NCBI RefSeq assembly: GCF_947498095.1
Contig: NZ_CANMJE010000007.1
Span: 124,001-188,000 of the forward strand
DNA from: an uncultured Shimia sp.
Lineage (GTDB): Bacteria > Pseudomonadota > Alphaproteobacteria > Rhodobacterales > Rhodobacteraceae
Direction of reading: 5' to 3'
DNA: 64,000 nt
Made by a program: the position numbers and the translations under genes. The notes below the pieces were generated by a model. That model had not been told where the DNA came from and did not search any database. It worked only from the letters and a program-made list of their open reading frames with translations. This document shows, in pieces, positions 1-64,000 of this stretch; the stretch's first letter is position 1; each line of letters opens with the position of its first letter.

Positions 1-1284
1 AAGCGTGTCGAGGTCAACTCGGTCGGGCGCGTGATGCGAGAGTTGGACCGTCAAGAAGGTTTGCAAGGTCAGGACCTGCAGCTGACTATTGACCAAAAGC
101 TGCAATCGTACATTCAGGCGCGGCTGGGTGAGGAAAGTGCCGCAGCGATTGTGATGGATTGCCAGAATGGCGATCTCTTGGCCGTCTGTTCAGCGCCCAC
201 TTTCGATCCCAACCAGTTCGTGACCGGAATATCTGTCGCGAACTATCAAGAGCTGACGGACAACAAGTATCGGCCCTTGGCGGCCAAATCCGTACAGGGC
301 ACTTATCCTCCGGGGTCAACGTTCAAGATGATCACTGCCCTTGCTGCTCTGGAAGACGGCCTGATCTCATCGGAAGACACTGTCTGGTGCCCCGGCCATC
401 TGGAAGTCTCGGATCGCAAGTTCCATTGTTGGAAACGCGCAGGCCACGGCCACATGAACCTCAACAAGGCGCTGCGCGAAAGCTGCGATGTCTATTTTTA
501 CGAACTGGCGCTGGAACTGGGCATCGACCGAATTTCGGCAATGTCGGAAAAGCTGGGCCTTGGTCATCGCCACGACCTGCCGCTATCTGGCATCGCCAGT
601 GGGCTGAACCCCACTCGGGAATGGAAGGAACAGGTGCGCGGGCAAAACTGGGTGCCGGGTGACACCGTCAATGTCTCAATTGGACAGGGGTTTGTGCTGG
701 CCTCCCCCCTGCAACTGGCGGTGATGACCGCGCGATTGGCCTCAGGTAAGTCGCTGGATCCGCGCGTCGTCAAATCCGTGAACGGGGTTGAGACCCCGCG
801 GGTCGATGCCCCGTCGCTGGGATTGAACGAAAACAACCTGCGCCAGGTCAGGCGTGCCATGTTCGACGTGTCGAACAATCGCCGGGGCACGGCCTATGGC
901 AGCCGGATCATCGACGATGCCGCCCGCCTTGCTGGCAAGACAGGAACCAGCCAGGTCCGCAACATCACGGCTGCAGAACGGGCGGCCGGTGTGACACGCA
1001 ATGAGGATCTGCCTTGGGAACGTCGCGACCACGCCCTGTTTGTAAACTTTGCCCCTATGGAAGACCCGAAGATCGCGGTTGCCGTGGTGGTCGAACACGG
1101 CGGCGGCGGTTCAAAAGCAGCCGCCCCCATCGCGCGCGACATCACCCTTCAGGCGCTGTTTGACGGCGATCCACCGCTTGAAGCCTATCCCAGTCGAGAT
1201 CGCCGCAAAATCAAGGAACAGCAGGATCGATTGCGCGTCCTGATGCCCGACCGGGACGGCAATCGCGGGGATGCCCGCACATGA
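1..1284 (+). CDS. mrdA: Penicillin-binding protein 2 (transpeptidase), 5' truncated by window
   Basis: Peptidoglycan DD-transpeptidase of the elongasome, anchored in the inner membrane with its catalytic domain in the periplasm. The reading frame is open from base 1, so the N-terminal membrane anchor and most of the pedestal domain lie outside the window. The transpeptidase motifs are all visible: SxxK as STFK near base 316, the SxD/N-type motif in SCDVYFYE near 481, and KTGTSQ near 937. It ends in an ATGA overlap with rodA, the usual mrdA-rodA arrangement, so the two are probably cotranslated. Identity is firm from the motifs plus the rodA partner; only the missing N-terminus is unknown. Confidence 0.95.
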   Translation, partial: KRVEVNSVGRVMRELDRQEGLQGQDLQLTIDQKLQSYIQARLGEESAAAIVMDCQNGDLLAVCSAPTFDPNQFVTGISVANYQELTDNKYRPLAAKSVQGTYPPGSTFKMITALAALEDGLISSEDTVWCPGHLEVSDRKFHCWKRAGHGHMNLNKALRESCDVYFYELALELGIDRISAMSEKLGLGHRHDLPLSGIASGLNPTREWKEQVRGQNWVPGDTVNVSIGQGFVLASPLQLAVMTARLASGKSLDPRVVKSVNGVETPRVDAPSLGLNENNLRQVRRAMFDVSNNRRGTAYGSRIIDDAARLAGKTGTSQVRNITAAERAAGVTRNEDLPWERRDHALFVNFAPMEDPKIAVAVVVEHGGGGSKAAAPIARDITLQALFDGDPPLEAYPSRDRRKIKEQQDRLRVLMPDRDGNRGDART

Positions 1285-2420
1285 GTTATCTAGAGTATAC
1301 CGTCAAATCCGTGCCAACCGGCCCGCGCAAGGTGCTCTACCTGAACTGGCCATTGATCCTGTTGCTGTCGGCAGTGGCGGGCGTTGGTTTCATGATGCTC
1401 TATTCAGTCGCCGGAGGTGGTTTCAGCCCTTGGGCAGAACCGCAGATCAAGCGCTTTGTCATGGGGCTGGGCTTGATGATGGTTGTGGCCCTGATCCCGA
1501 TCTGGTTCTGGCGCAGCATCTCAAGTGGGGCGTATTTAGGTACGATCCTTTTGCTGGTTCTGGTAGAGGTCATGGGCAGTGTCGGGATGGGGGCTCAGCG
1601 ATGGATCGACCTTGGTTTCATGCGCCTGCAGCCTTCAGAGTTGATGAAAATCACGCTCGTGATGGCGTTGGCAGCTTACTATGACTGGCTATCGCCAGAC
1701 CGGGTGTCGCGCCCGCTTTGGGTTTTGCTGCCGGTGCTGGCGATCCTGTTGCCAACCGCCTTGGTTCTGCGCCAACCCGATCTTGGCACATCGCTTTTGC
1801 TGATCATGGGCGGCGCGATGGTCATGTTTATGGCGGGTGTTCACTGGGGGTACTTTGCCGCCGTGACGACGCTGGGTGTTGGCCTGATTACAGCGGTCTT
1901 TCAGTCGCGCGGAACCACATGGCAATTGCTCAAAGACTATCAGTACCGCCGTATTGATACTTTCCTTGATCCTGCCAGTGACCCCTTGGGCGCCGGCTAT
2001 CACATCACGCAGTCCAAGATCGCCTTGGGGTCCGGCGGATGGACGGGACGTGGCTTTATGCAAGGCACACAGTCACGGCTAAACTTTTTGCCCGAAAAGC
2101 ATACCGATTTTATCTTTACGACTTTGGCGGAAGAGTTTGGCTTTCTGGGCGGCATCTCATTGTTGGGGCTTTATGCGCTGATCATCGTGTTCTCCATCAC
2201 CGCCGCTTTGGTCAACCGCGACAGGTTCTCGTCACTCCTGATCCTAGGGATCGCAGCGACCTTCTTCCTGTTCTTTGCGGTCAATATGTCGATGGTCATG
2301 GGATTGGCGCCTGTGGTCGGGGTGCCCCTGCCCTTGGTCAGCTATGGCGGCTCTGCCATGTTGGTTCTGATGGTGGCCTTTGGGTTGATCCAAAGCGCCC
2401 ATGTGCATCGGCCCCGTTAA
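1281..2420 (+). CDS. rodA: Rod shape-determining protein RodA (SEDS glycosyltransferase)
   Basis: SEDS-family peptidoglycan polymerase that works with PBP2 during cell elongation. The 379-residue protein is a polytopic membrane protein with about ten hydrophobic segments. The C-terminal part carries the family signature (KHTDFIFTTLAEEFGFLGG, and later PLPLVSYGGSA) that marks RodA/FtsW. The start ATG overlaps the mrdA stop as ATGA. Length and motif order fit RodA rather than FtsW, and the mrdA partner supports this. No regulatory signal of its own is visible; it should be read through from the mre/mrd operon. Confidence 0.96.
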   Translation: MSYLEYTVKSVPTGPRKVLYLNWPLILLLSAVAGVGFMMLYSVAGGGFSPWAEPQIKRFVMGLGLMMVVALIPIWFWRSISSGAYLGTILLLVLVEVMGSVGMGAQRWIDLGFMRLQPSELMKITLVMALAAYYDWLSPDRVSRPLWVLLPVLAILLPTALVLRQPDLGTSLLLIMGGAMVMFMAGVHWGYFAAVTTLGVGLITAVFQSRGTTWQLLKDYQYRRIDTFLDPASDPLGAGYHITQSKIALGSGGWTGRGFMQGTQSRLNFLPEKHTDFIFTTLAEEFGFLGGISLLGLYALIIVFSITAALVNRDRFSSLLILGIAATFFLFFAVNMSMVMGLAPVVGVPLPLVSYGGSAMLVLMVAFGLIQSAHVHRPR

Positions 2421-2492
2421 CCGGGCTTGCCCAGCGCTGTGATCTGTGGCCTGACTGTCGCAATTCGCAGGTGACGTCTCAGAGGAAATTAG

Positions 2493-3422
2493 ATGATCAA
2501 CGTTCTATTTGCCGCCCGCCCCGAGCGTTGGACCACTTACGAGGCCCCGCTGAAGGCTGCGTTTCAGGAACTGGCGCTTGAGGTTAACTTGCGCACTGAT
2601 TTGGCGCCGCAAGAGGTGGATTACATCGTCTATGCGCCCAACAGTGAGGTGCAGGATTTCGGACCCTACACAGACTGCAAGGCGGTATTGAACCTGTGGG
2701 CCGGTGTGGAAGCCATTACCGGCAACCAAACTCTGACCCAGCCTTTGGCCCGCATGGTGGACTATGGATTGACCCAAGGCATGATCGAATGGGTCACAGG
2801 GCATGTTCTGCGTCACCATCTGGGTATGGACCTGCACATTACCGGGCAAGACGGAGACTGGCGCACATTTGTCCCGCCCCTAGCCGAAGATCGCCGCGTG
2901 ACGATCCTGGGATTGGGCGAACTGGGCATGGCCTGTGCAAACGCCCTCGCAGGGCTGGGGTTCCCGGTGACAGGCTGGAGCCGTTCTGCGAAAACCGCCG
3001 AAGGGATAACATGCCTGAACGGACCTGGTGGGTTAACAGAGGCATTGGCGACCGCCGACATTCTTGTGTTGTTGCTGCCCAACACACCCGCGACCACCAA
3101 CATCTTAAACCATGAGACCTTGTCACAGCTTCCCAAAGGCGCGGTGATCATCAACCCCGGTCGCGGTCAGTTGATCGACGATGATGCCTTGCTGACGGCG
3201 TTGGACTGCGGACAGGTCGGCCATGCCACGCTGGACGTGTTTCGTGTCGAACCTTTGCCCAAGGACCACCCCTATTGGGCCCATCCAAACGTGACGGTGA
3301 CGCCGCATATCGCCAGTGAAACCCGGCCGGTATCAGCCAGCCGCGTGATCGCGCAAAACATTCGTCGCTGCGAAGATGGAGAGCCTCTTTTGTATCTGGT
3401 CGACCGGGCCGCCGGCTACTGA
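2493..3422 (+). CDS. Glyoxylate/hydroxypyruvate reductase-like 2-hydroxyacid dehydrogenase (GhrA type)
   Basis: NAD(P)H-dependent 2-hydroxyacid dehydrogenase of 309 residues, the size of the GhrA class. The nucleotide-binding glycine motif LGLGELG lies near residue 138, followed by the family segment INPGRGQLIDD, the DVFRVEPLP segment with the catalytic Glu, and PHIASET with the catalytic His. A ribosome site (AGAGGAAA) precedes the ATG. The gene follows rodA by 72 bases on the same strand and converges on the BenE gene, with a 7-base overlap of the 3' ends. Glyoxylate or hydroxypyruvate is the likely substrate by family; the exact substrate cannot be read from the sequence. Confidence 0.88.
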   Translation: MINVLFAARPERWTTYEAPLKAAFQELALEVNLRTDLAPQEVDYIVYAPNSEVQDFGPYTDCKAVLNLWAGVEAITGNQTLTQPLARMVDYGLTQGMIEWVTGHVLRHHLGMDLHITGQDGDWRTFVPPLAEDRRVTILGLGELGMACANALAGLGFPVTGWSRSAKTAEGITCLNGPGGLTEALATADILVLLLPNTPATTNILNHETLSQLPKGAVIINPGRGQLIDDDALLTALDCGQVGHATLDVFRVEPLPKDHPYWAHPNVTVTPHIASETRPVSASRVIAQNIRRCEDGEPLLYLVDRAAGY

Positions 3423-4588
3423 GACCACGCGCGCTTGGCCATCCAGATTGTTGCCCCGATCACAACGCCCCAAAAGGCACCGCTCACGCCAAACAGGCTC
3501 ATGCCGCTGGCGGTAATGAGGAAAGTCATCGCAGGCGCCTCGGTTTGAGCGGGATCGTTGAACGCGGCTGAAATGGCAGCGACCAGCGCAGGGATCAACG
3601 CCAAACCCGCCACGGCCGTGATCAGATCCGCGGGCGCAACGCTGGCAAGCGCGGTCACCGCGGCGGCTGCAAAGGCAAAGCCGACGTAAACCACTCCCGA
3701 AACGATTGCAGCCCAATAGCGGCCCTTGGGATCTGCGCCGGCGTCATCTCCGGCCATCATTGCAGCGGTTATCGCGGACATGTTGACGGGTACGGACCCA
3801 AAAGGCGCAATCAGCAAACTGGCCAACCCGGTTTGACGCAGCGCCGACTGGCGATTGACGGCGTAGCCGTTTAACTCAAGGACCGAAAAGCCCGGAATGT
3901 TCTGACCAGCCATTGTCACGAGATACAGCGGAATGGCGATAGAGATCACGGATTGCACGGAAAAGACCGGGGCAATCCATGTCATCTCGGGCAAGAAACG
4001 TGCGGCTTCGGTCTCGGCAACCTGCGGCACCTCAACGCCAAAGATCATCACGCCAAGAAAGGCGACGACGGCCAGCGGCATTGCAGCAAGGCGGTTCCAC
4101 GTCAGGCCAATAACCCATGCGATGATGACCGGAATCACCAGTTTCGGCGCGCTGCCCAAGCCCAGGGCTGGCGCCAAACACAGTTTCAGGATCACCCCTG
4201 CCAAGAGGGCATTGGCCACGGGTTTTGGGATCGCTGCAACAACACGCCCTAGCGCAGGGATCACGCCTGTCAGGGCGATCAACAGCGCGCAGGCGATCAT
4301 CGCCCCGACCGCTTCGGCAAAGCCTCCGGGCAAAGTGGCAGAAGCGGCCAGAAACGCAGCGCCAGGCGTGGACCATGCCACTGCCGCCGGCGTCCGTGTG
4401 ATGGCCGGCAGCCAGATGCTGCAAAACCCCATGCCAAGTGTCGCAAAGAACAAGCCGGTTGCGGCTTGTGACTGGCTGGCCCCCATCGCTGTAAGACCCG
4501 CCAGAACAATTGCAAAGGACGCCGCGTAGCCGACAAAGGCCGCCAAGGCACCGATATAGATCGCCCGAAGAGATATGTCCTGAAACAT
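3416..4588 (-). CDS. benE: BenE family benzoate/proton symporter-like transporter
   Basis: Integral membrane protein of 390 residues with about twelve hydrophobic segments, matching the BenE family of benzoate:H+ symporters (N-terminal run with YIGALAAFVGY; later NIPGFSVLELNGY and the PFGSVPVNMSAITAA segment typical of the family). No aromatic catabolic genes lie nearby, so benzoate as substrate is a family-level guess. It stands alone between two differently transcribed groups, converging with the dehydrogenase on the left. The ATG at 4588 is followed directly by the polar-then-hydrophobic N-terminus expected for this family. Confidence 0.87.
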   Translation of the reverse strand: MFQDISLRAIYIGALAAFVGYAASFAIVLAGLTAMGASQSQAATGLFFATLGMGFCSIWLPAITRTPAAVAWSTPGAAFLAASATLPGGFAEAVGAMIACALLIALTGVIPALGRVVAAIPKPVANALLAGVILKLCLAPALGLGSAPKLVIPVIIAWVIGLTWNRLAAMPLAVVAFLGVMIFGVEVPQVAETEAARFLPEMTWIAPVFSVQSVISIAIPLYLVTMAGQNIPGFSVLELNGYAVNRQSALRQTGLASLLIAPFGSVPVNMSAITAAMMAGDDAGADPKGRYWAAIVSGVVYVGFAFAAAAVTALASVAPADLITAVAGLALIPALVAAISAAFNDPAQTEAPAMTFLITASGMSLFGVSGAFWGVVIGATIWMAKRAWSQ

Positions 4589-4624
4589 CCCGGCCTCTCT
4601 TTACCTAGGGGTTCATAACGAAGG

Positions 4625-5407
4625 CTAACGCAGTTTGGGGGGATTGTCCGGGTCGCTGCCCGGTGTCACGGGTACATATTCTTGCGGCTTTGCTAGTTCC
4701 GGCAGGTCAAACCGCAACCCGACACGCGCCATCTGTGCGGCGACCGGATCACTGGCGGCAAAAAAACCAACATCCAATGCACCGGCTTCGATACCAGAAA
4801 AGGTCAGCGCCTCTGACACGGCTTTGGCCAAGGCACTTTGAGCGTCCGGGATTGCCTCGACAAAACCCAACATGTGGCTTTGGCTACCGGTGTCGTAGGA
4901 CACCCCAACCAAATACGCCATTTTCGCAAGTCCGGCGGCTGTTGAGAGCTTCTGATCCAGGGCTGTTACCAGATTTTCAGGCAACCCTGCGGGTGCGGTG
5001 AATTCCTGTGGGGTTGCTTCGACCTCATCAGGTGTGTTGGTCAGCGTTTCGGCCAACCATTTCAGCGCTTCCGGCGGGATCAGGATTGACGAGGGCGCAA
5101 CCTCGAGATTCAGACCCAGCCCAATGTTCTGCCCGGCCAGCATGGAAGAGATCACACGCCCCGACAGGGCGGCATAAGGTGCGGGTTTGCCGACAAAAGT
5201 GCCAAGGCGCTCTTCGGTGTCAAAGACCAGCACAAAGGAATGATCCGACAGGTCGAACAATTCCGGTGAGATACTGTCACCTTCGGGCTCTTTGCTGAGC
5301 AGCAGGAACAGTTCGGCATCCGCCAGGCGTTCGTAAAAGCGTAAACGCGCGGCGTCGTCCTCCGGGGCGGCGTCCATTGCAGCATGGGTCTGATCCAGCG
5401 GTGTCAT
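4625..5407 (-). CDS. SseB family protein
   Basis: Soluble protein of 260 residues with an SseB-type N-terminal domain (AEL FLLLSKEPEG, then DTEERL and the RVISSML region). SseB was named in enterobacteria but the domain is widespread and its role outside them is not established. The long open frame extends upstream, but the start at 5407 is chosen because it forms an ATGA overlap with the stop of the upstream glycosylase-like gene and opens the recognisable domain. The two genes thus form a translationally coupled pair. No membrane segment or signal peptide is seen. Confidence 0.8.
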   Translation of the reverse strand: MTPLDQTHAAMDAAPEDDAARLRFYERLADAELFLLLSKEPEGDSISPELFDLSDHSFVLVFDTEERLGTFVGKPAPYAALSGRVISSMLAGQNIGLGLNLEVAPSSILIPPEALKWLAETLTNTPDEVEATPQEFTAPAGLPENLVTALDQKLSTAAGLAKMAYLVGVSYDTGSQSHMLGFVEAIPDAQSALAKAVSEALTFSGIEAGALDVGFFAASDPVAAQMARVGLRFDLPELAKPQEYVPVTPGSDPDNPPKLR

Positions 5408-5985
5408 TCCAGAACCTCTTTGATCCGGGTGCGCAAGACCGGTAAAAGATCGGACGCGAACCACGGGTTTTTCTTTATCCATGCCGTATTGCGCCACGAC
5501 GGATGTGGCAAGGGAAAGCGGTCGGGCGCATAGTCGCGCCACGCTGCCACGGTCTCGGTCACACCAGCCTTGTGACCCAGGTGCCATTTTTGCGCATAGC
5601 CTCCGATCAATAAGGTCAGCTGCACATTCGGCAGATGATCGAGAACCCGCTGGCGCCACGTCGAGGCGCAGATTGCCGGAGGCGCCAGATCGCTGCCCTT
5701 GGCGTTGTAGCCGGGAAAACAAAAGGCCATCGGAAGGATGGCGATCTGGTCTCGGTCGTAAAAGACCGCGGGATCAACACCCATCCATTCGCGCAGGCGA
5801 TCGCCTGACGGATCGGTAAACGGTTTTCCACTTTCATGTACCCGCGCGCCCGGCGCCTGCCCGACGATCAGAAGCCGCGCATCGGGTTGGAACCACGGAA
5901 CCGGGCGCGGGCTGTGCCGCGTGGCTGTTTGGGCAAAACGATCCGCGCAAAGACGGCAGGCCCGAATATCTTCGATCAGTGACAT
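5404..5985 (-). CDS. Uracil-DNA glycosylase family protein
   Basis: Protein of 193 residues from the uracil-DNA glycosylase superfamily. It shows the GQAPG water-activating loop near residue 50 and the PHPSWRN motif near residue 160, which correspond to motifs 1 and 2 of the superfamily. An N-terminal CRLCADRF pair of cysteines recalls the iron-sulfur families 4/5, although the full four-cysteine set is not clear. The start at 5985 (MSLIEDI) is preferred over an upstream start at 6063 because the extension has no family resemblance and would run across the ArsR operator. It is divergent from the arsR-like gene and coupled to the SseB gene. Substrate preference is unknown. Confidence 0.85.
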   Translation of the reverse strand: MSLIEDIRACRLCADRFAQTATRHSPRPVPWFQPDARLLIVGQAPGARVHESGKPFTDPSGDRLREWMGVDPAVFYDRDQIAILPMAFCFPGYNAKGSDLAPPAICASTWRQRVLDHLPNVQLTLLIGGYAQKWHLGHKAGVTETVAAWRDYAPDRFPLPHPSWRNTAWIKKNPWFASDLLPVLRTRIKEVLE

Positions 5986-6026
5986 GCACCCAATCTGCGT
6001 CACCCTACTGCGAAGCGAAACCGAAT

Positions 6027-6052
6027 TATATTTCGACAAATATCGAAATATA
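6027..6052. promoter_or_regulatory. Distal palindromic operator of the ArsR-type regulator
   Basis: Perfect 10-bp inverted repeat TATATTTCGA, 6-base spacer, TCGAAATATA. It lies in the divergent gap between the glycosylase-like gene and the arsR-like gene. AT-rich dyads of this form are typical ArsR/SmtB operators. Binding by the adjacent regulator is inferred. Confidence 0.7.
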
Positions 6053-6075
6053 CCTTGCGCCAAATAATTATTTCT

Positions 6076-6091
6076 ATATTTCTAGAAATAT
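6076..6091. promoter_or_regulatory. Proximal palindromic operator overlapping the arsR start codon
   Basis: Perfect 16-base palindrome ATATTTCTAGAAATAT. Its last two bases are the first two of the ATG at 6090. The half-site resembles the arms of the operator at 6027-6052, which suggests that one regulator binds both and represses its own gene. Confidence 0.65.
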
Positions 6092-6434
6092 GAAACACGA
6101 ATCAACAGATGATATCTCTCTCGCTATCGCCGCCTCGACCTTTGCGGCGCTGGGTTCAGAGCAACGGCTTTCCGTGCTGCGCTGCCTGGTGCGCGCGGGC
6201 CCCGAAGGTCTGAGCATTGGCGAGTTGGGACAACGCAGTGGTGTGACGGGGTCAACCCTCACGCACCACATGAAAATTCTGGCCCAATCCGGGCTGGTAA
6301 CGCAGGAAAAACAGGGGCGATCCATCATTTGCGCCGCCGTGGCCTATGACGAGATCCGCACCCTGTCCCAATTTCTGTTGAATGAATGCTGCGCTGACAG
6401 CGACCTTCCCCATGAGGATCATGACCATGGCTGA
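6090..6434 (+). CDS. ArsR-family winged-helix repressor
   Basis: DNA-binding regulator of 114 residues. The central segment (FAALGSEQRLSVLRCLV, then SIGELGQRSGVTGSTLTHHMKIL) is the ArsR winged helix-turn-helix. The tail ends in CCADSDLPHEDHDHG, a Cys/His/Asp-rich stretch that could bind metal or metalloid; the classical ELCVCDL metal box is absent. The frame is open further upstream, but ATG 6090 gives the normal family length, and the upstream extension would cover both operator palindromes. It overlaps the downstream permease gene, so the permease is its probable target. It may sense arsenicals, Cu/Zn or a sulfur species; the sequence does not decide. Confidence 0.88.
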   Translation: MKHESTDDISLAIAASTFAALGSEQRLSVLRCLVRAGPEGLSIGELGQRSGVTGSTLTHHMKILAQSGLVTQEKQGRSIICAAVAYDEIRTLSQFLLNECCADSDLPHEDHDHG

Positions 6435-7461
6435 TACCACGCAATCCCCGCCGCCCATTGGCGCTCGGCTGGCACGAATTGACAAAGCGTGGCTGGCGCT
6501 CATTCTGATCTTGATTGCCGTGGCCGTTTTGGATTTACCGCAATTCATCCCGACGGTAACCTTTGCCATTGGCGCGCTTGGACATACGGCGCCGTTCATT
6601 CTGTTTGCGATCTTTGCCATCGGCTATCTCAAGGCAACGGGGGCGGAAACGATCCTCGCCAAAGCTTTTGAAGGCCGCGAAACACGTATGATCCTGTTTG
6701 CAGCCCTCTTGGGCGGGCTGTCTCCGTTTTGCTCATGCGAGGTCATCCCGTTTATCGCGGCGTTGCTGGCCGTCGGGGCACCTCTGAGCGCGGTCATGGC
6801 CTTTTGGCTGGCTTCCCCCCTGATGGATCCGGCAATGTTCGCCATTACCTCAGGGACGCTGGGTTTCGATTTCGCGATTGCCAAAACCTTGGCGGCCGTG
6901 GGCCTGGGGCTGATGGGCGGGTTTGTCACAATGACCTTTGCCAAGTCACCGGTTTTTGCTGATCCACTGCGTGAAAAACCACAAGTTGGTGGGTGCTGCG
7001 GGGTCAAACAGCCGTTCCAAGGCAAACCGGTTTGGAAGTTCTGGCAAGAGGCTGAGCGCCGCGAGACTTTCAAAAATGCGACGCTGGAAAATGGTCTGTT
7101 CCTGCTGAAATGGCTCGCCTTGGCCTATGTTATCGAAGCCCTCATGCTGGAATACGTCCCGGCCGAAATGATTGCCGCATTCCTCGGCGGTGAAGGCATC
7201 AAACCGATCCTTCTGGGTGCACTCGTCGGAGCTCCGGCCTATCTGAACGGCTACGGCGCGGTGCCGTTGGTGGACGCTCTCTTGCAGCAAGGCATGTCCA
7301 ACGGCGCGGCTATGAGCTTTGTGATTGCCGGCGGCGTCAGCTGTATCCCAGCCGCAATCGCCGTCTGGGCATTGGTCAAGCCGCGCGTCTTTGTTGCCTA
7401 TCTTGGTTATGCGATGATTGGTGCATTCTTGGCCGGTCTGGCCTGGCAATACGTCGCCTGA
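6427..7461 (+). CDS. DUF318/ArsP-like permease
   Basis: Membrane protein of 344 residues from the DUF318 permease family, which includes the organoarsenical exporter ArsP and the putative Cu/Zn exporter SO_0444. Several hydrophobic segments surround two conserved cysteine motifs: SPFCSCEVIP near residue 100 and a cytoplasmic GGCCGVK pair near residue 190; a third Cys lies in GGVSCIPAA near the end. Conserved FCSCE cysteines in this family are linked to soft metal or metalloid export. ATG 6427 is chosen because GAGG at 6414-6417 is nine bases upstream; ATG 6421 is possible. It overlaps the arsR-type gene by 8 bases, forming a two-gene efflux unit. Confidence 0.85.
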   Translation: MADTTQSPPPIGARLARIDKAWLALILILIAVAVLDLPQFIPTVTFAIGALGHTAPFILFAIFAIGYLKATGAETILAKAFEGRETRMILFAALLGGLSPFCSCEVIPFIAALLAVGAPLSAVMAFWLASPLMDPAMFAITSGTLGFDFAIAKTLAAVGLGLMGGFVTMTFAKSPVFADPLREKPQVGGCCGVKQPFQGKPVWKFWQEAERRETFKNATLENGLFLLKWLALAYVIEALMLEYVPAEMIAAFLGGEGIKPILLGALVGAPAYLNGYGAVPLVDALLQQGMSNGAAMSFVIAGGVSCIPAAIAVWALVKPRVFVAYLGYAMIGAFLAGLAWQYVA

Positions 7462-7841
7462 CGCGTCTAATAGACCCAAGAACTTAACGCGGGGCATTGT
7501 TTGGCACATCAGTCAAACAATGCCCCGTGGCCATTGCGACAGGGAATTCCTAAGGGCATATGCACCGTTGATTTTGCGATGACCCCCTTGATGCAGCGCA
7601 GCTTTCCGCTTTTGCAGGCACGGCTTGTCGCGTCCGAAAACGCAACCTCTAGTCGTAAAACACCCGAAAACCCGAGAAACTGGTGCAGTTACGCCGTTTT
7701 TTTGCCGCCCAATGTTCAATTTTATGCAGCATGTTGTTGCTAATTCCCCCTGTATTCCGACATATTGGGAGATAAGACGCCACATAGAGCGTTAACCAAA
7801 ACCCTTTAAGAGGGATGGCCAGAGCAGAGCCGGAGCGATTT
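7462..7841. other. 380-base intergenic region before kpsT
   Basis: Gap between the DUF318 permease and the kpsT-like gene. It holds a strong hairpin (7490-7527) and presumably the promoter for the polysaccharide genes. Two short ORFs (7501-7743 plus, 7513-7785 minus) have no recognisable protein features, no good ribosome site and overlap the hairpin, so they are not called. Confidence 0.6.
7490..7527. terminator. Strong hairpin downstream of the DUF318 permease
   Basis: Perfect 14-bp stem (CGGGGCATTGTTTG and its complement) with a 10-base loop. There is no U-tract on the plus strand, so it may act as a factor-dependent terminator or 3' stabiliser rather than a classical intrinsic terminator. 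Confidence 0.6.
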
Positions 7842-8501
7842 ATGCTCGAATTTGATAATGTGAGTAAGTCCTTTTGGACGGGAACCCAGCGCAAGGTGAT
7901 CCTTGACCGCGTGTCTTTTCGCGTGGACATTGGAAAGTCCCTTGGCATTCTCGCACCCAATGGTACCGGCAAGACGACACTTATCAATATGATGGCCGGG
8001 CTGGAAAAACCCGACGAAGGTGACATCCGCCGTAAATGCCGCATCTCATTCCCGCTTGGATTTATGGGCGGCGTTGTCGGCAAGCATTCCGCCGTTGAGA
8101 ACAGTCGCTACATCGCGCGTCTTTATGGGCTGGACCCGGACTATGTCGAAGCCTTCTGTCGCTGGCTTTGCAATCTTGGTGAATACTTTGACCAGCCACT
8201 GGGAACCTACTCGGCTGGCATGCGGTCCCGGTTTACATTTTCCCTGCTGCTCGCGCTTGATTTCGACATGTACCTGATTGATGAGGGCATGCCGTCATCC
8301 ACCGATGTCGAGTTTAACCGCAAGGCAGGTGAACTATTGAAAGAACGGCTGCGCACCACAACGATCGTGATCGTGTCGCACCAGCCGCAAATCCTAGAAA
8401 AATACGCAAGCTCGGCAGCCGTCCTTCTTGATGGTAAGCTATTCATGTTTGACACCTTGGAAGAGGCAAAGCAGCTCTATGACTACCAAACCCAAGGCTA
8501 A
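7842..8501 (+). CDS. kpsT: Capsular polysaccharide ABC exporter ATPase (KpsT-like)
   Basis: Nucleotide-binding subunit of 219 residues for a Wzt/KpsT-type polysaccharide exporter. Walker A (APNGTGKTT) is near residue 37, the signature is the reduced YSAGMRSRF form typical of KpsT, and Walker B is YLIDEG near residue 144. ATG 7842 (MLEFDNVSK) is preferred to 7815 because GGAG sits seven bases upstream and it matches family N-termini. Its end overlaps kpsE by 23 bases. The permease partner KpsM is not in this window and must be encoded elsewhere. Role: ATP-driven export of a capsule-like polysaccharide across the inner membrane. Confidence 0.88.
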   Translation: MLEFDNVSKSFWTGTQRKVILDRVSFRVDIGKSLGILAPNGTGKTTLINMMAGLEKPDEGDIRRKCRISFPLGFMGGVVGKHSAVENSRYIARLYGLDPDYVEAFCRWLCNLGEYFDQPLGTYSAGMRSRFTFSLLLALDFDMYLIDEGMPSSTDVEFNRKAGELLKERLRTTTIVIVSHQPQILEKYASSAAVLLDGKLFMFDTLEEAKQLYDYQTQG

Positions 8502-10170
8502 AAAGTTTCGCATACGTCGCAGCGCACCCGAAGGGGGCGCCGCAGGCCAACAGGCTTCACCTCGATCAGAGGGTCCTGCGGCTGCGGCACCCGTGCAACC
8601 CATCAAACCTCAACCGGCGCAGCCACAGGCGTCGCAACCTCGCCCCCCCCATGCCGAGACCCCTCCGCCTGAGCAAACCGCACCTTCATCGGCGCCGCAT
8701 CCCGCCCCTGGTACGATGAGCCCGGATCAGGAAATCGACGTGATCAAACGCGAGGGTCTAACCGGACGGCAATTGCGCATGGCGCGCCGTGTCGCTCAGA
8801 AAAACGGGCTCGCCTCGACTTCAGACTATGACGCGGTTCGTCTGTTGCGTGCCAATGGGATTGATCCGTTTCAGCGTACGAACATGCTAGAGCTCGTGGC
8901 CCCCGACAATGGCCCCGCCAAAGAGGAAGCAAGTCAAAGAGGTAAAATTCAGTTACCTCAGACGATGGCGCTAAGCCGACAGAACGTGCCATCTACGGAC
9001 GTTTCCGAGATTTCACCCGCGGAGCGACGCGCCAAAGAGATTAGCGACATTCAGCGAGACATCGCCCGGCGTCGACGCCGCAAGCTGGCTTTGTTGATGG
9101 CCAGACTTTCGGTGTTTGTCTTTCTCCCGACATTCCTTGCTGGGTGGTATTTTTATGCAATCGCAACGCCGATGTACTCGACCAAATCTGCGTTTTTGGT
9201 CCAACAGGCCGAAGGTGCAGGCGGCGGTGGCTTGGGCTCGCTGTTGCCGTCTCAGTTCAATGTGAACAGCGATGCCATTGCGGTACAGGATTATCTGACA
9301 TCCAAAGATGCGATGATCAGGTTGGACAAAGACGTGGGGTTCAAATCGCATTTTTCGAACCCCGCAGTAGACCCAATCCAGCGGCTTGACCCGAACCCGT
9401 CCCACGAGCAGGCTTACAAAGTTTACAAGAAGATGGTGAAGATCAGTTATGATCCCACTGAAGGGTCTATCCGGATGGAAGTGAGCGCAGCCAACCCTGC
9501 CATCGCTGCTGAGTTTTCGGAAAAGCTGATTTCCTATGCCGAACAGCGCGCGGATGACCTGTCTCAGCGCAAACGGGAAGATCACTTGCGGGATGCGCGC
9601 GCCAGCCTGGAAGACGCCAAGCTCGAACGGCGCGAGGCACAAGAAGCGCTTGTAAAACTGCAAAGTGATTCAGATCTGATTGATCCAGAAGGGTTGATTG
9701 CAAGCCTGCGTGCTCAAGTGTCGAATGTTCAGATCCAGCTGCAGGAAAAAGAACTGCAGCTTGCCGCGCTTGAAGACAACCCACGTCCGAACAAGGCCCG
9801 TGTTGAAGGTGTCAAAGGCGATGTTCGCCGACTTCAAAACTATCTGGCGACACTTGAAGACAAGATGACAGATGCGACTATTGGTGGCGTGTCATTGGCT
9901 GAAAAAACCGCACGTATCCAAATGGCACAGGCCGACCTCGCGACCGCGGACTTGTTGATGCAATCCGCTTTGCAAACGATGAAACAAACCGAGCTTGAGG
10001 CAAATCGGCAGGTTCGCTACCTGACCACAAGTGTGACGCCCGTTGCCTCACAAGACCCAAGTTATCCAAAGTCGTTTGAAAACACGATTGTGGCCTTTTT
10101 GATCTTTTCGGGGATATATCTGATGATCTCGCTAACGGCATCTATCCTTCGTGAACAGGTATCTTCGTAA
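8479..10170 (+). CDS. kpsE: Capsule polysaccharide export protein KpsE-like (PCP family)
   Basis: Inner-membrane, periplasm-spanning polysaccharide co-polymerase/adaptor of 563 residues. It has a membrane segment near residues 203-228 (FVFLPTFLAGWYFYAI), a large coiled-coil-rich periplasmic part (about 360-500, many Glu/Lys/Gln heptads), and a second membrane segment near 534-555. The family is usually about 380-400 residues; the excess here is an N-terminal cytoplasmic tail of about 200 residues whose first 90 are rich in Pro, Ala and Gln. ATG 8479 is chosen because the upstream part of the frame only translates the kpsT end in another frame. It is tightly linked to kpsT before and kdsA after. 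Confidence 0.85.
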   Translation: MTTKPKAKKFRIRRSAPEGGAAGQQASPRSEGPAAAAPVQPIKPQPAQPQASQPRPPHAETPPPEQTAPSSAPHPAPGTMSPDQEIDVIKREGLTGRQLRMARRVAQKNGLASTSDYDAVRLLRANGIDPFQRTNMLELVAPDNGPAKEEASQRGKIQLPQTMALSRQNVPSTDVSEISPAERRAKEISDIQRDIARRRRRKLALLMARLSVFVFLPTFLAGWYFYAIATPMYSTKSAFLVQQAEGAGGGGLGSLLPSQFNVNSDAIAVQDYLTSKDAMIRLDKDVGFKSHFSNPAVDPIQRLDPNPSHEQAYKVYKKMVKISYDPTEGSIRMEVSAANPAIAAEFSEKLISYAEQRADDLSQRKREDHLRDARASLEDAKLERREAQEALVKLQSDSDLIDPEGLIASLRAQVSNVQIQLQEKELQLAALEDNPRPNKARVEGVKGDVRRLQNYLATLEDKMTDATIGGVSLAEKTARIQMAQADLATADLLMQSALQTMKQTELEANRQVRYLTTSVTPVASQDPSYPKSFENTIVAFLIFSGIYLMISLTASILREQVSS

Positions 10171-10173
10171 ACC

Positions 10174-11007
10174 ATGAAACATATTTCGATTGGTGGCTTG
10201 ACCACTGGCAATGACCTCCCGCTGACGCTGATCGCGGGGCCTTGCCAACTTGAAAGCGCAGATCATGCGCAGATGATCGCCGGCACACTCAAAGAAGCCT
10301 GTGACAAAGCTGGCGCGCAGTACATTTTCAAAGGCTCCTTTGACAAAGCCAACCGCACGTCGCTCAACGCGGCACCTGCTCTTGGTCTGGATGCCGGACT
10401 GAAAGTTCTACAGTCCGTCAAAGAGACACTGGGTGTCCCTGTTCTGACAGACATTCATGACCCGGGACAATGTGCACCAGTCGCAGAGGTCTGCGATGTT
10501 TTGCAGATCCCGGCATTCCTGTGCCGCCAGACGGCACTGTTGCTGGCCGCCGGTGAGACAGGCGCCGTTATCAACGTCAAAAAGGGTCAGTTCCTTGCCC
10601 CTTGGGATATGCCAAACGTGGTTTCAAAAATTGAGAGCACAGGGAACACACGAATTTTGTTGACCGAACGCGGTGCCTCCTTTGGTTACAACCGCCTTGT
10701 GGTGGACATGCAGTCCCTGCCTGAAATGGCCAAGACTGGCTATCCGGTGGTCATGGATGCGACCCACGCGGTGGCGCAGCCTGGCGGCTTGGGCGGGGCA
10801 TCCGGGGGCCAGCGTGAATTTGCACCGGTTCTTGCACGGGCCGCCGTTGCAACCGGAGTTGGCGCCGTTTTCACCGAAACGCATCAAGACCCTGACAATG
10901 CGCCCTGTGACGGGCCGAACATGATTTACCTGCGTGACATGCCTGCCTTGATCGAGACCCTTATGGCCTTTGATCGCCTCGCCAAGGCCAACCCGATTTC
11001 CATCTGA
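10174..11007 (+). CDS. kdsA: 3-deoxy-8-phosphooctulonate synthase (KDO-8-P synthase)
   Basis: Condenses phosphoenolpyruvate with arabinose-5-phosphate to give KDO-8-phosphate, the precursor of the KDO of lipopolysaccharide and of capsule linkers. The 277-residue length matches KdsA. Visible family segments are AGPCQLES near residue 17, FKGSFDKANR near residue 52 and DATHAVAQPGG near 190. It begins 3 bases after kpsE, so it belongs to the same transcript. Its place in the capsule block suggests supply of KDO for a KDO-linked or KDO-containing surface polymer; whether a second kdsA exists elsewhere cannot be seen. Confidence 0.95.
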   Translation: MKHISIGGLTTGNDLPLTLIAGPCQLESADHAQMIAGTLKEACDKAGAQYIFKGSFDKANRTSLNAAPALGLDAGLKVLQSVKETLGVPVLTDIHDPGQCAPVAEVCDVLQIPAFLCRQTALLLAAGETGAVINVKKGQFLAPWDMPNVVSKIESTGNTRILLTERGASFGYNRLVVDMQSLPEMAKTGYPVVMDATHAVAQPGGLGGASGGQREFAPVLARAAVATGVGAVFTETHQDPDNAPCDGPNMIYLRDMPALIETLMAFDRLAKANPISI

Positions 11008-11037
11008 CCCCAGTTTAGAGAGTTAGGATTTTTTTTG

Positions 11038-12534
11038 ATGACCCGTCCCCTTCCAGACGTGACCCCGAACACTTGGGAATTTCTGCGCGATGCCATGATC
11101 AAACCGACAGGCTTTCGCGAATACGATGCACGCTGGAAGTATCCGGACGAGATCAACTTGCCGGGCATGACTGCCCTTGGTTTGGGGCTCGGCACGCAGA
11201 TGCGACGCCGTGGGATTGAGCCCGTGATTGCCGTGGCCAACGACTATCGCGACTATTCGCTGTCAATTAAGAACGCCTTGATGCTTGGACTGATGCAGGC
11301 GGGTATCCATGTCAAAGACATTGGCCCTGCGGTGTCACCTATGGCCTATTTTTCCCAATTTCATCTGGATGTCCCTGCCGTTGCGATGGTCACTGCAAGC
11401 CACAATCCCAATGGTTGGACCGGGGTCAAAATGGGCTTTGAACGACCTTTGACACATGGCCCTGATGAGATGGCTGAACTGCGTGACATCGTGTTGAAGG
11501 GTGAAGGCATGCCCGCCGCCGGGGGGGGCTACGAATTCATTGATGGCGTGCGAGAGGCCTACATTCAGGACCTTGTGGGGGATTTCAAAATGACCCGCCC
11601 GCTAAAGGTGGTCTGTGCCACTGGCAATGGCACCGCTGCCGCGTTTGCACCTGAGGTATTTGAGCGTCTCGGGGTTGAGGTCGTCGATAGCCACAACCGC
11701 CTAGATTACACCTTTCCGCATTACAATCCCAACCCTGAAGCCATGGAAATGCTGCACGACATGTCGGACAGCGTAAAGGCATCCGGGGCAGATTTCGCTC
11801 TGGGCTTTGATGGGGATGGTGACCGATGTGGCGTGGTGGATGACGAGGGTGAAGAGATTTTTGCCGACAAGGTGGGCGTCATCATGGCGCGAGATCTGGG
11901 CAAACTCTATCCGGGGTCGACCTTTGTCGCCGATGTCAAATCAACCGGGCTGTTCGCGAGCGATCCTGAGCTGAAAAAGCTGGGCGTTACAGCGGATTAC
12001 TGGAAAACCGGCCACAGTCACATGAAACGTCGCGTAAAAGAGTTGGGCGCGTTGGCGGGTTTTGAAAAATCCGGACACTACTTTCTCGCGGAACCGGTTG
12101 GCCGGGGCTATGACTGTGGTCTTCGCGTCGCGGTAGAGATTTGCAAATTGATGGACCGCAACCCGGACATGAAGATGTCTGACTTGCGCAAAGCGTTGCC
12201 GAAAACATGGGCCACGCCGACCATGTCACCCTATGCCTCGGATACAGAGAAATACGATATCCTTCAGCGACTTGTCGAGAAGCTCGTCGCCAAACACGAG
12301 GCCGGAGAAACCCTCGCCGGGCGCTCCATTAAAGAGGTTGTTACCGTGAATGGTGCCCGGGTGATTCTGGACAACGGATCGTGGGGACTGGTGCGCGCTT
12401 CGTCCAATACGCCAAACCTCGTTGTGGTTTGTGAAAGCTCCGAGTCAGAAGCAGAGATGCGCGCGATCTTCGCAGACATTGACGCAGTGATCCGAACCGA
12501 GCCAGGCGTCGGAGACTACGATCAGACGATCTGA
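11038..12534 (+). CDS. Phosphomannomutase/phosphoglucomutase
   Basis: Alpha-D-phosphohexomutase of 498 residues that interconverts hexose-6-phosphate and hexose-1-phosphate for nucleotide-sugar synthesis. The phosphoserine loop is TASHNPNGWTG near residue 120 and the metal-binding loop is DGDGDRCG near residue 260; a sugar-binding EKSGHYF segment follows near 344. ATG 11038 is preferred to the TTG three bases upstream because AGGA is well spaced. The gene ends the kpsT-kpsE-kdsA block (31-base gap). It could be AlgC/ManB-like; substrate preference between mannose and glucose is not readable here. Confidence 0.92.
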   Translation: MTRPLPDVTPNTWEFLRDAMIKPTGFREYDARWKYPDEINLPGMTALGLGLGTQMRRRGIEPVIAVANDYRDYSLSIKNALMLGLMQAGIHVKDIGPAVSPMAYFSQFHLDVPAVAMVTASHNPNGWTGVKMGFERPLTHGPDEMAELRDIVLKGEGMPAAGGGYEFIDGVREAYIQDLVGDFKMTRPLKVVCATGNGTAAAFAPEVFERLGVEVVDSHNRLDYTFPHYNPNPEAMEMLHDMSDSVKASGADFALGFDGDGDRCGVVDDEGEEIFADKVGVIMARDLGKLYPGSTFVADVKSTGLFASDPELKKLGVTADYWKTGHSHMKRRVKELGALAGFEKSGHYFLAEPVGRGYDCGLRVAVEICKLMDRNPDMKMSDLRKALPKTWATPTMSPYASDTEKYDILQRLVEKLVAKHEAGETLAGRSIKEVVTVNGARVILDNGSWGLVRASSNTPNLVVVCESSESEAEMRAIFADIDAVIRTEPGVGDYDQTI

Positions 12535-12628
12535 TTATCCATTCGTTAGGCTGTGACAAAACCGCTGATCTCGCCGGGGTTTTTAGGATATTTTTGCGTC
12601 TCTAACGATTTTGCGGCCAAGCCGACGT

Positions 12629-12652
12629 AGGTCGGACATGATTGTCCGACCT
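12629..12652. terminator. Hairpin between convergent genes
   Basis: Perfect 10-bp stem (AGGTCGGACA and complement) with a 4-base TGAT loop, between the 3' ends of the phosphomutase gene and the M3 peptidase gene. It could end transcription from either side, though U-tracts are short or absent. Confidence 0.65.
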
Positions 12653-12669
12653 CCAGGTGCGGTAAATAT

Positions 12670-14682
12670 TCAGGCGGCCAGCCCGCGCCCCTTAAGCAGC
12701 GCTTCTACCCCCGGCAAACGACCGCGGAACTGAACGTAGAGGTCTTCGGCCTCAACCGAGCCACCGGTCGACAGGATGTTGTCCTCGAGCGACTTTGCCA
12801 TGGCCGGATCAAACGCTCCGCCCGCCTCTTCAAAGGCCTCGAACGCATCGGCATCCATGACCTCGGACCACATGTAGCTGTAATAGGCTGATGAGTAGCC
12901 GTCACCGGAAAAGACATGGGCAAAATGCGGTGTGGCATGGCGCATGATGATGGCGTGGGGCATGCCCAGCGCTTCCAACACCTCGGCCTGTTTCGCCATC
13001 GGATCGGCGGGGGCGTCGCCATCGTGGAAGGCCAGATCGACCAATGCCGAGGCGACGTATTCCACCGTCTGAAAACCCATGTCGAAATTTGCGGCACCGA
13101 GGACCTTGTCGAGCATCTCTTGTGGCATCGCCTCGCCGGTTTCTGCGTGCGTGGCAAACTCGGCCAGTACTTCGGGGACCTCGAGCCAGTGTTCATAGAG
13201 TTGCGAAGGCAGTTCGACAAAATCGCGCGCGACCGAGGTGCCCGAGACACGTTCATAGGTCACGTTTGACAGCATCTGGTGCAGGGCATGGCCAAATTCA
13301 TGAAAGAGTGTTCGCGCGTCGTCGTACGACAAGAGCGCCGGGTCGCCCTTGGCAAAGTTGCACACGTTTATGACAACAGGTGTTTGCGTGTCCGGGAACC
13401 TGGCTTGAGAGCGCATCGCTGAACACCAGGCGCCGGAGCGTTTGGAGCCGCGGGCGAAATAGTCACCAATGAAAACGGCCACATGGGCACCATCGCGCGT
13501 GACGTCCCAAGCGCGACAATCATCGTGGTAAAGCGGCACATCAATTTCGCGGAATTCCAGACCAAAAAGGCGGTTGGCGCAGGCAAAAGACGCTTCGATC
13601 ATGCGATCGAGCTGCAAGTAGGGTTTCAGCGCAGCCTCGTCGAGGTCGTGTTCTGCCTTGCGGCGTTTCTCTGCATAGTAGCGCCAGTCCCACGGCTCGA
13701 GGTCACCGTTGATGCCATCCGCATGCATCATCTCGGTCAAGACAGCAGCATCCGTGTTGGCCCGCGCCTTAGCCGGTTCCCAGACGGCCATAAGAAGATC
13801 GCGCACCTTGTCAGGCGTGCGGGCCATTTCGATTTCCAGCTTGAAGGCGGCGAATGAGGGGTAGCCCAGCAGCTTTGCACGCTCTTCGCGCAACTGCAGA
13901 GTTTCCGCGGCGATGGCACGGTTGTCGGTGTCGCCTCCGTTTGCGCCACGTGCGGCCCAAGCCTTGAAGGCAATCTCACGCAGATCCCGGCGCGGCGAAA
14001 ATTGCAGGAATGGCGTGATGATCGACCGTGACAGTGTCACGACCGGACCATCGCTGCCCTTTTCCTTGCCTGCTGCGCGGGCGGCGTCGATCACAAAGTC
14101 CGGCAGGCCCGTCAGGTCGTCTTCGGTCAACGCCATGAACCAGTCGCGTTCATCCGCCAGAAGATTTTGGGTGAAGGCGGTGCCAAGCTCGGCCAAGCGT
14201 CCCATGATCTGTTTCATGCGGTCGTCTTCGTCACCCTCCAAAGCCGCACCTGAGCGGCGAAACCCACGGTGGGCCAGCATCAACACGCGCTGCTGTTCAT
14301 CATTCAGGTCCAGACCATCGCGGGCTTCCCAGATCGCTGCAACCCGGGCAAACAGCGCTTTGTTCGACGAGATCGCCGAAGAATGCGCGGCAAGCTTGGG
14401 GCTGAAGTCACGTTGTAACGCCTCGCGCGCAGGATTGGAGTCCGCTCCGGCGACCGTAAAAAAGGCCGATAACACCTTGTCCAACGCTTCACCCGCCGCT
14501 TCCATCGCCTCAATCGTGTTGGCGAAGGTGGCCGGCGCCGAGTTTTGGGCAATCGCGTCAATTTCAGACGCATGATCGGCCAGCGCTTGCTCAAAAGCCG
14601 GGGCAAAATCATCGTCTGTGATGCGGTCAAACGGGGCCAATTCGAACGGGGTGTTCCAGTCGGACAAAAGCGGGTTGGTCAT
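12670..14682 (-). CDS. M3 family zinc oligopeptidase (OpdA/Dcp-like)
   Basis: Cytoplasmic zinc metallopeptidase of 670 residues, the normal length for oligopeptidase A or peptidyl-dipeptidase Dcp. The HExxH zinc motif appears as FHEFGHALH near residue 460, with the third ligand Glu in the downstream helix about 25 residues on, as in family M3. No signal peptide is visible. It degrades short peptides, including cleaved signal peptides. It starts well downstream of the moeB-like gene and is probably its own unit; its 3' end faces the hairpin at 12629-12652. Confidence 0.93.
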   Translation of the reverse strand: MTNPLLSDWNTPFELAPFDRITDDDFAPAFEQALADHASEIDAIAQNSAPATFANTIEAMEAAGEALDKVLSAFFTVAGADSNPAREALQRDFSPKLAAHSSAISSNKALFARVAAIWEARDGLDLNDEQQRVLMLAHRGFRRSGAALEGDEDDRMKQIMGRLAELGTAFTQNLLADERDWFMALTEDDLTGLPDFVIDAARAAGKEKGSDGPVVTLSRSIITPFLQFSPRRDLREIAFKAWAARGANGGDTDNRAIAAETLQLREERAKLLGYPSFAAFKLEIEMARTPDKVRDLLMAVWEPAKARANTDAAVLTEMMHADGINGDLEPWDWRYYAEKRRKAEHDLDEAALKPYLQLDRMIEASFACANRLFGLEFREIDVPLYHDDCRAWDVTRDGAHVAVFIGDYFARGSKRSGAWCSAMRSQARFPDTQTPVVINVCNFAKGDPALLSYDDARTLFHEFGHALHQMLSNVTYERVSGTSVARDFVELPSQLYEHWLEVPEVLAEFATHAETGEAMPQEMLDKVLGAANFDMGFQTVEYVASALVDLAFHDGDAPADPMAKQAEVLEALGMPHAIIMRHATPHFAHVFSGDGYSSAYYSYMWSEVMDADAFEAFEEAGGAFDPAMAKSLEDNILSTGGSVEAEDLYVQFRGRLPGVEALLKGRGLAA

Positions 14683-14782
14683 GGGCGTCTCCTTTGATCG
14701 TCAAGGTAAGCTGCTGCCCGGCAAGTGCAAGGTTTGGAGGCGCCCAGTTAGCGAGATTTCGGGCCCGGACCAGCGACAGGAA

Positions 14783-15820
14783 TTAGCCTGCCGAACCACA
14801 CACCGGACACTCTGCCCGGCGTTTCAGCTTCATCTTGCGGCTTTCGCCGTAGAGCGCGTCGTAGATCACCATCTCGCCTCGCAAGGGCGCTCCGGCGCCT
14901 GTGATCACCTTGACGGCCTCAACCGCCATCATCGAGCCGATCACACCAGGAAGCGGGCCAATCACACCCGCCTCTGCGCAACTGGGCGCGAGGCCTGGGG
15001 CCGGGGCTTCGGGAAAGATACATTGGTAGCACGGGGCGTCGTTGGCCGGGTCAAAGACACTCAGCTGACCTTCCCATTGCGACAGGGCGCCTGAGATCAG
15101 CGGCTTGCCTTGCGCGACGCAGATGCGGTTCACAAGGTAACGTGTGTCGAAGTTGTCAGTGCCGTCCAGCACAAGGTCGTAGTCGGCAATCAGCGCGTCT
15201 GCATCGTCTTCGGTTAGGCGCCTGTGATAAGGCTTAACTGTGACAAAGGGATTTTGTGCGGTCATCGCTTCGGCGGCGGAAAACACTTTGGGCATGCCGA
15301 TGGCTTTGTCCTGATGGATGACCTGTCTCTGGAGGTTGGAATTGTCGACCTCGTCGTCATCGACCACGCCGATGGTGCCAACTCCTGCCGCCGCAAGATA
15401 GAGCAGCGCAGGCGAGCCAAGCCCCCCTGCCCCGACAACCAACACTTTGGCATCTTTCATCTTTTTTTGACCCAACCCGCCAATTTCGCGCAACACAATA
15501 TGACGGGCGTAGCGGTTAAGCTCGGTCTCGGTGAAAGGGCCTTGCGGCATGGTTTGCTCCGGTTCCTGGACCCGCGATCTCAGCCATTTGAGGCCGGCGC
15601 GATAGACCAGAACCATGATCCCAAAACCGCCGATCAGCAACCACAAGACGGGGCTTTCGCCGGTCATCTGCCGAACCGGGTTGCCCTCGGGCAGAACCAG
15701 ATTGGCCAGTAACACCGCGAAGTAGAGCACCCCTATCATAGACCACCGCGTGCGTGTCGGAACCCGCATCACGGCACCCAGAACCCACAGCCCGACAGCA
15801 AGGCAAATGACCAATAGCAT
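14783..15820 (-). CDS. Membrane-anchored MoeB/ThiF/HesA-family adenylyltransferase
   Basis: E1-like enzyme that would adenylate the C-terminal Gly-Gly of a small sulfur carrier protein (MoaD or ThiS). The adenylation domain starts near residue 95 (ELNRYARHIVLREIGG), with the ATP loop VVGAGGLGSPAL, the NLQRQ segment and two CxxC pairs (CYQC and CPVC) that bind zinc. Unusually, residues 1-80 contain three hydrophobic segments that would anchor it to the inner membrane. Its ATG overlaps the dut stop as TGATG, so the two are coupled. Whether it serves molybdopterin, thiamine or another pathway cannot be decided. Confidence 0.85.
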   Translation of the reverse strand: MLLVICLAVGLWVLGAVMRVPTRTRWSMIGVLYFAVLLANLVLPEGNPVRQMTGESPVLWLLIGGFGIMVLVYRAGLKWLRSRVQEPEQTMPQGPFTETELNRYARHIVLREIGGLGQKKMKDAKVLVVGAGGLGSPALLYLAAAGVGTIGVVDDDEVDNSNLQRQVIHQDKAIGMPKVFSAAEAMTAQNPFVTVKPYHRRLTEDDADALIADYDLVLDGTDNFDTRYLVNRICVAQGKPLISGALSQWEGQLSVFDPANDAPCYQCIFPEAPAPGLAPSCAEAGVIGPLPGVIGSMMAVEAVKVITGAGAPLRGEMVIYDALYGESRKMKLKRRAECPVCGSAG

Positions 15821-16281
15821 CAGCTAACCCCAGTTGACCCAAAGCCGCCTGTGCCACGCTCGGTGTCACCAAGGTCATCGGTGAGGTCAAACCCCGCCTG
15901 TACCACCGGCGCGACCACCAATTGAGCGATACGCGCGCCATGTTCGATGTGAAAGGACTCAGAGCCAGCGTTCATCACAATGATGCCCAATGGACCGCGG
16001 TAGTCACTATCAATTGTGCCGGGGCTGTTGGGCAGGGTGATCCCATGTTTCAGGGCGAGACCTGACCTTGGGCGCACTTGAATCTCAAACCCATCCGGGA
16101 TCTCAACCCGCAAACCGGTCGGCACGAGAACACGTTCCCCCGGAGCCAAGACAACCCCCGCGCGGGCATCTGCCGGAAAGTTGGCACGTACGTCTGCACC
16201 GGCGGCACCTGTCGTCTCATACGACGGCAGAGCAATGTCCCGGTCAGCCTCGTCCAGCCAGTTCAGCCTGATCTGCACCAA
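15820..16281 (-). CDS. dut: dUTP diphosphatase
   Basis: Trimeric dUTPase that hydrolyses dUTP to dUMP and pyrophosphate. All five family motifs are visible in 153 residues, including [31 protein letters not shown] and the C-terminal [10 protein letters not shown]. The start is TTG at 16281, eight bases after an AAGGAAGGA ribosome site; GTG at 16278 is a close alternative and gives a protein one residue shorter. It sits 14 bases after coaBC, as in many proteobacteria where coaBC and dut are adjacent, and overlaps the moeB-like gene by one base. Confidence 0.94.
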
Positions 16282-16295
16282 GGTCCGTTCCTTCC

Positions 16296-17489
16296 TTACG
16301 CCAAAGCTGCGGCGATGCGTTCAGCCAGTTGATGGGCCACTTCGTCTTTGCCCATGCGCGGCCAATGCTCGGCGCCCTCATCGGAAATCAGCGTCACGGT
16401 GTTTTCCGTCCCGCCCATGATGCCGGTTTCGGGGCTGACATCGTTGGCAACGATCCAGTCACATTGCTTGCGCTTCCGCTTGGCTGTGGCGTTGGCGATG
16501 ACGTCATCTGTTTCGGCGGCAAATCCTACCACCAGACCAGGGCGGCCTGATGTCATCTGGCTGACCGTGGCCAGGATGTCGGGGTTTTCGGCGAAATCGA
16601 GCGATGGGATCGCCCCGGCCTGTTTTTTGATCTTGCTGTCCGATGCACTGGCGACGCGCCAATCCGCCACCGCGGCGGCAAACACAGCCGCATCAACCGG
16701 CAGGACGGATTGCACCGCCTCCAGCATTTCATCGGCGGTTTCGACTTCGAGAATATGCGCCCCTTCGGGGCGATCTGCATCTGCCGGACCCGTGACAAAG
16801 ATCACGTCAGCCCCCAGTACCGCCAAGGCGTGGGCAATTGCTGTGCCTTGGGCGCCGGATGAGCGGTTGGCAATGTAGCGTACCGGATCAATGGGTTCAT
16901 GAGTCGGGCCAGAGGTCACCAGAACCCGCCGCCCGGTGAGCGGACCTTCGGCCAGCGCGGTTTCGATCGCCGCGACAATTTCCAAGGGTTCGGACATGCG
17001 GCCAGGGCCGTATTCACCACAGGCCATGTCACCTTCGTTCGGACCTACAAACATCACGCCATCGCCGCGCAAGGTGGACACGTTGCGCCGCGTCGCAGGG
17101 TGTTCCCACATGCGAACATTCATGGCAGGCGCTACGAGAACAGGCGTGTCCGTCGCCAATAGCAAGGTTGAAGCCAGATCATTGGCGTGACCGTTGGCCA
17201 TCTTGGCCATGAGATCGGCGGTTCCCGGCGCCACCACCAACAGGTCAGCGGACCGTGACAGTTGAATGTGGCCCATGTCGGCCTCATCCGTCAGGTCAAA
17301 GAGATCACCATAAACCTTTTCACCGGCCAGCGCAGACACCGACAAGGGCGTCACGAACTCGCTGCCAGCTTGTGTCAGCACAGGCGTGACCCAAGCCCCG
17401 CGTTCGCGCAGCCGACGGATCAGGTCCAGCGACTTATAGGCGGCGATTCCACCACCGATGATGAGAAGAATTCGTTTGTCTGTCAGCAT
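16296..17489 (-). CDS. coaBC: Bifunctional phosphopantothenoylcysteine decarboxylase/phosphopantothenate-cysteine ligase
   Basis: Two-step coenzyme A enzyme of 397 residues. The N-terminal flavoprotein CoaC domain shows [12 protein letters not shown] near residue 12, the [11 protein letters not shown] substrate motif near residue 120 and the active-site Cys in [11 protein letters not shown] near 155. The C-terminal CoaB domain begins near residue 188 with [15 protein letters not shown] and includes the FAAAVADWR and VANDVS segments. It is followed closely by dut, forming the common coaBC-dut pair. Confidence 0.95.
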
Positions 17490-17564
17490 TTTGGCGCCCG
17501 TTCAGAAACTTCGCCACGACACTATGACGTGCCGGGTCAGGACTCAAGCCAAGGCAGACATCTG

Positions 17565-18362
17565 CTATTGGAAGGCGAGGCAGGGATCTTCGCGGGTCGC
17601 CTCGGGGGTGATGATCCAATGGTCAAAGGGTCTGTCAGTTTCGGGCCTGACTTCGAACTGGGCAATGCTGATCTGCGAGATCGACGAGTCAAGAAGTCGT
17701 GGGGCGCCCCAATCCTTGCGCGCATGGCCATTGCCGGTGATGACAACAACAGGACCGCCGGTTTCTGCCAATGCGCGGGAAATCTCGCGCGCCATCGTTG
17801 CGTCGCGCAGGCGCTGCCCCAGCACCATGCCAGGCAACATCTCGCGCGGCAACGCATCACAATGCGCCGCAAATTGTTCGTCTTCTCGCTGTGCTTGTTC
17901 ATCCTCTGTCAGCGGGACGGCCAGCCCGAACTCTTCCACCTCGGCCCCGAATGAGGCAACCACATCGCCACCCATGATGGCCTCCCGAACGGCTTCGCGC
18001 GGGACCTGTGCACCATACACCTGTGCATTGGGAGCGGCCTGAAAGATGGGGTAATACATGGCAAAGTCTGGCCATCCGCTTTGCGCCCAATTCAACGTCT
18101 TGGCCAGCGCGTCGGCATCATCCAGCAAAGGGCGTGTGATCAATCGCGCCTGTTCGCGCGTCAGCATTTCAAACACGATGGCTTTGGGAGCTAAGGCAGA
18201 GACGGCTGCGGACTGGTTTTCGTGATGCCAGGGGTTGTCATGCAACTCACCCAGATACACCACGTCTATCGCCGGTAATGTGGCGATATCTGCGAGAGTA
18301 AATTCTTCGGCAAGCAGCGGGGCAGCAACAAAGGCCAGAACGGCCGGAATCAGGTGTTTCAT
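17565..18362 (-). CDS. ChaN-family putative haem-binding periplasmic protein
   Basis: Exported protein of 265 residues. Residues 1-18 form a signal peptide that would be cleaved after PLLA. The mature part begins with the ChaN/Tiki-type motif YLGELHDNPWHH, in which the Glu and His residues are conserved, and contains VVITGNGHARKDWG near the C-terminus. ChaN of Campylobacter binds haem; in this organism the role is unproven. The gene shares an ATGA overlap with the upstream rpoH gene, so it may be cotranscribed with the stress sigma factor, an arrangement that would put it under RpoE/RpoH control. Confidence 0.8.
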   Translation of the reverse strand: MKHLIPAVLAFVAAPLLAEEFTLADIATLPAIDVVYLGELHDNPWHHENQSAAVSALAPKAIVFEMLTREQARLITRPLLDDADALAKTLNWAQSGWPDFAMYYPIFQAAPNAQVYGAQVPREAVREAIMGGDVVASFGAEVEEFGLAVPLTEDEQAQREDEQFAAHCDALPREMLPGMVLGQRLRDATMAREISRALAETGGPVVVITGNGHARKDWGAPRLLDSSISQISIAQFEVRPETDRPFDHWIITPEATREDPCLAFQ

Positions 18363-19237
18363 GACACCAAGTCATGCACCCCCACACCCTGACGTTCAAG
18401 AACACCGCGCATCTTCTTGAGGGCCGCGGCTTCTAATTGCCGCACGCGTTCTTTCGACAAACCCATTTCTTCGCCCAGATCGGCCAGGGTTCGGCCGTCT
18501 TCGCGCATGCGGCGCTCGCGCAGGATGAACTGTTCGCGTGGCGTGAGAACTTCCATCGCATCATCTAAACGGGTGCGCAGTTTGTCATGATCGTGACGTT
18601 CCACCACAGTGTCTGCGCCCAAGGCGCTTTCATCTTCCAAGAGGTCGACCCACTCGCGACCCGACTCTTCGGTACTCTGTTGTGCGTTCAGCGACATGTC
18701 AGACCCCGACATGCGGCCGATCATCATCTCAGCATCCGCGCGCGACACACCAATCTCACTGGCAATCTTTTCACAGACCTGGTGGCTGTCCAAATGCTCG
18801 CCACGCGCCATCGCTTCGCGCTCGAGCCGCGCCTGAACACGGCGCAGGTTGAAAAACAACGACTTCTGCGAGGTTGTCGATCCAGTTCGGACAATCGACC
18901 AATTGCGCATGACATGATCCTGCAGACCGGCCCGAATCCACCAAACCGCATAGGTCGAGAAGCGCACACCGCGATCAGGGTCAAACCGATCTGCTGCCTT
19001 CATAAGGCCTAAGGACGCCTCTTGAATAAGGTCGCTATGAGACAGTCCCGTTCGGCGAAACTTGCCCGCCATCGAAATCGCCAGGCGAAGATAGGCGCGG
19101 ATCAGTCGATGCAAGGCGGCTGCGTCGCGCTCATCTCGCCATGCTCGGGCAAGGTCCGCTTCGGTGTCTGCATCCAGCATCTCGGCCTTCATGGATTTGC
19201 GAGTGATGCTGCTCGTCATTGGGGCATGCATAGTCAT
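18359..19237 (-). CDS. rpoH: Heat-shock/oxidative-stress sigma factor of the RpoH family (RpoH-II type)
   Basis: Sigma-70 family factor of 292 residues. Region 2 (DLIQEASLGLMKAADRFDPDRGVRFSTYA with WWIR) and region 4 (LTPREQFILRERRM, then LADLGEEMGLSKERVRQLE) are clear; the QKSLFFNLRR segment is the RpoH box. Alphaproteobacteria of this family carry two RpoH proteins. The RpoE-like promoter just upstream fits RpoH-II, which in Rhodobacter serves the singlet-oxygen response. An AAGGAGGAAGGAAA ribosome site precedes the ATG at 19237. It overlaps the ChaN-like gene by 4 bases and is divergent from cobU. Confidence 0.92.
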   Translation of the reverse strand: MTMHAPMTSSITRKSMKAEMLDADTEADLARAWRDERDAAALHRLIRAYLRLAISMAGKFRRTGLSHSDLIQEASLGLMKAADRFDPDRGVRFSTYAVWWIRAGLQDHVMRNWSIVRTGSTTSQKSLFFNLRRVQARLEREAMARGEHLDSHQVCEKIASEIGVSRADAEMMIGRMSGSDMSLNAQQSTEESGREWVDLLEDESALGADTVVERHDHDKLRTRLDDAMEVLTPREQFILRERRMREDGRTLADLGEEMGLSKERVRQLEAAALKKMRGVLERQGVGVHDLVS

Positions 19238-19270
19238 TTGCGGTTTCCTTCCTCCTTGCGCTCTTACAAG

Positions 19271-19300
19271 GAATTACGCACCCTGCAGGAAAACGGATCA
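19271..19300 (-). promoter_or_regulatory. RpoE-like promoter of rpoH
   Basis: On the minus strand TGATCC (19300-19295) is followed 18 bases later by TAATTC (19276-19271), 34 bases before the rpoH ATG. This matches the TGATC-N18/19-TA form of group IV RpoE promoters known from Rhodobacter. Function is inferred from position and motif. Confidence 0.6.
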
Positions 19301-19331
19301 CTCGGTACGAAATTTAGTTTGGATCAAAAAG

Positions 19332-19853
19332 ATGATTCTAAAAACCACCTTTATACTGGGCGGTGCCGCGTCAGGCAAATCCACCTATGCTGAACACCTG
19401 GTTGTGGCGACCGGAAAGCCGCGCGTGTATCTAGCGACCTCTCAGGCGTATGACGCTGAAATGGAAGATAAAATCTCTCGACACCAGACCTCACGCGGGC
19501 CAGACTGGGAGACGGTGGAATGCCCATTTGAGCTAGCAAAAGCCTTGGCAAAAATTCGCGCGGATCAGGTGGCTTTGGTCGATTGTGCCACCATGTGGCT
19601 GAGCAATCACCTGCTGAAGGACCACGACTTGGAGGCGGAAAGCGGGCTTTTGCTGCGCGCCATTGTCGCGTGCAAAGGGCAGGTTGTGATCGTTTCAAAC
19701 GAGGTTGGCATGGGGGTTGTCCCCGACAATGCTTTGGCCCGAAAGTTTCGCAATGTGCAGGGCAAGTTGAACCAACAGATTTCCGAGATTTCTGAGACAG
19801 CGATTCTCGTCGTCGCAGGGCTGCCCATGGCACTAAAAGGTGAACTACCATGA
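19332..19853 (+). CDS. cobU: Adenosylcobinamide kinase/adenosylcobinamide-phosphate guanylyltransferase
   Basis: Bifunctional enzyme (CobU/CobP) of 173 residues that phosphorylates adenosylcobinamide and transfers GMP to it in cobalamin nucleotide-loop assembly. The P-loop GGAASGKSTYAE begins at residue 9; the later segments VDCATMWLSNHLL and VSNEVGMGVVPDN are family signatures. ATG 19332 is chosen because the upstream open frame runs through the rpoH promoter and does not resemble the family. It has an ATGA overlap with the next gene, a phosphatase probably acting in the same pathway. No cobalamin riboswitch is seen upstream. Confidence 0.93.
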   Translation: MILKTTFILGGAASGKSTYAEHLVVATGKPRVYLATSQAYDAEMEDKISRHQTSRGPDWETVECPFELAKALAKIRADQVALVDCATMWLSNHLLKDHDLEAESGLLLRAIVACKGQVVIVSNEVGMGVVPDNALARKFRNVQGKLNQQISEISETAILVVAGLPMALKGELP

Positions 19854-20425
19854 GTCGCCTGTTTATGGTGAGGCACGGTCCAACACACGCCAAGTCGATG
19901 GTCGGCTGGAGCGACATTCCCGCCGATCTGTCTGACACCGCGGCGCTGACAAGGCTGTCTGCCTTTCTGCCGCAAGATGCGCCTGTGGTCAGTTCGGATC
20001 TCAGCCGAGCGGTCGAGACCGCGACAGCTATTGAAAACGGTCGGTTGCGATTGCCACACCGCGAAGGCCTGCGCGAAATGCACTTTGGCGACTGGGAGTT
20101 GAAGCGGTTTGATGAGGTTTCGGCGCAAGACCCCCACCATATCCGTGCCTTTTGGGAAACGCCGGGCGATGTTGCGCCGCCCAATGGCGAGAGTTGGAAC
20201 GTGGTTTGCGCGCGTGTTGACGATGCCATCGATGGGCTTTTAGCGGATCACAATGACACCGACATGATCGTGGTCGCCCACTTTGGCGCTATCCTGACCC
20301 AAATTGCACGCGCCGAAGGGCTAAGTGGATCGGATGCCTTTGGTCACAAGATCGACAACCTCTCTGTCACGGTCATCGAAACACATGGGAACTGGCGGGC
20401 CGAGGTGATCAATCACAATCCGTGA
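19850..20425 (+). CDS. Histidine phosphatase family protein (CobC/alpha-ribazole phosphatase-like)
   Basis: Phosphohistidine phosphatase of 191 residues. The catalytic RHG motif (MVRHGPTHA) is at residues 6-8, the second motif is FGDWELKRF near residue 82, and the second catalytic His is in VAHFGAI near 143. By family it could be alpha-ribazole-5'-phosphate phosphatase, and the overlap with cobU supports that. Other members of the superfamily are broad, so the substrate is inferred from context. No signal peptide is present. Confidence 0.82.
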   Translation: MSRLFMVRHGPTHAKSMVGWSDIPADLSDTAALTRLSAFLPQDAPVVSSDLSRAVETATAIENGRLRLPHREGLREMHFGDWELKRFDEVSAQDPHHIRAFWETPGDVAPPNGESWNVVCARVDDAIDGLLADHNDTDMIVVAHFGAILTQIARAEGLSGSDAFGHKIDNLSVTVIETHGNWRAEVINHNP

Positions 20426-20484
20426 TGGGTTTGGATCACAGTTCTTCGTTTTGCGATGCGCGAAACCGGCGCTAGGTTGCCTGC

Positions 20485-21357
20485 ATGACATATCATTTGC
20501 TTCTGGGCGATTACGCCTATTCTTCGTGGTCGCTTCGCGGCTGGTTGTTGTTTGAAAAATTCGGGATTTCCCGGAAACAAACGATGCTGGATTTCTCAGG
20601 CCGGGATGTGGCGGGCCAATTGACCGCCTACGCTCCGGCGCACACCGTGCCGACGGTTATCACCCCTGAAGGCGCTGTGGTCTCGGATTCGCTGGCGATT
20701 GCAGAAGAATTGGCGTCACGTCACCCCGACGCCGGGCTCTGGCCAAGCGATCCACTGGCCCGCGCGACGGCCCGCAGCCTGACAAGCGAAATGCACTCGG
20801 GCTTTACGGCCTTGCGTACGGACTGTCCTATGAGCCTGCGTCAGGCGTATTTGGATACCTCCCCTTCCGATGCGGTTCTGGCCGATCTTGAACGGATCGA
20901 AACCCTCTGGGCGCACGCTCAAGAGACCTGTTCGGGCAGCGGGCCTTGGCTTTGTGGTGAATACTCTGCCGTCGATGCGTTCTATGCACCGGTTGCCGCA
21001 CGCATCGCCGGGTTTAGCCTGCCTGTTGGTGATCGGGCTGCGGCCTATGTTGCCGCGCATCTGGCAGATCCGGCATTCCGACGTTGGCGGGCGATGGGGC
21101 TGGTCAGCGGAGCTACGTTGCCTTGGTATGCGCAGGACTATGAGGTCGGCGCATGGCCAGGCCCTACTCCATTGTCAGCCAAGGCGGTTGAGGGGCTTGA
21201 GGCCGAGAATGAGGCCTGCCCCTATTCCGGCAAACCGGTGACGGATGTACTTGAGTTGGACGGTCGGCGCTTTGGGTTCTGCAACCCGTTCTGCCGTGAC
21301 AAAACCGTGGCTGATCCCGAGGCCTGGCCGGCCTTTATGGCCTTGCTGTCGGCATGA
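20485..21357 (+). CDS. Glutathione S-transferase family protein with C-terminal Cys module
   Basis: Protein of 290 residues. Residues 1-215 look like a GST: an N-terminal thioredoxin-like half with YSSWSLRGW and a VSDSLAIAEELA segment (the SNAIA-like glutathione contact), then an alpha-helical half. Residues 235-290 are extra: they contain CPYSGKPVTDVLELDGRRFG and then FCNPFCRDK, a four-residue spaced set of cysteines that looks like a small metal-binding or YHS-like module. The combination is larger than the usual 200-230 residue GST. It is monocistronic, with short gaps on both sides. Confidence 0.85.
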   Translation: MTYHLLLGDYAYSSWSLRGWLLFEKFGISRKQTMLDFSGRDVAGQLTAYAPAHTVPTVITPEGAVVSDSLAIAEELASRHPDAGLWPSDPLARATARSLTSEMHSGFTALRTDCPMSLRQAYLDTSPSDAVLADLERIETLWAHAQETCSGSGPWLCGEYSAVDAFYAPVAARIAGFSLPVGDRAAAYVAAHLADPAFRRWRAMGLVSGATLPWYAQDYEVGAWPGPTPLSAKAVEGLEAENEACPYSGKPVTDVLELDGRRFGFCNPFCRDKTVADPEAWPAFMALLSA

Positions 21358-21402
21358 CCACGTTACCCCCCGCTTTCAGTTCTTAAACGCAACGGCCAAC
21401 AA

Positions 21403-21421
21403 TTAACCTCTCGCTAACCAT
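21403..21421. promoter_or_regulatory. Candidate CtrA-binding site upstream of comM
   Basis: TTAACCTCTCGCTAACCAT reads TTAA-N7-CTAA, one base from the CtrA consensus TTAA-N7-TTAA, and a further TTAAC follows at 21428. It lies about 40-60 bases before the comM ATG. CtrA control of competence-type genes is known in Rhodobacter capsulatus; here it is inferred. Confidence 0.55.
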
Positions 21422-21461
21422 GCAGCGTTAACACTTTTCCAAGGAATTGGGAGAAGTGTTC

Positions 21462-22970
21462 ATGGCATCACGGGCCTATACGGTGGCTTTCGAAGGGGTG
21501 GATGCCCACACGGTCGAGGTGCAATGCGCGGTTTCCGCTGGCTTGCCTGCGTTTTCTATTGTGGGCCTGCCCGACAAAGCGGTGTCAGAAGCCCGTGAGC
21601 GGGTGCGCGCGGCTTTGAACGCGATGGCGATTGCATTGCCCTCGAAACGCATCACCGTGAACCTGTCTCCGGCGGATCTTCCGAAAGAGGGCAGTCATTT
21701 CGATCTGCCCGTCGCCGTGGCGCTTTTGGCGGCGCTCAACATCATTCCCGAAGACGCGGCCGAAGGCAGTGTGTCACTGGGGGAGTTGTCCTTGGATGGC
21801 ACGTTGATTCCGGTGACGGGCGCTCTGCCGGCCGCGATGTCAGCAGCGCAAAGCAACCGCACCTTGCTCTGCCCGGCCGCCTCAGGCAGCGAGGCGGCGT
21901 GGGTTGGCGATGCGCAGGTGATCGGGGCGGTCACGCTGGCGGACGTTGTGCGTCATTACAACGGGCAGTCTCCCCTTGCCCCGTCGGAACCGGGAGAGGT
22001 CACGGCCCTGCCCGGCAATCGCGACCTGCGGGATATCAAAGGTCAGGAACGCGCCAAACGTGCGTTGGAAATTGCCGCGGCTGGACGACACCACTTTCTC
22101 ATGACCGGCAGTCCGGGGTCAGGCAAATCCATGCTGGCCGCACGTATGCCGACAATACTGCCGCCGCTTTCGCCGCAAGAGGCGCTTGAAACTTCGATGG
22201 TGCATTCCGTGGCCGGGTTGTTGGATCAGGGAGGCATTTCGCGCATCCGCCCCTTTCGTGAGCCGCATCACACGGCCTCGATGCCCGCGATTGTGGGCGG
22301 AGGGCGGCGGGCCAGCCGCGGCGAAATCAGTCTTGCCCATAACGGCGTGTTGTTTCTGGATGAGCTGCCCGAGTTTTCACGCGCGGTGCTGGAAACCTTG
22401 CGGCAACCGATTGAAACAGGAGAGGTGATGGTGGCCCGCGCCAATGCCCATGTGACTTATCCTTGCAAGTTCCTGCTGATCGCCGCTGCCAACCCCTGTC
22501 GTTGCGGGGAATTGTTCGATCCGGCCAAGGCGTGTTCGCGGGCACCGAAATGCGGTGAAGATTATATGGGGCGCATATCCGGGCCGTTGATGGACCGTAT
22601 TGATCTGCGGCTTGAGGTCCCCCCGGTCGACTTTCGCGATCTCGATCTGCCCTCAGATGGCGAGACGTCCGCCACGGTCGTCGCGCGGGTAATGGGCGCC
22701 CGCGACATTCAAGGACAGCGGTTTGCAGATCACGACGAATTGCGGGTCAACGCAGATGTCGAAGGCGCCATGCTGGAGGACATTGCCACCCCAGACAAAG
22801 AAGGCCGCGCTTTCTTGCAGGCCGTCGCTGACCGTTTTGGTTTATCGGCACGCGGCTATCATCGGGTGTTACGGATAGCCCGCACCATCGCCGATCTGGA
22901 AGACAGCGCAGAGGTGCGCAAACCTCATGTCGCCGAGGCCGTCAGCTTTCGAATTTCAAATGCGACCTGA
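21462..22970 (+). CDS. comM: YifB/ComM family Mg-chelatase-like AAA ATPase
   Basis: Hexameric helicase-like ATPase that promotes branch migration during natural transformation. The 502-residue protein has an N-terminal Lon-protease-like domain (residues 1-170), a Walker A GSPGSGKSMLAAR near 215, Walker B LFLDELPEF near 300 and a NPCRCG ... CSRAPKCG zinc-like loop near 345-365. ATG 21462 is preferred to TTG 21447. The upstream CtrA-like site suggests regulation together with DNA-uptake or gene-transfer-agent recipient functions. It converges with gshB, leaving only 4 bases between the stops. Confidence 0.92.
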   Translation: MASRAYTVAFEGVDAHTVEVQCAVSAGLPAFSIVGLPDKAVSEARERVRAALNAMAIALPSKRITVNLSPADLPKEGSHFDLPVAVALLAALNIIPEDAAEGSVSLGELSLDGTLIPVTGALPAAMSAAQSNRTLLCPAASGSEAAWVGDAQVIGAVTLADVVRHYNGQSPLAPSEPGEVTALPGNRDLRDIKGQERAKRALEIAAAGRHHFLMTGSPGSGKSMLAARMPTILPPLSPQEALETSMVHSVAGLLDQGGISRIRPFREPHHTASMPAIVGGGRRASRGEISLAHNGVLFLDELPEFSRAVLETLRQPIETGEVMVARANAHVTYPCKFLLIAAANPCRCGELFDPAKACSRAPKCGEDYMGRISGPLMDRIDLRLEVPPVDFRDLDLPSDGETSATVVARVMGARDIQGQRFADHDELRVNADVEGAMLEDIATPDKEGRAFLQAVADRFGLSARGYHRVLRIARTIADLEDSAEVRKPHVAEAVSFRISNAT

Positions 22971-22974
22971 CAGG

Positions 22975-23910
22975 TCAGGCGCGTTTTGATTCAATGGCTT
23001 GCCAGATCTTTTCGGCAATATTGACGCCATCAAACCGCTCAAGCTCCTGAATGCCTGTGGGCGAGGTCACGTTGATCTCGGTCAGGTAATCACCGATCAC
23101 GTCAATCCCGACAAAAACCTGCCCTTTCTCTTTCAAAAGCGGACCAATGCGGGCGCAAATTTCAAGGTCTCTTTCACTCAGAGCGATTTTCTCAGGGCGC
23201 CCGCCGACATGCATGTTGGAGCGGGTTTCGCCTTTGGCTGGGACCCGGTTGATCGCGCCGACGGGTTCACCGTCTACAAGGATCACGCGCTTGTCGCCAT
23301 TGCTGACATCGGGCAGGAACTTCTGGACGATCAACGGCTCGCGGCTGAAGCTGGCAAACAACTCATGCAGCGAGGTCAGGTTGCGGTCGTTGCGATCCAG
23401 ACGGAAGACGCCCGCGCCGCCGTTGCCATAGAGCGGTTTCAAGATCACATCACCATGCTTTTCCTTGAATGCCTTGATGGTGTCCAGATCGCGGGCAATG
23501 GTGGTTGGGGGTGTCAAATCCGGGAAGTCCAGCACAAGCAGTTTTTCGGGATAGTTGCGCACCCAGAAGGGATCGTTCACCACCAACGTGCCGGGCGCCA
23601 AACGGTCCAACAGATGGGTTGAGGTGATGTAGTGCATGTCAAACGGCGGATCTTGACGCAACCAGACCACGTCAAAATCGGCTAGATCGACCTGGGTCAG
23701 CGCGCTCAGGTCGGCGTGGTTTCCCTGTTCGCGGCGCACCGTGAAATGATGGCCTTTGGCCGTGATGCGCCCCTCTTCATAGGCCAGATGATCAGGTGAG
23801 TAGTAGAACAACTCGTGACCGCGGGCCTGTGCTTCTTCGGCAAGACGAAATGAGCTGTCGGCATTGATATCCACCGACTGAATAGGATCCATCTGAAAGG
23901 CGATTTTCAT
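22975..23910 (-). CDS. gshB: Glutathione synthetase
   Basis: ATP-grasp ligase of 311 residues that joins gamma-glutamylcysteine and glycine. It begins [14 protein letters not shown], the typical GshB N-terminus, followed by the [14 protein letters not shown] region and the ATP-grasp loop [13 protein letters not shown] near residue 165; [21 protein letters not shown] near the end is the metal/ATP site. The start at 23910 is chosen over an upstream frame extension that lacks resemblance. It lies in the same direction as yraN and rsmI, a frequent alphaproteobacterial order. Confidence 0.95.
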
Positions 23911-23982
23911 GGGGCGCGTACCTCGAATGCATGTCTTGCCCCTTACATGGCGTACCAACCTGCGCCTTGCAATGCCTTGGCG

Positions 23983-24366
23983 TCAGCCAGACAGCGCATT
24001 TTCGAGAATGTGAATTTCGCCTTGTGCATTAACCAATGCCACATCAAAGCGACATTCCGTCATTTCACCGCGTGGCTCTCCGGCCAGATAGGCCGCTGCC
24101 CCATCAGCCAAGCGCATCATCTGACGCGCTGTAAGCGACTCTGCCGCCCGTGCGAAATCGCGGGATTTCTTGACCTCAACAAACACCAGCGTTTTGCCAT
24201 CGCGCATGACAAGGTCCAGTTCCCCGACACCCTGACGACGCCAGCGACGCGCGGCAGTTTCTAGGCCATGATCGAGGTAATACCGCTCAACAGCGTTTTC
24301 AGCGGAGACACCAGAGTGATAGGCGCGCTGGCTGCGGTCTGATCGGTTTTGCTCGGTCAAAAACAT
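23983..24366 (-). CDS. yraN: YraN/UPF0102 family protein
   Basis: Protein of 127 residues with the restriction-endonuclease-like fold signature of UPF0102: the GELDLVMRDGKTLVFVEVK segment near residues 50-68 contains the D-x(n)-E-x-K nuclease core. The function is not established, although related proteins have been linked to Holliday-junction processing and to the neighbouring rsmI gene. It lies 42 bases after rsmI and before gshB, in the same direction, the common context for this family. Confidence 0.88.
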   Translation of the reverse strand: MFLTEQNRSDRSQRAYHSGVSAENAVERYYLDHGLETAARRWRRQGVGELDLVMRDGKTLVFVEVKKSRDFARAAESLTARQMMRLADGAAAYLAGEPRGEMTECRFDVALVNAQGEIHILENALSG

Positions 24367-24408
24367 GGGTGCCTCTCAAAAAGACTGTAACTGGGTGCCG
24401 CGCCCCCG

Positions 24409-25266
24409 TTACTTGCCTGAGAGTTTAATGGCCATTTGGTAAACAGAACGTTTGTGCGCGCCATAGGCTTTTGCGACGCTGTCGGCGGCATCGCGCACCG
24501 ACATGGTTGTAAGCGCGGACTGCAACGCGGCCTCAAGGTCTTCGTCCGAGGTTTCCCTGAGGGCTGCCCGGTCGACCAGAACAACAATTTCTCCCTTGAG
24601 CTTGGTTCCGGAAATCTCTTCGGCAAGCGTGCCAAGCGTTCCGCGGCGCACCTCTTCAAACTTTTTTGTCAATTCGCGGCAAATCACGGCCTTGCGGTCT
24701 GGTCCGAGAACTCGCGAGGCATCGCTGAGCATATCGCCTATCCGGTGCGGACTTTCGTAAAAAACCAGCGTACCGGGCACATCTTTCACAGCTTCCAGCC
24801 CGGATCGGCGCGCGCCTTTGGCGTTGGGCAGGAACCCCGCAAAAAAGAATGCATCCGTCGGCAGGCCAGCCAGCGTCAATGCGGTGATAATGGCGCTGGG
24901 ACCTGGCGCAGATGTTACGAGATGGCCGGCCTCAGCCGCCTCAACCGACAAGTGGTACCCGGGATCGGCAATCAGGGGCGTGCCTGCCTCGGACGCATAG
25001 GCCACGGATTGCCCGTCTTCGAGATACGCCAGCAGTTTTCCGCGCACTTTGGCGCTGGAATGATCGTGATATGACAAGAGCGGACGATCACCCAATGGAA
25101 CCCCGTGGATTTCCAACAGGCGCCGCAACGACCTAGTGTCCTCGGCTGCAAGCACATCTGCCGACGCCAAAACGTCAAGTGCGCGCAAGGTGATGTCGCG
25201 GGCGGTGCCGATCGGTGTTGCGACAAAGTGCAATCCCGGTTGCAATCTGATGGCCTGATGATTCAA
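24409..25266 (-). CDS. rsmI: 16S rRNA (cytidine-1402-2'-O)-methyltransferase
   Basis: SAM-dependent enzyme of 285 residues that 2'-O-methylates C1402 in the ribosomal P site. The N-terminal HFVATPIGTARDIT, the LLSYHDHS segment, SEAGTPLIADPGY near residue 90 and FYESPHRI near 165 are family hallmarks. The start appears to be TTG at 25266, because no ATG or GTG lies close enough to keep the conserved N-terminal strand; the ribosome site is weak. It is divergent from the LpoA-like lipoprotein gene, a very common arrangement in proteobacteria. Confidence 0.93.
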   Translation of the reverse strand: MNHQAIRLQPGLHFVATPIGTARDITLRALDVLASADVLAAEDTRSLRRLLEIHGVPLGDRPLLSYHDHSSAKVRGKLLAYLEDGQSVAYASEAGTPLIADPGYHLSVEAAEAGHLVTSAPGPSAIITALTLAGLPTDAFFFAGFLPNAKGARRSGLEAVKDVPGTLVFYESPHRIGDMLSDASRVLGPDRKAVICRELTKKFEEVRRGTLGTLAEEISGTKLKGEIVVLVDRAALRETSDEDLEAALQSALTTMSVRDAADSVAKAYGAHKRSVYQMAIKLSGK

Positions 25267-25364
25267 AGCTGGACCCAGTGTTTGTGTCGTCTATGATCCC
25301 CTACCGAGGTACAGGCCCCAGAGCCAGTCAGATTCAGACCCGCCAGAGGGAGTGAGGATTTTTT

Positions 25365-26525
25365 ATGATTACCCGTCTTAACCCTGCAAGCCGTTTTCTG
25401 AAAGGGGTCGCCTTGGCGCTGGCCCTCACGGGTCTTGCGGCCTGTGTCGAAACAGGCCCAACGATCTCAACCTCTGATCCTGTTCCTGTCGCCCTTTTGG
25501 TGCCCTCGGGGTCCAGCGATTCCGGGGATGCGGTCATTGCGCAAAGCCTCGAGAATGCGGCCAAGTTGGCTATTGCCGACTTGCAAGGTGTCAAAATCGA
25601 TCTGCGGGTTTACAGCACTGCGGGTAATGCGGCCACAGCACAGGCGGCTGCGATCACGGCGGTCAATGAAGGGGCCAAGATTATTCTTGGGCCATTGCAC
25701 GGCGAGGCGGCGAATGCGGCGGGCAAGGCGGTGGCGTCGAGCAACGTTAACGTCCTTTCCTTTTCGAACAACACCACCATTGCCGGCGGCAACGTCTTTG
25801 TTCTGGGGGCAACCTTTCAGAACACAGCCAACCGCCTGACACGCTTTGCATCGGCCCAAGGCAAGGCCCGGGTCGTTGTGGTGCATGCCAACAACGTCGC
25901 TGGTGAAGTAGGTAAAAACGCGATTAACGGCGCGCTTGCCGGCGTCGCTGCCAGCAATGTGGGCACCGTCGGGTACGAATTTTCTCAAGAAGGTGTAATC
26001 AGCGCGGTCAGCCAGGTGCGCAGCGCCGTAGAGCAGGGTCAGGCTGATACGATCTTTTTGACCTCGAACACCTCTGGCGCCCTGCCGCTAATGTCGCAAT
26101 TGCTGCCTGAGGCTGGGCTTACGGCTGACAAGGTTCAGTATGTTGGGCTGACGCGCTGGGATATTCCATCTCAGACGCTGTCGCTGCCTGGCGTTCAGGG
26201 CGGCTGGTTTGCGCGGCCAGACGAGGCGCTGACACAGCAGTTCCAACAGCGCTATGCCTCGGCTTATGGCGGCTTGCCGCATGCTTTGGGCGGGTTGGCC
26301 TATGACGGCATTGCGGCGATCGGTGCTCTTGTCAAATCAGGCAAAACCAATGCATTGACCACCAGCGGCCTCACACAAGGTGCAGGCTTTCAGGGCGTAA
26401 ACGGGATTTTCCGCCTGAGATCTGACGGAACGAACGAGCGCGGACTGGCGGTTGTCACGATTCGCGACAGACAGGTGGTGACTCTTGACCCAGCCCCAAC
26501 CAGCTTTAGCGGAGCCGGCTTCTAA
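25365..26525 (+). CDS. LpoA-like penicillin-binding protein activator lipoprotein
   Basis: Lipoprotein of 386 residues with a signal peptide and lipobox LAAC (Cys near residue 27). The mature part is a periplasmic-binding-protein fold: VALLVPSGS, ILGPLHGEAANAAG, VLSFSNN and VVVVHANN segments. The divergent rsmI gene is the classical neighbour of LpoA, the outer-membrane activator of PBP1A. Alphaproteobacterial members lack the N-terminal TPR half of E. coli LpoA, as this one does. A GGGAGTGAGG ribosome site precedes the ATG. Identity as PBP activator is family-level. Confidence 0.82.
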   Translation: MITRLNPASRFLKGVALALALTGLAACVETGPTISTSDPVPVALLVPSGSSDSGDAVIAQSLENAAKLAIADLQGVKIDLRVYSTAGNAATAQAAAITAVNEGAKIILGPLHGEAANAAGKAVASSNVNVLSFSNNTTIAGGNVFVLGATFQNTANRLTRFASAQGKARVVVVHANNVAGEVGKNAINGALAGVAASNVGTVGYEFSQEGVISAVSQVRSAVEQGQADTIFLTSNTSGALPLMSQLLPEAGLTADKVQYVGLTRWDIPSQTLSLPGVQGGWFARPDEALTQQFQQRYASAYGGLPHALGGLAYDGIAAIGALVKSGKTNALTTSGLTQGAGFQGVNGIFRLRSDGTNERGLAVVTIRDRQVVTLDPAPTSFSGAGF

Positions 26526-26535
26526 TCAAACGCCG

Positions 26536-29295
26536 ATGCAAATTCCCAATCCTCCCAATGGGCTGATCTGCGCGCCGGATGACATCTTTGACCGCGCTTC
26601 GGTGGCTGAGCAGCTTGCAGCGGCGGCTGAAAACAGCAGTGAGGACCGCGCGCTGCGCGCCGAGACAGTGCGTATCTTGATGGAAGCACAAAAGTCGGGG
26701 CGCGCCACGATTGAGGCCGCCTTTCGCGCGCAGCCCTTTGATGCACGCCCTATGACCCGCGCCTACACATGGCTGACCGATTGTCTTGTGGGGTCCGCCC
26801 ATTTCGTCGCGACGACCTATATTCACCCCCTTGCCAACCCCACCGAAGGCGAGCGCATAGCGTTGTTCGCGGTTGGCGGCTATGGACGCGGTGAGATGGC
26901 GCCCCAGTCCGACGTCGATCTACTGTTCCTGACGCCCTACAAGATTACTGCCTGGGCTGAGAGCGTAATCGAATCCATGCTCTACATGTTGTGGGATCTG
27001 CGGCTGAAAGTGGGTCATGCGTCGCGCACTGTGAAAGACTGTATTCGTCTGGGTGGCGAAGACTTTACGATCCGCACGGCGCTGTTGGAAAACCGGTTTT
27101 TGCGGGGTTATGAACCGCTGAACGACGAGTTGAACGACCAGCTTTACAAAGATCTGTTCAAAGGCACGGAACGAGAATTTGTCGAAGCCAAGCTTGCCGA
27201 GCGCGATACCCGCCACGAAAAACAAGGCCAGCGTTATATGGTCGAGCCGAACGTCAAAGAAGGCAAAGGTGGCCTGCGCGATCTGCAATCGATGTTCTGG
27301 ATTGCCAAGTATGTCTACCACGTCCAAAGCGCGCGTGACCTGATTGATGAAGACCTGTTCAACGAGGACGAGTACGAGCGTTTTGCACAGGCTGAGAATT
27401 TTCTCTGGGCGGTGCGGGCGCATCTGCACCTGATTGCGAAGCGCCCCGTGGAACAACTGACCTTTGATATGCAGGTCGAAGTGGCAGAGCGCATGGGCTA
27501 TGTCGACAAAGGCGGGCGCCGTGCGGTTGAACACTTTATGCAAGAGTATTTTCACCACGCGACCAGCGTTGGCGATCTTACCCGTATCCTGCTGACCAAA
27601 CTGGAAGCCAACCACACCAAAGCCGCGCCGCTAATGGAGCGGTTGTTCCGACGCCGCCGCAAGATGAAAAAGGGCTACAAGGTTATTCATAACCGCCTTG
27701 CCGTGAGCGATGACGACGAGTTCCTCAGCGATCGACTGAACCTATTGCGCGTATTTGAAGAGGGGCTGCGGACCGGTCTGCTCATTCACCCTGATGCCAT
27801 GCGCCTGGTGACTGCCAATCTGGATATGATTGACGAGTCATTCCGCCAGAACAAAGAAGCCCAGCGGATTTTTCTGGATCTCTTGCTGAAGCACGGCAAC
27901 CCGGAACGCGCGCTGCGACGTATGAATGAGCTTGGGGTTCTTTCAGCTTTCATCCCCGAGTTTGAACCCATCGTGGCGATGATGCAGTTCAACATGTACC
28001 ATTCATACACGGTCGATGAACATACGATTCAGGTGATTTCAAACTATGCCGAGATCGAACGCGAAGAGCTGGAAGAAGAGCTGCCCGTGTCGTCGGAAAT
28101 CCTGAAGACTGGCGTCAATCGCAAGGTGTTGATGGTGGCCATGCTGCTACATGACATCGGCAAGGGCCGCGACATCGATCACTCAATCCTCGGCGCGCAG
28201 ATTGCCCGAAAAGTGGCTCCGAATCTGGGGCTGAGCAAAGCGGAATGCGAAACCGTCGAATGGCTGGTGCGTTATCACCTTTTGATGTCCGATACGGCCC
28301 AGAAACGCGACATTGCTGACCCGCGCACAATCCGGGACTTTGCCAAGCTTGTTTCAACCGTTGACCGGTTGAACCTGCTGACCGTTCTGACGGTCTGTGA
28401 CATTCGCGGCGTTGGGCCAGACACATGGAACAATTGGAAAGCGGTGCTGATCCGGGCCTTGTATCGCCAGACCAAAGTTGCACTTGAGGATGGGCTTGAG
28501 GCCATCACCCGCGAAAACCGTGGGGCAGAAGCCAAGAAAAAGCTGCGTGCCGAGTTGGTGGAATGGTCGACCAAGGATCTTAAGAAAGAGACCGGGCGGC
28601 ACTACGATCCTTATTGGCAAGGCCTGCATGTCACGGCGCACACGGTCTTTGCGACGCTTCTGCGGGACATTGCCGATGATGAAATCCGCATCGATATGCA
28701 CCCAGACGAGGATCGCGATGCCACCCGCGCCTGTTTTGCAATGGCCGATCACCCCGGCATTTTCAGCCGGATGTGCGGCGCGCTGGCGCTGGTTGGTGCC
28801 AATATCGTGGATGCGCGCACCTTTACCTCGAAAGATGGCTATGCCACTGCCGCGTTCTGGATTCAGGATGCCGAGGGCAAGCCCTTTGAGGCGAGCCGCC
28901 TCAAACGTCTGGAGCAGATGATCCACAAGACGCTCAAAGGTGAAGTGGTCGCGACCGAGGCGATGCAATCCCGCGACGTCATCAAAAAACGCGAACGCGC
29001 CTTTAAGGTGCCGACAACGATCACATTCGATAACGATGGCTCCGAGATCTATACGATCATCGAAGTTGATACCCGCGATCGTCCGGGGCTTCTGTTTGAT
29101 CTGACCCGAACGTTGGCGCACAGCAACATCTACATCGCTAGCGCGGTGATCGCGACCTATGGTGAACAGGTGGTCGATGCGTTCTACGTCAAAGACATGT
29201 TCGGATTGAAATTCCATTCCGAGGCCAAACAGAAAACGCTTGAGAAAAAGCTGCGCAAGGCCATCGAAAAGGGTGCTGAAAGGGCTGTTTCGTGA
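26536..29295 (+). CDS. glnD: [Protein-PII] uridylyltransferase/uridylyl-removing enzyme
   Basis: Nitrogen sensor of 919 residues that uridylylates or deuridylylates PII in response to glutamine. The nucleotidyltransferase motif GGYGRGEMAPQSDVD is near residue 113, the HD phosphohydrolase motif LLHDIGKGRD near 537, and two ACT domains near 737 (DHPGIFSRMCGAL) and 844 (DTRDRPGLLFDLT). ATG 26536 gives the best start; a TTG at 26485 would overlap the upstream lipoprotein gene. The stop overlaps the murJ start (GTGA), so murJ is likely cotranslated. Confidence 0.94.
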   Translation: MQIPNPPNGLICAPDDIFDRASVAEQLAAAAENSSEDRALRAETVRILMEAQKSGRATIEAAFRAQPFDARPMTRAYTWLTDCLVGSAHFVATTYIHPLANPTEGERIALFAVGGYGRGEMAPQSDVDLLFLTPYKITAWAESVIESMLYMLWDLRLKVGHASRTVKDCIRLGGEDFTIRTALLENRFLRGYEPLNDELNDQLYKDLFKGTEREFVEAKLAERDTRHEKQGQRYMVEPNVKEGKGGLRDLQSMFWIAKYVYHVQSARDLIDEDLFNEDEYERFAQAENFLWAVRAHLHLIAKRPVEQLTFDMQVEVAERMGYVDKGGRRAVEHFMQEYFHHATSVGDLTRILLTKLEANHTKAAPLMERLFRRRRKMKKGYKVIHNRLAVSDDDEFLSDRLNLLRVFEEGLRTGLLIHPDAMRLVTANLDMIDESFRQNKEAQRIFLDLLLKHGNPERALRRMNELGVLSAFIPEFEPIVAMMQFNMYHSYTVDEHTIQVISNYAEIEREELEEELPVSSEILKTGVNRKVLMVAMLLHDIGKGRDIDHSILGAQIARKVAPNLGLSKAECETVEWLVRYHLLMSDTAQKRDIADPRTIRDFAKLVSTVDRLNLLTVLTVCDIRGVGPDTWNNWKAVLIRALYRQTKVALEDGLEAITRENRGAEAKKKLRAELVEWSTKDLKKETGRHYDPYWQGLHVTAHTVFATLLRDIADDEIRIDMHPDEDRDATRACFAMADHPGIFSRMCGALALVGANIVDARTFTSKDGYATAAFWIQDAEGKPFEASRLKRLEQMIHKTLKGEVVATEAMQSRDVIKKRERAFKVPTTITFDNDGSEIYTIIEVDTRDRPGLLFDLTRTLAHSNIYIASAVIATYGEQVVDAFYVKDMFGLKFHSEAKQKTLEKKLRKAIEKGAERAVS

Positions 29296-30836
29296 AACCG
29301 ATCCGGCTCATGCGCGGTTTCCTCACGGTGGGGGGCTGGACGATGGCCAGCCGCGTGCTGGGCTTTGTGCGCGACGCCCTGATCCTCGCGCTATTGGGGA
29401 CGGGGCCATTGTACGAGGCCTATGTGGTGGCTTTCCGTTTGCCCAACATGTTCCGGCGCTTCTTTGCTGAAGGCGCGTTCAACATGGCCTTTGTGCCGAT
29501 GTTTTCGAAGCGGCTGGAAGGTGATGAACGCCCCTTGGGGTTTGCGCGCGAAGCCTTTGCGGGGTTGGCATCGGTCCTGATCGTTCTGACCTTGCTCGCG
29601 CAAGTGGCCATGCCTTGGCTGGTCTGGGGGTTGGCATCAGGATTCGCTGGTCAAGAACAGTTTGATCTTTCCGTTGAATTCGGGCGCATTGCCTTCCCCT
29701 ATATCCTGTTCATTTCGCTGGCTGCGCTTTTGTCCGGTGTGCTCAACGCAACGGGCCGTTTTGCCGCCGCCGCGGCGGCACCGGTGTTGCTGAACATCTT
29801 GATGGTGGGCGGCATCTCTATCGCCGCCTGGCTGGACAAAGACGTCGCACGTACTTTGATCTGGCTTGTTCCGGTTGCTGGTGTCGCTCAGCTGGCATTG
29901 GTCTGGGTCGCCGCTGCCAGAGCCGGGTTCCCGATGCGGCTGCAACGCCCTCGTTGGACACCCGACATGAAACGATTGGTTGTTGTGGCGTTTCCGGCAG
30001 CACTTGCGGGGGGAGTCGTTCAGATTAACCTTTTGGTTGGCCAACAAGTCGCAAGCTATTTTGACCGTGCCGTGGGGTGGCTTTACACCGCTGACCGGCT
30101 TTACCAGTTGCCGCTGGGTGTCGTCGGTATCGCCGTTGGCATCGTTCTGCTGCCAGATCTTTCCCGTCGCCTCAAGGCGCATGATGAGGCCGGATCGCGG
30201 ATCGCGTTTTCACGGGCAACTGAGATTGCTCTGGCCCTCACAATCCCATGTGCTGTGGCCCTTGTGGTCATTCCTTTGCCGTTGGTTTCGGTTCTGTTTG
30301 AACGCGGTGCGGCCACGGCAGATGACAGCGCGGCCATTGCCGTGGCCGTGTCGATCTATGGGTTGGGCCTGCCTGCCTTTGTGATCCAGAAAATCCTGCA
30401 GCCCCTGTTCTTCGCCCGCGAGGATACCAAAAGCCCGTTCCGCTATGCGGTTTGGGCGATGGTGGTCAATGCTGTGATTGCAATCGGCCTGTCGCCTCTG
30501 ATTGGCTGGATTGCACCAGCAATCGCCACAACTTTGGCGGCCTGGGTTATGGTGGCCCTGCTGGCCAAGGGGACGCGCCCGATGGGGTATGTGGCCAAAT
30601 TCGACAAACGTCTGCGCAGGCGCCTGCCCCGTATTGTCTGGGCCTCGGCCATAATGGGAGTTGTCCTTTGGTTCACCGCGCTGGCCCTTAGCCCAGCGCT
30701 TGGCACGGATGGCTGGCGGTATCTGGCATTGGCACTGCTGATCACGTCCGGCATCGTGACCTATTTCGGAGCCGGGCAATTGATCGGGGCCTTTCATATC
30801 TCGGACTTTCGCAAGGCTGCCCGACGGAACAGCTAA
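29292..30836 (+). CDS. murJ: Lipid II flippase MurJ
   Basis: MviN/MurJ-type flippase of 514 residues with about 14 hydrophobic segments, moving lipid II across the inner membrane for peptidoglycan synthesis. Family segments include SRVLGFVRDALILALLG near the N-terminus, AFRLPNMFRRFFAEGAFN, and later the YTADRLYQLPLGVVGIA motif. The start codon is GTG within the GTGA overlap with glnD; the glnD-murJ order is common in alphaproteobacteria. The essential function makes read-through from glnD plausible. Confidence 0.95.
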   Translation: MKPIRLMRGFLTVGGWTMASRVLGFVRDALILALLGTGPLYEAYVVAFRLPNMFRRFFAEGAFNMAFVPMFSKRLEGDERPLGFAREAFAGLASVLIVLTLLAQVAMPWLVWGLASGFAGQEQFDLSVEFGRIAFPYILFISLAALLSGVLNATGRFAAAAAAPVLLNILMVGGISIAAWLDKDVARTLIWLVPVAGVAQLALVWVAAARAGFPMRLQRPRWTPDMKRLVVVAFPAALAGGVVQINLLVGQQVASYFDRAVGWLYTADRLYQLPLGVVGIAVGIVLLPDLSRRLKAHDEAGSRIAFSRATEIALALTIPCAVALVVIPLPLVSVLFERGAATADDSAAIAVAVSIYGLGLPAFVIQKILQPLFFAREDTKSPFRYAVWAMVVNAVIAIGLSPLIGWIAPAIATTLAAWVMVALLAKGTRPMGYVAKFDKRLRRRLPRIVWASAIMGVVLWFTALALSPALGTDGWRYLALALLITSGIVTYFGAGQLIGAFHISDFRKAARRNS

Positions 30837-30921
30837 ATCCGATCTCTGAAACTCATCTTTTCCTTGCGTTATGATCCAGCAACGCCTTTGCTGCGTTCAG
30901 TTGCACATTTGAAGGGGAGAA

Positions 30922-31452
30922 ATGATGGGTAATTGGATGATATTGATGATACTGGGCGTTCTTGGCGTGGTCGCCGGGCTCATGGCCTTGCTGAACCCGT
31001 TTGGCGCATCGCTGACAGCTACGGTGATTGCAGGATGGTCGTTCCTGATCCTTGGCGCCTTGCAAATCTACGCGTCCATGCGATCTGAGGGTTGGAGCAG
31101 CAAGGCTTGGTCGATCCTGATGGGTGTGGTTGCCGTGATTTTGGGCGTCAGCCTTTTGGCAAACCCTCTGGAAGGCATGATTGCGTTGACGATCGTGGTC
31201 GGGGCGATGTTCCTGGCTTCGGGGTTGTTCAAGCTGATCGTCGGATGGAGCATCCAACAGAGCGAGTTGAAATGGGCCGTGGTGATCTCAGGTCTGGTCT
31301 CAGCAGTACTGGGCTTTATGGTGCTCAGCAACATGCCAGGTGCCGCCGTGGTCACATTGGGCGTGCTCTTGGGCATCGAACTGCTGTCGAGCGGCGTGAG
31401 CATGATTGCCCTGGCTTTGGCTCGCAAAGCAGGAGGCGTCTCGGGCGCCTGA
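30922..31452 (+). CDS. HdeD family (DUF308) membrane protein
   Basis: Small integral membrane protein of 176 residues with about six hydrophobic segments, each pair joined by short Gly-rich turns such as LGVVAGLMALLNPF and LGVSLLANPLEGM. This repeat pattern is the DUF308/HdeD signature. HdeD of E. coli belongs to the acid-stress region; the role here is not known. GGGGAG lies just before the ATG at 30922; ATG 30925 is an alternative. The terminator at 31476-31507 follows it. Confidence 0.82.
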   Translation: MMGNWMILMILGVLGVVAGLMALLNPFGASLTATVIAGWSFLILGALQIYASMRSEGWSSKAWSILMGVVAVILGVSLLANPLEGMIALTIVVGAMFLASGLFKLIVGWSIQQSELKWAVVISGLVSAVLGFMVLSNMPGAAVVTLGVLLGIELLSSGVSMIALALARKAGGVSGA

Positions 31453-31475
31453 GCCTACATAACAAAATGATGTTG

Positions 31476-31507
31476 AAAAGGCGTGGCGCGGGTCGCGCCT
31501 TTTTTTA
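31476..31507. terminator. Bidirectional intrinsic terminator
   Basis: AAAAGGCG pairs with CGCCTTTT, with alternative inner pairing GGCGCG/CGCGCC, followed by seven T on the plus strand and seven A when read on the other side. It separates the HdeD gene from the convergent rhomboid-like gene, and the minus-strand stop codon lies within the T-run. Confidence 0.8.
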
Positions 31508-32191
31508 ATCGCGGCGCATATGCGCGCGAATGCGCGCCCAGCCACCGGGAACAAATAGAAACGACATCAGAAACCCGGCGACAAATCCAGCAACGTCCGC
31601 CACCCACCCTGCATTGCCCCCAAACAGAAGGCCAAACAGCAGCTGGATGCCGACCAGAAACCCGATCAGCCTAAACGCGCGCGCCTGGTTTTCACCCAAT
31701 TGGCCAAGCCGGGTCCATATGAGGAAAGTAAAGGCCCCGAGCAGACCATAAACGGCCGGATAGGCCCCAATTAGCGGTGAAGGACTGTTTAGGATCAGGG
31801 CAAAGACCACCGCTCCAAATATGCCGGACAAAACAAACACCGTTAGCGTTGCCCATGCTGAAAACACTTCGCCGACCATTTTACCCAAAGCCAAAAGCAA
31901 CACCGAGGAAAAGGCCGCGTGTGTGAAATTTCCGTGTATGAACAGGTAAGTCACCGTCCGCATGACATGTTCCATTGGCCAAACGCCATTGGAGAGCATC
32001 CAGTCGAAAATGTCGCCCGAGAACGAATACTTCTGCAACGCACCAAGCCGCCATCCGATGGCTTCCTGCCCGCCGATCAGCCCTCGTGCGCCCAGCGTAA
32101 AGATGACCTCGACCCCAATAATCAGTAGAAACAGGGCGACGACAACCGGCGGCAGTGGGTTGATCGGGCTTTGGGTCTCGGGGTCTGACAT
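31505..32191 (-). CDS. Rhomboid-fold membrane protein lacking catalytic residues
   Basis: Polytopic membrane protein of 228 residues with about six membrane segments and the rhomboid layout, including FIHGNFTHAAF in the second segment. The catalytic GxSG motif reads GAYPAVYGLLGA, so Ser is replaced by Tyr and the next Gly by Pro. The catalytic His region reads VADVAGFVAGF, with Asp in place of His, and the oxyanion Asn is a Ser. The fold is therefore recognisable but serine protease activity is not expected; it resembles a pseudoprotease. It converges with the HdeD gene and shares its terminator. Function unknown. Confidence 0.82.
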   Translation of the reverse strand: MSDPETQSPINPLPPVVVALFLLIIGVEVIFTLGARGLIGGQEAIGWRLGALQKYSFSGDIFDWMLSNGVWPMEHVMRTVTYLFIHGNFTHAAFSSVLLLALGKMVGEVFSAWATLTVFVLSGIFGAVVFALILNSPSPLIGAYPAVYGLLGAFTFLIWTRLGQLGENQARAFRLIGFLVGIQLLFGLLFGGNAGWVADVAGFVAGFLMSFLFVPGGWARIRAHMRRD

Positions 32192-32264
32192 GCCTGCGCT
32201 CCTTGACGGCGATTGGGGTCATGGGTAAGGCAAGCTCACCCATAAATCCAGACGGAGAAATACC

Positions 32265-33302
32265 ATGTCCGAGGCGGTCCAAACGTCCTCTCAATTCACC
32301 CCGCGCGTCTTCTCGGGAATCCAACCCTCGGGTGGTCTGACGCTCGGTAATTATCTTGGCGCGATGAAGCGTTTTGTCGATATGCAGAATGTCGGCAATT
32401 TCGAGACCATCTACTGCATGGTCGACCTGCACGCGATCACCGTCTGGCAAGACCCCGAAAAGCTGCGCCATGCCACACGCGAGTTGTGCGCCGGGTTCAT
32501 TGCCGCGGGTATCGACCCGGAACAGTCGATCCTGTTCAACCAGTCCCGCGTGCCGGAACACGCGCAACTGGCGTGGATTTTCAACTGCGTCGCCCGCATG
32601 GGTTGGATGCAGCGTATGACCCAGTGGAAAGACAAGGCTGGCAAGAACCAGCAAAATGCCTCGCTGGGCCTTTTTGCCTATCCCGCACTGATGGCCGCGG
32701 ACATTCTGATTTACCACGCGACGCATGTTCCTGTGGGCGATGACCAGAAACAACACCTGGAGCTGACACGCGATGTCGCGATCAAGTTCAATCACGACTA
32801 CGGCGTCGATTTCTTTCCGATCACTGAACCTGTAATCGAAGGAGCTGCGACCCGTGTGATGTCGTTCCGCGATGGTTCCAAGAAGATGTCGAAATCGGAC
32901 CCCTCGGATGCCAGCCGCATCAACATGACCGACGATGCCGACACCATCGCCAAGAAAATCCGCAAGGCTAAAACCGATCCAGAGGCGCTGCCTTCGGAAG
33001 TCGATGGGCTAGAAGGTCGTCCCGAAGCGCGCAACCTTGTGAATATCTATGCCGCTTTGGCGGATATGAACGTCGACGCGGTATTGCGTGATGTCGGTGG
33101 CAAGCAGTTTTCCGAGTTCAAACCCATGCTCTCGGAACTTGCCGTTGAAAAACTCGCGCCAATTTCGACCGAAATGGCCCGTTTGACCGCAGACAGCGCC
33201 GAAATCGACAAGATTTTGGATCGTGGTGCCGAACGTGCACGCGAAGTGGCCGCACCGGTTCTCAAGAAAACATATGAGATCGTCGGAATGGTCGGCGCCT
33301 AA
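32265..33302 (+). CDS. trpS: Tryptophanyl-tRNA synthetase
   Basis: Class I aminoacyl-tRNA synthetase of 345 residues. The HIGH-like signature is [14 protein letters not shown] near residue 22, and the KMSKS motif is [10 protein letters not shown] near residue 208. Family segments [17 protein letters not shown] and FQ-type C-terminal helices are present. ACGGAG lies upstream of the ATG. It is divergent from the rhomboid-fold gene, with a 73-base gap for promoters. Confidence 0.96.
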
Positions 33303-33337
33303 GAAACCGCGGGCGCCCTTTGGGGTGCTCGTTGACT

Positions 33338-33353
33338 TGTGCAAGCTTGCACA
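33338..33353. promoter_or_regulatory. 16-base perfect palindrome between trpS and the VOC gene
   Basis: TGTGCAAGCTTGCACA is a perfect palindrome directly after TTGACT, which could be a -35 element. It lies about 70 bases upstream of the VOC protein ATG, a position suited to a repressor site. No regulator gene is adjacent. Confidence 0.45.
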
Positions 33354-33424
33354 GGCCGCGCGCGGCAAGCGGGCTTTTGCATCTACGCGGCGCGCCTTAG
33401 GTTTCTCGTAGACAGGAGAAACCC

Positions 33425-33910
33425 ATGACACACAGCGTTCATCCCCAAACCCGCATAGGCCACGTCCACCTTAAGGTGGCTGATCTGGACTGTGCGATTG
33501 CGTTTTACTCCGGCGTGCTAGGCTTTGATGTTCAGGTCCGTAGCGGGGACGAGGCGGCCTTTCTGGGTGCAGGCGGCTATCACCATCATATCGGGCTGAA
33601 CACATGGCGCAGTCGCGGAGGAACGCCGCCGCCAGAGGGGCACACCGGGTTGTTTCACACCGCGTTTCTTTTTCCAGATCGCGCCCAGCTTGGGGCAGCT
33701 GTACACCGGGTGATTGATGCGGGCTATGAGATCGAAGGCGCATCGGATCATGGTGTCAGTGAAGCTGTGTACCTGAGCGATCCGGACGGCAATGGCGTGG
33801 AACTCTATCGTGATCGCCCCGAAAACCAGTGGCCCCGTAACCCGGACGGCAGTTTGGGCATGTACACCCGACGGCTGGATCTTCAGGCCCTTCTGGACGA
33901 CGCGGCCTGA
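33425..33910 (+). CDS. VOC family metalloprotein (glyoxalase/extradiol dioxygenase-like)
   Basis: Protein of 161 residues built on the vicinal oxygen chelate fold. IGHVHLKVADLDCAIAFYSGVLGF near the N-terminus, GGYHHHIGLNTW in the middle and SDPDGNGVELYRDRP near the end are the usual strands and carry His/Glu metal ligands. The pattern is closest to CatE-like or bleomycin-resistance-type members. The substrate is not known. It is monocistronic with an AGGAG ribosome site; a 16-base palindrome lies upstream. Confidence 0.82.
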   Translation: MTHSVHPQTRIGHVHLKVADLDCAIAFYSGVLGFDVQVRSGDEAAFLGAGGYHHHIGLNTWRSRGGTPPPEGHTGLFHTAFLFPDRAQLGAAVHRVIDAGYEIEGASDHGVSEAVYLSDPDGNGVELYRDRPENQWPRNPDGSLGMYTRRLDLQALLDDAA

Positions 33911-34039
33911 CAGAGACCCGAACCTCTGGCATTGGCTCAATATTGGGCCCGTTACATCCTGCGCTGACGTCACCTTTTGGATGGACCTCGGCCCGGCGCA
34001 GGACTAGCATCCCGCTGACACGAGTAAGAGGGGCGCATC

Positions 34040-34909
34040 ATGGCCGTCAGTAAGAACGTAAAAACCTATTACAATGGCGAATGGCATGATGGCGACGTGC
34101 CAGTCATGCGCGCCGCGGATCATGGCAGTTGGCTGGGGACCACTGTCTTTGATGGGGCACGTTTCTTTGATGGCATGACCCCGGACCTCGAACCGCATCT
34201 GGCACGGGTCAATCGTTCGGCGGCCGCATTGATGCTGAACCCAACGGTCTCGACAGAGGATATGCTTGAGATCACGCGAGAGGGTCTGAAACGGTTCCAG
34301 CGGGATGAGGCCGTTTACATCCGCCCGATGTACTGGGGCATTGATGGTGATTTGAGCATGAATGCCATTGTCCCTGACCAGTCGGAAACCGGCTTTGCCA
34401 TCTGCCTCGAGGTGATTCCGATGGCGCAGGCAGATGCCACCACCACGTTGACGCGCACCAGGTTCCGCCGCCCGGTGCTAGAGGATGCCGTCGTCAACGC
34501 CAAGGCCGGTTGTCTCTATCCCAACAACGCGCGGATGCTGGCCGAGGCCAAATCGAAGGGGTTTGCCAATGCCCTTGTGGCCGACGCCATGGGCAACGTG
34601 GCTGAGACGGCAACTGCCAATGTGTTCATGGTCAAGGACGGCGAAGTGTTTACCCCCATTCCCAACGGCACCTTTCTTGCGGGGATCACCCGCTCACGTC
34701 ACATGACAAATTTGCGCCGTGAGGGGATGGCCGTGCATGAAAAAGTTCTGAGCTTTGACGACTTTAATGACGCGGACGAAGTGTTCATGTCCGGCAATAT
34801 GGCCAAGGTCACACCCGTCACCGCTTTGGACGACCGGCAGTATCAGGTTGGGCCGGTAACACGCCGGGTTCGCGAGATGTATTGGGACTGGGCAGCTTCG
34901 GAAAATTAG
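34040..34909 (+). CDS. Class IV aminotransferase (branched-chain amino acid aminotransferase)
   Basis: Fold-type IV PLP enzyme of 289 residues, a little shorter than E. coli IlvE. Visible segments are DHGSWLGTTVFDGARFFDG near residue 28, RPMYWG near 94, NAKAGCLYPNN with the likely PLP-lysine near 155, and the ETATANVFMVKDG phosphate-binding segment near 195. Family assignment to branched-chain aminotransferase is likely, but D-amino acid aminotransferase or ADC lyase cannot be excluded by eye. Upstream contains a TGACGTCA palindrome at 33965. Confidence 0.82.
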   Translation: MAVSKNVKTYYNGEWHDGDVPVMRAADHGSWLGTTVFDGARFFDGMTPDLEPHLARVNRSAAALMLNPTVSTEDMLEITREGLKRFQRDEAVYIRPMYWGIDGDLSMNAIVPDQSETGFAICLEVIPMAQADATTTLTRTRFRRPVLEDAVVNAKAGCLYPNNARMLAEAKSKGFANALVADAMGNVAETATANVFMVKDGEVFTPIPNGTFLAGITRSRHMTNLRREGMAVHEKVLSFDDFNDADEVFMSGNMAKVTPVTALDDRQYQVGPVTRRVREMYWDWAASEN

Positions 34910-34980
34910 AGGCGTGACAACTCGGCTATTGCCCTGCGCTTGGCTTGCAGCCATTCTCGGGACGAATTGGAGGACGGACA

Positions 34981-35436
34981 ATGCGTAAGTTTCTGGTGGT
35001 CTTGGATGACAGCCGCGAATGCCTGAACGCCATGCGTTTTGCGGCCATGCGAGCAGCCCATACCCAGGGCGGAGTGCAAATTCTGTCGGTCATTCCACCG
35101 GATGAGTTCAACCACTGGATTGGTGTCGGCGACATCATGCGTGAGGAGGCTCGGGAACGGATCATCGCGCATTTCGAAGTCTTTGCGAAGTGGATGCGAG
35201 ACAAGCAAGGTGTTGATCCGGAACTGGTTATTCGCGAAGGCGAGGCTGTTACGGAAATTCTGGGCCAGATCAGGGAAGATACAGAAGTGGGTGTGCTGGT
35301 TCTTGGGGCTGGCGACGACAAAAAGGGGCCCGGCCCCCTGGTTACCCAGATGTCGCGCAATTCGGGCAGCTTGCCCATCCCGGTCACGATTGTTCCCGGT
35401 GATCTGTCCAAAGAACGGTTGGAAGCAATCACCTGA
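34981..35436 (+). CDS. Universal stress protein (UspA family)
   Basis: Cytoplasmic protein of 151 residues with the Usp fold: the N-terminal strand FLVVLDDSRECLNAM, and the GVLVLGAGDDKKGPGPL segment that matches the ATP-binding Usp motif G-x2-G-x9-G only loosely, and SGSLPIPVTIVPG at the C-terminus. The ATG at 34981 is 12 codons inside a longer frame and follows GGAGGA, so it is preferred. Its role in stress tolerance is a family-level statement. It stands between the aminotransferase and nfuA. Confidence 0.84.
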   Translation: MRKFLVVLDDSRECLNAMRFAAMRAAHTQGGVQILSVIPPDEFNHWIGVGDIMREEARERIIAHFEVFAKWMRDKQGVDPELVIREGEAVTEILGQIREDTEVGVLVLGAGDDKKGPGPLVTQMSRNSGSLPIPVTIVPGDLSKERLEAIT

Positions 35437-35498
35437 GACTGGTTATTCGACCCTGAAAATGACGTCCCACCCGGCGCCAGCCTGTTTTCTGACGTCAG

Positions 35499-35515
35499 TT
35501 TAGAATCATTCCAAA
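35499..35515. promoter_or_regulatory. Irr-type iron control element upstream of nfuA
   Basis: TTTAGAATCATTCCAAA has one mismatch to the Irr box TTTAGAA-N3-TTCTAAA. It directly precedes TTGACA (35518-35523), which has CATATC 17 bases downstream as a possible -10. Irr control of iron-sulfur assembly genes is established in alphaproteobacteria; this instance is inferred. Confidence 0.6.
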
Positions 35516-35576
35516 CCTTGACACTCTGACAGGTGAAGCGCATATCTCAGAGCAAGAGAGAAAAGGTGCCGCACCA

Positions 35577-36140
35577 ATGTTCATTCAAACAGAATCCACG
35601 CCGAACCCCGCTACGCTGAAATTCCTGCCCGGTCAAACGGTGCTGGAAGTTGGTACAGCTGATTTCCCATCTGCCGAAGGCGCAGACGCGTCGCCACTGG
35701 CGAGCCGGATTTTTGGTGTCAAAGGCGTGAACGGTGTGTTTTTCGGCAATGACTTTGTCACCGTGACCAAAGCCGAAGACGTCGAGTGGGATCATATCAA
35801 ACCCGCGATCCTTGGCGCCATCATGGAGCATTTCCAATCCGGTCAACCCGTCATGGCAGGCGAAGCAACCGCCCCATCAGGTCATGCCGAGCACACCGGT
35901 GAAGATGGCGAAATCGTCGGCCAGATCAAAGAGCTTTTGGACACACGCGTTCGCCCAGCCGTGGCACAGGATGGTGGCGACATCACCTTCCACGGCTTTG
36001 ATCGCGGTGTTGTCTACCTGCACATGCAAGGCGCTTGCGCGGGCTGTCCCTCGTCAACGCTGACACTGAAAATGGGGATTGAGAACCTTTTGCGCCACTA
36101 CATTCCTGAAGTGACCGAAGTGCGCCCGGTTGCGGTCTGA
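35577..36140 (+). CDS. nfuA: NifU-like iron-sulfur carrier NfuA
   Basis: Iron-sulfur cluster carrier of 187 residues. Residues 1-90 are the Nfu N-terminal domain (MFIQTESTPNPATLKFLPG, then SRIFGVKGVNGVFFGNDFVTV). Residues 110-187 are the NifU C-terminal domain, with the cluster-binding CxxC motif in GACAGCPSS near residue 155. It passes 4Fe-4S clusters to client enzymes. An Irr-like site and a promoter lie directly upstream, consistent with iron regulation. The GFA gene follows 16 bases downstream. Confidence 0.93.
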   Translation: MFIQTESTPNPATLKFLPGQTVLEVGTADFPSAEGADASPLASRIFGVKGVNGVFFGNDFVTVTKAEDVEWDHIKPAILGAIMEHFQSGQPVMAGEATAPSGHAEHTGEDGEIVGQIKELLDTRVRPAVAQDGGDITFHGFDRGVVYLHMQGACAGCPSSTLTLKMGIENLLRHYIPEVTEVRPVAV

Positions 36141-36156
36141 GCCACACCGCTCGACC

Positions 36157-36594
36157 ATGACCCATCCAGAGTTTCAGATCACGGGACGGTGCTATTGTGG
36201 CGCCGTCTCTTTGCGTTCAGAGCATCCACCGCGAACTGTTGCCTATTGTCACTGTTCCGACTGCAAACGCTGGACCGGTGCGCCCGTCGCTGCATTTGCG
36301 GCGTTTTTAGCCGACGATCTGCACTTTTGCCCCGATCAGGGCGCGGGGCGATCTCATGCGGCGGGCGTTACACGCTGGAACTGCAAATCCTGCGGGTCTC
36401 CGCTGCAAGCAGCTTTCGACTACTTACCAGATCAGGTTTATGTGCCCTTGGGATTGATCGATCAGGCGGATGACCTCCCGCCACAGCTTCATTGCCATTC
36501 AAACTCCTGCTATTCGTGGCTTTCGATTTCGGATGAAGCGGACCGTGCAGCCAAGTCAGGGCGCTCACAATTGAACGAGGCCACAGGCTCATGA
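36157..36594 (+). CDS. GFA-family zinc protein (glutathione-dependent formaldehyde-activating enzyme-like)
   Basis: Protein of 145 residues with the GFA zinc-binding layout: GRCYCGAVSL near residue 10, YCHCSDCKRWTGAP near 35 and NCKSCGSPLQ near 80, giving the expected Cys set. Members are often annotated as formaldehyde-activating but most are uncharacterised. ATG 36157 is chosen because the longer frame starts inside nfuA. The gene ends in an ATGA overlap with tsaB, so it is carried in the nfuA-GFA-tsaB-rimI unit. Confidence 0.83.
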   Translation: MTHPEFQITGRCYCGAVSLRSEHPPRTVAYCHCSDCKRWTGAPVAAFAAFLADDLHFCPDQGAGRSHAAGVTRWNCKSCGSPLQAAFDYLPDQVYVPLGLIDQADDLPPQLHCHSNSCYSWLSISDEADRAAKSGRSQLNEATGS

Positions 36595-37175
36595 CGCAGC
36601 GCGATACGTTGGTACTGGGGTTTGACACGTCCGCCCGACACTGCGCGGCCTCTCTTATGCGCGGCGACACCGTCCTTGTCTCGCGGGTCGAAGAGATGGC
36701 ACGCGGACAGGCCGAGCGTCTTATGCCCATGCTCGAGGAAGTGTTAAGCGAAGCAGGTGTCACGTGGCGTGACCTTGACGTCATCGGTGTGGGTGTCGGA
36801 CCCGGCAACTTTACGGGCATCCGTCTCAGCGTGTCGGCAGCGCGTGGTCTGGCCCTTGCGTTGGGGGTGCCTGCCCTGGGGGTGTCGACCTTTGAAGCAA
36901 CCTCGCTGGGCGTGAGCGAAGACCATATTGCGGGCGTTGAGGCACCACGCGGGCAGGTCTATGTCTGCGCACCGGGTGGCGAGCCAAGACTGGAACCCGA
37001 ACACCCCACCGATGGCTCGAAACTCGTCTTGTCGCCGCCTGCGGACAAACTCGCAGAAAACATCGCGCGAATTGCAGCCACACGGCGGAATGATGGCACG
37101 CGCCCTGCCCCTCTCTACATCAAGGCCGCAGATGCTGCTCCGCCACGCGATCCGGCGCCGGTGATCCTGCCATGA
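36591..37175 (+). CDS. tsaB: tRNA threonylcarbamoyladenosine biosynthesis protein TsaB
   Basis: Scaffold partner of TsaD in t6A37 modification of ANN-decoding tRNAs. The 194-residue protein starts LGFDTSARHCAASLM and has VGPGNFTGIRLSVSAARGLALALG near residue 68, the conserved YeaZ core. The C-terminal half is reduced, giving a slightly short protein compared with about 220-230 residues in E. coli. Both ends use ATGA overlaps, with GFA upstream and rimI downstream. Confidence 0.93.
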   Translation: MTQRDTLVLGFDTSARHCAASLMRGDTVLVSRVEEMARGQAERLMPMLEEVLSEAGVTWRDLDVIGVGVGPGNFTGIRLSVSAARGLALALGVPALGVSTFEATSLGVSEDHIAGVEAPRGQVYVCAPGGEPRLEPEHPTDGSKLVLSPPADKLAENIARIAATRRNDGTRPAPLYIKAADAAPPRDPAPVILP

Positions 37176-37585
37176 CCTCGGCGGACTTGGCGTCGATCTA
37201 TGCGGCTGCTTTTCCACAAGGCCGGGCGTGGAAGACCACCGAGTTCGACACCTTGCTGGAGTCGCCTCATTGCTTTCTGGTGACCTGCGACCGTGGTTTT
37301 GCTCTGGGCCGCGTCATCCTGGACGAAGCCGAGCTTGTCACCATCGCCACCCACCCTGATGCGCAGGGCAATGGGATTGGCCGCCAGTGCCTAAAGATGT
37401 TCCAAGAGGAATCAGCTGCTCAGGGTGCTACGTCGGCATTTCTTGAAGTCGCCTCAGACAATTTGGTGGCACTGCACTTTTATGAGTCGGAGGGTTGGTA
37501 CAAAACCCGGACTCGCAGAGGATATTACACGCGAAACGATGGTTCTGCGGCAGATGCGCTGCTTATGGGCAAATCACTGACCTAG
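37172..37585 (+). CDS. rimI: RimI-like ribosomal protein S18 N-acetyltransferase
   Basis: GNAT acetyltransferase of 137 residues. The acetyl-CoA binding loop A appears as THPDAQGNGIGRQCLKMF near residue 60 (the R/Q-x2-G-x-G/A form) and the C-terminal ALHFYESEGWYKTRTRRGYY matches RimI. In many bacteria rimI sits next to tsaB, as here with an ATGA overlap, and may support the same translation functions. S18 as substrate is by family. Confidence 0.88.
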   Translation: MTSADLASIYAAAFPQGRAWKTTEFDTLLESPHCFLVTCDRGFALGRVILDEAELVTIATHPDAQGNGIGRQCLKMFQEESAAQGATSAFLEVASDNLVALHFYESEGWYKTRTRRGYYTRNDGSAADALLMGKSLT

Positions 37586-37746
37586 GGTCATGCGTTGAAT
37601 CCAGAGAATCCTGACCAAATCGTCAAATCTTCCTTGACCCTACCCGGTCTCTGCGGCCTTACTTGCAGATGATCTGACTGGATCAATGAGTCCGACGGGC
37701 CGGATTGAAAACCAAAAATGGCCCGGAAACCACTTGGGAGAGATAC

Positions 37747-38751
37747 ATGACCCTCATGAAGAAACTTCTCGGTGCTGCTGTCGCGGTGGCTGTCACCGCA
37801 GGCACAGCTTTTGCTGAACCAGCACTGATTTTTGACCTTGGCGGCAAGTTCGACAAATCGTTTAACGAAGCAGCCTTTAACGGTGCACAGCGCTGGGCCG
37901 AAGAAACCGGCGGCAAGTTCCTTGAAATCGAACTGCAATCCGAAGCACAGCGTGAGCAGGCCCTGCGCCGTTTCGCTGAAGCAGGCGCCAACCCGGTGAT
38001 CACAACCGGTTTTGCCTTTGCCACACCTGTTGAGAACGTTGCAGGCGACTATCCTGACACCAAGTTCGTCAACATTGACGGTTGGATGCCCGAAGTGCCG
38101 CCAAACGTGCAACTGATTGGCTTTCAAGAGCATCAGGGCTCTTACCTTGTTGGCATGATGGCTGCAATGGCGTCGAAATCCGGCACCGTTGGCTTTATCG
38201 GCGGCATGGACATTCCGCTGATCCGTCACTTCGGTTGCGGCTACGCCCAAGGCGCCAAGTCCGTCAACCCAGACATTAAGATCGTTGCCAACATGACCGG
38301 CACCACGCCGACAGCATGGAACGACCCGGTGAAAGGTTCGGAACTGACCAAAGCCCAGATCGCCCAAGGCGCTGATGTGGTTTATGCCGCGGCTGGCGGC
38401 ACTGGCGTAGGCGTTCTGCAAACTGCTGCAGACGAAGGCATCCTGTCGATCGGTGTGGACAGCAACCAGAACCACCTGCACTCGGGCAAAGTTCTGACCT
38501 CGATGTTGAAGCGCGTTGACGTGGCCGTTTACAACTCGATGAAAGCTGGCGAAGCTATGGAAACCGGTGGGTTCACGACACTGGGTCTGGCCGAAGAGGG
38601 TGTTGGCGTCGCGATGGACGAGCACAACGCCGCACTGGTTAGCGACGACATGAAAGCTGCCGTAGAAGACGCACGCGCCAAGATCATCAATGGTGATCTG
38701 GAAGTTGTGGCCTACTACACCAATGACAGCTGCCCGGTTCTCGACTTCTAA
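37747..38751 (+). CDS. BMP-family nucleoside ABC transporter substrate-binding protein
   Basis: Periplasmic solute-binding protein of 334 residues, the receptor of the following ABC importer. A signal peptide ends near TAFA at about residue 23; the mature part opens LIFDLGGKFDKSFNEAAF, the BMP/PnrA signature, and contains FIGGMDIPLIRHFGCGY and SIGVDSNQNH, which line the nucleoside pocket in this family. GGGAGAG precedes ATG 37747. A hairpin follows, which would set receptor expression above that of the transporter. Purine nucleosides are the likely ligand. Confidence 0.88.
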   Translation: MTLMKKLLGAAVAVAVTAGTAFAEPALIFDLGGKFDKSFNEAAFNGAQRWAEETGGKFLEIELQSEAQREQALRRFAEAGANPVITTGFAFATPVENVAGDYPDTKFVNIDGWMPEVPPNVQLIGFQEHQGSYLVGMMAAMASKSGTVGFIGGMDIPLIRHFGCGYAQGAKSVNPDIKIVANMTGTTPTAWNDPVKGSELTKAQIAQGADVVYAAAGGTGVGVLQTAADEGILSIGVDSNQNHLHSGKVLTSMLKRVDVAVYNSMKAGEAMETGGFTTLGLAEEGVGVAMDEHNAALVSDDMKAAVEDARAKIINGDLEVVAYYTNDSCPVLDF

Positions 38752-38772
38752 TCAGAACCGCGAATAGAACAG

Positions 38773-38800
38773 GGGCCGTGCCACTGCGGCGCGGCCCTTT
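38773..38800 (+). terminator. Hairpin between the BMP gene and its operon
   Basis: GGGCCG pairs with CGGCCC and is followed by CTTT then CTTTT. It is placed to reduce read-through from the receptor gene into the transporter genes. Confidence 0.55.
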
Positions 38801-38819
38801 GCTTTTGGGGAAGCAGCAT

Positions 38820-39176
38820 ATGTCTCAAGTCATCGACGCCTTTTTTGCCGCCTGGGGGGAAACCGACCCCAAGCTTCGCGCCGCAACATTGCGCAGGTGC
38901 CTGTCTGATGACGTTGCTTATCTGGATCCTCGCCTGACCGAACCCCTGAAGGGGATTGAGGCCGTTGAAGGCTATGTGGCGATGTATTCGACATATGCAC
39001 CCGGTGCGACGGCTGAGGTCATCCAGCAAACCCAGGATGGCCAGACGACCCGCGCTTCGGTTGCCTTTCGTATGAGCGACGAAACCGTCCAACATGGCCA
39101 CTACTTCATAGAAGCTGACGACCAAGGACGCCTGACGCGTCTTGAGGGGCATGTCGGCTTGGGAGAAACTGAATGA
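38820..39176 (+). CDS. NTF2-like/SnoaL-domain protein inside the ABC operon
   Basis: Small protein of 118 residues with a nuclear-transport-factor-2-like fold: IDAFFAAWGETDPKLRAATLRRCLSDDVAYLDPRL near the start and VAFRMSDETVQHGHYFIEADDQGRL near the end follow the SnoaL pattern. No catalytic role is evident. It sits between the receptor and ATPase genes of the nucleoside importer and overlaps the ATPase gene by 4 bases (ATGA), so it is likely cotranslated with it. A link to nucleoside use is only suggested by position. Confidence 0.78.
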   Translation: MSQVIDAFFAAWGETDPKLRAATLRRCLSDDVAYLDPRLTEPLKGIEAVEGYVAMYSTYAPGATAEVIQQTQDGQTTRASVAFRMSDETVQHGHYFIEADDQGRLTRLEGHVGLGETE

Positions 39177-40765
39177 CCGCTCCTGCAATTGAACTCAAAG
39201 GCATCTCAAAAGCCTTTGGCCCTGTTCAGGCCAATAAGGACATCTCGATTTCCGTTCAACCGGGCACAATCCATGGCATTATCGGCGAAAACGGCGCTGG
39301 AAAATCAACTTTGATGTCAATCCTTTACGGCTTTTACAAAGCCGACAAAGGTGAGATTTTCATTAAGGGTCAAAAGACCCAGATTCCAGACAGCCAGGCC
39401 GCGATTGCCGCCGGCATCGGCATGGTGTTTCAGCACTTCAAGCTGGTCGAAAACTTCACAGTTCTGGAGAACATCATCCTTGGCGCGGAAGACGGCGCTT
39501 TGCTGCGTCCGTCTCTTGCGAAAGCGCGCAAAGAACTGCAGCACCTCGCCGAGGAATACGAGCTGAACATCGACCCGGATGCGGTGATTGAAAACCTGAG
39601 CGTCGGGCATCAGCAACGGGTCGAAATCCTCAAGGCTCTGTACCGCAAGGCTGACATTCTCATCCTGGATGAACCCACAGGCGTGCTGACACCTGCCGAG
39701 GCAGATCAACTGTTCCGCATTCTTGATCGCCTGCGTGAAGAAGGCAAAACCATTATCCTGATCACCCACAAGCTGCGCGAGATTATGGACATCACCAACA
39801 CGGTAAGCGTGATGCGACGTGGCGAGATGACGGCGACGGTTAAGACGGCAGAGACCAGCCCGGAACATTTGGCCGAGTTGATGGTCGGCCGTAAAGTTTT
39901 GTTGCGCGTTGACAAAAAGCCTGCATCGCCCGGCGAGGTGGTTTTGGAAGTCGAAGGACTGCGTGTTGTCGATGACAAGGGTGTTGAACGCGTCAAAGGC
40001 ATCGACCTGACAGTCCGCAAGGGCGAAATTCTGGGCATTGCAGGCGTCGCAGGCAATGGCCAGTCAGAGCTGTTGGAAGTCTTGGGCGGTTTTGCCAATG
40101 CGACAGGCGAAATTCGTGTGAACGGCCAGCCTATCGATTTGACCGGGCGCCACAGCGATGGCCAGTCCCGGCGCGCACGCGGCATCGCGCATGTGCCTGA
40201 AGACCGGCAGCGCGAAGGCCTTATCATGGAATACACCGCATGGGAGAACATGGTGTTCGGCTATCATCTGGACCCCGAGTACCAGTCGGGTCTGTTGATG
40301 GACAATGCAGGCATTCAAGAGCTGGCTCAGGAGAAAATGGATCGCTTCGACGTGCGTCCACCGCATCCCAAGCTGGCCGCTAAAAACTTCTCGGGCGGCA
40401 ATCAGCAAAAGATCGTTCTGGCGCGTGAGATTGAGAGGAACCCGGATTTGCTGTTGGTCGGCCAGCCCACGCGCGGCGTGGACATTGGTGCGATCGAGTT
40501 TATCCACCAGCAAATCGTCAACCTGCGTGATGAAGGTAAAGCGATCCTGTTGGTGAGTGTCGAACTGGAAGAAATTCTGTCCCTCAGCGACCGCATCGCG
40601 GTGATGTTTGACGGCCACGTCATGGGAGAGCGCATGCCCGACCAGACAGATGAGAAAGAACTTGGCCTATTGATGGCAGGTGTTACACAAGAACCAAACG
40701 CGGATACGGCCAAAGTGGTGGACCAGCAGTTTGCCTTGCAAGACGAAGAGCGGGGGGGCGCATAA
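39173..40765 (+). CDS. Nucleoside ABC importer ATPase (double NBD)
   Basis: Fused two-domain ATPase of 530 residues of the RbsA/YufO type. NBD1 has Walker A GENGAGKSTLMS near residue 42 and signature LSVGHQQRVEIL near 143 with Walker B LILDEPTGV. NBD2 has the degenerate P-loop GVAGNGQSELLE near 290 and signature FSGGNQQKIVLAREI near 405. The degenerate second P-loop is normal for this subfamily. One permease gene begins just after its stop. Role: energises uptake of nucleosides by the BMP system. Confidence 0.9.
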   Translation: MTAPAIELKGISKAFGPVQANKDISISVQPGTIHGIIGENGAGKSTLMSILYGFYKADKGEIFIKGQKTQIPDSQAAIAAGIGMVFQHFKLVENFTVLENIILGAEDGALLRPSLAKARKELQHLAEEYELNIDPDAVIENLSVGHQQRVEILKALYRKADILILDEPTGVLTPAEADQLFRILDRLREEGKTIILITHKLREIMDITNTVSVMRRGEMTATVKTAETSPEHLAELMVGRKVLLRVDKKPASPGEVVLEVEGLRVVDDKGVERVKGIDLTVRKGEILGIAGVAGNGQSELLEVLGGFANATGEIRVNGQPIDLTGRHSDGQSRRARGIAHVPEDRQREGLIMEYTAWENMVFGYHLDPEYQSGLLMDNAGIQELAQEKMDRFDVRPPHPKLAAKNFSGGNQQKIVLAREIERNPDLLLVGQPTRGVDIGAIEFIHQQIVNLRDEGKAILLVSVELEEILSLSDRIAVMFDGHVMGERMPDQTDEKELGLLMAGVTQEPNADTAKVVDQQFALQDEERGGA

Positions 40766-40766
40766 G

Positions 40767-41861
40767 ATGGAAAAGATGCCACATTGGGCCGATATCGTCC
40801 TTATTCCTCTGATCTCACTTTTGTTGGCGGCGTTCCTTTCAGCGCTTGTGATCCTCGCGATTGGAGAAAATCCCTGGACCGCCTTTAAGCTTATGGTCGA
40901 TGGCGCTCTGATGCGCTCGGCGGGCTGGGGTTATACGCTCTATTACGCCACCAACTTTATGTTCACCGGCCTTGCCGTATCCGTCGCGTTCCATGCGCGG
41001 ATGTTCAACATCGGGGGCGAAGGTCAGGCGATGCTTGGGGGGTTGGGCGTTGCCTATATCTGCCTGTTTATCCCTTGGCCGCATTGGTCACTGGCCTTGC
41101 TGGGGGCCAGTGTTGGAGCGGCGGCGTTCGGGGCCTTTTGGGCGCTGATCCCGGCCTACCTGCAGGCCAAGCGCGGCAGCCATATCGTGATCACCACGAT
41201 CATGTTCAACTTTATCGCTGCAGCTGTTCTGAACTATATACTCGTCAATGTCCTACGCCCGCCACGTTCGATGGATCCGGCGACGGCAAAGTTTCCCGAG
41301 GCCACGCATTTGCCGACGTTCCGAGACATGTTTTCGACAGCCGAGAACATCATGTTCCGAGGCGCACCAGCCAACGTGACGTTCTTTCTTGCCATCGCGG
41401 CCTGTGTTCTTGTCTGGTACCTGATCTGGCGCACCCGGCTGGGCTATGAAATTCGCGCGTTTGGGTTTTCAGAAAGCGGCGCGAAATACGCGGGTATTTC
41501 ACCTGTCCGGATCACCATCATCGCGATGGTCATCTCGGGCGCGCTGGCGGGCATGATGTCAGTCAACACCACGATGGGCGAAAGCGAACGCCTAATCCTT
41601 AACTCGACCGAAGGCGCCGGGTTTATCGGGATCGCCGTGGCATTGATGGGTCGCAACCATCCGTTTGGCGTGTTCCTCGCCGCGATCCTCTTTGGGTTCC
41701 TCTATCAAGGCGGCGCCGAATTGGCGCTCTGGACAGACATCCCACGCGAATTGATCGTGGTCATTCAGGCCCTGGTGATCCTGTTCACCGGGGCGTTGGA
41801 CAACATGGTCAGGATGCCTCTGGAGAAATTGTTCATGGCTTTGCGGAAAGGAGACGCGTGA
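40767..41861 (+). CDS. Nucleoside ABC importer permease (YufP-like)
   Basis: Membrane permease of 364 residues with about ten hydrophobic segments. The family segment MFNIGGEGQAMLGGLG near residue 75 (binding-protein-dependent permease) and the EIRAFGFSESGAKYAGI cytoplasmic loop near 230 are visible. ATG 40767 follows the ATPase stop by one base and is chosen over an upstream frame that overlaps the ATPase gene. It pairs with the second permease immediately downstream. Confidence 0.88.
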   Translation: MEKMPHWADIVLIPLISLLLAAFLSALVILAIGENPWTAFKLMVDGALMRSAGWGYTLYYATNFMFTGLAVSVAFHARMFNIGGEGQAMLGGLGVAYICLFIPWPHWSLALLGASVGAAAFGAFWALIPAYLQAKRGSHIVITTIMFNFIAAAVLNYILVNVLRPPRSMDPATAKFPEATHLPTFRDMFSTAENIMFRGAPANVTFFLAIAACVLVWYLIWRTRLGYEIRAFGFSESGAKYAGISPVRITIIAMVISGALAGMMSVNTTMGESERLILNSTEGAGFIGIAVALMGRNHPFGVFLAAILFGFLYQGGAELALWTDIPRELIVVIQALVILFTGALDNMVRMPLEKLFMALRKGDA

Positions 41862-42829
41862 TGGATTTCGTGACCCTTCTGCAGGTGCTGGATTCGACCG
41901 TTCGTCTGGCTACCCCATTGTTGCTGGCCTGTCTGGCGGGCCTGTTCTCGGAACGTGCCGGGATTTTTGATATCGGCCTTGAAGGCAAAATGCTGGCGGC
42001 GGCGTTCTTTTCTGCCGCCATCGCCTACATGTCTGGAAACGTCTGGTTGGGGCTACTCGCCGGGATCGGTGCGTCAATGGCTCTGTCTCTTTTGCATGGG
42101 CTGGCCTCGATCCAGTTCCGAGGCAACCAGCTTATTTCCGGCGTTGCTATCAACTTTCTTGCCGCAGGCATCACAGTTCTGGTCGCCGAGGACTGGTTCA
42201 GTCAGGGCGGGCGCACGCCCTCGTTGCAAGGTGCCGCCCGGTTCGATCCCATTATGCTGCCTTTCGCGGAAACGCTACAATCCGTGCCAGTGCTGGGCCC
42301 GATTTACTATGAGCTGATTTCGGGGCATTCGATCCTTGTTTACATCGCCTTTGCCATGGTGCCACTGACGTGGTGGGTTCTGTTCCGCACGAGGTTTGGC
42401 CTGCGCTTGCGCGCGGTGGGCGAGAACCCCGCAGCCGTGGACACAGCTGGCGTATCGGTGATCGGGCTGCGCTATGCCGCGGTAATGATCTGTGGCGTGC
42501 TCTGTGGCATTGCGGGCGCATATCTTGCCACATCACTGCAGGCCGGCTTTGTCAAAGACATGTCAGCCGGGCGCGGCTTTATTGCATTGGCAGCTTTGAT
42601 TTTTGCCAAGTGGCGGCCTTGGCATGCGCTGGGTACCTGCTTGTTGTTTGGCTTGTTCCAAGTTGTAGAACTGCGCCCCGACGTCATTGAGACGATGTTG
42701 GGAGTCAAAGTTCAGGTGCAGTTCCTTAGTGCGTTGCCCTACATCCTGACCGTCGTGATCCTCGCCGGGTTTGTGGGCAAGGCCATCCCGCCTCGAGCCG
42801 GCGGCGAACCCTACGTGAAAGAGCGCTGA
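41861..42829 (+). CDS. Nucleoside ABC importer permease (YufQ-like)
   Basis: Second permease of 322 residues with about nine hydrophobic segments. It shows GIFDIGLEGKMLAAAFF near residue 30, the partner of the MFNIGGEGQ motif in the other permease, and LRAVGENPAAVDTAGV near 185, the cytoplasmic coupling loop. ATG 41861 overlaps the previous stop (TGATG) and is preceded by GGAG; GTG 41858 is an alternative. It closes the nucleoside importer operon. Confidence 0.9.
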   Translation: MDFVTLLQVLDSTVRLATPLLLACLAGLFSERAGIFDIGLEGKMLAAAFFSAAIAYMSGNVWLGLLAGIGASMALSLLHGLASIQFRGNQLISGVAINFLAAGITVLVAEDWFSQGGRTPSLQGAARFDPIMLPFAETLQSVPVLGPIYYELISGHSILVYIAFAMVPLTWWVLFRTRFGLRLRAVGENPAAVDTAGVSVIGLRYAAVMICGVLCGIAGAYLATSLQAGFVKDMSAGRGFIALAALIFAKWRPWHALGTCLLFGLFQVVELRPDVIETMLGVKVQVQFLSALPYILTVVILAGFVGKAIPPRAGGEPYVKER

Positions 42830-42915
42830 TTCCACTCCCGGCGGCGCTACACGGCGGCGCCGGAGAAACGCCAATTTCTCGTGATTTTTGGCACCTCAAG
42901 TATTATAAATGGTAC

Positions 42916-42929
42916 TTTTGGTACCAAAA
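42916..42929. promoter_or_regulatory. 14-base palindrome before the TauE gene
   Basis: TTTTGGTACCAAAA is a perfect palindrome, overlapped by a second dyad GGTAC/GTACC (42911-42925). It lies about 95 bases upstream of the TauE/SafE ATG and fits an operator. The cognate regulator is not in the window. Confidence 0.45.
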
Positions 42930-43020
42930 CACGGCAAAGTATGTCCAAAATCAACGATTCCGGCGGTCCAACCCGATTGGGCCGCTTGCAATGCTGCACT
43001 GCGTCACGCTAACAGTGAGT

Positions 43021-43938
43021 ATGCAGATATACCTCCCGATTGCCGAAGTTTCCGTGAACGCTTTTCTCCTGCTCGGATTGGGTGGAATCGTGGGCATTCT
43101 ATCCGGAATGTTTGGTGTCGGCGGCGGCTTCTTGATGACGCCGCTTTTGTTTTTTATTGGCATCCCACCTGCCGTGGCTGTTGCCACTGAAGCCAACCAG
43201 ATCGTCGCGTCTTCGTTTTCCGGCGTTCTTGCACACTTAAAGCGAAAAACCGTCGATCTGAAGATGGGTGTCGTGTTGCTGATCGGAGGCTTAGCGGGGG
43301 CCGCGCTCGGGGTCTTTGTCTTCAATTACCTCAAGTCACTCGGCCAAGTCGATCTCTTGGTCAAGCTTTGCTATGTGGTTTTCCTTGGCGTGATCGGTGG
43401 ACTGATGTTCATCGAAAGCCTGAATGCTATCCGAAAGTCCCGTAAAAACGGCCCCCCGACAAAACGCAAAAACCACAACTGGATTCACGGCCTTCCGTTC
43501 AAAATGCGGTTTCGGGTTTCGGGACTCTATATTTCGGTAATACCACCGCTGATCGTTGGCCTCTTCGTCGGTGTTCTTGCGGCCATCATGGGTGTTGGCG
43601 GCGGGTTCATCATGGTTCCCGCGATGATCTATCTTCTGGGCATGCCCACAAAGGTGGTGGTCGGCACCTCGCTGTTCCAGATCATTTTCGTTACCGCCTT
43701 TACCACGCTGCTGCACGCAACGACCAACTACACAGTGGACATGGCGTTGGCCGTTCTTTTGCTGGTCGGTGGCGTGATTGGCGCCCAGATCGGCACGCGG
43801 ATCGGCACCCGCCTTAAGGCCGAGCAATTGCGCATCCTTCTGGCACTGATGGTACTGGTGGTCTGTGGCAAGCTTGCGCTGGATCTGTTGCTCATGCCAA
43901 CCGAGTTGTATTCGCTTGGCGCGGCAGGAGGGCATTAA
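43021..43938 (+). CDS. TauE/SafE family sulfite exporter-like membrane protein
   Basis: Membrane protein of 305 residues with eight or nine hydrophobic segments. The two TauE/SafE repeats are seen: GIVGILSGMFGVGGGFLMTPLL near residue 15 and VGVLAAIMGVGGGFIMVPAM near residue 190, each with the conserved GVGGG. TauE proteins export sulfite or sulfoacetate. ATG 43021 is preferred because it opens the conserved N-terminus. The stop precedes the TIGR02186 gene by one base, indicating a two-gene unit. Confidence 0.88.
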   Translation: MQIYLPIAEVSVNAFLLLGLGGIVGILSGMFGVGGGFLMTPLLFFIGIPPAVAVATEANQIVASSFSGVLAHLKRKTVDLKMGVVLLIGGLAGAALGVFVFNYLKSLGQVDLLVKLCYVVFLGVIGGLMFIESLNAIRKSRKNGPPTKRKNHNWIHGLPFKMRFRVSGLYISVIPPLIVGLFVGVLAAIMGVGGGFIMVPAMIYLLGMPTKVVVGTSLFQIIFVTAFTTLLHATTNYTVDMALAVLLLVGGVIGAQIGTRIGTRLKAEQLRILLALMVLVVCGKLALDLLLMPTELYSLGAAGGH

Positions 43939-43939
43939 G

Positions 43940-44704
43940 ATGTTTCTACGTCTGTTCGCTCTGCTCGCCCTGCTCACCGGCCCGGTTGCCGCCGAAGAAG
44001 TTGTTCTGGGAATGAGCCAGAACCGTGTTGCTATCACGGCCAATTTCGACGGCTCTGAGATCCTTTTGTTTGGCGCTGTGAAGCGCGAGACTTCCATTCA
44101 GGACTCGCCGCCGCTGGAAGTTGTGATTGCCGTCTCTGGCCCGCTGCAACCCGTCACCGTGCGTAAAAAGTCCAAAAAGCTCGGGATTTGGGTGAACACG
44201 GAAAGCGTTGACGTCGACTACGCACCCAGCTTTTACGCGATTGCAACCAGCGCCCCTTTTGACGACGTCATGAGCCATGTGGATGATCTGCGCTACAGAG
44301 TGTCTATCCCACGCATGATCCGCTCGGTCGGGGCGCCGATGGACGTTCAGAATGCCCAGCGTTTCTCAGACGCAGTTCTGCGAATTCGCACGAACAACGG
44401 ATTGTATCAGATGCTTGAAGGCACGGTGGACATAGATCAGCAAACTCTGTTTCGCACATCCATTGCCATGCCCGCCAACCTCACCGAAGGGGATTATCCC
44501 ACGCGCATCTTCCTGACCCGCGGTGGCAAGGTCATTTCGCATTATGAAACGATCATTGATGTGCGCAAGGTCGGGTTGGAACGCTGGCTTTACAATCTGT
44601 CACGTGAACAGCCGCTGGTTTACGGAATTCTCTCTCTGGCCATCGCGATTTTCGCGGGCTGGGGCGCTTCGGCAGCCTTTCAGGTTCTACGTCGTGGCGG
44701 GTGA
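43940..44704 (+). CDS. TIGR02186 family membrane-anchored periplasmic protein
   Basis: Protein of 254 residues of a family common in alphaproteobacteria and of unknown function. It has a signal peptide (LFALLALLTGPVAA, cleaved near residue 18), a periplasmic beta-rich part (segment VVLGMSQNRVAITANFDGSEILLFGA), and one C-terminal membrane segment near residues 222-243. AGGAGG sits before the ATG. It follows the TauE/SafE gene by one base; this pairing suggests that the two act together, perhaps in export or sensing of a sulfur species. Confidence 0.85.
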   Translation: MFLRLFALLALLTGPVAAEEVVLGMSQNRVAITANFDGSEILLFGAVKRETSIQDSPPLEVVIAVSGPLQPVTVRKKSKKLGIWVNTESVDVDYAPSFYAIATSAPFDDVMSHVDDLRYRVSIPRMIRSVGAPMDVQNAQRFSDAVLRIRTNNGLYQMLEGTVDIDQQTLFRTSIAMPANLTEGDYPTRIFLTRGGKVISHYETIIDVRKVGLERWLYNLSREQPLVYGILSLAIAIFAGWGASAAFQVLRRGG

Positions 44705-45439
44705 TTATCCACGCCCGATGTAAGGCATTTTTGTCGCCATCACCGTCATGAACTGAACATTCGCTTCTGGTGGCATTTCCGCCATGTGCAGGACAGAGCG
44801 CGCGGCTTCATCCACGTTCATGCTGGGCATCAGTTCCGCGTTCGGGTCTGCAGCGAGAATGCGGGCGTTCAGATCACGCACCATATCGGTTTCGGCGTTG
44901 CCAATATCGATCTGGCTGCAGGCAATATCAAACGCACGACCGTCCAGTGAGAGGCTGCGCGTCATGCCGGTAATCGCGTGTTTTGAGGTTGTATAGGACA
45001 CGGATCCCGGTCGCGGATTGTGGGCAGACAACGACCCGTTGTTGATGATCCGCCCACCTTGGGGGGATTGATGCCGCATGAGCTCAAACGCAAGCTGGGC
45101 GCAGATGAACATACCACGCACATTGACGTTAAGAACCTCTTCGAAACTGTTCAAAGGCACCTCATCGATTGGACCCGCAGTTCCAAACATTCCGGCATTG
45201 TTGAACAGCACGTCCAAACGACCCGTCTGATCCGTGAACTGTTTAAAGGCCTCTGCCATTTGGTTTTGATTGGTCACATCTGCAGGCAAGGAAATGGCGT
45301 TGTCGTAACCAGCGGCCAAATCGTTCAGGCGTTCGGCCCGACGGGCCACAAGTCCGACGTGCCAGCCAGCTTTCAGAAAGACTTCGGCCGTAGCGGCGCC
45401 AATTCCAGAGCTCGCTCCGGTAATAAGAATGGTCTTCAC
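44705..45439 (-). CDS. Short-chain dehydrogenase/reductase
   Basis: NAD(P)-dependent SDR of 244 residues. GASSGIGAATAEV near residue 8 binds the cofactor, NNAGMFG near residue 86 stabilises the core, and the Tyr/Lys of VSYTTSKHA near 148 form the catalytic pair. Start codon is GTG at 45439, in a GTGA overlap with the upstream helicase gene. Its substrate is not known. It converges with the TIGR02186 gene, with no gap between the stop codons. Confidence 0.87.
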   Translation of the reverse strand: MKTILITGASSGIGAATAEVFLKAGWHVGLVARRAERLNDLAAGYDNAISLPADVTNQNQMAEAFKQFTDQTGRLDVLFNNAGMFGTAGPIDEVPLNSFEEVLNVNVRGMFICAQLAFELMRHQSPQGGRIINNGSLSAHNPRPGSVSYTTSKHAITGMTRSLSLDGRAFDIACSQIDIGNAETDMVRDLNARILAADPNAELMPSMNVDEAARSVLHMAEMPPEANVQFMTVMATKMPYIGRG

Positions 45440-46962
45440 GTCGTTTCCTCCTGTGTAAGCGTCAAGGGAGCTGGCGCGACTCGCAAATCATCCACACGCA
45501 ATGGTCCCGAAGGGCGCGACAAACGGTTGCGCACCACCCAATGCAGGCGTTCCTGCGCACGCGTGATTGCGACGTAGGCCAGACGCTTCCACAGGGGTTG
45601 CCCAGCTTCGATACGCCCCATTTTCGAGGCCACATAGAGGTCTGGGGCAAAGACCTGAACGTCTTCCCACTGCGAGCCTTGGGCCTTGTGAATGGTGACC
45701 GCAGCGCCATGCAAAAATGTTGCCCCCATGCGCGCAGCAAACGGGATAAAGGGTTCTTCCTCGTCCGGTTTTTCGATTTTAACGATCGAAGCCGCAGAGA
45801 CTTGCGGGTCTTCTGCACCAATCACGTGCAACCGGGAAAACCCGGGTTTGCGCCCTGGTTCGAGATAGATCACCTGCGCCCCCTTGATCAGGCCTCGCGC
45901 CTCAAGGTCCAACCGCTTTTTGCGGTGTTTCAGGGGCAGTTCAATGCCATCACAAATCAAAGGCTCGCCTTCCAGCAGCATATCATCTGGTGCGTCATAG
46001 ACCGCCCGGAAGGCGTTGATCAGGCGAATGCGCGTCGCGTTACGCCAAACAAGAACGGGGCTGCGGGCCATCAGATCTACCTCAACCCGTTGGCTCCAAA
46101 CCACACGATCATCGCGTTTCGCTGCTTCCTCGATCATCTGCTCAAAGGATTGAAAATCAAGCATCGGGTCGGCCAACGCGTGGGCGAGATCGAGAATTGG
46201 GTTATCCGCATCCTGACGGTGGATACGTTGCAACTCGAATTTCGAGTCCACTGGCATCGTGTCGAAAACCATCGCCCCGGATTGGTTCACCGGGGCCAGC
46301 TGCGCCGGGTCGCCAAACAGTAAAAGCGTTGAGAAGATCTCTTTCAGATCCTCAAACTGGCGGTCATCCAGCATCGATCCTTCGTCAACAAACCCAATAT
46401 CAAGTGGTTCGTCGCGACGCTTCCATCCAGTGATGAAATCCGACCCACGCAAGCCAGCAGCGGCCAGCGCGCCGGGGATGGATTTGTGACTCTGATAAAA
46501 GGCATGCGCGCGGTTCAAGGCCTCATCCGTCAGGCCCTCAATCTCGGGGCGCTCACCCTGCCCGGCCAACCACTCCGCTATACGTTCATATTCGGGATCA
46601 TAGACCGGGGTATAGAGAATGCGGTGGATCGTGGTTGCCGGCACACCCCGCATACGCAGCACGCTCGCGGCCTTGTTGGTTGGGGCCAAGATGGCCAGCG
46701 TCCGGCGATCCTTGTGCTTTTTACCCTCATAGTCGCCGGAAACAATTGTCACCCCAGCAGAATCAAGCTCTTTCACCAATTCCGCAAGCAACAGGGTTTT
46801 GCCGGACCCGGCCTTTCCCACCACCGCGGCGACGGAGGATTTGCCGTCCCGTGGAGGCGTTAGAAGATTGTCCTCCAGATCAACACCCGCCGCGCGCAGC
46901 ATCTCGGTGATGTTGTCAAAGGCAGCAGCCTGATCGTGGGAAAGCGTCAGCGCGGTAGTCAT
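45436..46962 (-). CDS. RecD-like ATP-dependent DNA helicase (superfamily 1)
   Basis: SF1 helicase of 508 residues. Motif I is GKAGSGKTLL near residue 50, a Walker B-type DEGSMLDD near 195, and motif VI-like region VTIHKAQGSQWEDV near 430, with VAITRAQERLHWVV at the end. This size and layout fit the stand-alone RecD2/AAA_30 type, without RecB or RecC genes nearby. It overlaps the SDR gene by 4 bases. The luxI gene lies just upstream (41-base gap) in the same direction, so it may be transcribed with luxI. Confidence 0.86.
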   Translation of the reverse strand: MTTALTLSHDQAAAFDNITEMLRAAGVDLEDNLLTPPRDGKSSVAAVVGKAGSGKTLLLAELVKELDSAGVTIVSGDYEGKKHKDRRTLAILAPTNKAASVLRMRGVPATTIHRILYTPVYDPEYERIAEWLAGQGERPEIEGLTDEALNRAHAFYQSHKSIPGALAAAGLRGSDFITGWKRRDEPLDIGFVDEGSMLDDRQFEDLKEIFSTLLLFGDPAQLAPVNQSGAMVFDTMPVDSKFELQRIHRQDADNPILDLAHALADPMLDFQSFEQMIEEAAKRDDRVVWSQRVEVDLMARSPVLVWRNATRIRLINAFRAVYDAPDDMLLEGEPLICDGIELPLKHRKKRLDLEARGLIKGAQVIYLEPGRKPGFSRLHVIGAEDPQVSAASIVKIEKPDEEEPFIPFAARMGATFLHGAAVTIHKAQGSQWEDVQVFAPDLYVASKMGRIEAGQPLWKRLAYVAITRAQERLHWVVRNRLSRPSGPLRVDDLRVAPAPLTLTQEETT

Positions 46963-47003
46963 GAGGCGACCCTACAGTCGCCCCGAACCAAGCGCCATGC
47001 GCA

Positions 47004-47654
47004 TTATGCTGTTTGTGCGATTTCTCGGCCCACATCTGGCGAGGATGTCCGACCGAATGAGAGGTCAAACCATCTGCGCGACAGATCCAGTGGAATGCCT
47101 GCTCGTTCGCCAACGGCGCGACGCGACTCTTGTGAAAAACTCCACAGTCCGACACTGATTTTGTCACGACCCTCTCCCTTGGCGCCAAGCACCTCGGGTG
47201 ACGAACCGATCATCCGGTAAATCCGTACCATTCGCGCATCAAAAACACCGACATAGTGTTCGACGCCGAAGCCTTCCATTACCTCGCCCCCGGCCAGCAT
47301 CAGGGCGGCAGCGGTGCGTGGCTCAGCGTCGCGAGACAGACAAAATCGGGTACATTCCCAGATCAGAGGACTCATAATACGGACCCCATCGGTGATATCG
47401 AGGAAATGGTCATTCACCATACAAGGCCCGGTCGTGGGCAGCAGTCGCATCGAGCCGCCATGTGATCCATCGGGTTTCTCCCAAATCACATAAAGCGGAT
47501 TCAGCTTGTCATAGTCATCATGTTCTTCTCCATCTGCATCCACGTGCACGTCCCACCCAAGGCGAACCTTGAATTGGTCAGCACGGTCGCGAAACATCGA
47601 CTGTTTCAGCTTCGGAAACTTGTCCAGGTCACTGGCATAAATATAACGGATCAT
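47004..47654 (-). CDS. luxI: N-acyl-homoserine lactone synthase (LuxI family)
   Basis: Acyl-homoserine lactone synthase of 216 residues. The LuxI invariant residues are visible: Arg and Phe in FRDRADQF and Trp in RLGWDV near residues 22-34, Asp in DDYDKLNPLYV near 48, GGSMRLLPT near 66, and Glu/Arg of WECTRFCL near 97. Its acyl chain specificity is not readable. It is followed by the RecD-like helicase and preceded, across an 89-base gap with CtrA-like sites, by the 3' end of luxR on the same strand. Confidence 0.94.
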   Translation of the reverse strand: MIRYIYASDLDKFPKLKQSMFRDRADQFKVRLGWDVHVDADGEEHDDYDKLNPLYVIWEKPDGSHGGSMRLLPTTGPCMVNDHFLDITDGVRIMSPLIWECTRFCLSRDAEPRTAAALMLAGGEVMEGFGVEHYVGVFDARMVRIYRMIGSSPEVLGAKGEGRDKISVGLWSFSQESRRAVGERAGIPLDLSRRWFDLSFGRTSSPDVGREIAQTA

Positions 47655-47704
47655 TCTGGCATCCCTTTCCGTTTCGGAATGGGAAGACAGCTAGCCAAGC
47701 AGGG

Positions 47705-47742
47705 TTAATCGCCTGCTAACGGGGCGCGCAGGCATTAACCAT
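47705..47742 (-). promoter_or_regulatory. Candidate CtrA sites upstream of luxI
   Basis: TTAATCGCCTGCTAAC (47705-47720) fits TTAA-N7-CTAA, and TTAACCAT (47735-47742) is a classic CtrA half-site. Both lie in the luxR-luxI gap, 51-88 bases before the luxI ATG. Confidence 0.55.
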
Positions 47743-47743
47743 T

Positions 47744-48463
47744 TCAAACGACAATTAGGCCTCGGCTGAGAGCTCTTGCTACCGCATGAGTTGTATTTAG
47801 CGCTCCCAATTTGGAGCGAGCAGACTCGATATACACCCTGAGTGTGTGCTCTGAGATCGAGAGTGTTTCCGCAACTTGCGCACGGCTATAGCCCATCGCA
47901 ATGAGGGTCATGGCATCAATTTCACGGGGGGACAGTGCACGTGACTGTTCATGATTGCGCCCTGGCTCAATCTCCAGCGCTTTCTTGTTGAACTCATGTG
48001 CTATCAGGATCAGGTCACGGCGGTTGGCATCCTTAAACCTGGCCCACTCTTCGTCAGAACAATGGTGTGACGCAGTAAATAGGGCGAACTGCCCGATAGG
48101 ACCTCGGATTGGCACCGAGAAGCCCTGATTGCCGATACCATAGGCGATAGCGTCGGCCTGAAACTCGCGTGCGGCTTTTGACGACCAGTCCAGCCGCTTC
48201 CAATCTACCGGGTGAAACCTTTGATAACATCCAATAATAACGGGATCTACGCGCAAGTAATCCTTGTCCAGATACCGTTGGACCCACTCATCCGAATAAG
48301 TACCACAGCCAAACTGTTCACCACTGGAGCTGACCCAGTGGTAAACAAGATGGTCTATGCGGAAGTGATCGCGTAATTCAACAATCGTGTTTTGAAGGGC
48401 CTCAAGCCCGTGCGCGCTCTCGAGCGTTTCCAGAATAAGTTCCCGTCGAGGTATCATCCCCAT
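47744..48463 (-). CDS. luxR: LuxR-family quorum-sensing regulator
   Basis: Regulator of 239 residues. The N-terminal half (residues 10-165) is the autoinducer-binding domain, with the IDHLVYHWVSSSG and GFSVPIRGP segments. The C-terminal domain has the HTH LSPREIDAMTLIAMGYSRAQVAETL near residue 175 and ISEHTLRVYIESARSKLG. It lies upstream of luxI on the same strand. Its start region overlaps a 71-residue ORF by 62 bases, so translation may be coupled. ATG 48457 (MIPRREL) is an alternative start. Confidence 0.92.
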   Translation of the reverse strand: MGMIPRRELILETLESAHGLEALQNTIVELRDHFRIDHLVYHWVSSSGEQFGCGTYSDEWVQRYLDKDYLRVDPVIIGCYQRFHPVDWKRLDWSSKAAREFQADAIAYGIGNQGFSVPIRGPIGQFALFTASHHCSDEEWARFKDANRRDLILIAHEFNKKALEIEPGRNHEQSRALSPREIDAMTLIAMGYSRAQVAETLSISEHTLRVYIESARSKLGALNTTHAVARALSRGLIVV

Positions 48464-48617
48464 GAGCCACCAAACCCGTCATGTCGGAGACACTGACAAT
48501 CTCGATTGCTGCAATCTGCCGGGTTTCTTCCAGTTGATCCGCAAGAACCCTAAGGTCATTTGCATGGGCAAATGTCTTCAGATCCGCAAGAACGTCGAGT
48601 ATCCAATCATATTTCAT
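48402..48617 (-). CDS. Small protein upstream of and overlapping luxR
   Basis: ORF of 71 residues starting MKYDWILDVLADLKTFAHANDLRVL, a likely amphipathic helical protein, followed by QLEETRQIAAIEIVSV. It has an ATG with GAGAG eight bases upstream and ends inside luxR, overlapping it by 62 bases in another frame. Similar short ORFs are found before luxR in other roseobacters, from memory, which supports a real gene. Role unknown; it could be a leader coupling luxR translation or a regulator of LuxR activity. Confidence 0.65.
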   Translation of the reverse strand: MKYDWILDVLADLKTFAHANDLRVLADQLEETRQIAAIEIVSVSDMTGLVAHGDDTSTGTYSGNARERARA

Positions 48618-48637
48618 AACAACTCTCGGTTTAAGGG

Positions 48638-48654
48638 GTTAACGAATGGTTAAC
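48638..48654. promoter_or_regulatory. Full CtrA-consensus site before the luxR unit
   Basis: GTTAACGAATGGTTAAC contains TTAA, seven bases, TTAA, the exact CtrA full site; the opposite strand reads TTAACCAT. It lies 21-37 bases upstream of the small ORF that precedes luxR. A 12-base palindrome AGCACGAGTGCT (48663-48674) is next to it. Confidence 0.65.
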
Positions 48655-48848
48655 ACAAGCATAGCACGAGTGCTTTCCGTTCATAAATTCGCGTAAATGC
48701 ACTCCCCCAAAATAGCGGGTCAGTGGTTTCCAAAGCGTTGAAAAGCAATCATTTGGGCAAAAACAATGAAAAACCCGCGGCGCCCAGTCGGGTGCCACGG
48801 GTGATTCGGTCGTTAACCTTTACGCAACCTTAAGGTCGCGTTGGCGGA

Positions 48849-50135
48849 TTACTTACCGGCCTCAAGAACTTCCTCAACAGTCCGCAAACCGGTTTTTGGG
48901 GCCTGAACCAGAACCGCCATGTTGCCGGGCTTGTGCTCGTTGCGCAGCATCTTGGTGTGAGCGGCAGGAATCTCGTCCCAGGCGAACACTTCGGACATGC
49001 ACGGGTCGAGGCGACGTTCGCACATCAGACGGTTGGCGGACGCGGCCTGTTTCAGGTTGGCAAAGTGCGACCCCTGAAGACGTTTCTGGTGCATCCACAT
49101 GTAGCGCACGTCAAAGGTGGTGTTGAACCCTGAGGTCCCCGCACAGATCACGACGATACCGCCCTTTTTCACCACAAGTGTCGAAACTGGAAAAGTTGCC
49201 TCACCGGGGTGTTCAAACACCATGTCGACGCTGACACCTTTGCCGGTGATGTCCCAGATCGCCTTGCCGAATTTGCGGGCTTCTTTCAGCCACGCATTAT
49301 ACTCCGGCGAGTTCACGATGGGCAGTTGGCCCCAGCAATCAAAATCCTTGCGGTTGATGACGCCTTTGGCGCCCTGATCCATAACGAACTGGCGTTTGCT
49401 TTCATCCGAGATAACACCGATCGCGTTGGCACCAGCGGTATTGGCCAGCTGGATCGCGTAAGAGCCCAAACCACCCGAAGCCCCCCAGACCAGAACATTC
49501 TGACCGGGACGCAGTTCATGCGGATGGTGACCGAACAGCATGCGATATGCGGTGGCTAGCGTAAGTGTGTAGCAGGCGGCCTCTTCCCAAGTCAGATGCT
49601 TGGGGCGTGGCATCAGCTGCTGTGCCTGCACTTTGGTGAACTGTGCGAATGATCCGTCGCCAGTCTCGTAACCCCAGATACGTTGGGTGGGGGAGAACAT
49701 CGGATCGCCACCGTTACATTCTTCGTCGTCGCCGTCATCCTGATTACAGTGGATCACGACCTCGTCGCCCACTTTCCAGTTTTTGACTTTGTCGCCGACT
49801 TTCCAGACGATACCAGAGGCATCAGAGCCGGCAATGTGGAAATCCTGACCGTGGACGTCAAATGGTGAAATCGGCTGGCCAAGACCGGCCCAAACGCCGT
49901 TGTAGTTTACGCCTGCAGCCATCACGAGCACCAGCACTTCGTGGCTGTCGATCTCCCAGGTATCAACGACTTCTTTTTTGAACGATTGTTCCGGCTCACC
50001 GTGACGCTCGCGGCGGATCGCCCAAGCGTACATTTTCTTAGGCACGTAGCCCAATGGGGGCATTTCCCCGATTTCATAAAGGTCTTTCTCGGGCGCCTCG
50101 TAGGGGGCGATGGCAATATCGGTGTCCAGAGCCAT
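48849..50135 (-). CDS. ccr: Crotonyl-CoA carboxylase/reductase
   Basis: Key enzyme of the ethylmalonyl-CoA pathway that reduces and carboxylates crotonyl-CoA to ethylmalonyl-CoA with NADPH. The 428-residue MDR protein shows GVNYNGVWAGLGQP near residue 75, the MFSPTQRIWGYETGDGSF region near 148, the cofactor loop VWGASGGLGSYA near 217, and FEHPGEATFPVS near 330, with the Glu/His residues used by this family. Start at 50135 follows CAGGAG; upstream extension is rejected. A 29-bp inverted repeat lies upstream. Confidence 0.96.
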   Translation of the reverse strand: MALDTDIAIAPYEAPEKDLYEIGEMPPLGYVPKKMYAWAIRRERHGEPEQSFKKEVVDTWEIDSHEVLVLVMAAGVNYNGVWAGLGQPISPFDVHGQDFHIAGSDASGIVWKVGDKVKNWKVGDEVVIHCNQDDGDDEECNGGDPMFSPTQRIWGYETGDGSFAQFTKVQAQQLMPRPKHLTWEEAACYTLTLATAYRMLFGHHPHELRPGQNVLVWGASGGLGSYAIQLANTAGANAIGVISDESKRQFVMDQGAKGVINRKDFDCWGQLPIVNSPEYNAWLKEARKFGKAIWDITGKGVSVDMVFEHPGEATFPVSTLVVKKGGIVVICAGTSGFNTTFDVRYMWMHQKRLQGSHFANLKQAASANRLMCERRLDPCMSEVFAWDEIPAAHTKMLRNEHKPGNMAVLVQAPKTGLRTVEEVLEAGK

Positions 50136-50253
50136 TTTCGTCTCCTGAAGTTGGGTTTTGCCGCGATGCAGAATCGCGCGTCTGGTGATTTGATATGTAT
50201 CACTAGGTAATATTGCAACCACAATCAGAGGAATTTTGTAATTTTATGACCCA

Positions 50254-50282
50254 GCAACTGCAGAAAATCTTTCTGCAGTTGC
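50254..50282. repeat. 29-base perfect inverted repeat between ccr and the acyltransferase gene
   Basis: Arms of 13 bases (GCAACTGCAGAAA and complement) with a 3-base spacer ATC. It lies 5 bases after the acyltransferase stop and about 119 bases before the ccr ATG. It may end the acyltransferase transcript, serve as an operator for ccr, or both. TTGCAA also occurs at 50211 in the same gap. Confidence 0.75.
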
Positions 50283-50286
50283 AAAA

Positions 50287-51645
50287 TCACCTCAACAGAT
50301 GGCGGATTGAATTGGCGTAGAAGGCCAGCGCATCGGATTGTTCTGGGTTTTCGCGAAAGCAGCCGTCTTCTTTCAGGATCATGCGTCGCTCGAGCAACAT
50401 ACGCAGTCCGGTTTCAGTTGCATAGCTCAAGTCATCGCGCGGCAAATGCACATGCGCTTTGTCCAGCTTGACGACCCAGGTTGCGAATTGAGCCTCGATT
50501 GCTGCGCGTGACACAGGCTTATCAGCGCTCTGTATAATGGCCGCCACCATCGGGACCGGCAGGATCGGCACGACATCCTCAATACGGCGCATCAGTTCCC
50601 GTCCCAAATCTTTGGTAATGTCCTTGTGCGCACCTTTGGAGAACTCTCCCAAAGACAAGGGGTGGCCAAAACTGACCGCAGCGTAACCGAATTTGTGGTA
50701 GCGCCCGCGTACCCGCAGCCAGATCTGTTTAAAGAAGAACCCCGCAATCACACTGATCCGTGCGCGAAACCCTCTCCCCCCACGGGCGTGAGCCTCAAGC
50801 AAGATACGGTCTTCGAGGACACGGTCATAATTCAGCGCCACCGGAACAAACACCACGTCGCGCACCTCCGCATCGAAGCCGTCGGTGATATACTTGAGCA
50901 ATCCCAGTTTTGGAATTTGTGGTGCGCCGTTCAGCGACAAGCCACCTTCGGGAAACATGGCCTGCGAGACACCGCCATCGGTTGCAAGCCGCACGTATCT
51001 GGCCAGTACCTTGCGATACAACGCATTACGCGATTTGCGGCGGATAAAGTATGCGCCCATTGCCTTGATCAGGCGTGACAGCGGCCAAACCCGCGCCCAT
51101 TCACCAACAGCATAGGCCAGAGCAGACCGCTCTGCCGCCAAATAGGTCACAAGCACGTAATCCATGTTGGAGCGGTGGTTCATAACGAACACAACAGTTG
51201 AGTCGCGTGGAATGTTCTGAATCCCGATCTCATCAAAATGTGCAAGGCGGACACGGTAGAGAGCCTGGCTCAGAAATCTCGCAACCCGAATGGCAAACCC
51301 AAAGTAGGCCGATGCGCTGAACGAAGGCACAATCTCGCGCGCGTATCTCTTGGCCTCTTCAAAGGCGACGTTCTCGGGTATGCCCTGCTCGCGGGCATGT
51401 TCGACAATCGCAGCCGTCACGTCCGGATGATACATTAGGCGCTGGATCATGTCATGTCGACGAGCCAACTTGAAGGGTTCGATCGGACGTTCAAGGCGTT
51501 CATTCAGACGCTTAACAGCCCGCTCCATACGACGTCGAAAAAACCATCTTACGGAGGGGAACAACAAATGGCTGGCAGCTGTGACCGCTGCAAAAAGCAG
51601 GATCAGAACGAATAGCCAAATCGGAAGTTCTATCGTCGACATCAT
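50287..51645 (-). CDS. 1-acyl/glycerol-3-phosphate acyltransferase (PlsB/PlsC superfamily)
   Basis: Membrane acyltransferase of 452 residues. One hydrophobic segment occupies residues 6-28. The acyltransferase core shows the NHxxxxD motif in VMNHRSNMDYV near residue 152 and the FPEGGLS motif near 228; the region beyond is typical of GPAT-like proteins. It acylates glycerol-3-phosphate or lysophosphatidate in phospholipid synthesis. ATG 51645 or 51642 is likely; the longer frame from 51699 is not supported. It lies between ccr and ecm, an arrangement seen in other roseobacters. Confidence 0.88.
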   Translation of the reverse strand: MMSTIELPIWLFVLILLFAAVTAASHLLFPSVRWFFRRRMERAVKRLNERLERPIEPFKLARRHDMIQRLMYHPDVTAAIVEHAREQGIPENVAFEEAKRYAREIVPSFSASAYFGFAIRVARFLSQALYRVRLAHFDEIGIQNIPRDSTVVFVMNHRSNMDYVLVTYLAAERSALAYAVGEWARVWPLSRLIKAMGAYFIRRKSRNALYRKVLARYVRLATDGGVSQAMFPEGGLSLNGAPQIPKLGLLKYITDGFDAEVRDVVFVPVALNYDRVLEDRILLEAHARGGRGFRARISVIAGFFFKQIWLRVRGRYHKFGYAAVSFGHPLSLGEFSKGAHKDITKDLGRELMRRIEDVVPILPVPMVAAIIQSADKPVSRAAIEAQFATWVVKLDKAHVHLPRDDLSYATETGLRMLLERRMILKEDGCFRENPEQSDALAFYANSIRHLLR

Positions 51646-51719
51646 CCAACGACCCTTGCAGGACCGATGCGCCGGGTAAATATAAAACTGTAGCGTCACG
51701 GTAAGAGGGCCGACAACCG

Positions 51720-52340
51720 ATGTCTGAATTCACCATACACCGCGGATTTGAGCCCGAGCAGTCAGAACACGTGGCGCGCCTGTATTGGACGGCTTTTGCG
51801 AGCAAACTCACGAAACTGATGGGGCCGGATGACAAGGGCATCAGTTTTTTCACCTCTGTCGTGGACCCTGAATTTGCGCTGACGGCCATTGGGGCTGGCG
51901 GCGAAGTTCTGGGGGTCGCAGGCTTCAAGACTTCTGAGGGTGGTCTGGCCGGCGGAGATCTCCGCGATCTGGCAAAAGTGTACGGTTGGGTCGGTGCGAT
52001 TTGGCGTGGACTGCTGCTATCGGTGTTGGAGCGTGACCTCGCAGATAACTCTCTATTGATGGACGGTATATGCGTTTCTGAAACCGCACGCGGGCAAGGC
52101 GTGGGAACGGCCTTGTTGGCCGCAATCAAAGAAGAAGCCTGCGCAAGAGGTCTGCAAGACGTCCGTCTTGACGTGATCGACACAAACCCTCGCGCACGAG
52201 CACTCTATGAGCGCCAAGGCTTCACCGCCGGAGAAACCCAATACCTTGGCCCGCTGCGCTATATCTTTGGCTTTCGCTCGAGCGTTGCGATGCGTTATGC
52301 TGTACCTGCAAAGGAAATACGCCGCGACGCAGCGAATTGA
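51720..52340 (+). CDS. GNAT family N-acetyltransferase
   Basis: Acetyltransferase of 206 residues. The acetyl-CoA loop GICVSETARGQGVGTALLAAIKEEA near residue 118 carries the R-G-x-G-x-G/A signature, and the C-terminal RLDVIDTNPRARALYERQGF matches the last conserved motif. Its N-terminus FTIHRGFEPEQSEHVARLYW is typical of this class. The substrate is unknown. It is divergent from the acyltransferase gene and precedes ecm by 72 bases. Confidence 0.86.
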   Translation: MSEFTIHRGFEPEQSEHVARLYWTAFASKLTKLMGPDDKGISFFTSVVDPEFALTAIGAGGEVLGVAGFKTSEGGLAGGDLRDLAKVYGWVGAIWRGLLLSVLERDLADNSLLMDGICVSETARGQGVGTALLAAIKEEACARGLQDVRLDVIDTNPRARALYERQGFTAGETQYLGPLRYIFGFRSSVAMRYAVPAKEIRRDAAN

Positions 52341-52349
52341 CTTGCACAT

Positions 52350-52364
52350 GATATTTCGAATATC
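52350..52364. promoter_or_regulatory. Dyad in the ecm promoter region
   Basis: GATATT-TCG-AATATC has perfect 6-base arms. TTGACT at 52337-52342 with ATATCT 17 bases on forms a candidate promoter, whose -10 overlaps the dyad. It lies about 50-60 bases before the ecm ATG. Confidence 0.45.
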
Positions 52365-52412
52365 TACCCTCTGACGCAATAAAATTGCCCAACCGATTCA
52401 CGAGGACGTTCC

Positions 52413-54380
52413 ATGTCGCAGACGCAGAAAGATCGCCCCTGGCTCATCCGGACCTATGCAGGTCACTCGACCGCCAAGGCTTCAAACGCGCTTTACCGGT
52501 CTAATCTGGAAAAGGGTCAGACAGGGCTTTCCGTGGCCTTCGACCTGCCGACCCAGACCGGCTATGACAGCGATCATGTGCTGAGCCGTGGCGAAGTGGG
52601 AAAAGTGGGCGTGCCCGTCTGCCATCTGGGCGACATGCGCACCTTGTTTGACCAGATCCCGCTGGACCAGATGAACACCTCGATGACGATCAACGCGACA
52701 GCACCTTGGTTGTTGTCGCTCTATATTGCCGCCGCCGAAGAACAGGGCGCGGATATCTCAAAACTGCAGGGCACCGTTCAGAACGATCTGATCAAGGAAT
52801 ACCTGTCGCGTGGCACCTATATCTGTCCGCCAAAGCCGTCGCTCAAGATGATCGCGGACGTGGCAGAGTATTGCTATACAAACGTGCCCAAATGGAACCC
52901 GATGAACGTTTGTTCCTACCACCTGCAAGAGGCCGGCGCGACGCCTGAACAGGAACTGGCCTTTGCACTAGCCACCGGCATCGCGGTTCTGGATGAATTG
53001 CGCCCACGCGTACCTGCGGAAGATTTCGGCCCGATGGTGGCGCGGATTTCGTTTTTCGTGAACGCGGGTATCCGGTTCGTGACCGAGATGTGCAAGATGC
53101 GCGCCTTTGTCGATCTGTGGGACGAAATCTGTCAGGAGCGCTATGGCGTAACCGACCCCAAACACCGCCGCTTCCGCTATGGTGTGCAGGTAAACTCGCT
53201 GGGTCTGACCGAGCAACAGCCCGAAAACAACGTCTACCGCATCCTGATCGAGATGCTGGCTGTGACGCTGTCGAAAAAGGCCCGCGCGCGTGCCGTGCAA
53301 CTGCCTGCTTGGAACGAAGCTCTTGGCCTGCCGCGTCCCTGGGACCAGCAATGGTCGATGCGCATGCAGCAGATCATGGCCTTTGAGACCGACCTCTTGG
53401 AGTACGATGACCTGTTTGACGGCAACCCCGCCGTGGACCGCAAGGTCGAAGAGCTAAAAAACGGCGCACGCCACGAACTGGCCAACCTTGGCTCTATGGG
53501 TGGTGCCATTGGCGCGATCGACTACATGAAATCGCGGTTGGTCGAGTCCAACGCTGAGCGTCTGAACCGCATCGAGGCCGGTGAAACCGTTGTTGTTGGG
53601 GTGAACAAATATCAACAGGGTGAGGCTTCGCCTTTGATGACCGGTGATGGTGGCATCATGGTTGTCGACCCTGCGGTGGAACAAGAACAGATCAACCGCC
53701 TGAATGATTGGCGCTCTGAGCGTGACAATGACGCTGTTGAGAAAGCCCTCGCCGATCTGCGTGCCGCCGCCAAAGCAGGCGAAAACGTCATGCCCGCATC
53801 GATTGCTGCGGCCAAGGCGGGTGTCACCACAGGTGAATGGGCCGCACAGATGCGCAGCATTCACGGTGAATATCGCGGCCCAACCGGAGTCTCTGGCTCG
53901 CCTTCGAACAAGACCGAAGGCTTGGACGATTTGCGCAATGCCGTGGATGCCGTGTCGGACAAACTGGGCCGTCGCCTGAAGTTCGTCATCGGCAAACCGG
54001 GTTTGGACGGCCACTCAAACGGGGCCGAGCAAATTGCTTTCCGGGCGCGTGATTGCGGTATGGACATCGAATACGACGGCATCCGCCTGACCCCGGAAGA
54101 GCTTGTTGCGTCTGCCATCGACACCAAGGCCCATGTGGTTGGCCTTTCGATCCTGTCAGGCAGCCATATCCCGCTGGTTGAGGACATGATGAACCGTATG
54201 CGCGAAGCAGGTCTGGGCGATGTTCCTGTCGTTGTGGGCGGCATCATCCCTGACGACGACGCGGATCGGTTGCGCGCAATGGGCGTGGCACGGGTTTATA
54301 CGCCAAAGGATTTTGAGCTGAACACGATCATGATGGATGTCGTGACACTGGTCGATCCCAAGGCCGTCGCCGCCGAGTAA
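52413..54380 (+). CDS. ecm: Ethylmalonyl-CoA mutase (MeaA-like)
   Basis: Coenzyme B12-dependent mutase of 655 residues that converts ethylmalonyl-CoA to methylsuccinyl-CoA, two steps after ccr. The N-terminal substrate domain covers about residues 1-510, including DLPTQTGYDSDH near 45; the C-terminal B12 domain has the GKPGLDGHSNGAEQ (DxHxxG) motif near 530, LSILSGSH near 575 and VVGGIIPDDD. Single-chain fusion of the two halves is normal for MeaA. The ccr gene lies 2.3 kb upstream on the opposite strand. Only a dyad and promoter precede it. Confidence 0.95.
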   Translation: MSQTQKDRPWLIRTYAGHSTAKASNALYRSNLEKGQTGLSVAFDLPTQTGYDSDHVLSRGEVGKVGVPVCHLGDMRTLFDQIPLDQMNTSMTINATAPWLLSLYIAAAEEQGADISKLQGTVQNDLIKEYLSRGTYICPPKPSLKMIADVAEYCYTNVPKWNPMNVCSYHLQEAGATPEQELAFALATGIAVLDELRPRVPAEDFGPMVARISFFVNAGIRFVTEMCKMRAFVDLWDEICQERYGVTDPKHRRFRYGVQVNSLGLTEQQPENNVYRILIEMLAVTLSKKARARAVQLPAWNEALGLPRPWDQQWSMRMQQIMAFETDLLEYDDLFDGNPAVDRKVEELKNGARHELANLGSMGGAIGAIDYMKSRLVESNAERLNRIEAGETVVVGVNKYQQGEASPLMTGDGGIMVVDPAVEQEQINRLNDWRSERDNDAVEKALADLRAAAKAGENVMPASIAAAKAGVTTGEWAAQMRSIHGEYRGPTGVSGSPSNKTEGLDDLRNAVDAVSDKLGRRLKFVIGKPGLDGHSNGAEQIAFRARDCGMDIEYDGIRLTPEELVASAIDTKAHVVGLSILSGSHIPLVEDMMNRMREAGLGDVPVVVGGIIPDDDADRLRAMGVARVYTPKDFELNTIMMDVVTLVDPKAVAAE

Positions 54381-54401
54381 CCTGGCCCGGTGCCAGATTG
54401 T

Positions 54402-54435
54402 AAAAAGCCCCAAAGCCGAAAGCTCCGGGGCCTTT
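54402..54435 (+). terminator. Terminator after ecm
   Basis: GCCCC (54407-54411) pairs with GGGGC (54427-54431), extended by A/T pairs; a short T-stretch follows. It separates ecm from deoD. Confidence 0.55.
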
Positions 54436-54530
54436 GCCTTCGGCGAGAGTATTTTTGGCAATACGAAGACTTGGCGTTGTGCAGGCGTAAAGCAGTGGTA
54501 TTCTGACCTTCTGTTTAATCGGAGCGAGCC

Positions 54531-55238
54531 ATGACAGTTCACATCGGAGCCAAACCCGGCGATATCGCCGAAACCGTCCTCATGCCCGGCGATCCCTATC
54601 GCGCGAAATGGGCAGCCGAGACATTTCTGCAGGACGCGGTCTGCGTCAACGAAGTGCGCGGCATGTTGGGCTTTACCGGGACCTGGAAAGGCAACCGCGT
54701 AACCATTCACGGCTCGGGCATGGGAATGCCATCGCTGTCGATCTATGCCAATGAGTTGATCCGTGATTATGGCGCCCAGACCCTGATCCGCATCGGGTCC
54801 TGCGGCGGCATGCAAGACAGCGTCAAAGTGCGCGACGTGATCGTGGCCATGACCGCGTCGAGCTTGTCGACCCCCTCTTCGGGCATTTTCAAGGAATTGA
54901 ACTTTGCGCCTTGTGCGGATTGGTCCCTATTGAAAGCTGCTGTTGCAGCGGCAGAAGCCAAGGGCACACCAACCCACGTCGGGGGCATTTATTCGTCAGA
55001 CGTGTTTTATGACGAACGGGCCGACCTGAATGAACAGATGACCCGCCACGGCATTCTTGGCGTCGAAATGGAAGCCGCCGAGCTTTACAATCTGGCAGCC
55101 CGGCACGGGCGACGCGCATTGGCAGTGCTGACCGTCAGCGATCATCTCCTTACCGGTGAGGCCCTGCCGTCCGAAGATCGCGAACGCAGCTTTGGCGATA
55201 TGGTGGAAATCGCGCTAGAAGCCGCTTTCGCTGGATAA
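54531..55238 (+). CDS. deoD: Purine nucleoside phosphorylase (DeoD-type)
   Basis: Hexameric phosphorylase of 235 residues that splits purine nucleosides with phosphate. The N-terminal [18 protein letters not shown], the [17 protein letters not shown] segment near residue 63, RIGSCGGMQ near 86 and the [12 protein letters not shown] motif near 178 are DeoD hallmarks. It may act on nucleosides brought in by the ABC importer in this window, though the genes are 12 kb apart. Its 3' end overlaps the convergent LysR gene by 24 bases. Confidence 0.95.
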
Positions 55239-56090
55239 GTGATCCATCAACTGCGCCAGCGGGCCCACGGCTGGCTGGCGCGTTGAAAGTGACAAAGCCA
55301 ATCCCGTGGCAACCAGGGATGGAAACGGATAGACCAGCCTGCCCGCCTCCACGAGTGGCGCAATCAGGCATTCGTGTCCCATCAACACACCGCCACCGTT
55401 GACGGCCTCTTGCACAGCGAGGGCGTAGAGCGAATAACTTGGGCCGCGAAGGCGGCCGGTCAAATCAGCGGCATTCTGAGCCAACCACAAATCCCAATCA
55501 CCAACCCACACACTGTCGGCCAGACATGGGACGTTCAGAAGGTCGTGAGGTTTGCGCAAATTCTCTGCCAACTGCGGAGAACAGGCAGGGCGGACAACAT
55601 CTGTTGCGATCTGGTGCGGGGCGCCCTCCGGCACCATGAACAAGGCAATGTCGAACTGCTCACGTTCTAAATTCGGTGGATGTTCCATGGCCGTCAAAGA
55701 CAGCTCAAGCGCCGGGTATGCCTGACGTAGTTCCGGGAGTCTCGGCGACAACCAAAGCTGAGCAACTGCTGGCGAGGCCGCAATATGAATGCGTTGGGGC
55801 GTTGCTGCCTGACGCAAGGCGCTGACGGCGTCGCCAAGCGCGTCAAAGGCGGTCTCCAACAGTGGCCCAACGGTTTTTCCAACAGGTGTCAGAACCACCC
55901 CATGTGCGCGCCTTTCAAACAGCGGCTCCCCCGCCCATGCTTCAAGCTGCTTTACCTGTTGAGCGACGGCTCCCGGAGTCACGCACAACTCGTCTGCAGC
56001 CCGGGTAAACCCGCCAAGACGAGCAGCAGCCTCAAAGGCGCGCAGGGCGTTGAGGGGTGGAGACGGTGGGCGAGGAGGTTTGACAGGCAT
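55215..56090 (-). CDS. LysR-family transcriptional regulator
   Basis: Regulator of 291 residues. The N-terminal HTH ([38 protein letters not shown]) occupies residues 13-50 and resembles the GcvA subgroup ([15 protein letters not shown]). The C-terminal effector-binding domain follows. It is divergent from the SHMT-like gene, whose promoter region holds a CTGAGA-N8-TCTCAG dyad, so it probably controls that gene and maybe the following ones. Effector is unknown. Confidence 0.9.
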
Positions 56091-56152
56091 CAGATAGACT
56101 CAGTTTTTCTATGCCTAGTTTACAAGAAAATTCGTTTGCGCCCACCCCTGTC

Positions 56153-56172
56153 CTGAGATTGATTGCTCTCAG
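56153..56172. promoter_or_regulatory. LysR-type operator candidate
   Basis: Dyad CTGAGA, 8 bases, TCTCAG in the divergent gap between the lysR gene and the SHMT-like gene, 22 bases before the SHMT-like ATG. Assigned to the adjacent LysR by position. Confidence 0.5.
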
Positions 56173-56193
56173 AAACTTTGGTGGAGAATCAAC

Positions 56194-57516
56194 ATGACAC
56201 ATCTCATCAAGCGGGATTGGGTCCCAACCCACTGTGAAGTGCGTGTGCAAGAGATCGCGGCGCAAACAGCGCGATCTGACAGCACAGCGCTGAACGCAAA
56301 ACTGGACCTTCTGGTGGCCAAAAACCAGCAAATACATGAGCGTGACTGTTTTAACCTGAACCCCGCGACCAATGTCATGAACCCGCGGGCCGAAGCCATG
56401 TTGGCCAGCGGCTTGGGCAGCCGCCCGTCACTGGGCTATCCCGGTGACAAATACGAAATGGGGCTTGAGGCCGTTGAAGAGATCGAAGTCATCGCGGCCG
56501 AACTCGCCGCCGAAGTCTTCAACGCAAAGTATGCCGAAATCCGCGTTCCATCCGGGGCGATTGCCAACCTTTATGCCTTTATGGCTTTGGCTGAGCCGGG
56601 CGCGAAAATCATCACGCCTCCGGCGCCTGTCGGCGGTCATGTCACGCATCATGCCGATGGATGCGCGGGTTTGTTCGGGCTGCACAGCCTGCCAGCCCCA
56701 GTGGACTCTGATGGCTATACGGTTGACCTCGTTGCGCTGGCCGAGATGGCACGACGCGAACGTCCGGCCATGATCACAATCGGCGGCTCTTTGAACCTGT
56801 GCGAACATCCGGTGCGTGAGATTCGCAACATCGCAGATGAGATCGGCGCCAAAGTTTTGTTTGACGCCGCGCACCAATGCGGGATCATCGCGGGTAAAGC
56901 GTGGCGAAACCCACTGGAAGAAGGGGCGCATCTCATGACCATGTCGACCTACAAAAGCCTTGGGGGGCCGCCTTCCGGGCTGATCGTGACCAATGAAAGT
57001 GAGATTGCCGAACGGCTCGACAAAATCGCCTTTCCCGGCATGACAGCGAATTTTGATGCCGCCAAGTCTGCATCCCTTGCCGTGACAATGCTGGATTGGC
57101 GCGATCATGGTGCGGCTTATGCGGCGACAATGATCGACATGTCGCGCGCATTGGCCGAGGCACTGATCGCCGAAGATATTCCTGTGTTCCAAACCCACAG
57201 CGGACCAACGCTCTCGCACCAATTCGCGGTTGAGGCTGCAGCTTTTGGGGGTGGTCAGACGGCCTCAAAAACCTTGCGCAAGGCCGGGTTTCTAGCCTGT
57301 GGTATTGGCCTGCCAATTCCTGAAGTTGACGGCGATCTGAATGGCTTGCGCTTTGGCACACCGGAACTTGTGCGCTGGGGAATGACAGCGCAGCATGGGC
57401 CAGAAATGGCCCGGCTGATCGCTGGGGCCTTACGGGCCAATGACCCTAGTCGGCTTGCAAAAAAGGTCTCGGATTGGCGGCAGACCTTTGATCAATTGCA
57501 CTTTGTGAACCTCTAA
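56194..57516 (+). CDS. Serine hydroxymethyltransferase-like PLP enzyme
   Basis: Fold-type I PLP enzyme of 440 residues related to GlyA. Segments include GLGSRPSLGYPGDKYEMGLE near residue 70, the KVLFDAAHQCGII motif near 220 and the PLP-lysine motif STYKSLGGPPSG near 250 (THK in true SHMT). The core divergence from GlyA suggests a different amino acid substrate, such as alpha-methylserine or a beta-hydroxy amino acid. It is divergent from the LysR gene and converges with the DUF1989 gene. Confidence 0.8.
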   Translation: MTHLIKRDWVPTHCEVRVQEIAAQTARSDSTALNAKLDLLVAKNQQIHERDCFNLNPATNVMNPRAEAMLASGLGSRPSLGYPGDKYEMGLEAVEEIEVIAAELAAEVFNAKYAEIRVPSGAIANLYAFMALAEPGAKIITPPAPVGGHVTHHADGCAGLFGLHSLPAPVDSDGYTVDLVALAEMARRERPAMITIGGSLNLCEHPVREIRNIADEIGAKVLFDAAHQCGIIAGKAWRNPLEEGAHLMTMSTYKSLGGPPSGLIVTNESEIAERLDKIAFPGMTANFDAAKSASLAVTMLDWRDHGAAYAATMIDMSRALAEALIAEDIPVFQTHSGPTLSHQFAVEAAAFGGGQTASKTLRKAGFLACGIGLPIPEVDGDLNGLRFGTPELVRWGMTAQHGPEMARLIAGALRANDPSRLAKKVSDWRQTFDQLHFVNL

Positions 57517-57547
57517 GGATCGTCGACACCGACCCTAGCCAACGCGA

Positions 57548-58402
57548 TCACCTGTCGCCGGACACCCCATGACTGCGATTATATCCGTTGGCTTGAGGCG
57601 CATGCCATGTCTCAAGTGCTGTGGCTTCGGGCGCAAAGACTTCGACCAGCAAAGGGTAACAAGGCGCCGTATCAGAGCTGTGTTCGCTGGAACAATCTCC
57701 GCCCGGGCAGGCACTAAGCGCACCGAGCAGATCGATCTCTGCGAACAACTCAAGATAGTCTCCCGGTCGTACTGGGCTGGCCTTCATAAAGTACTGACCT
57801 GTATCGCGCGTGAAGCCTGTGCACATGAACACGTTGAGGACATCATGCACGTAGCTTTCGGCCTCGAGCAAATCCATACCCGTTTCTGCCGCCAAGGCCC
57901 GTGTCAGATTTGAGTGACAGCAGTGATGATACTGCGACCCAGCCAAGAGGTTGCCGGTATAGGGATCACAGCGCGTCCCGATCACGTCATGAACCGAACC
58001 GCCAAAGGAATCCATGCCGTACCAATCCAGAGTATCGTCAATGATGGTCGCCATCGGTCTGAGGTGAGGGAATGACGACCACATGCGTTCGCCAGTCGTC
58101 AGATGCGTGCCGTGCAACGCGCGGGTCTTTCCAGAGTAAAAGCGCTCGGACAGGTCATTCGCATTCCACAGATTCAGATCGCCAACTTGCGGACCCTCTA
58201 CGGACGAGATGCGGAAGAAATGACCTTGCGGGACGTGGAAACACGCCGCGTCACGGGCTGGAACCAGCACTTCCGAGGTTTTTTGCGCAGATCGACGCGC
58301 GGCCCTGAACGTCTCCATCGGCGGTTTTGGCAACGTATCATTTGGATAACAAATGACAGGTTTGACAGCCTTTCGCGCGTCGGCATCGGCGGGTCTGGAC
58401 AT
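57548..58402 (-). CDS. DUF1989/urea carboxylase-associated family protein
   Basis: Protein of 284 residues with the DUF1989 fold. Conserved segments include GHFFRISSVEGPQVGDLNLWN near residue 60, HHCCHSNLTRAL near 160 and CPGGDCSS near 250, with a set of His and Cys that suggest a metal site. Family members associate with urea or guanidine use, and paired DUF1989 proteins act as carboxyguanidine deiminase; here a single copy has no such neighbours. ATG 58402 is chosen because the longer frame starts inside the upstream enzyme gene. Function here is unresolved. Confidence 0.8.
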   Translation of the reverse strand: MSRPADADARKAVKPVICYPNDTLPKPPMETFRAARRSAQKTSEVLVPARDAACFHVPQGHFFRISSVEGPQVGDLNLWNANDLSERFYSGKTRALHGTHLTTGERMWSSFPHLRPMATIIDDTLDWYGMDSFGGSVHDVIGTRCDPYTGNLLAGSQYHHCCHSNLTRALAAETGMDLLEAESYVHDVLNVFMCTGFTRDTGQYFMKASPVRPGDYLELFAEIDLLGALSACPGGDCSSEHSSDTAPCYPLLVEVFAPEATALETWHAPQANGYNRSHGVSGDR

Positions 58403-58494
58403 GGCGGGCTCCTCAGGTTGGCGGTAAAGGAGATGAGTGCGGATTTCTGGTAAGATTGCAATGCCTGCGACGCGCCCAGCAAGCTGGGGGCCTT

Positions 58495-59487
58495 TCAAAG
58501 CGCGTCGGCATAGCCAAACAATGCAGGCTGCCCGCCTGTGTGCCAGAACAGCACGCGCTGGCCCTTTAGCGCATCCGCCTGAGCAATCAGAGCCGCCATC
58601 ACTTTGCCGGCATAAACAGGGTCCAGAAACACGCCTTCGGTTCGGGCGGTCCTGCGGATTGCCTCGCGAACGCCGTCGTTCAAACGCCCATAGCCGGGTG
58701 CCAGCGCGCGATCGTCAAGTTGTATGTCCTGCTCGGCCACCGGGTTCGCAAAGCCCATGAGCTGGGCGAGATCGTCAAGGCGACGACGCACACGTGCCTT
58801 TTGCGCTGTAGCATCCCGCCGCACGCAAACTCCGGTAATGGGCGTGCCATTCCCAAGTGCACGCAACCCAAAGAGCAAACCGCAATGCGTCAAAGCTGAG
58901 CCTGAGGCCACGACCACGACGTCAAACTCTGCATCCTGCTCTAACAGCTCGCGGGCGGCATCAACATAGCCCAGCGCCCCGGTTGGCGGCTGATCCGCGG
59001 ACAATGGCACGATATAGGGTATCTCACCCTTGGCGCGCAGAGCCTCTGCGATCTCGCCCAGCGCCGCATCCGCCCCGGCTTCGTCCTCGCCTTCGGGGAA
59101 GCTATGCAACGTCGCCCCTAAAAGCTGGTCCAAAAGCACATTGCCATTTTCGCGGTACTGCGCCCCCACGTCCGGCACGCGATCTTCCAACTGAATGTGA
59201 CAGCCCATGCCCAGCCGTGCAGCCATCGCTGCTGCTGCGCGCACGAAATTTGATTGGACGGCGCCGGTGATCAGGATTTGCGTGGCCCCCTGAGCCAATG
59301 CCTTGCCCAGATAGAATTCGAGCTGCCGCACCTTATTGCCGCCAAATCCAATGCCTGTGCAATCATCGCGCTTTATCCACAGATCAAGACCCAGCTCACG
59401 CCCAAGGTTGGTCATAGGTTCCAACGGTGTCGGCAGGTGACCCATGTGGACGCGGGGGAATGTGGAGAGGTGATCCAGAACAGTCAT
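58495..59487 (-). CDS. D-cysteine desulfhydrase family PLP enzyme
   Basis: Fold-type II PLP enzyme of 330 residues. HLPTPLEPM near residue 16, KRDDCTGIGFGGNKVRQLEF near 40 with the PLP-lysine in GGNK, and the GALGYVDAA segment near 185 define the D-cysteine desulfhydrase/ACC deaminase family. L-cysteate sulfo-lyase (CuyA) of Ruegeria belongs to the same family, so cysteate is a possible substrate. VLFWHTGGQPALFGY closes the protein. The start at 59487 is preferred to a longer frame. It lies between the FAD dehydrogenase and DUF1989 genes, all on the minus strand. Confidence 0.83.
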   Translation of the reverse strand: MTVLDHLSTFPRVHMGHLPTPLEPMTNLGRELGLDLWIKRDDCTGIGFGGNKVRQLEFYLGKALAQGATQILITGAVQSNFVRAAAAMAARLGMGCHIQLEDRVPDVGAQYRENGNVLLDQLLGATLHSFPEGEDEAGADAALGEIAEALRAKGEIPYIVPLSADQPPTGALGYVDAARELLEQDAEFDVVVVASGSALTHCGLLFGLRALGNGTPITGVCVRRDATAQKARVRRRLDDLAQLMGFANPVAEQDIQLDDRALAPGYGRLNDGVREAIRRTARTEGVFLDPVYAGKVMAALIAQADALKGQRVLFWHTGGQPALFGYADAL

Positions 59488-59528
59488 GTAATGATACCGC
59501 CCGCAGCGCTGCGCAAAGTCAATGCGCC

Positions 59529-61166
59529 TTAGACACTCCTGCCGGCCGCACGCCCAGAAAAGATACAACCGCCAAGGAATGTCCCCTCAAGCGCGTTGTA
59601 GCCGTGGTAGCCGCCGCCACCGAACCCTGCAACTTCGCCAGCCGCGAACAGGCCTTCAAAAGCTGTGCCATCCGCGCGCAAAACCTGCCCTGTGATGTCC
59701 GCGTGCAATCCGCCCAGAGACTTGCGGGTCAGAATGCTGAGTTTAACCCCGATCAGCGGGCCGTTGGCGGCGTCCAGAATACGGTGTGGTTTGGCGGTGC
59801 GGATCAAACGATCCCCGCGATAGGTACGCGCGCCGCGAATAGCCGTGACCTGCGCATCTTTCGCAAAGGGGTTTTCGATCTGGGCATCACGCATTTCGAT
59901 CTGGTCGCGCACCTTGTTCACATCCAGAGGCGTATCGGACACCTTGTTCATCCCTGTGACCAGTTCCTCCAGCGTATCCGCAACAACAAAGTCTTCGCCG
60001 TGTGTCTTAAAGGCCTCAACCGGGGCCGGGGCACCTTTGCCCATGATCCGAGCCTTCAGAACTGAGGACCACTTGCCCGACGTCAGGTCCGGGTTTTGCT
60101 CAGAGCCGGACAGGGCAAATTCTTTCTCGATGATCTTCTGGGTCAGGATGAACCAGCTGTGCTCGTGCCCCGTGGACAAGATGCGTTTGAGCGTGCCCAG
60201 CGAGTCAAAGCCCGGCAAGTAAGGCGCCTCCATGCGCTCTCCCAAGGCGTCGAACCAGACCGAAGATGGGCCCGGCAGAATGCGAATGCCGTGATTGGGC
60301 CAGATCGGATCCCAGTTGTGCAGCCCTTCGGTATAGTGCCACATCCGATCACCATTGATGATACCGGCACCGGCCTGTTCCGCCACCCGTTGCATCTGGC
60401 CATCCACATAATCCGGTACCCCGGCGACCATATGCTTGGGTGCTGCACCAAGGCGATCTTCGGGCCAATAGCTGCGAACCATGTCATGATCGCCACCTAT
60501 GCCACCGGTCGTGACGATGATGGCGGGCGCTCGGAACTCAAAATCTCCGACCACATCGCGATTGGTTGATCTTCCGCGATCTGCATTATCATCGGCCAGA
60601 ACCTCGCCTGCGACACCGACGGCAGCTTCGTTTTCGACGATCAGAGTCGTCACTCGATGGCGAAAGGCAAACTCTAGCTTGCCCTCATCTGCCGCTTTGC
60701 GAACCAACCGTTCAAATGGCGCAACGGTCCCCGGCCCGGTGCCCCATGTGATATGAAACCGCGGGACCGAGTTGCCATGACCATGCGCCTGCTCGCCGCC
60801 GCGCTCGGCCCAGCCCACCACTGGAAACCAGCGAAAGCCGCGCTCGGCCAGCCAGGGGCGCATCTCGTCCGCCGCGAAATCCAGATAAGCCTCGGCCACT
60901 CTGCGGGGGTTGGCATCCTCGGGACGGTCGAACTGTGCCGATCCCATCCAATCCTTCAAAGCGAGGTCGTGACTGTCCTTGATCCCCATCCGGCGTTGTT
61001 CGGGCGTGTCGACCATGAACAGGCCACCCAATGACCAGAAGGCCTGCCCACCCATGGATTGCTCGCCCTCTTGGTCCAGCAACAGAACTTTGCGTCCGCG
61101 TGAAACAGCCTCTGCAGCGGCGACCAAACCGGCCAAGCCCGAGCCAACAACAATCACATCTGCCAT
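59529..61166 (-). CDS. FAD-binding dehydrogenase (fumarate reductase/KstD-like)
   Basis: Flavoprotein of 545 residues. The FAD dinucleotide motif VVGSGLAGLVAAAEAVSRG is at the N-terminus, and the C-terminal GLFAAGEVAGFGGGGYHGYNALEG segment is the second FAD contact of this family. Similar proteins are often annotated as 3-oxosteroid dehydrogenases or aspartate oxidase-like enzymes. No steroid genes are near, so the substrate is unknown. It is the first gene of a three-gene minus-strand run with the D-cysteine desulfhydrase-like and DUF1989 genes. Confidence 0.84.
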   Translation of the reverse strand: MADVIVVGSGLAGLVAAAEAVSRGRKVLLLDQEGEQSMGGQAFWSLGGLFMVDTPEQRRMGIKDSHDLALKDWMGSAQFDRPEDANPRRVAEAYLDFAADEMRPWLAERGFRWFPVVGWAERGGEQAHGHGNSVPRFHITWGTGPGTVAPFERLVRKAADEGKLEFAFRHRVTTLIVENEAAVGVAGEVLADDNADRGRSTNRDVVGDFEFRAPAIIVTTGGIGGDHDMVRSYWPEDRLGAAPKHMVAGVPDYVDGQMQRVAEQAGAGIINGDRMWHYTEGLHNWDPIWPNHGIRILPGPSSVWFDALGERMEAPYLPGFDSLGTLKRILSTGHEHSWFILTQKIIEKEFALSGSEQNPDLTSGKWSSVLKARIMGKGAPAPVEAFKTHGEDFVVADTLEELVTGMNKVSDTPLDVNKVRDQIEMRDAQIENPFAKDAQVTAIRGARTYRGDRLIRTAKPHRILDAANGPLIGVKLSILTRKSLGGLHADITGQVLRADGTAFEGLFAAGEVAGFGGGGYHGYNALEGTFLGGCIFSGRAAGRSV

Positions 61167-61281
61167 AGTCTTTTCCTCCTGCTAACCAAAAGCTAGACAG
61201 ACAGCGTCAATTAACCAACCACAACCTTGCGTAACCCCATTCCCGCATCAGCCGTAAGGGGGAATGACGGCAGCCCCAAAA

Positions 61282-61312
61282 GCGAAAGGCCCGCCAAAAG
61301 ACGGGCCCTCGC
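61282..61312 (-). terminator. Terminator after sdhB
   Basis: GGCCCG pairs with CGGGCC, extended by CGC/GCG at the base. On the minus strand it is followed by CTTTTGG. It lies 22 bases beyond the sdhB stop and would end the sdh transcript. Confidence 0.7.
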
Positions 61313-61333
61313 AAAAACAATACCTGTCGCAGA

Positions 61334-62113
61334 TCAGATGCTGCGTTCGACCATCATTTTCTTGATTTCTGCGATGGCCTTGGCCGGGTTCAGACCTTTG
61401 GGGCATGTCTTGGCGCAGTTCATAATGGTGTGGCAACGATAAAGCTTGAACGGGTCTTCGATATTGTCGAGACGCTCGCCTGTGGCCTCATCCCGGCTGT
61501 CAATGATCCAGCGGTAGGCGTGTAGCAGAGCCGCAGGCCCGAGATAGCGGTCGCCATTCCACCAGTAGCTTGGGCAAGACGTCGAACAGCTGGCACACAT
61601 GACGCATTCATACAGACCATCCAATTTCTTGCGGTCTTCAATCGACTGTTTCCACTCTTTGGCAGGGCGGTTGGTCTTGGTTTCCAGCCACGGCATGATG
61701 CTGGCGTGCTGTGCATAAAAGTGGGTCAGGTCTGGGATCAGGTCTTTGACCACTGGCATGTGGGGCAGCGGATAGATTTTCACATCGCCTTTGACCTCAT
61801 CCAACCCATAGATACAGGCCAGGGTGTTGATCCCGTCGATGTTCATCGCGCAAGAACCACAGATACCTTCGCGGCACGAGCGGCGGAAGGTCAGGGTCGG
61901 ATCAATCTCGTTCTTGATCTTGATCAGCGCGTCCAGAATCATCGGACCACATTTGTCCATGTCGAGGAAATAGGTGTCGACCGACGGGTTTTTACCGTCA
62001 TCCGGGTTCCAGCGATAGATCTGGAACTTACGCACGTTGGTCGCCCCTTCGGGCTTGGGCCAGGTTTTACCTGTGGTGATCTTGGAGTTCTTCGGAAGTG
62101 CGAATTCAACCAT
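61334..62113 (-). CDS. sdhB: Succinate dehydrogenase iron-sulfur subunit
   Basis: Electron-transfer subunit of complex II with 259 residues. The [2Fe-2S] motif is [16 protein letters not shown] near residue 79, the [4Fe-4S] motif [12 protein letters not shown] near 169, and the [3Fe-4S] motif [17 protein letters not shown] near 225. The start at 62113 is chosen because it opens the conserved N-terminus. In most relatives sdhB lies directly after sdhA, sometimes with one small ORF between; here a methyltransferase gene and a small secreted protein gene intervene. Confidence 0.96.
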
Positions 62114-62158
62114 GACTAACCTCTTGGGGTTTGGTGGCACGATGGCGTTTGAAATATG

Positions 62159-62869
62159 TCATGCGCTGTCCCAACGGGTAAATAGCGCATCCTGATGGCG
62201 GGGTCGGGGATTTTTCCAAGTGGTGTTCGACACCGCCAGAACGTCCCGGTATTCCAGCCCATGACGGGCCAGGTATGCAAAAATCTCGCTTGGCGGGTTG
62301 ATCCCGGCAAAACGGTGAGTGTGTGACAACTCAAGTATGACGAAATCACAGGACGCAAGCATCTGGCTGGCGCCTTTCAGAACCTGAAGCTCATGGCCTT
62401 CGGTATCAATTTTCAACCCGAAACGGCCGGTGTGACCCGCAGCGATGTCATCAAGACGGCGCATGGGGACATGACGCGTTTCGACTGATTGGAACCGAGC
62501 GGACATATTGTCTGTGCGTGTGGCCAAGCTGGACATAGCCAGCCGTGTGCCCCGCTTCATGGTCGGGATGTTCAAGGCCACCTCGCCCTCAGCCTCACCC
62601 ACTGCACAACAGTGGAACTCGTGACTGACAGCCAAGCCTGCCGACGCTATGGTGTCACGGCTTTCGGTCAAAGGATCGATCAGCACATGATGCGCATCGG
62701 GAAAGGCGTGATACAGGTAACCCGTGCCGCTTTCGACGCCGACATCAAAGACAACGTCCGGCGCAAATTCGTATCCACGCAAATAAGGGCTGGTGGTCTT
62801 ATGCGGGATCGCAACTAGGCGGCCCTGCTTAAGCTCTTTCAGCGTTTCGGGTGACAGATCATTTCGCAT
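62159..62869 (-). CDS. FkbM family methyltransferase
   Basis: SAM-dependent methyltransferase-like protein of 236 residues. DVVFDVGVESGTGYLYHAFPDA near residue 38 is the SAM-binding glycine-rich region, and FGLKIDTEGHELQVLKGAS near 151 is the FkbM signature. FkbM enzymes methylate sugars or other hydroxyl groups, often in surface glycans. No glycan genes are close, and it sits between sdhB and the small secreted protein gene within the sdh run, which is unexpected. ATG 62869 follows GGTGAT. Confidence 0.82.
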   Translation of the reverse strand: MRNDLSPETLKELKQGRLVAIPHKTTSPYLRGYEFAPDVVFDVGVESGTGYLYHAFPDAHHVLIDPLTESRDTIASAGLAVSHEFHCCAVGEAEGEVALNIPTMKRGTRLAMSSLATRTDNMSARFQSVETRHVPMRRLDDIAAGHTGRFGLKIDTEGHELQVLKGASQMLASCDFVILELSHTHRFAGINPPSEIFAYLARHGLEYRDVLAVSNTTWKNPRPRHQDALFTRWDSA

Positions 62870-62933
62870 CAGATCACCGCCACACAACCACAGTTGCTGT
62901 GATTTTTGGCCGACCGGAAACCTGTGTATGGCT

Positions 62934-63305
62934 TTACCGCTTCAAGCAATACCCGTCTCCGCTGTGCATTACACCGCCGCCGCCAACACAAGCGGTATTG
63001 ATCGCGACGTCTTGGGCATTTCCGCCATATATGTCCGAGTAGCCCTGGACGGCTTCGCGCGTGCCGTACTGAACGGAATACCTGTCCTGCAAGCAATCGT
63101 TCACATTGTGCGCCCCACGTTCACTGCCGCCACTGGCGGTTATCACGGTCGGCACGGCGTCTGCAGTAGACATCGCGTAGCTGCCCGGTGCGCGGGTTTC
63201 TGACATACAGCTTCGAACCGCTTGAATGGCCGAATTGTCCATTGCAAAAGTTTTACCGGCAATGCCGGCGACGGCGAATACGAGAGCTGTTGTCAGAATG
63301 CGCAT
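62934..63305 (-). CDS. Small secreted Cys-containing protein in the sdh operon
   Basis: Predicted periplasmic protein of 123 residues. Residues 1-20 form a signal peptide ([17 protein letters not shown], cleavage near TFA). Four Cys follow (near residues 33, 71, 106 and 119), enough for two disulfides, in a Gly/Ser-rich background. Its ATG overlaps the sdhA stop by one base (TAATG), so it is coupled to sdhA. Short ORFs are known between sdhA and sdhB in relatives. No function is recognised. Confidence 0.75.
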   Translation of the reverse strand: MRILTTALVFAVAGIAGKTFAMDNSAIQAVRSCMSETRAPGSYAMSTADAVPTVITASGGSERGAHNVNDCLQDRYSVQYGTREAVQGYSDIYGGNAQDVAINTACVGGGGVMHSGDGYCLKR

Positions 63306-64000
63306 TAGAAAGTCCTTGCCTTAGGAGCGATTTTCTTCAGGCTAATGCCGCCTTCATCTTCGGTCGTCAGACGATCGACGATGACTGGACGATAGCTAAG
63401 ATCGACCTTGGCGCCATCAACATGGCTGACAGTATGCACACGCCATGCCTTGTCGTCACGCTCTGAGTAATCTTCATGCGCATGAGCACCGCGGCTTTCC
63501 TTACGTGCCTCGGCGCCGACGATGGTTGCCATCGCGTTTGGCATGAGGTTGGTCAGCTCTAGTGTTTCCATCAGATCCGAGTTCCAGACCAGCGACGTGT
63601 CCGTGACATGTAGGTCGTCCAGCTTCCCGGCAATCGCGGTCATTTTCTCGACGCCCTCTTTCAGGGTTTTGTCGGTCCGGAACACGGCGGCATCGGCCTG
63701 CATCGTGCGCTGCATTTCCAAGCGCAGTTCTGCGGTCGGAACACCACCCTTGGCATTGCGCAGACCATCAAAGCGATCAAACGCCCCATCAACTGAGGCT
63801 TGGTTCAGCACAGGGTTCGACGCCTCAGCATCAACAACCTTGCCTGCACGGATTGCAGCAGCGCGACCGAACACGACAAGGTCGATCAGCGAGTTTGACC
63901 CCAAGCGGTTCGCCCCGTGCACCGAGGCACAGCCCGCTTCGCCCACGGCCATCAGGCCCGGTACGACGGCGGTCGGATCATCCTTGGTCGGGTTCAGAAC
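63305..64000 (-). CDS. sdhA: Succinate dehydrogenase flavoprotein subunit, N-terminus beyond the window
   Basis: C-terminal 231 residues of the catalytic subunit of complex II; the frame is open to the window end. [30 protein letters not shown] at about the first 30 visible residues is the conserved SdhA segment that contacts [21 protein letters not shown] is the capping loop with the active-site Arg/His. The stop overlaps the following small ORF as TAATG. The FAD-attachment His and the dinucleotide fold lie outside. Confidence 0.96.

Follow-up and report, generated by a model that had tools for sequence, protein, structure and literature searches.

Does CtrA act on the quorum-sensing genes of this bacterium and, if so, does it turn them up or down? 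The locus itself raises the question: a CtrA consensus without a single mismatch stands directly in front of a luxR–luxI pair in the window (the whole 64-kb stretch of DNA that was analysed). Our answer, which we hold to be probable, is that selection has maintained a CtrA box here, in front of the ccr-linked luxRI operon, and that CtrA~P bound to it most likely activates a promoter just downstream, P_down, closing a positive loop.

The box and its setting

The genes of the locus lie on the minus strand in the order ccr, small ORF, luxR, luxI, helicase, short-chain dehydrogenase:

48849–50135, minus strand: ccr, crotonyl-CoA carboxylase/reductase (NCBIfam TIGR01751), the upstream neighbour and marker of topology B
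48638–48654, minus strand: CtrA full box, core TTAACCATTCGTTAA (48653 to 48639), near-palindromic
48402–48617, minus strand: small ORF, a conserved small protein gene (71 aa) with a 62-nt out-of-frame overlap with luxR
47744–48463, minus strand: luxR, autoinducer-binding regulator, 239 aa (Pfam PF03472, PF00196)
47004–47654, minus strand: luxI, acyl-homoserine-lactone synthase, 216 aa (Pfam PF00765)
44705–46962, minus strand: after luxI, a helicase-like AAA protein (45436–46962) and a short-chain dehydrogenase (44705–45439), both from Pfam matches

This is the arrangement that Cude and Buchan termed topology B1 (PMC3824088), with ccr before luxRI and a helicase and a short-chain dehydrogenase after; in the window the helicase comes first of the two. 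Dshi_2852/2851 of Dinoroseobacter shibae is also topology B1, and topology B was called the most prevalent type of roseobacter quorum-sensing operon in 2013 (PMC3824088). The passages on topology B1 in that paper mention no CtrA box and no small ORF.

The initial annotation called the motif an exact TTAA-N7-TTAA and placed it before the small ORF and luxR, and it was right in both respects. GTTAACGAATGGTTAAC occupies 48638–48654, between ccr and the small ORF, and within it TTAACGAATGGTTAA, at 48639–48653, is the sole TTAA-N7-TTAA of the window. It has the form of a full CtrA site, TTAA-N7-TTAA(C), and can be read as a site on either strand. In the gene-strand reading, TTAACCATTCGTTAA begins at 48653 and the ATG of the small ORF follows 36 nt past that start; the box itself is 21 bp from the ORF. 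Presence alone proves little. Dinucleotide shuffles lead one to expect 0.15 such motifs per window (15 of 100 shuffles had one), so that the box in the window, taken by itself, is weak evidence, and the whole genome holds 15 TTAA-N7-TTAA sites against 45 sites of the backward control, which means that there is no genome-wide excess. Whatever significance the box has comes from its conservation.

Conservation among relatives

Is the motif conserved upstream of orthologous luxR genes? It is: of the 80 named relatives, taken as the best of 580 loci in a scan of named genomes, 73 have the exact box in the same place, 185–199 nt ahead of the luxR start (aligned to that of the window). An initial sample of 60 genomes had given a full box at the corresponding place in 14 of 17 luxR upstream regions, that of the window included. 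When 480 bp around the luxR start were searched in the 80 named relatives and the window together, TTAA-N7-TTAA was found in 74 of the 81 loci, against 0–4 loci for each of the other spacings (N2–N6 and N8–N13); N7 is thus the sole conserved spacing. AATT-N7-AATT occurs in three of the same 81 regions, and dinucleotide shuffles of these regions produce TTAA-N7-TTAA at 0.46% per locus. Among the seven named relatives without the box, four (L060, L081, L090 and L109) reach 7 of the 8 core positions at some point of the region searched; the other three (L107, L083 and L099) reach 5–6.

Conservation extends through the family. We surveyed 394 genomes from 393 genera, one genome per genus, for LuxR and for a strict pattern, defined as the box followed by 30–37 nt and then by small-ORF codons. 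LuxR was present at E <= 1e-40 in 231 genomes and the strict pattern in 150; the backward control matched once. Eight of the 150 matches were compared by coordinates, by eye, and all eight lay directly before luxR. Outside the strict pattern, the exact box was still present in 6 of 19 hand-picked LuxR loci, and in 5 of the 15 loci where a script found the small ORF, no more than 6 of the 8 core positions are left. Loss of the box through loss of ctrA can be rejected for the five boxless genomes sampled, all of which have kept ctrA.

A quick LuxR tree was built from 87 rows, and the 10 of them that have no exact box require six changes on it, against a mean of 9.6 when the rows are shuffled, and none of 500 shuffles came as low as six. 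An ancestral box with several losses fits this tree, in which long branches and near-copies preclude proof. The box looks ancestral rather than scattered and, conserved as it is at orthologous promoters, is very probably a functional CtrA site.

CtrA and its own promoters

The genome encodes a CtrA. The protein scores 423.6 bits against the NCBIfam CtrA equivalog NF045991 (cut-off 350) and is 74% identical to a Caulobacter CtrA. All 24 sampled genomes have ctrA, the copy in one of them (G130) with a stop inside the match. Of 25 ctrA upstream regions from the family (L039, L228–L251), 23 contain (G/T)TAA-N7-TTAA(C/T), mostly followed by an A and a T at fixed distance, a pattern that suggests conserved autoregulation of ctrA.

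Two predicted promoters around one box

Two candidate promoters, one on either side of the box, can be read from the aligned loci, together with a dyad farther upstream:

48622–48627, minus strand: predicted -10 core of P_down, GAGAGT (A at 48626, T at 48622), its A-N3-T 16–17 nt after the TTAAC start
48658–48666, minus strand: predicted extended -10 of P_up, TGCTATGCT, column profile TG-n-TA-nnn-T
48702–48720, minus strand: conserved GC-rich dyad ACCCGCTATTTTGGGGGAG, from the profile, upstream of P_up

Measured from the TTAAC start, A-N3-T falls at offset 17 in 51 and at offset 16 in 21 of the 74 luxR boxes. In 41 luxR loci taken one per genus (the first 41 listed of the 150 strict-pattern genomes, all with the box and D. 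shibae among them) the two offsets are split more evenly, 19 at 16 and 17 at 17. The luxR–luxI gap has A-N3-T at 17 in 37 of 69 loci and at 16 in 14, and the ctrA promoters have it at 16 in 19 of 23 (2 of the 25 regions, without an anchor match, were dropped). The background of A-N3-T, as a median over offsets, is 0–2 in the three promoter sets. A smaller peak of the luxR set, at offset 23 (30 of 74), has the T of the start codon as its T. The -10 core of P_down shares positions with what is likely the ribosome-binding site of the small ORF, and conservation of A-N3-T in the luxR set consequently has a second possible cause; the luxI and ctrA sets are much less confounded in this way, their start codons being farther off. 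The predicted start of P_down is at about 48615, on the start codon of the small ORF.

This geometry is that of promoters that CtrA is known to activate. In the CtrA promoters of the R. sphaeroides fla2 genes (PMC6180460), mapped starts lie 23–24 nt after the box with an A at -11, an arrangement that the predicted P_down would share. The difference is that the fla2 targets are flagellar and their starts mapped, whereas in the window the target is luxRI and the start predicted; none of the promoter sets analysed here showed the G at -4 that the R. sphaeroides promoters have. In Caulobacter, the full box of CtrA-activated promoters begins near -35 to -39 (PMC4287350), which the place of the box before the predicted P_down start would also fit.

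The second predicted promoter is P_up. In the column profile of the 74 boxed loci TG-n-TA-nnn-T stands at -13 to -5 (T 93%, G 95%; T 93%, A 95%; T 96%), and TGnTAnnnT occurs at an identical offset, ending 4 nt before the box, in 29 of the 41 per-genus loci. We take it for the signature of an extended -10, and the P_up start is then predicted inside the box, at about 48651. TGnTAnnnT is retained, at roughly the same distance from the small ORF, in four of five loci in which the box has been lost, so it is apparently a separate promoter element. With an extended -10 just upstream, the box over the predicted P_up start would be in a repressing position for that promoter.

There is a precedent for such a double arrangement in the Caulobacter ctrA promoters P2 and P3 (PMC4287350): a single full motif serves an activated start from -39 and at the same time covers another promoter, which is repressed, as we predict for the window. 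Relative to the repressed start, the Caulobacter motif begins at -14 and that of the window, by prediction, at about -2; a further difference is that the downstream start of the window is predicted to cut off the small ORF.

The dyad upstream of P_up, family consensus CCCTCNCYATTTYNGGGGAG, could possibly be bound by LuxR or by another activator. As a lux box with further targets in the genome it is unsupported: searching the genome with up to two mismatches to the family consensus returned the luxR copy and two others, all three with two mismatches.

A half-site before luxI

A second CtrA-like site lies between luxR and luxI:

47704–47719, minus strand: TTAGCAGGCGATTAAC, matching 8 of 9 positions, in the luxR–luxI gap

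After 2 of the 81 loci were left out for want of a recognised luxI start, forward TTAAC was found in the luxR–luxI gap of 70 of the remaining 79, where mononucleotide shuffles lead one to expect 6.2. Eight or nine of the nine positions are matched before luxI in 12 of the 79, and 5 of these 12 are the window and its near relatives (L042, L043, L044 and L077). A full second box as a general feature is thus rejected, and the TTAAC half alone is general. Possibly it marks a second CtrA-dependent start, for luxI.

A conserved small gene

A script recognised the ORF between the box and luxR in 80 of the 81 loci; in the remaining one it was identified by eye. Over the 564 pairs with pS of 0.1–0.6, the median pN/pS is 0.38 for its own frame; the two alternative frames, filtered alike, give 1.1 and 2.0. 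It looks to be a conserved coding gene under purifying selection. The protein has no Pfam or NCBIfam match. AlphaFold2 predicts a helical hairpin with a low-confidence tail: helices at residues 4–19 and 23–49 with a mean pLDDT of 76, and residues 51–71 below 50. A fold search was uninformative, with 30 matches at E <= 10 and none at E <= 0.001. In the open-licence PMC literature we found no report of the small ORF, or of two promoters at the luxRI operon.

CtrA and quorum sensing in other roseobacters

In D. shibae, expression of luxR2I2 and of luxI3 falls in ctrA, chpT and cckA mutants, so that luxR2I2 depends on the CtrA phosphorelay (Wang et al. 2014, PMC4046655). The genes luxR1 and luxI1, in a different operon, are unchanged in the same mutants, which means that luxRI operons are not under CtrA control in general (PMC4046655). 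Two perfect CtrA sites are reported in the luxR2 promoter, and the same paper describes quorum-sensing-linked CtrA sites predicted in some other roseobacters and in rhizobia; it calls them scattered and suggests for them repeated independent origin (PMC4046655). When autoinducer is added to D. shibae, luxR2I2 rises after ctrA (PMC6473078). In Ruegeria KLH11, quorum sensing lies upstream of ctrA, and feedback was speculated upon by the authors (PMC3692519); CtrA-like sites before cckA had no effect there with ctrA supplied, a reminder that CtrA sites do not guarantee regulation (PMC3692519).

One of our genomes, G083, is D. shibae (it matches pDSHI01 at 100% over 2001 bases). In its luxR2 locus (L150; 5001 bp examined), ccr, the small ORF and luxI are all present. 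The box is there once as an exact match, and 180 nt farther upstream stands CTAATAAAATCTTAA, which departs from the motif by one mismatch. The two sites of the literature may be the palindromic box counted on both strands. The luxR2I2 operon (Dshi_2852/2851) has the gene order, the small ORF, the box and the upstream -10-like element of the window. Where the 2014 account saw scattered sites (PMC4046655), the survey here finds one positionally fixed site in many genera, and this speaks against several separate origins, at any rate for this operon in this family.

The suggestion in the initial annotation that CtrA acts on quorum sensing thus gains support on three sides: the box in orthologs, the CtrA of the genome itself and the mutant genetics of D. 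shibae (PMC4046655). The feedback loop has been in print since 2014, for D. shibae, and the idea is not new; what this analysis adds is how widely the box is conserved, the predicted layout with two promoters, the half-site before luxI and the conserved small gene.

Activation, repression or another regulator

Activation would proceed as follows. CtrA~P on the box would recruit RNA polymerase to P_down, with its A-N3-T 16–17 nt after the TTAAC start, and transcription would begin at or just after the ATG of the small ORF. Active CtrA would then raise luxR, and luxI too, aided by the second TTAAC half-site. If CtrA raises luxRI, and quorum sensing raises ctrA in roseobacters, the loop is positive. 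Since the box covers the P_up start, CtrA would at the same time block P_up. Direct binding of CtrA to the box, both start sites and the blocking of P_up are what we infer.

Three other readings compete with this one. CtrA might act directly as a repressor at the P_up start and lower luxRI, a negative feedback, in which case the loss of expression in D. shibae would be indirect. In its favour, the end of TGnTAnnnT lies 4 nt short of the box in 29 of the 41 per-genus loci, so that the box would span about -2 to +13 of the P_up start, and the element persists in 4 of 5 loci in which the box was lost. In Caulobacter, CtrA motifs at -14, or lying over the -10 region, act to repress (PMC4287350). 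We nevertheless think it unlikely: the D. shibae genetics show net activation in an operon of the same kind (PMC4046655), and both the shared downstream A-N3-T geometry and the TTAACCA form of the downstream half match activated promoters.

Less likely by some way is that the box belongs to another regulator with a TTAAC-like half-site, such as an Fnr/Dnr-type protein. The Dnr/Fnr site of D. shibae nosR2, TTAAC-N4-GTCAA, has a half in common with CtrA sites, and luxR2 transcript goes up when fnrL or dnrE is lost (PMC7232146). The spacing that is conserved, however, is TTAA-N7-TTAA; the site in the window is exactly the TTAAC-N5-GTTAAC that PMC7232146 gives for CtrA; and the second half is TTAAC in 95% of the 74 loci, which were selected for having the box. 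Chance, finally, could account for one box in one window, given the 0.15 expected and the lack of a genome-wide excess, but it is ruled out for practical purposes by conservation: the box stands at a single position among 73 of the 80 named relatives and among 150 of the 394 genomes of the family, and the N7 spacing alone is kept.

An observation made in one species becomes a wide rule: the topology B operon is apparently wired to the cell-cycle and motility regulator CtrA. For testing, we can now name a candidate promoter on either side of the box, the small conserved protein and the half-site that precedes luxI. A bolder proposal, which we regard as speculative and rather doubtful, is that the one box works as a promoter switch. 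Without CtrA, P_up would give a leadered mRNA for the small protein and LuxR–LuxI; with CtrA, the P_up start would be covered and transcription would begin on the start codon of the small ORF, giving a luxR–luxI mRNA without that ORF. If this is true, CtrA sets not only the amount of LuxR, in many genera, but also whether a small helical protein is made.

A search for plasmid-borne relatives of LuxI found none at 60% identity or more. Within the genus the distribution of the regulator is patchy, with a luxR ortholog (at least 70% identity) in 9 of 24 other genomes.
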